Shown here piece after piece: positions 1-12,787 of a stretch of 12,787 nt of DNA (position 1 is its first letter; every line of letters begins with the position of its first letter). Origin of the DNA: Bacteroidota bacterium. Lineage in GTDB: Bacteria > Bacteroidota > Bacteroidia > Bacteroidales > VadinHA17. The notes under the pieces were generated by a model. It had not been told where the DNA came from, did not search any database, and worked only from the letters and a program-made list of their open reading frames with translations. A program made the position numbers and the translations under genes. The stretch covers positions 1 to 12,787 of the forward strand of contig JAKLFN010000036.1 of assembly GCA_022711195.1 (NCBI GenBank), given 5' to 3'.

Positions 1-803
1 ACCAGCTTGATGACACTCGAGAGTTTAACTGCGAGAGTATAGAGTGCAACAGAGCGCAGAACCGACCATGTGTTAAGAGCATAACGGTCAATAACATTAA
101 GCGACACTGCTGCCACGCCGGCAATAAACAGCGGGAATCCATAACTGTTCATTTCCTTCAGGATCTTCAGGTCGAAATATGGTTTGCAGTTCCTTATCGT
201 GTAAGGCGCCAGCATCACAACGAAGATAGAATTGCCGATCAGCTGTGCCAGGTATATGCCTTCCACCGACATCTTTTTTACAAGTATGAACCAGAGTGTA
301 AGGACAAGGACTATTGCCAGCTTAATGATATTTGTGACAGAATAGAGGGTTGCTTTCGACTGTAGGCGCATCAGTGTGGTAATCGGATTATTGACAGCCT
401 GTACCGCTGTTGCTCCGACCAGCAGTGAAATTGCTTTTGTCAGATCGGCAGACCTGAAAAGCATGGTAGAAATATTTCCTGAAAAAGGTAACAGGACTAT
501 ACAGATGGCTGCTGAAAGAAGTACCTGTGCGGATATTGTTATAAAAAATATGCCCTTCTGATTATGAACATGTTCTTTGTCCCAGTACCACCGTGTAAAA
601 CTCTGCGGGAGGGAGAATGCCAGTAAAGCCAGCAGGAGCAGGGCTGAGATGTCGAGCATGCTGATTATACCGAACTCCTCTGTGGAAAAGTATTTCTTAT
701 CAGTATATATCGGTATAAGGACAAGTCCCACCAGCTTGACTGCCGTATTACCGAATCCGTAGATCGCGGAATCCCTGAATGTCGACTTAATGGAACCTGT
801 CAT
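1..803 (-). CDS. Wzx-like polysaccharide flippase (partial, C-terminus outside window)
   Basis: Probable lipid-linked oligosaccharide flippase of the polysaccharide transporter (PST/Wzx, MOP) superfamily, which moves undecaprenyl-linked repeat units across the inner membrane. The frame is open from an ATG at 803 to the window edge (267 codons). The translation starts MTGSIKSTFRDSAIYGFGN, the usual N-terminus of these proteins: a short charged segment, then a Gly/Asn-rich first helix. Hydrophobic segments follow at about residues 15-33, 48-66, 82-105, 155-175 and 185-200, with IDRYAL at about residue 240, a position where family members often have a DRY/DRF-type motif. The start directly follows the methyltransferase stop (TAAATG, no gap), so it is probably translationally coupled. 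It is the last visible gene of the polysaccharide operon. The C-terminal half is missing, so exact family membership is inferred from N-terminal features and context. Confidence 0.8.
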   Translation of the reverse strand, partial: MTGSIKSTFRDSAIYGFGNTAVKLVGLVLIPIYTDKKYFSTEEFGIISMLDISALLLLALLAFSLPQSFTRWYWDKEHVHNQKGIFFITISAQVLLSAAICIVLLPFSGNISTMLFRSADLTKAISLLVGATAVQAVNNPITTLMRLQSKATLYSVTNIIKLAIVLVLTLWFILVKKMSVEGIYLAQLIGNSIFVVMLAPYTIRNCKPYFDLKILKEMNSYGFPLFIAGVAAVSLNVIDRYALNTWSVLRSVALYTLAVKLSSVIKL

Positions 804-1556
804 TTATGAAATCCGGTTTTGAATCTCCCCGATTGCGATAATTGAACTGAAATAATAGAAAGGGTAAGCGACCTTCATTCCTGTCATTTTCCTCAGCTTC
901 CGTAGTGCAAGCTCTTTTTTGCTCAGAGGAATAAGATTTCCAAAGGTTATCGATTCGGGAATATACCCTGAGTCGACTAGTATCTTCGAAATAGTATAAG
1001 GAGTGAACCAGAACCGGTGGTCGGAGTTGATCTCTTCACGGAAGCTCAACATATTTGCCAGGTTCTTCTTATTGTAAATATCTGGAACGGAAATGACGAA
1101 CCTGCTGATGTTCTTCCCGAACCTTTCACGGAAAGTTTTCAGGAATTCAACAGGATTGCCGATATGTTCGATAATCTCACCAAAAACCACGTAATCCCAC
1201 TTTTTTGATGTTATCACTTCCAGGTTGTCGGTGAGGATATTTCCGCAGATTATATTTTCAAAACCCAGTTCATTTCTGACGTAGTCTATGCTTTCCCGGT
1301 CGATATCAATGCCAAGGCACGAACTCGAATTTTCCGAGATAAGCTTGTGAAGCCACCTGTTTACGGCAATTTTTTGTTTTATGACAGGTATATGATCTGA
1401 ACAGCCGATATGTATAACATCCTTTCCTTTTATTATTTGCGTAATGATCTCCTCTCTTGTAAGGGATTCATACCTGGTTCTGTCAAGGTCAATCCTGAGG
1501 CTGTTGGTAAACAGGTCTCCTTTCAGGTATTTGAATATGTTCTGATCAATTTTCAT
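804..1556 (-). CDS. Class I SAM-dependent methyltransferase
   Basis: Predicted S-adenosylmethionine-dependent methyltransferase of 250 residues, likely cytoplasmic. The class I fold signatures are visible: motif I VIHIGCSDH at residues 47-55 (glycine-rich SAM loop), an acidic strand end LGIDID at 81-86, NIICGNI at 101-107, and DYVVFGEIIEHIGNP at 121-135, the motif IV/post-IV region typical of Methyltransf_11/23-type enzymes. The first 45 residues are a helical extension. The ATG overlaps the stop of the upstream glycosyltransferase by one base (TGATG), and the flippase begins right after its stop. The context suggests O- or N-methylation of a sugar or an amide-linked group in the surface glycan; methylation of a glycan intermediate is inference and the acceptor cannot be read from the sequence. 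Confidence 0.82.
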   Translation of the reverse strand: MKIDQNIFKYLKGDLFTNSLRIDLDRTRYESLTREEIITQIIKGKDVIHIGCSDHIPVIKQKIAVNRWLHKLISENSSSCLGIDIDRESIDYVRNELGFENIICGNILTDNLEVITSKKWDYVVFGEIIEHIGNPVEFLKTFRERFGKNISRFVISVPDIYNKKNLANMLSFREEINSDHRFWFTPYTISKILVDSGYIPESITFGNLIPLSKKELALRKLRKMTGMKVAYPFYYFSSIIAIGEIQNRIS

Positions 1557-2836
1557 CAGTCAGCAGGATTCTCTTTTATTGCCGTTTCGAAGATACGATT
1601 TACTGAGTTAATAAAATCCGGGTAATTTACCGATGCATCAAATTTCTGTTTCCAGTTCTGGAATGCCTTTTCCCTGAATTTCTTTTCTTCGGCAGGTGGC
1701 AGGTTCAGAAAATATTCGATTTTGCCGGCAAGTTCTTCTGGTTTAAAATCATGAGGAAGAAGAAATCCGGTACCTTCTGTTACAATTTCGCTAACACCGC
1801 CGACAGCGGTTGCAATAACGGGAATTCCAAAGCTCTGGGCCTCCATAATGCTTACAGGAACACCCTCTGTGGAGCTTGTATTAAGGAAGAGGCTGATTTT
1901 ATTTTGCCTGTAGAAATCCATAATTTCTTCATTGGCAATAAATCCCCTGAGATCGGCTTCAGCATTACTGTTTTTAGCTTTCAGTCCTGCGGCCCTTATC
2001 TTCAGCTCTTCCAGTTTGCTTCCTGCCCCAAAGTGTGTCCATTGAATCTTCTTTCCTGTTTTGACAAGCTCCAGGGCTTCAATAATCAGGTGAACTCTTT
2101 TCAGCGGTATCACATTCGAGCATGAGGCAATTCTGAAAAGTGTCTCCCCGGAATTGTATAGCAAAGGCCCGGGTCCGCTTATCCCCAGCCGGGAGACATT
2201 TAAACCGGCCTTACCGGAGATTAGCTTTTTCATGAAATATTTTTTGCCGGGCTCAGAGACAAAGAATATCGAATCAAGATTTTCTGCAACCAGAGGGAAC
2301 AAAGGGAGGAAGCCGGCATCGGCCATCTCTTCATACAGGTCACTGCCGTGCGCCCTTGCTATCTTTATGCTTCCTGGATAATCAAGCAGGCTGATGGCAT
2401 GTGCTCCGGTGTTTAACCAGTATGAATAAGAAACAATATCGCGGGTGATATTTTCATTTCTCAGCATATCAATTATAAAAGTCCTGAGCTGCAGGGCTTT
2501 AATGATCTTCCTGAGAAGGAGAACTTTCATTGAAAGGCTCAGCACGGTGCCGGTCGTCTTTCTGAAGCTGATTTCTTTTTGAAAAATACTCTTTATCAGT
2601 TTCTGGTTTTCTGCGAGAAGAAGAGGAAGTTTAAGGAAGCCTGCAGGAGAGGTCGAGGTATTATACCTTAATATCTTTACCTGACCTGGAATTTTATGTG
2701 TCTGTTCCGACCTGCTGTTCTGAGAGATGATAATTATCCTGTCAAATGCTTTTTCAAGGAACGGCAGTTCTGTTCCCGGAAAAGGATCGCTCTTCCCGAA
2801 GGGATAATTTGAGGTTATCAGGACCAGGGTTTTCAT
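1556..2836 (-). CDS. Glycosyltransferase, GT4-like, GT-B fold
   Basis: Predicted retaining glycosyltransferase of 426 residues transferring a sugar from a nucleotide-activated donor to a lipid-linked acceptor at the inner membrane. The N-terminal acceptor domain starts MKTLVLITSNYPFG and has a GTELPFLEKAF segment at 21-31 and RAHGSDLYEE at 161-170. The C-terminal donor domain is canonical: NVIPLKRVHLIIEAL at 241-255, THFGAGSKLEEL at 267-278, LRGFI at 296-300, and the E-x7-E motif EGVPVSIME with Glu324 and Glu332, followed by AQSFGIPVIATAVGG. Its ATG overlaps the stop of the upstream glycosyltransferase by four bases (ATGA), and its own stop overlaps the methyltransferase start by one. It belongs to the polysaccharide operon. 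Donor and linkage are not predictable here. Confidence 0.88.
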   Translation of the reverse strand: MKTLVLITSNYPFGKSDPFPGTELPFLEKAFDRIIIISQNSRSEQTHKIPGQVKILRYNTSTSPAGFLKLPLLLAENQKLIKSIFQKEISFRKTTGTVLSLSMKVLLLRKIIKALQLRTFIIDMLRNENITRDIVSYSYWLNTGAHAISLLDYPGSIKIARAHGSDLYEEMADAGFLPLFPLVAENLDSIFFVSEPGKKYFMKKLISGKAGLNVSRLGISGPGPLLYNSGETLFRIASCSNVIPLKRVHLIIEALELVKTGKKIQWTHFGAGSKLEELKIRAAGLKAKNSNAEADLRGFIANEEIMDFYRQNKISLFLNTSSTEGVPVSIMEAQSFGIPVIATAVGGVSEIVTEGTGFLLPHDFKPEELAGKIEYFLNLPPAEEKKFREKAFQNWKQKFDASVNYPDFINSVNRIFETAIKENPAD

Positions 2837-4014
2837 TTGGTATCTTTTGCCAGTCTGGTATATGCCTTAATGAGTTTTTCCTTTTCGGTATTCCAGTTTA
2901 GTCCGCCAAGAATAGCTTTTCTGCCGTTAAGGCCCTTTTCTTCAAGGAGATGACGATCATTGATCAGTTTTTCGAGAAGATCAGCAAGCTCTACGGCCGA
3001 ATCGTTACGGTAAATAAATCCTGCATTGGTTTCGTTCAGTATCCTCTTCAGCGAAAGGCAGTCAGAAGAAATTACAGGCTTGCCCAGATACATATACTGG
3101 TACAGCTTATTTGGACTCGAGGCATCATTATTGTCTGTCCGGAGGTGTGGAATTATTGCAGCATCGGCTTCTGAAAGCATATCAAGCATTGCATCGAATG
3201 GTTTATGACCATGAAACCTTACCTGTTCTCCGACAGCCAATTTTTCTGTTATGATACGAAGATCGGCCAGGTAGCTTCCTGAGCCAACTATCTCAAGGAT
3301 AATTTTGATATTCCTGGCCTTCAGCAGGCTTATTGCTTCAAGGACAACCTGCAACCCCCTGTGCCTGTTGATCCCTCCTCCATAGAAAAGGACGAAAGAA
3401 TCATCATTCCTTTTCTTTTCCATGATGGAGAGTCCTTCGGGGTTGACGCTGTTTGAAACGATACAGATCCTTGCAGGATCAACACCAAGATTGATGATCC
3501 TTTCCCCGGCTTCTTCAATAATAGTTATTATGAGATCTGCCTTCAGGGTGAACTTTTTTTCATACTCTGTCCACTGTCTGTCGGAGTATAAAAGCTTTCC
3601 GATGGGTGTGGCTGTATGTGTGGCATTCCTCAGAAGAGCGGGCCAGTTCTCGTGGAGATCCAAAACCATCGGGATGCGGTATTTTGTTTTTATTTCAGCC
3701 CCTATGATCGCCAGGGGAAGATCGTGGATATGAATTACATCAAACTTTTCTGCAGCCACCAGGGGAAATATGAACCTCCTCCAGAAATTAAAGTAAAATG
3801 GAAATTTCAGGCTGCCGACACTGCTCTTATAGATGAATTTGCTTATTCTCTTCCTGTGAATGAAGGCCTTTCCTATTGTCTCCTTACAGGGTTTATTCTT
3901 TCTTGTAGAACATGCAAGATGTACTTCATGCCCTGCACCTGAGAGCGCGGCTATTTCATTTTCCACCCTTACATCGGGCGGAAATTCTGATTCAAGCACC
4001 ATCAGGATCTTCAT
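2833..4014 (-). CDS. Glycosyltransferase, GT4-like, GT-B fold
   Basis: Second GT-B glycosyltransferase of the cluster, 393 residues. The N-terminal domain begins MKILMVLESEFPPDVRVENE, a form common in GT4 enzymes (P-x-D-x-R-V-x-x-E), with IHIHDLP at 94-100 and VLDLHENWPALLRN at 117-130. The C-terminal donor domain carries YGGGINRHRGLQVVLEAI at 211-228, EIVGSGSYLADL at 241-252, VRFHGH at 265-270 and SSPNKLYQYMYLGKPVIS at 299-316. The last segment matches the usual NKLFEYM-x-x-GKPVI pattern except that Gln306 stands where the second Glu of the E-x7-E motif is usual, a common variation. Its ATG lies 13 bases after the HAD gene's stop and its TGA overlaps the next ATG by four bases. A surface-glycan role follows from the neighbours. 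Confidence 0.88.
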   Translation of the reverse strand: MKILMVLESEFPPDVRVENEIAALSGAGHEVHLACSTRKNKPCKETIGKAFIHRKRISKFIYKSSVGSLKFPFYFNFWRRFIFPLVAAEKFDVIHIHDLPLAIIGAEIKTKYRIPMVLDLHENWPALLRNATHTATPIGKLLYSDRQWTEYEKKFTLKADLIITIIEEAGERIINLGVDPARICIVSNSVNPEGLSIMEKKRNDDSFVLFYGGGINRHRGLQVVLEAISLLKARNIKIILEIVGSGSYLADLRIITEKLAVGEQVRFHGHKPFDAMLDMLSEADAAIIPHLRTDNNDASSPNKLYQYMYLGKPVISSDCLSLKRILNETNAGFIYRNDSAVELADLLEKLINDRHLLEEKGLNGRKAILGGLNWNTEKEKLIKAYTRLAKDTK

Positions 4015-4027
4015 AAGTCTTTATTGA

Positions 4028-4666
4028 TCATTCAACTTTTTTAAGAAGCAGATCCAGTCCGCTAACGTCAAGGTATGCAATGCCTCCGCTTTCTGCACAT
4101 TGCCTGTCAGTATCCTTATCGCCTACAAAGAGAGCATTCCCCGGTTCAGTGTTTGTTATTCTTAAGATGTAATGCACTCCTGCAGGAGAGGGCTTTGGTT
4201 CAATATCGTCGGCATAAATGAAACGGATGTGTTTATCAAGTCCGTTCCATAATATGTTCCTGATCTTGTTTCGCTGCTGATCAGTATTTCCATTTGTCAG
4301 TATGAAGATGTTTTTCTTCTTTTCAGAAAGATTCTTAAGAACTTCAGCAGCATTGTTATAAATGATCAGTGGTTTCTCCGGTTTGAAATTCCGCAGGATA
4401 TTCAGGCACTCCGGCATGAAGGAGTAGTCAATCCCGGCAGAAGCAAGAAATTTGTCAAAGAGCTTCTCCCTTCCTTCTTTATAATAAAGTTGTTTGAGGT
4501 TTTCAAACAGGCTCTTCTTGTCGTGGCCCGCGGCCATATCAGAAAACCTTGATGCTACAGCCTCATAAGCCTGGAAAAGATAATCTTCCTCATTATAGAT
4601 GGTGTTGTCGAGGTCGAAGATGAACAAAGAATAATTATACAGATCAGAAATCGACTTTATTGCCAT
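4028..4666 (-). CDS. HAD-superfamily hydrolase (phosphatase-like)
   Basis: Haloacid dehalogenase family hydrolase of about 212 residues, cytoplasmic. All four HAD motifs are present (numbering from the ATG at 4666): motif I FIFDLDNTIYNE with nucleophile Asp18 and Asp20; motif II ILTNGN with Thr124; motif III Lys158 in EPKPSPAG; motif IV FVGDKDTD with Asp183 and Asp187. The region between motif I and motif II forms an alpha-helical C1 cap. The frame can be extended to a TTG at 4675, but the ATG at 4666 is preferred; it overlaps the 3' end of the ATP-grasp gene by 23 bases, so the two are probably coupled. HAD hydrolases next to ATP-grasp ligases occur in glycan loci, where they may dephosphorylate an intermediate. 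The substrate here is unknown. Confidence 0.82.
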   Translation of the reverse strand: MAIKSISDLYNYSLFIFDLDNTIYNEEDYLFQAYEAVASRFSDMAAGHDKKSLFENLKQLYYKEGREKLFDKFLASAGIDYSFMPECLNILRNFKPEKPLIIYNNAAEVLKNLSEKKKNIFILTNGNTDQQRNKIRNILWNGLDKHIRFIYADDIEPKPSPAGVHYILRITNTEPGNALFVGDKDTDRQCAESGGIAYLDVSGLDLLLKKVE

Positions 4667-5720
4667 TTTTATCAAGAAATAGTTCTTCCCAGTAACGTAT
4701 CATTTTCAGTCCCCAGACAATATCAGGTTTTTCTATTTTTTCACCGAGACAAGCTTTGACTGCTTCGTAGACCATATTTTCCCCCGCAGCAGTACATAAA
4801 ACGATTGTGCCCTGAACACGGGGATTTGATTCAATGACCTTTGGTATTCCGTTGATGTCTCTTTTAAACTGAAATCCAATGTTCCCGTTCAGTTTTAATC
4901 CTTCAACGATCCTTTTTGAATAATCAATTATCTCCCTGTCGTCAACGACAGTTCCCACAAAGCTTATTCCCATTTTTATATGATCGCGGCTTCGCGGTAT
5001 TGCAGATATATATTTCCCGTTATCGACGAGAACATCAACGCTGTATTCTTCACCGGGGAGGTATTCCATGACAATCAGTTCCGGGAATGATCCTCCTCCT
5101 TCGCATACCGATACAAATTCGTCGAAAGAGATATATATATTATTTGGTTTTTCATTTATGAGCGCATGGAGCCTGTCCTGGCCATCCTCGATAATTCTGA
5201 AACCCCTGAGCCCGTTTGATACCGGCGGCTTGAAGCAGATTTTTTTCACCGGATAGCCCAGGAGGGCGGCAGCTTCCCTGAACTCAGGAAGACTCTTCAC
5301 AAGATGAAAATCCGGGACAGGGATGTTGTGTTCCCTGCAGAATTTCATCAGCAGATATTTGTTATTTGCAATTTCGAGAGGTCCGGGATCCGAAACGGAA
5401 ACACATATACCTTTTGAGTTGAAGAGATCTTTATTTTTTGCAAATACCGGGAGTTCTCTTGTTACCAGGGGGATAACGACATCGACTTTTTCCACGGTAC
5501 ATATCTCCAGGACCCTGTCGATAAAATCGGGTGCTTCGGCAAATGGAATCTGAAAGACCTTATCGAGCAATCCTGCGCCCACAGAGTTTTTCAGGCTTGC
5601 ATCACCGCCGATAACAGATATAGTGCGTTCGGTGACTTTCCGGAGCGATTTGATAATGCCGGGGGCTCCCGGTGCGCCGGCGCCGGTAATGAAGACTTTT
5701 ATCTCTTTCATTTTATTCAT
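4644..5720 (-). CDS. ATP-grasp domain ligase (carbamoyl-phosphate-synthase-like)
   Basis: ATP-grasp family enzyme of 358 residues. These enzymes form an amide or similar bond through an acyl-phosphate. The N-terminal Rossmann-like pre-ATP-grasp domain has VFITGAGAPGAPGIIKSLRK at 9-28, the form seen in CarB/PylC-like proteins. The ATP-binding core has a Lys-containing strand ICFKPPVSNGLRGFRI at 161-176, hinge MEYLPGEEYSVDVL at 218-231, NGNIGFQF at 278-285, and the metal-binding EsNPR at Glu297-Arg301. An ATG three codons in (5711) is also possible. It starts one base after the PIG-L stop and overlaps the HAD gene. In polysaccharide loci such enzymes may attach amino acids or other carboxylates to amino sugars, which fits the deacetylase upstream. 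The specific reaction is inference. Confidence 0.83.
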   Translation of the reverse strand: MNKMKEIKVFITGAGAPGAPGIIKSLRKVTERTISVIGGDASLKNSVGAGLLDKVFQIPFAEAPDFIDRVLEICTVEKVDVVIPLVTRELPVFAKNKDLFNSKGICVSVSDPGPLEIANNKYLLMKFCREHNIPVPDFHLVKSLPEFREAAALLGYPVKKICFKPPVSNGLRGFRIIEDGQDRLHALINEKPNNIYISFDEFVSVCEGGGSFPELIVMEYLPGEEYSVDVLVDNGKYISAIPRSRDHIKMGISFVGTVVDDREIIDYSKRIVEGLKLNGNIGFQFKRDINGIPKVIESNPRVQGTIVLCTAAGENMVYEAVKACLGEKIEKPDIVWGLKMIRYWEELFLDKNGNKVDF

Positions 5721-5721
5721 C

Positions 5722-6360
5722 TCAGATCACCCAGCGGATCACTTCAAAAGCCTCGGCATATTGGGCGCCTATCTGCACACCTCTTGTCCGGGCAAGTGAT
5801 TTTACAAAATCAGGAGAGACATAATCGCGGCCTTTCTGAGATTTGTAGTGCTTAAGCGCCTCTATCTTGTTCTGAAGGTGTCTTTCTTCAATTCTGATAA
5901 AACATGTTGTATCGAAAGAAAGGTTGTTCCATATCAGCTCATATCCCAGTATCGATGTAGTCTTGAAGGCACGAAGCCCTTCCTGTGCAACAGTAAGATG
6001 GTCCTGGTGAATGTCTTTCAGGCTGGGCATGAGAATAAGGTCGAAGTGTATCCTGTTTTTCAGTTTTATAAGATCTTCGAGGATAGCCTGTCTTGAGAAG
6101 TTCAGCTTTCTGACCTGGTAATCGTAGATAATAAGATTCTCATTGTCGATGCCGAGCTGCGATGTTGCTTTTTTTACCTCCTTCTTAAGGGTATCTTTTG
6201 GCATTCCGTTGGGAAGCGACTCTTCGGCTGTTGAAAAGGCAGCATACCAGACTTTCGCCTTTTTTTCGAGGAAGTAGCTAATGGTTCCTCCGGCACCAAG
6301 TTCACCGTCATCGGTGTGTGGTGCAAGAACAAGAATATTATTCATTCTCGAAGTGAGCAT
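5722..6360 (-). CDS. PIG-L/LmbE family N-deacetylase
   Basis: Zinc-dependent deacetylase of the PIG-L (LmbE-like) family, 212 residues. The first metal motif is APHTDDGELGAGG at 13-25, a variant of the usual PHPDDE: His15, Asp17 and Asp18 are kept, with Thr for Pro and Gly for Glu. The second is IHQDHL at 117-122 with His118, Asp120 and His121. The C-terminal YAEAFEVIRW at 201-210 is typical of family members acting on sugar substrates. Known relatives remove acetyl from GlcNAc-type sugars. Here it may free an amine that the adjacent ATP-grasp enzyme acylates, which is inference. A second ATG at 6345 gives MNNILVLAPHTDD and is an equally plausible start. The 79 bases upstream (6361-6439) separate it from the glycosyltransferase and show no exact TAnnTTTG promoter or clear terminator. 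Confidence 0.85.
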   Translation of the reverse strand: MLTSRMNNILVLAPHTDDGELGAGGTISYFLEKKAKVWYAAFSTAEESLPNGMPKDTLKKEVKKATSQLGIDNENLIIYDYQVRKLNFSRQAILEDLIKLKNRIHFDLILMPSLKDIHQDHLTVAQEGLRAFKTTSILGYELIWNNLSFDTTCFIRIEERHLQNKIEALKHYKSQKGRDYVSPDFVKSLARTRGVQIGAQYAEAFEVIRWVI

Positions 6361-6439
6361 TTTTTCTGTTTCTTTAGGTTATCTCAAATTTCGGGAAGAT
6401 TTTTAACAAATCATAATGTCGGCTGATAATGCTGGAATA

Positions 6440-7903
6440 TTAATCAAGAAGCTGTGCAACTTTCATTGCAAGATTTCTTCTTGAGAATTCTGAGGGAGGC
6501 GCCGGGGTCTTCCCCTGACCAGTTTTTATACAGCCAGAAATGAATTCTGTGATTCCTTCCTGGTCGTCATAGTCGAAGCACCTGCCGTATCCGCCGCTGT
6601 TGAGAATCGCGGCAGTGTCACCCGAAGTGGGACCCAGGCAAACAACAGGTTTGCCGGAAGCAATATACTCAAACAGTTTTCCAGGAAGAAAGCTTCTGTT
6701 GCCGGGATCTTTTGCAAGAACCAGAAGAAGCATTGATGCCGACAGCATCTGCCCTATCACAGTCCTGTGATCGGAGTAAGGTATGAATTCAAGATGCCCG
6801 GCGCCAAGCTCTGAGATAAGCCTGTTTTTCTGAACATCCGGTATGTGGCCCGTGAATTTCAGCAGCAGGTCCCTGCCCCCTGAAATAAGCTCCTTCAGCG
6901 ACATGATAAATCCATTTACGGGATATGATTCTGAGATGGTGCCTGTGTAAGAAATGGTAAATCTTTCAGGTGTCGAGGCAGTAAGACCTGAAAAATCCTC
7001 TTCGTCAAATCCGTTATGTATAATTTTTATTTTCTCCCCGCTGCCAGCCATTTTAGAGCTAAAAATCTTGCCGAGGGTTGGTCCTACTGTTGTAATTATG
7101 TCTGCTTTTGCCAATACAGCCTTTTCATAGTGGCTGTCAATTTTTCTTGAAAGAAGAGTAGGGTAGAAGAGATTGTAATAGTAAATATCTGTCCAGGGAT
7201 CGCGCAGGTCGGCCAGCCAGCGCAGGTGAGGGTATTTTTTTTTGAGTTTCAGCCCGATGAGCTGTGAGGAGTGTGGCGGGCTGGTTGTAATTATATTCCT
7301 GATGTCGTGTTTTTCGATAAGTTCGCAGGCTTTCCTGAAGGCATGTTTATTCCATCCCCTTCGCGGATCAGGAATGAAGAAGTTTCCTCTAATAAAACGT
7401 GAGATCTTTCCTCCTGGTGAATCATCGCGGTTTGTGGCGAAGCCTGCTGACGGCACTTTTGATTTATCACCGCCATAGAATCGGAACCAGTCTGTAGTCT
7501 TTGTGCGGTGTACTTCAGCAGCTGCCGGCACATCTTTTTCGAGGGAAAGGTCAGTTGCGGGGTATGCGGCATATTCCGGATCGACAGTAAGAATAACAGG
7601 CTGCCAGCCGGCTTCAGGAAGGTATTTAGAAAATTTCAGCCAGCGCTGGACACCTGCACCGCCACTGGGAGGCCAGTAGTATGTAACCACCAAGACCTTT
7701 CGGAGGAGGGGGGAGGAAGAGGCGATAGAGGCGTTAGAGGTCATAGAGGCGTTAGAGGCGATAGAGGCGTTAGAGGTCATAGAGGCGTTAGAGGCGATAG
7801 AGGCGTTAGAGGTCATAGAGGCGTTTGAGGCAATATAGGCAAGAGAGGCTGTAGTGGCATCAGCAAGATTTAAGGCATTAGTTTCATTCTGGGGAATGCT
7901 CAT
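6440..7903 (-). CDS. Glycosyltransferase (GT-B) with repeat-encoded N-terminal extension
   Basis: Glycosyltransferase of 487 residues from the ATG at 7903 (a TTG at 7909 is also in frame). Recognisable enzyme begins at about residue 67 with LRKVLVVTYYWPPSGGAGVQ, the usual N-terminus of a Bacteroidetes GT4-like family. It continues with TSPPHSSQLIG at 207-217, DLRDPWTD at 232-239, IHNGFDEEDF at 295-304, YTGTISESYP at 319-328 and GKLFEYIASGKPVV at 408-421. The first 66 residues are low complexity: a decayed Ala/Ser-rich lead, then three copies of the 12-residue unit NASMTSNASIAS encoded by a 36-base minisatellite. The ATG overlaps the TGA of the four-helix-bundle gene in ATGA, suggesting coupled translation. 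Each 36-base unit carries an in-frame ATG (residues 30, 42, 54), so shorter products starting inside the array are possible. No signal peptide is evident. Confidence 0.82.
   Translation of the reverse strand: MSIPQNETNALNLADATTASLAYIASNASMTSNASIASNASMTSNASIASNASMTSNASIASSSPLLRKVLVVTYYWPPSGGAGVQRWLKFSKYLPEAGWQPVILTVDPEYAAYPATDLSLEKDVPAAAEVHRTKTTDWFRFYGGDKSKVPSAGFATNRDDSPGGKISRFIRGNFFIPDPRRGWNKHAFRKACELIEKHDIRNIITTSPPHSSQLIGLKLKKKYPHLRWLADLRDPWTDIYYYNLFYPTLLSRKIDSHYEKAVLAKADIITTVGPTLGKIFSSKMAGSGEKIKIIHNGFDEEDFSGLTASTPERFTISYTGTISESYPVNGFIMSLKELISGGRDLLLKFTGHIPDVQKNRLISELGAGHLEFIPYSDHRTVIGQMLSASMLLLVLAKDPGNRSFLPGKLFEYIASGKPVVCLGPTSGDTAAILNSGGYGRCFDYDDQEGITEFISGCIKTGQGKTPAPPSEFSRRNLAMKVAQLLD
7719..7862. 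repeat. 9-base GAGGC-type tandem array, ordered as three 36-base units
   Basis: On the plus strand 16 consecutive 9-base units run from 7719 to 7862. Twelve follow the fixed order GAGGCGATA, GAGGCGTTA, GAGGTCATA, GAGGCGTTA, making three 36-base units (7719-7754, 7755-7790, 7791-7826) that differ only at the last base. The remaining four decay towards the four-helix-bundle gene: GAGGCAATA, TAGGCAAGA, GAGGCTGTA, GTGGCATCA. The whole array is inside the N-terminus of the minus-strand glycosyltransferase; since 9 and 36 are multiples of 3, copy-number change would keep the frame. The exact 9-mer GAGGCTGTA at 7845-7853 is the reverse complement of the unit in the array at 8299-8385. Confidence 0.95.
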
Positions 7904-8256
7904 TTGCAAATCGATGAAATTAGTTTATTTAATAAGTAGCTTACTTCAGCTGTCATTTCTTCAAGCTTCAGGTAGATATCTTTATCAAGATATCCAAGAT
8001 CTTTTGAGAGAAGCAGATGATAGCGTGTTTCCTCAAGGGATCCCCTGGAATTATATAGAAAAGAAACAAATTCCTTATCTGTTCTTTTTGATTTTCCTTC
8101 TACTATATTAGCTGCAATTGAACTTGCCGACCTTCTTAATTGAGTCACCAATCCAAACCTTTCTTCTTCCGGGAAATTATTTGTAATCTTATAAACCTCA
8201 AGTACCAGTGAATGAGATTTCTGCCAGACAATCAAATCTTTCCAGGGATGCGCCAT
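7900..8256 (-). CDS. Four-helix-bundle protein (TIGR02436, 23S rRNA intervening-sequence protein family)
   Basis: Small protein of 118 residues from the ATG at 8256; a TTG extension to 8283 adds nine unconvincing residues. The family pattern is clear: N-terminal WKDLIVWQKSHSLVLEVYK, NNFPEEERFGLVTQLRRSAS, the signature SIAANIVEGKSK, then EFVSFLYNSRGSLEETRYHL and LSKDLGYL in the third helix. Founding members are encoded in 23S rRNA intervening sequences, but many Bacteroidetes copies, like this one, are free-standing. Molecular function is unknown; the fold is a four-helix bundle that oligomerises and is related to the Avd accessory protein of diversity-generating retroelements, though no reverse transcriptase is present here. 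The gene is visibly more A+T rich than its neighbours, sits alone between two inverted repeat arrays inside a same-strand gene set, and overlaps the next start by four bases. It looks like an inserted cassette. Confidence 0.88.
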   Translation of the reverse strand: MAHPWKDLIVWQKSHSLVLEVYKITNNFPEEERFGLVTQLRRSASSIAANIVEGKSKRTDKEFVSFLYNSRGSLEETRYHLLLSKDLGYLDKDIYLKLEEMTAEVSYLLNKLISSICK

Positions 8257-8298
8257 AGAATTTTGTATAATTATGAACTTCAATCTAATTATTTCTCA

Positions 8299-8385
8299 TA
8301 CAGCCTCGCCTCTACAGCCTCTACAGCCTCTACAGCCTCTACAGCCTCGCCTCTACAGCCTCGCCTCTACAGCCTCTACAGCCTC
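8299..8385. repeat. 9-base TACAGCCTC array, inverted relative to the 7719-7862 array
   Basis: Eight copies of TACAGCCTC at 8299, 8313, 8322, 8331, 8340, 8354, 8368 and 8377, with an extra GCCTC pentamer after the first, fifth and sixth copies. On the minus strand this reads GAGGCTGTA with occasional GAGGC doubling. It fills most of the gap between glyS and the four-helix-bundle gene and overlaps the last ten bases of glyS: the glyS stop TAG (8378-8376) is part of a repeat unit. Together with the plus-strand GAGGC array beyond the gene it forms an inverted pair around the four-helix-bundle gene. Confidence 0.95.
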
Positions 8386-9926
8386 TTCAGCAGCGAAACG
8401 ATACTTACTCTTTCGAAAATGATATCTTTCAGCTGTGAAATATTCACCCTTTCCTGCAACATAGAATCACGATACCTGATAGTAACAGTATTATCTTCAA
8501 TAGTCTGATGGTCAATGGTTATGCAATATGGTGTTCCGATAGCATCCTGTCTCCTGTAGCGTCGTCCGATAGAATCCTTGTCGTCGTACTGGCAGTTAAA
8601 TTCGAATTTGAGTTCTTTCATTATCTTTTCAGAAATCTCAGGCAACCCGTCCTTTTTAACAAGGGGCATGACTGCCAGCTTCACAGGCGCAAGTACTGAT
8701 GGAAGCTTAAGGACGATACGGGTATCTGTTGTTCCGTCCTCTTTCTTCAGTTCTTCTTCATGATATGCTGCAGAAATTACCTGCAGGAACATACGGTCGA
8801 CGCCGATCGATGTTTCTATCACAAAAGGAACGTATGATTCGCCTTTTTCAGGATCGAAATACTGCATCTTTTTCCCGCTGTACTGCTGGTGCTGTTTCAG
8901 GTCGAAGTCGGTACGTGAATGTATTCCTTCAACCTCCTTGAATCCGAACGGGAACCTGAATTCTATATCGGTAGCAGCATTAGCATAATGGGCAAGTTTG
9001 GTATGATCGTGAAAGCGGTAGTTCTCTGCACCGAAACCGAGAGACTGATGCCATTTCATCCTGGTGGTCTTCCAGCGGCTGAACCAGTCGAGTTCGCTGC
9101 CGGGCTGTACGAAGAACTGCATTTCCATCTGCTCAAATTCTCTCATTCTGAAAATAAACTGACGGGCAACTATCTCATTACGGAATGCTTTACCGATCTG
9201 TGCAATACCAAAAGGAATTTTCATCCTTCCTGTTTTCTGTACATTCAGGAAGTTCACAAAGATACCCTGGGCTGTCTCTGGCCTCAGGTACACCTTATTT
9301 GCACCTTCTGAGGTCGATCCCATTTCGGTGGCAAACATGAGGTTGAACTGCCGGACATCGGTCCAGTTCCTGGTACCCGATATCGGGCAGACTATCTCAT
9401 TGTCTATAATTATCTGACGGATCTCTGCCAGGTCTGTTTCATTGAGCGCTTTTGAAAACCTTGCATTAAGTTCGTCGATCTTTGCCTGGTTTGCAATGAC
9501 TCTCTGGTTTGTCTCCCTGAATTTCTTTTCATCGAAGGAAGCGCCGAATTTCTCCCTGGCCTTTTCAACTTCCTTATTGATCTTGTCTTCGATTTTTGCA
9601 AGATGTTCCTCTATCAGGACGTCGGCGCGATATCTTTTCTTGGAATCTTTGTTGTCGATAAGCGGATCATTGAACGCGTCGACATGGCCGGAAGCTTTCC
9701 AGATAGTCGGATGCATAAAAATAGCGGAGTCGAGGCCAACGATATTTTCATTCAGGAGGACCATGCTGTCCCACCAGTATTTTTTAATATTGTTTTTCAG
9801 TTCAACGCCGTACTGGCCGTAATCATATACAGCGCTTAGTCCGTCGTAAATTTCACTTGAAGGGAATACATAGCCATATTCCTTACAATGTGCCACCAGT
9901 TTTTTAAAAACATCATCCTGAGCCAT
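8376..9926 (-). CDS. glyS: Glycine--tRNA ligase (class II, alpha2 type)
   Basis: Glycyl-tRNA synthetase of 516 residues, charging tRNA-Gly with glycine in the cytosol (EC 6.1.1.14). It is the single-chain homodimeric form, not the alpha/beta enzyme. Visible landmarks: HPTIWKASGHVDAFNDPL at 72-89, YRADVLIEEH at 99-108, CPISGTRNW at 180-188, FATEMGSTSEGANKVYLRPE at 198-217, motif 2 with AFRNE at 247-251, EQMEMQFFV at 265-273, motif 3 ETSIGVDRMF at 371-380, and a C-terminal anticodon-binding domain from about 410 with GRRYRRQDAIGTPYC at 454-468. The frame can be read back to a TTG at 10025, but those 33 residues span the promoter and repeats, so MAQDDVFKKL at 9926 is the start. The C-terminus SLLKRL matches family ends; its TAG stop lies in the first unit of the 8299-8385 array. 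Confidence 0.97.
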   Translation of the reverse strand: MAQDDVFKKLVAHCKEYGYVFPSSEIYDGLSAVYDYGQYGVELKNNIKKYWWDSMVLLNENIVGLDSAIFMHPTIWKASGHVDAFNDPLIDNKDSKKRYRADVLIEEHLAKIEDKINKEVEKAREKFGASFDEKKFRETNQRVIANQAKIDELNARFSKALNETDLAEIRQIIIDNEIVCPISGTRNWTDVRQFNLMFATEMGSTSEGANKVYLRPETAQGIFVNFLNVQKTGRMKIPFGIAQIGKAFRNEIVARQFIFRMREFEQMEMQFFVQPGSELDWFSRWKTTRMKWHQSLGFGAENYRFHDHTKLAHYANAATDIEFRFPFGFKEVEGIHSRTDFDLKQHQQYSGKKMQYFDPEKGESYVPFVIETSIGVDRMFLQVISAAYHEEELKKEDGTTDTRIVLKLPSVLAPVKLAVMPLVKKDGLPEISEKIMKELKFEFNCQYDDKDSIGRRYRRQDAIGTPYCITIDHQTIEDNTVTIRYRDSMLQERVNISQLKDIIFERVSIVSLLKRL

Positions 9927-9954
9927 AGAATCTTGTATTTCTTTTTGCGGGAAG

Positions 9955-9985
9955 CAAAAGTAAAGCAAAAATGCGTGTTTTACAA
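9955..9985 (-). promoter_or_regulatory. Bacteroidetes-type promoter for glyS
   Basis: On the minus strand, TTG (9985-9983), a 20-base spacer, then TACTTTTG (9962-9955) match the Bacteroidetes primary-sigma consensus TTG...TAnnTTTG exactly in both boxes. Transcription would start near 9948, about 20 bases before the glyS ATG at 9926. The 29-base tandem repeat begins about 40 bases further upstream. I found no comparably clean promoter between glyS and position 1, so it may also serve the downstream genes. Confidence 0.75.
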
Positions 9986-10023
9986 GGCTGGCAGGTTGAA
10001 GAAGGATAATTAGTGAATAAAAC

Positions 10024-10098
10024 AAACCCTATCCCCGACCCTTGGTTCAAAGAAACCCTATCCCCGACCGTTGGTTCAAAAAACCCTATCCCCGACCC
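10024..10098. repeat. 28-29-base tandem repeat, 2.6 copies
   Basis: Units start at 10024, 10053 and 10081 with the shared core AAACCCTATCCCCGACC. The first two continue as (C/G)TTGGTTCAAA; the third breaks after 18 bases into the palindrome at 10096-10123. The core resembles the reverse complement of the GGGTCAGGGAGGGGTTT flank at 10178-10194, so these look like partial, inverted relatives of the palindromic repeat family next to them. No unique spacers, so not a CRISPR array. Confidence 0.9.
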
Positions 10099-10292
10099 TT
10101 CCCCTTAAATGTAAGGGGAAGGGAGGTGGACGGAATTGTAGTTGGTATACACCCCCTCCCCCTTAATTTTAAGGGGAGGGTCAGGGAGGGGTTTAAAAAT
10201 TGCAAGAATGGGAAGGGAGGTGGACGGAATTGCAGTTGGTATACACCCCCTCCCCCTTAATTTTAAGGGGAGGGCCCGGGTGGGGTTCAAAA
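10096..10292. repeat. Left palindromic repeat block (three palindromes)
   Basis: Three imperfect palindromes: 10096-10123 (12-base arms, core CCCCTTAAATGTAAGGGG), 10154-10180 and 10248-10274 (core CCCCTTAATTTTAAGGGG, with one extra C in the left arm). They are joined by a conserved linker, AGGTGGACGGAATTG(T/C)AG then TTGGTATACACCCC, starting at 10124 and 10217. The stretch 10152-10292 recurs as a direct repeat at 10777-10916 on the other side of the DUF559 gene. Hairpins of this strength could act as transcription barriers behind the DUF559 gene, but they lack a following U-tract. Confidence 0.93.
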
Positions 10293-10316
10293 ATTCACAT
10301 CAATAATTTGTATTTA

Positions 10317-10700
10317 TTAGTTGGCGATAAACTTTTTAATCTTAACCACAACATTTTCAATATTCTCCAACTCTTCATTCTTAATTCTTAAAACTCTGAT
10401 TCCGCGTGATAACATTTTTTCATCTCTTTCCTGATCATATTCCTTCCTGGTATCATGTATCTTTCCATCAAGTTCTATTACAACCTGAAGTTCTGCGCAA
10501 TAGAAATCGGCGATATAAAAATCAACCCAATCATTGTCGATCCTGATAAATATGGGGTGCTGACGCAGGAAACGGTAGCCTGAGGTTTTTTTTCTCCTTA
10601 ATACTTCCCAAAGAATTTTTTCAGAAGACGTAGGATTGTTCCGAAGGTCTCGTGCAAGCAATAGTATTCCCATATAATGCCTATAATGAATATGAGACAT
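10317..10700 (-). CDS. DUF559 protein, Vsr/PD-(D/E)XK endonuclease-like
   Basis: Protein of 127 residues of the DUF559 family, a small relative of very-short-patch-repair (Vsr) and other PD-(D/E)XK-fold nucleases; its biochemical activity is not established. Family features in order: LLLARDLRNNPTSSEKILWE at 13-32, GYRFLRQHPI at 41-50, YIADFYC at 62-68 with Asp65, VVIELDGKIHD at 73-83 with Glu76 and Asp78, DQERDEKMLSRGIRVLRIKN at 89-108. All the usual acidic positions are intact, so it is not obviously degenerate. The ATG at 10700 is used; Met10 (MGILLLARDLR) is an alternative. It stands alone between 140-base direct repeats, reads opposite to nadB, and is more A+T rich than both neighbours. 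Its 76-base upstream stretch is very A+T rich with only a near-match to TAnnTTTG. Confidence 0.87.
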   Translation of the reverse strand: MSHIHYRHYMGILLLARDLRNNPTSSEKILWEVLRRKKTSGYRFLRQHPIFIRIDNDWVDFYIADFYCAELQVVIELDGKIHDTRKEYDQERDEKMLSRGIRVLRIKNEELENIENVVVKIKKFIAN

Positions 10701-10776
10701 AAAAATTTTATTCCGATATTAAAATTACACAATTCAGTCAAATAATATACTAAATATTAATGTTTTCCACAGACTG

Positions 10777-10916
10777 CCCCCTCCCCTTAATTTCAAGGGG
10801 AGGGGCCCGGGGAGGGGTTTAAAAAATGCAAGAAGCGGAAGGGAGGTGGACGGAATTGCAGTTGGGATACACCCCTCCCCTTAATTTTAAGGGGAGGGCC
10901 CGGGTGGGGTTCAAAA
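10777..10916. repeat. Right palindromic repeat, direct copy of 10152-10292
   Basis: 140 bases aligning end to end with 10152-10292 (141 bases) in the same orientation, differing at a few scattered positions. It contains palindromes at 10777-10805 and 10872-10898 (core CCCCTTAATTTTAAGGGG, here with matched C and G runs), joined by the same AGGTGGACGGAATTGCAG linker, and ends in GGGCCCGGGTGGGGTTCAAAA-type sequence like the left copy. It ends 68 bases before the nadB start. Confidence 0.93.
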
Positions 10917-10984
10917 CCACGGTGGGCAAAAATCATAATTCTTTCCATTATTGTTATCTTTACCAATCCATAATTATTTCTGAG

Positions 10985-12559
10985 ATGAAAAAACGAACCG
11001 ATTTCCTTGTTATTGGTTCAGGTATAGCAGGACTGACTTTTGCATTAAGAGCATCAAAATTTGGTAAAGTGTCTGTAATTACAAAAGCAGCGCTTGATGA
11101 TACAAACACGAAATATGCACAGGGAGGAATTGCAGCTGTTTTTGCCAAACCCGACAATTTTGAGAAACATATAAAGGATACTCTTGTTGCAGGTGCAGGC
11201 TGCTGCGACGAAGCAGTCGTAAGAATGGTGGTCAGCGAGGCTCCCGACAGGATCAACGACCTTATCGGATTCGGAGTTCCCTTTGATAAAAAAGAGGATG
11301 GCACCTACGACCTGGCCCGGGAAGGAGGTCACTCTGAACACAGGATACTCCATTACAAGGATAAGACCGGGGAGGCCATCCAGGAAACACTTATTGAAAG
11401 GGTCAGGAAAGATCCGAACATAGAAATCTATGAGAACCACTTTGCCATAGAGATACTTACACAGCATCACCTGGGAGAGATCGTCAAACGTAATTATCCG
11501 GGAATAGAGTGCTATGGCGCTTATGTTGCTGATCTTGCAAGCCAGAATGTGATCTCTTTTCTTTCAAAAGTGACTATCGTGGCTACCGGAGGAATTGGAA
11601 ATGTTTACCTCACTACCACAAACCCCGAGATTGCTACAGGCGACGGTATTGCTATGGTTTACAGGGCAAAGGGAACGATCGAGAATATGGAGTTTGTACA
11701 GTTCCATCCAACATCGTTATATGATCCGAACCACCGGCCTTCATTCCTGATTACCGAGGCTCTGCGGGGATTTGGTGCAGTGCTCAAGAATATGCGGGGA
11801 GAACAGTTCATGAACCGTTACGATAACCGCGGCTCACTGGCCCCCCGCGATATAGTGGCGCGCGCCATCGACAATGAAATGAAAATCTGGGGCGACGACC
11901 ATGTGTGGCTCGACTGTACACATCTTAATGCTGATGCTCTCATGGACCATTTCCCCAATGTATACGAACATTGTAAAGCCCGAGGAATAGATATTACTAG
12001 AGATATGATCCCGGTGGTGCCTGTTCAGCACTATTCTTGCGGAGGAATAAAAGTCGATGTCAACGGACAGACTAACATCGACAGGCTTTATGCACTCGGC
12101 GAAGTATCATCAACAGGACTGCATGGTGCAAACAGGCTGGCATCAAATTCACTTATTGAAGCAGCAGTGTATGGTCACCGTGCCGCTATGCATTCAGCAG
12201 GAAGAATTAAAGAATTATCGGTTGAGGAGAGAATACCTGAGTGGGACTATAAAGGAACAACACACCTTGAGGAGATGGTGTTGATTACCCAGAGTATAAA
12301 TGAGGTGCGGATGATCATGAGCAATTATGTCGGTATCGTCCGGTCAGATCTTCGTCTCGAAAGAGCAATGGTACGCCTGGAGATTCTTTACCAGGAAATA
12401 GAGAGCCTCTATAAGCGATCACTTATCTCCAAGAAGATATGCGAGGTGAGAAACCTCATCAATGTAGGATACATAATTATTAAGCACGCAATGGCACGCA
12501 AGGAAAGCATAGGGCTCCATTATTCCATCGACTATCCAAAGAAAACCCTGAACACTTAA
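10985..12559 (+). CDS. nadB: L-aspartate oxidase
   Basis: FAD flavoprotein of 524 residues that oxidises L-aspartate to iminoaspartate, the first step of de novo NAD synthesis (EC 1.4.3.16), used by quinolinate synthase NadA. The N-terminal FAD dinucleotide fold is DFLVIGSGIAGLTFALRA at 6-23, followed by NTKYAQGGIAAV at 41-52. Family landmarks: GGHSEHRILHYKDKTG at 114-129, VATGGIGN at 199-206, FVQFHPTSLY with His241, APRDIVARAI with Arg288, VQHYSCGGI with His349, and LYALGEVSSTGLHGANRLAS at 368-387. A C-terminal helical domain starts near residue 410. Fumarate reductase/succinate dehydrogenase flavoproteins are relatives, but the NTKYAQGGIAA and SSTGLHGANRLASNSL signatures favour NadB. The frame reads back to an ATG at 10826 inside the repeat; the ATG at 10985 fits the family start. 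No nadA or nadC is in the window; the next gene is 22 bases downstream. Confidence 0.96.
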   Translation: MKKRTDFLVIGSGIAGLTFALRASKFGKVSVITKAALDDTNTKYAQGGIAAVFAKPDNFEKHIKDTLVAGAGCCDEAVVRMVVSEAPDRINDLIGFGVPFDKKEDGTYDLAREGGHSEHRILHYKDKTGEAIQETLIERVRKDPNIEIYENHFAIEILTQHHLGEIVKRNYPGIECYGAYVADLASQNVISFLSKVTIVATGGIGNVYLTTTNPEIATGDGIAMVYRAKGTIENMEFVQFHPTSLYDPNHRPSFLITEALRGFGAVLKNMRGEQFMNRYDNRGSLAPRDIVARAIDNEMKIWGDDHVWLDCTHLNADALMDHFPNVYEHCKARGIDITRDMIPVVPVQHYSCGGIKVDVNGQTNIDRLYALGEVSSTGLHGANRLASNSLIEAAVYGHRAAMHSAGRIKELSVEERIPEWDYKGTTHLEEMVLITQSINEVRMIMSNYVGIVRSDLRLERAMVRLEILYQEIESLYKRSLISKKICEVRNLINVGYIIIKHAMARKESIGLHYSIDYPKKTLNT

Positions 12560-12581
12560 CAAAGATTTACACTCTGTACGT

Positions 12582-12787
12582 ATGAATCATCTTGAATCGT
12601 CATTTCCCGGTAAGAACAATGCCTGGAGATATCTGGTAATGCTCCTGGCAATTTTTGCTGCCACAAATACCATTGGAGCGATACCCCTATTAATTACTAT
12701 GGGCATCAAGGCTGCATCTGATCCTGGTGTTATGGGGAGCCTGGCTGCAAATCCCAGTGATCTGAGCTCCCTCGGCATAAATCCGAA
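12582..12787 (+). CDS. Probable CPBP-family intramembrane protease (partial, N-terminus only)
   Basis: The frame is open from an ATG at 12582 to the window edge (68 codons). The translation begins MNHLESSFPGKNNAWRYLVM and has one hydrophobic segment at about residues 17-42 (YLVMLLAIFAATNTIGAIPLL...), then a polar Ala/Ser/Asn-rich stretch. The short FPGKNNxWRY lead before a first membrane helix resembles Bacteroidetes CPBP (Abi-type) intramembrane proteases, but the catalytic motifs would lie outside the window, so the family is a guess. It starts 22 bases after the nadB stop and may be co-transcribed with it. Confidence 0.5.
   Translation, partial: MNHLESSFPGKNNAWRYLVMLLAIFAATNTIGAIPLLITMGIKAASDPGVMGSLAANPSDLSSLGINP

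What the first reader, a model, noticed from the sequence alone, without database searches (positions are those of the whole stretch)
7719..8385. Four-helix-bundle gene enclosed by inverted arrays of the same 9-base repeat
Plus-strand GAGGC-type 9-mers (7719-7862) and their reverse complement TACAGCCTC (8299-8385) face each other across a lone TIGR02436 gene; the exact 9-mer GAGGCTGTA occurs at 7845-7853 and, inverted, in all eight right-hand units. The family is known as a passenger in 23S rRNA intervening sequences but its free-standing copies have no known function. A gene with its own repeat pair, wedged into a compact same-strand gene set, suggests a minimal element that spreads or is copied by short-repeat recombination. 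This may be an undescribed cassette type.
Basis: partly seen in the sequence, partly recalled or inferred. Interest (0 to 1): 0.75.

Follow-up and report, generated by a model that had tools for sequence, protein, structure and literature searches.

The report
Repeat-armed mobile four-helix-bundle gene element
A small gene of unknown function sits between two mirror-image stretches of short repeats, and a similar layout, with other repeat words, surrounds many copies of this gene family that we checked in distant bacteria, which makes it look like a tiny mobile element that inserts between genes.

Summary
In detail: GAGGYNNTA 9-mers fill 7719-7853 and TACAGCCTC occurs eight times in 8299-8385, inverted across a TIGR02436/PF05635 (IVP) gene. 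It is general, not local. In 63 of 100 Bacteroidales IVP copies the two flanks are more complementary than the 99th percentile of mismatched flank pairs, with repeat units that differ between copies. The layout recurs in cyanobacterial plasmids and around an IVP gene inside a 23S rRNA gene of Azospirillum. Filled and empty sites can be compared: in one relative only the glyS stop codon and one base separate glyS from the next ATG; a Nostoc plasmid with 97.7% identical flanks lacks an element that elsewhere has GTAAT at both ends. Truncated and arms-only forms occur at that site. In one genome two 416-bp copies (85% identical) lie in unrelated flanks. I read this as a free-standing, mobile relative of 23S rRNA intervening sequences: IVP gene in the loop, tandem arrays as the stem. 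RNase III excision and a role of IVP in movement are inferred. GU pairs are not favoured over AC mismatches, which argues against selection on RNA pairing. The moving enzyme is unknown; 21 of 100 copies show no arms by this test.

The parts
7900..8256 (-). IVP gene (TIGR02436 / PF05635 four-helix-bundle protein), 118 aa, conserved start MAHPWKDL; stop TGA overlaps ATG of the next gene
   Evidence: six relatives 41-79% identical
8299..8385 (-). 5' arm in gene sense: tandem GAGGCTGTA units (eight exact), G-rich; starts in the glyS stop codon
   Evidence: inverted-pair score with the 3' arm 30.5, best among all 101 downstream flanks
7719..7862 (-). 3' arm in gene sense: tandem units that are the reverse complement of GAGGYNNTA, C-rich, also read in frame as the glycosyltransferase N-terminus
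   Evidence: the region folds as RNA with z -7.28 against 20 shuffles
7719..8385 (-). whole element: arm - IVP gene in the loop - arm, placed between the glyS stop codon and the glycosyltransferase
   Evidence: absent at the same junction in 6 of the 8 glycosyltransferase loci in which glyS was found (L168, L170, L174, L175, L176, L183); L172 has another gene there; L167 (same place as L001) has it (30 loci examined); L001-L004 have it (read by eye)
8376..10025 (-). glyS (glycine--tRNA ligase), upstream neighbour
   Evidence: NCBIfam NF003211 E 4.1e-200
6440..7903 (-). glycosyltransferase-like gene, downstream neighbour, N-terminus encoded by the 3' arm
   Evidence: PF13439 E 1.3e-5, below its curated cut-off; ATGA overlap read

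Best explanation
This is one copy of a mobile, intervening-sequence-like element. Shown: a lone IVP gene lies in the loop between two inverted arrays of short tandem units; the layout recurs at a majority of the IVP copies tested, with differing units; elements are present or absent at otherwise matching junctions, with 3-7-nt direct repeats at four of seven sites; truncated and arms-only forms exist. Inferred (about 45%): in the operon transcript the arms pair into a long stem that RNase III cuts, as in 23S rRNA intervening sequences, so insertion between genes is tolerated. Inferred (about 35%): the IVP protein binds the element's own stem or hairpin and helps an enzyme supplied in trans to move it. 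Arms probably stay alike through tandem homogenisation and fold-back copying rather than through selection on each base pair.
For: Same-gene flanks exceed the 99th percentile of mismatched flank pairs in 63 of 100 copies and the 95th in 79 of 100; without four orthologues of this locus 62 and 76 of 96 (correcting). Of 9 copies fetched later, 6 and 7 exceed the same cuts; of 44 control genes, 1 and 4. In 800 kb of genome G029, 0.73% of 10,040 windows exceed the upper cut, while 4 of 6 IVP genes there do. The 5' arm has G>C in 56 of 63 elements and C>G in 5. Plasmid copies: 12 of 20 above the 95th and 9 of 20 above the 99th percentile. Azospirillum L159 has the same layout inside a full-length 23S rRNA match. 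Empty/filled sites: glyS junction; Nostoc linckia vs Trichormus with GTAAT at both ends, and TTCTA, ATG and TACTAAG at three others. Same site truncated (L292) and arms-only (L293). Two 416-bp copies, 85% identical, in otherwise unrelated loci of G057. Arm 12-mers of 4 of 6 elements are dispersed in their own genome.
Against: 21 of 100 copies do not pass the 95th percentile, among them the orthologue L003. Non-inverted (direct) similarity of the two flanks also passes the upper cut in 17 of 100. GU-compatible changes between arms (87) are not more frequent than AC-type changes (118); by element 20 vs 23 with 20 ties. Of seven filled/empty sites, B and D show a small replaced stretch and no direct repeat, G is unclear, the ATG repeat could be chance, and site C shows its repeat against one empty relative (L155) but not the more diverged one (L295). 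IVP shows no nuclease or recombinase domain in Pfam. Most IVP copies are not recent duplicates: median best identity 42% within the genome vs 56% to another genome, and only 6 of 82 have an own-genome partner of 80% or more; of those three pairs one is a neighbouring tandem pair and one is embedded in longer repeats. No expression or RNA-processing data were available.
Confidence: 0.62

Rival explanations
1. REP/RAYT-like relation: the arrays are a dispersed repeat family of each genome, moved as single-stranded hairpins by Y1 (HUH) transposases in trans, and IVP is an accessory whose gene rides between two such arrays.
For: Y1_Tnp genes go with IVP genes: 39 of 42 IVP-positive vs 7 of 18 IVP-negative genomes (Fisher p 2.2e-5; Spearman 0.63, 0.56 after genome size), against 0.11 for reverse transcriptase, 0.31 for DDE_Tnp_1 and 0.28 for DUF559 after genome size. 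Arm 12-mers of 4 of 6 elements are dispersed in G029.
Against: Direct repeats of 3-7 nt at four sites are not what HUH transposition is recalled to leave. The association is across genomes only, without control for ancestry or lifestyle; no Y1 gene was tested for a link to an element.
Confidence: 0.18
2. A retroelement: IVP works like Avd with a reverse transcriptase in trans, copying the stem-loop RNA back into DNA.
For: The protein also matches the Avd models below their cut-offs (DivGenRetAVD E 3.6e-8, bAvd E 7.2e-7). Short direct repeats of varying length would fit target-primed copying (recalled).
Against: Reverse transcriptase genes do not track IVP genes: 25 of 42 vs 8 of 18 genomes, Fisher p 0.40; 17 of 42 IVP-bearing assemblies show none, though assemblies may be incomplete.
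Confidence: 0.1
3. IVP genes are landed or retained by chance in repeat-rich intergenic regions; the arrays arise by replication slippage and have nothing to do with the gene.
For: Short tandem arrays are common in some of these genomes away from IVP: 81 in 800 kb of G029. A pair of inverted tandem arrays also flanks one unrelated 340-aa ORF there.
Against: Slippage does not by itself make two inverted arrays of the same unit on either side with fixed polarity (56 vs 5). Only that one non-IVP inverted pair of tandem arrays was seen among 15 non-IVP clusters in 800 kb. Elements insert and copy arm to arm.
Confidence: 0.07

Closest known systems
23S rRNA intervening sequences (IVS) with an S23p/IVP ORF
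   Same: Lone IVP ORF in the loop of a stem made of terminal inverted repeats; heptameric direct repeats reported next to the ORF in one IVS; called selfish, mobility proposed by others (PMC4990558, passages). L159 shows array arms in a 23S rRNA copy.
   Different: The copy here lies between protein genes, not in rRNA; arms are long tandem arrays; filled and empty sites in operons are seen.
Short tandemly repeated heptamer arrays (STRR) of cyanobacteria and heptamer arrays elsewhere
   Same: Several plasmid IVP elements have arms of heptamer arrays (that these are STRRs is recalled). Inverted heptamer pairs are reported in Xanthomonas (PMC4692102, passages).
   Different: Described as arrays alone; in the passages seen no paper ties them to IVP genes.
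REP sequences and RAYT (REPtron)
   Same: One gene flanked by inverted copies of a repeat family that is also dispersed in that genome (REPtron layout recalled).
   Different: IVP is not a Y1 transposase; arms are tandem arrays; short direct repeats at the ends of some copies.
Avd of diversity-generating retroelements
   Same: Related by profile.
   Different: Scores below the Avd cut-offs; no reverse transcriptase among the ten window proteins scanned.

Membership tests
TIGR02436 / PF05635 (23S rRNA IVP) | profile score above curated cut-off | tested here: met
   134.7 bits vs 33.8; 126.6 vs 24; solved relatives 2gsc and 2rld
23S rRNA intervening sequence | located inside an rRNA gene | tested here: not met
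   no Rfam match in the window; neighbours are glyS and a glycosyltransferase-like gene
23S rRNA intervening sequence | IVP ORF enclosed by complementary ends that can form a stem | tested here: met
   arm score 30.5; fold z -7.28
23S rRNA intervening sequence | excised by RNase III | not testable with these tools
   known for rRNA copies from PMC4990558 (passages)
REP/RAYT element | gene is a Y1 transposase | tested here: not met
   the gene is PF05635
DGR accessory protein Avd | scores over the Avd model cut-off | tested here: not met
   33.7 bits vs 80; bAvd 30.1 vs 40
Transposable element in the broad sense | presence/absence of a defined unit at the same junction | tested here: met
   glyS junction and sites A, B, C, C2, D, F, G; second copy in unrelated flanks
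Transposable element in the broad sense | direct repeats at the ends of the insertion | tested here: inconclusive
   3-7 nt at A, C, C2 and F; none at B and D; G unclear
Transposable element in the broad sense | encodes or uses a known transposase or recombinase | tested here: inconclusive
   none encoded by the IVP gene; Y1_Tnp correlates across genomes

The most novel reading that the evidence does not exclude
IVP genes are the core of a widespread class of mobile element whose ends are tandem short-repeat arrays, and dispersed heptamer arrays of bacteria (STRR-like) are in good part its gene-less, non-autonomous derivatives; 23S rRNA intervening sequences are merely the copies that landed in rRNA. 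This would give one origin to the IVS, to IVP genes in cas and other operons, and to heptamer repeats.
Probability: 0.4. Interest if true: 0.9.

Novelty: new variant of a known kind. Interest (0 to 1): 0.78.

Why it matters
TIGR02436/PF05635 genes are common (42 of 60 genomes sampled from one order, up to 20 per genome), and I know of no function for them outside rRNA. If they are the cargo of repeat-armed mobile elements, this explains why they turn up alone in operons, including 18 in cas loci counted by others (PMC3936711, passages), and it makes the old proposal that intervening sequences are mobile directly testable. It also offers a source for short tandem repeats whose spread was described as having no evident mechanism (PMC4679880, passages of the abstract).

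Tried and rejected
RNA-pairing test by GU excess: no excess (87 vs 118), so selection on RNA base pairs is not claimed. A reverse transcriptase partner: no association across 60 genomes. Dispersed arrays against IVP presence: 9 IVP-free genomes gave 12 arrays and 0 heptamer arrays in 728 kb; 14 IVP-bearing genomes gave 127 arrays and 81 heptamer arrays in 1,392 kb, 60 of these from G029 alone; Mann-Whitney p 0.047 (all) and 0.008 (heptamers); IVP count against density is not significant (Spearman 0.35, p 0.11); 7 of 14 IVP-bearing samples had no heptamer array. Two genomes (G020, all N; G057, 3.2 kb) were dropped. Samples differ in size and contig length, so this is suggestive only. A wider hunt for orthologues in 393 genomes found only G001 at high identity (79%; the next is 53%). 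How copies were chosen: one search counts 197 matches in 60 genomes (my sum of its table); I used the best-scoring loci it returned plus 40 regions picked by me from seven genomes, not a random draw. Of 112 domain hits, five duplicates and the faulty L006 row (index error) were dropped and 6 had too little flank, leaving 100. Arm alignments were printed and read for the first 60 of these 100 only. Of 38 plasmid records matched I fetched 20; for L159 and L162 I set the gene ends by hand. Literature: (and 122 for DUF559) searched open-licence PMC only; no paper linking inverted tandem arrays to IVP genes outside rRNA was seen in those listings or in the passages read (PMC4990558, PMC3936711, PMC4692102, PMC4679880, PMC10053308, PMC11270868, PMC2672173, PMC5524665, PMC8700078, PMC10910872; passages only, no paper read whole). 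Ralph and McClelland 1993 was not held.

Full report
What is in the window. Between glyS (8376-10025, minus) and a glycosyltransferase-like gene (6440-7903, minus) lies a 118-aa IVP gene (7900-8256, minus; PF05635 E 1.7e-39, TIGR02436 E 4.5e-37). Upstream in gene sense lie eight exact GAGGCTGTA units (8299-8385); downstream lie units that read as the reverse complement of GAGGYNNTA (7719-7853, then degenerate). Both patterns far exceed shuffles. The first upstream unit carries the glyS stop codon; the downstream array is translated as the glycosyltransferase N-terminus, whose likely ATG overlaps the IVP stop as ATGA (read). No Rfam family is present. The sense RNA folds with z -7.28 against 20 shuffles, as two complementary arrays must.

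Is it a local oddity? No. One scan of named genomes gave six relatives: five from Bacteroidales or Bacteroidetes records and one from a deltaproteobacterium. By eye, four of the five carry the gene at the same glyS-glycosyltransferase junction and one elsewhere. The family search gave 32 copies in those five genomes, and in 60 genomes drawn from the order of G001 (the genome of L001, titled Bacteroidales) it is present in 42. I scored the complementarity of upstream and downstream flanks by local alignment. Of 100 usable copies, 63 exceed the 99th percentile and 79 the 95th percentile of mismatched upstream-downstream pairs; without four orthologues of this locus, 62 and 76 of 96. In 56 of 100 the own downstream flank is the best of all. 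Direct, non-inverted similarity passes the upper cut in 17 of 100. The copies were chosen, not drawn at random (see Tried and rejected). Nine copies fetched later gave 6 and 7 over the same cuts, with one mismatched pair among them as high as 22.5. Of 44 control genes in the same loci, 1 and 4 pass; the one over the upper cut is the window's DUF559 gene, which has its own repeats (position matched by me).

Words differ between copies. Arms printed (first 60 of 100 copies) include GAGGCNNTA, GGAAGATATA, GACTGTAAG, GGCAGTC, GAATTACG and AGGTTACA; what recurs is that the two arms of one gene match each other inverted. Polarity is fixed: of 63 elements over the upper cut the upstream arm has more G than C in 56 and the reverse in 5; C makes up about a tenth of it (298 of 3,029 bases). 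[quoted passage not shown]); native genes in compact genomes may show a like bias, which I did not measure.

Background. In 800 kb of one genome (G029), 0.73% of 10,040 windows exceed the upper cut. They form 19 clusters; four sit on four of the six IVP genes there. Of the other 15, one is a pair of tandem heptamer arrays around a 340-aa ORF; by inspection the rest are palindromes, dispersed repeats, AT-rich matches or single unclear matches. Arrays as such are common in that genome (89 by the stricter count, 81 of them away from IVP; 121 by a looser one), so it is the inverted pair, not the array, that marks the IVP gene. The 12-mers of the arms are dispersed in their own genome: for four of six elements 51 to 165 matches outside IVP loci in 790 kb, against 1 to 6 in 728 kb of IVP-free genomes and 2 to 20 in 596 kb of other IVP-bearing genomes; the other two elements gave 14 and 4 against 3 and 0. 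A genome-level link between IVP genes and dispersed heptamers is suggestive but uneven.

Other phyla. A plasmid search found 38 records, Nostoc and its kin above all. In the 20 fetched, 12 of 20 same-gene pairs exceed the 95th percentile of mismatched pairs and 9 the 99th. Several genes are wedged in operons: cas6-IVP-cas4 in two cyanobacteria, cas10-IVP-cmr3, conjugation genes, and between nrdB and nrdA on the opposite strand. In Azospirillum lipoferum plasmid AZO_p2 the IVP gene, with arms of the same kind, lies inside a full-length 23S rRNA match. That copy is a classical intervening sequence and ties the free-standing copies to it.

Empty sites. Among 30 loci of the glycosyltransferase, glyS was found next to it in 8: one is the filled G001 copy, one (L172) has another gene between, and six lack the element; in L168 only the glyS stop codon and one base precede the next ATG. 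A Nostoc linckia plasmid with 97.7% identical flanks lacks the element carried by Trichormus and Scytonema plasmids; the filled site shows GTAAT on both sides. Direct repeats of 5 (TTCTA), 3 (ATG, possibly chance) and 7 nt (TACTAAG, with extra sequence beside the right arm) appear at three more sites; sites B and D, with more diverged flanks, show a small replaced stretch instead, and site G is unclear. TTCTA shows against the closer empty relative (L155), not against L295. At the first site a Nostoc C052 plasmid keeps the left arm and part of the gene only, and a Brasilonema plasmid has arms around a short loop with no gene. In genome G057 two 416-bp copies (85% identical) lie in otherwise unrelated loci. 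Still, only 6 of 82 copies have a partner of 80% or more in their own genome.

How it may work. Shown: architecture, recurrence, presence or absence at junctions, short direct repeats at some sites, decay forms. Inferred: pairing of the arms in RNA and cutting by RNase III, as established for 23S rRNA intervening sequences (PMC4990558, passages: 28-bp stem of terminal inverted repeats, RNase III excision, heptameric repeats beside the ORF, mobility proposed but unproven). Against that inference, changes that keep a GU pair are not more common than AC-type changes (87 vs 118); arms may instead stay alike through copying. Which enzyme moves the element is open. Across 60 genomes Y1_Tnp genes track IVP genes (39 of 42 vs 7 of 18; partial rank correlation with size removed 0.56), DDE_Tnp_1 (0.31) and DUF559 (0.28) less so and reverse transcriptases not (0.11). 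This is a correlation without phylogenetic control, and HUH enzymes are recalled not to leave direct repeats.

Known and new. The protein is a plain family member with solved relatives. The layout is that of a 23S rRNA intervening sequence, but the rRNA location, tested, is absent. Others noted IVP genes in cas loci (PMC3936711, passages), inverted heptamer pairs in Xanthomonas (PMC4692102, passages) and heptamers with no evident mechanism of spread (PMC4679880, passages) without, in what I read, joining them. The join is the new part.

Noticed in passing
window 10020-10300 and 10780-10920, around DUF559 gene 10317-10700 (-): A second lone gene in the same window, DUF559 (PF04480 E 3.2e-28), has its own repeat family (CCCCTCCCC..GGGGAGGG palindromes in longer units) on both sides; of 12 DUF559 loci fetched from other genomes, 8 by eye show such palindromes in both flanks. 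One paper search showed nothing on it.
   Followed up: partly
window 10826-11000: The listed nadB open frame starts inside a copy of that DUF559-linked repeat, so its true start is probably further downstream.
   Followed up: no
60 genomes (G001, G006-G064): IVP gene number correlates with Y1_Tnp number (Spearman 0.63) more than with DDE_Tnp_1 (0.40), DUF559 (0.34) or reverse transcriptase (0.26).
   Followed up: partly
L293 1090-1300 and about 1900-2000 (Brasilonema plasmid pBOCT2): A gene-less hairpin with array arms; its GC-rich loop recurs in the opposite orientation further down, like a miniature derivative.
   Followed up: no
L058 (G051): Both arms are mosaics of two unit types in mirrored order, suggesting the arms are copied from each other along their whole length.
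   Followed up: no
L105 (G032:C67): Two IVP domains with identical protein sequence lie in tandem about 540 bp apart.
   Followed up: no
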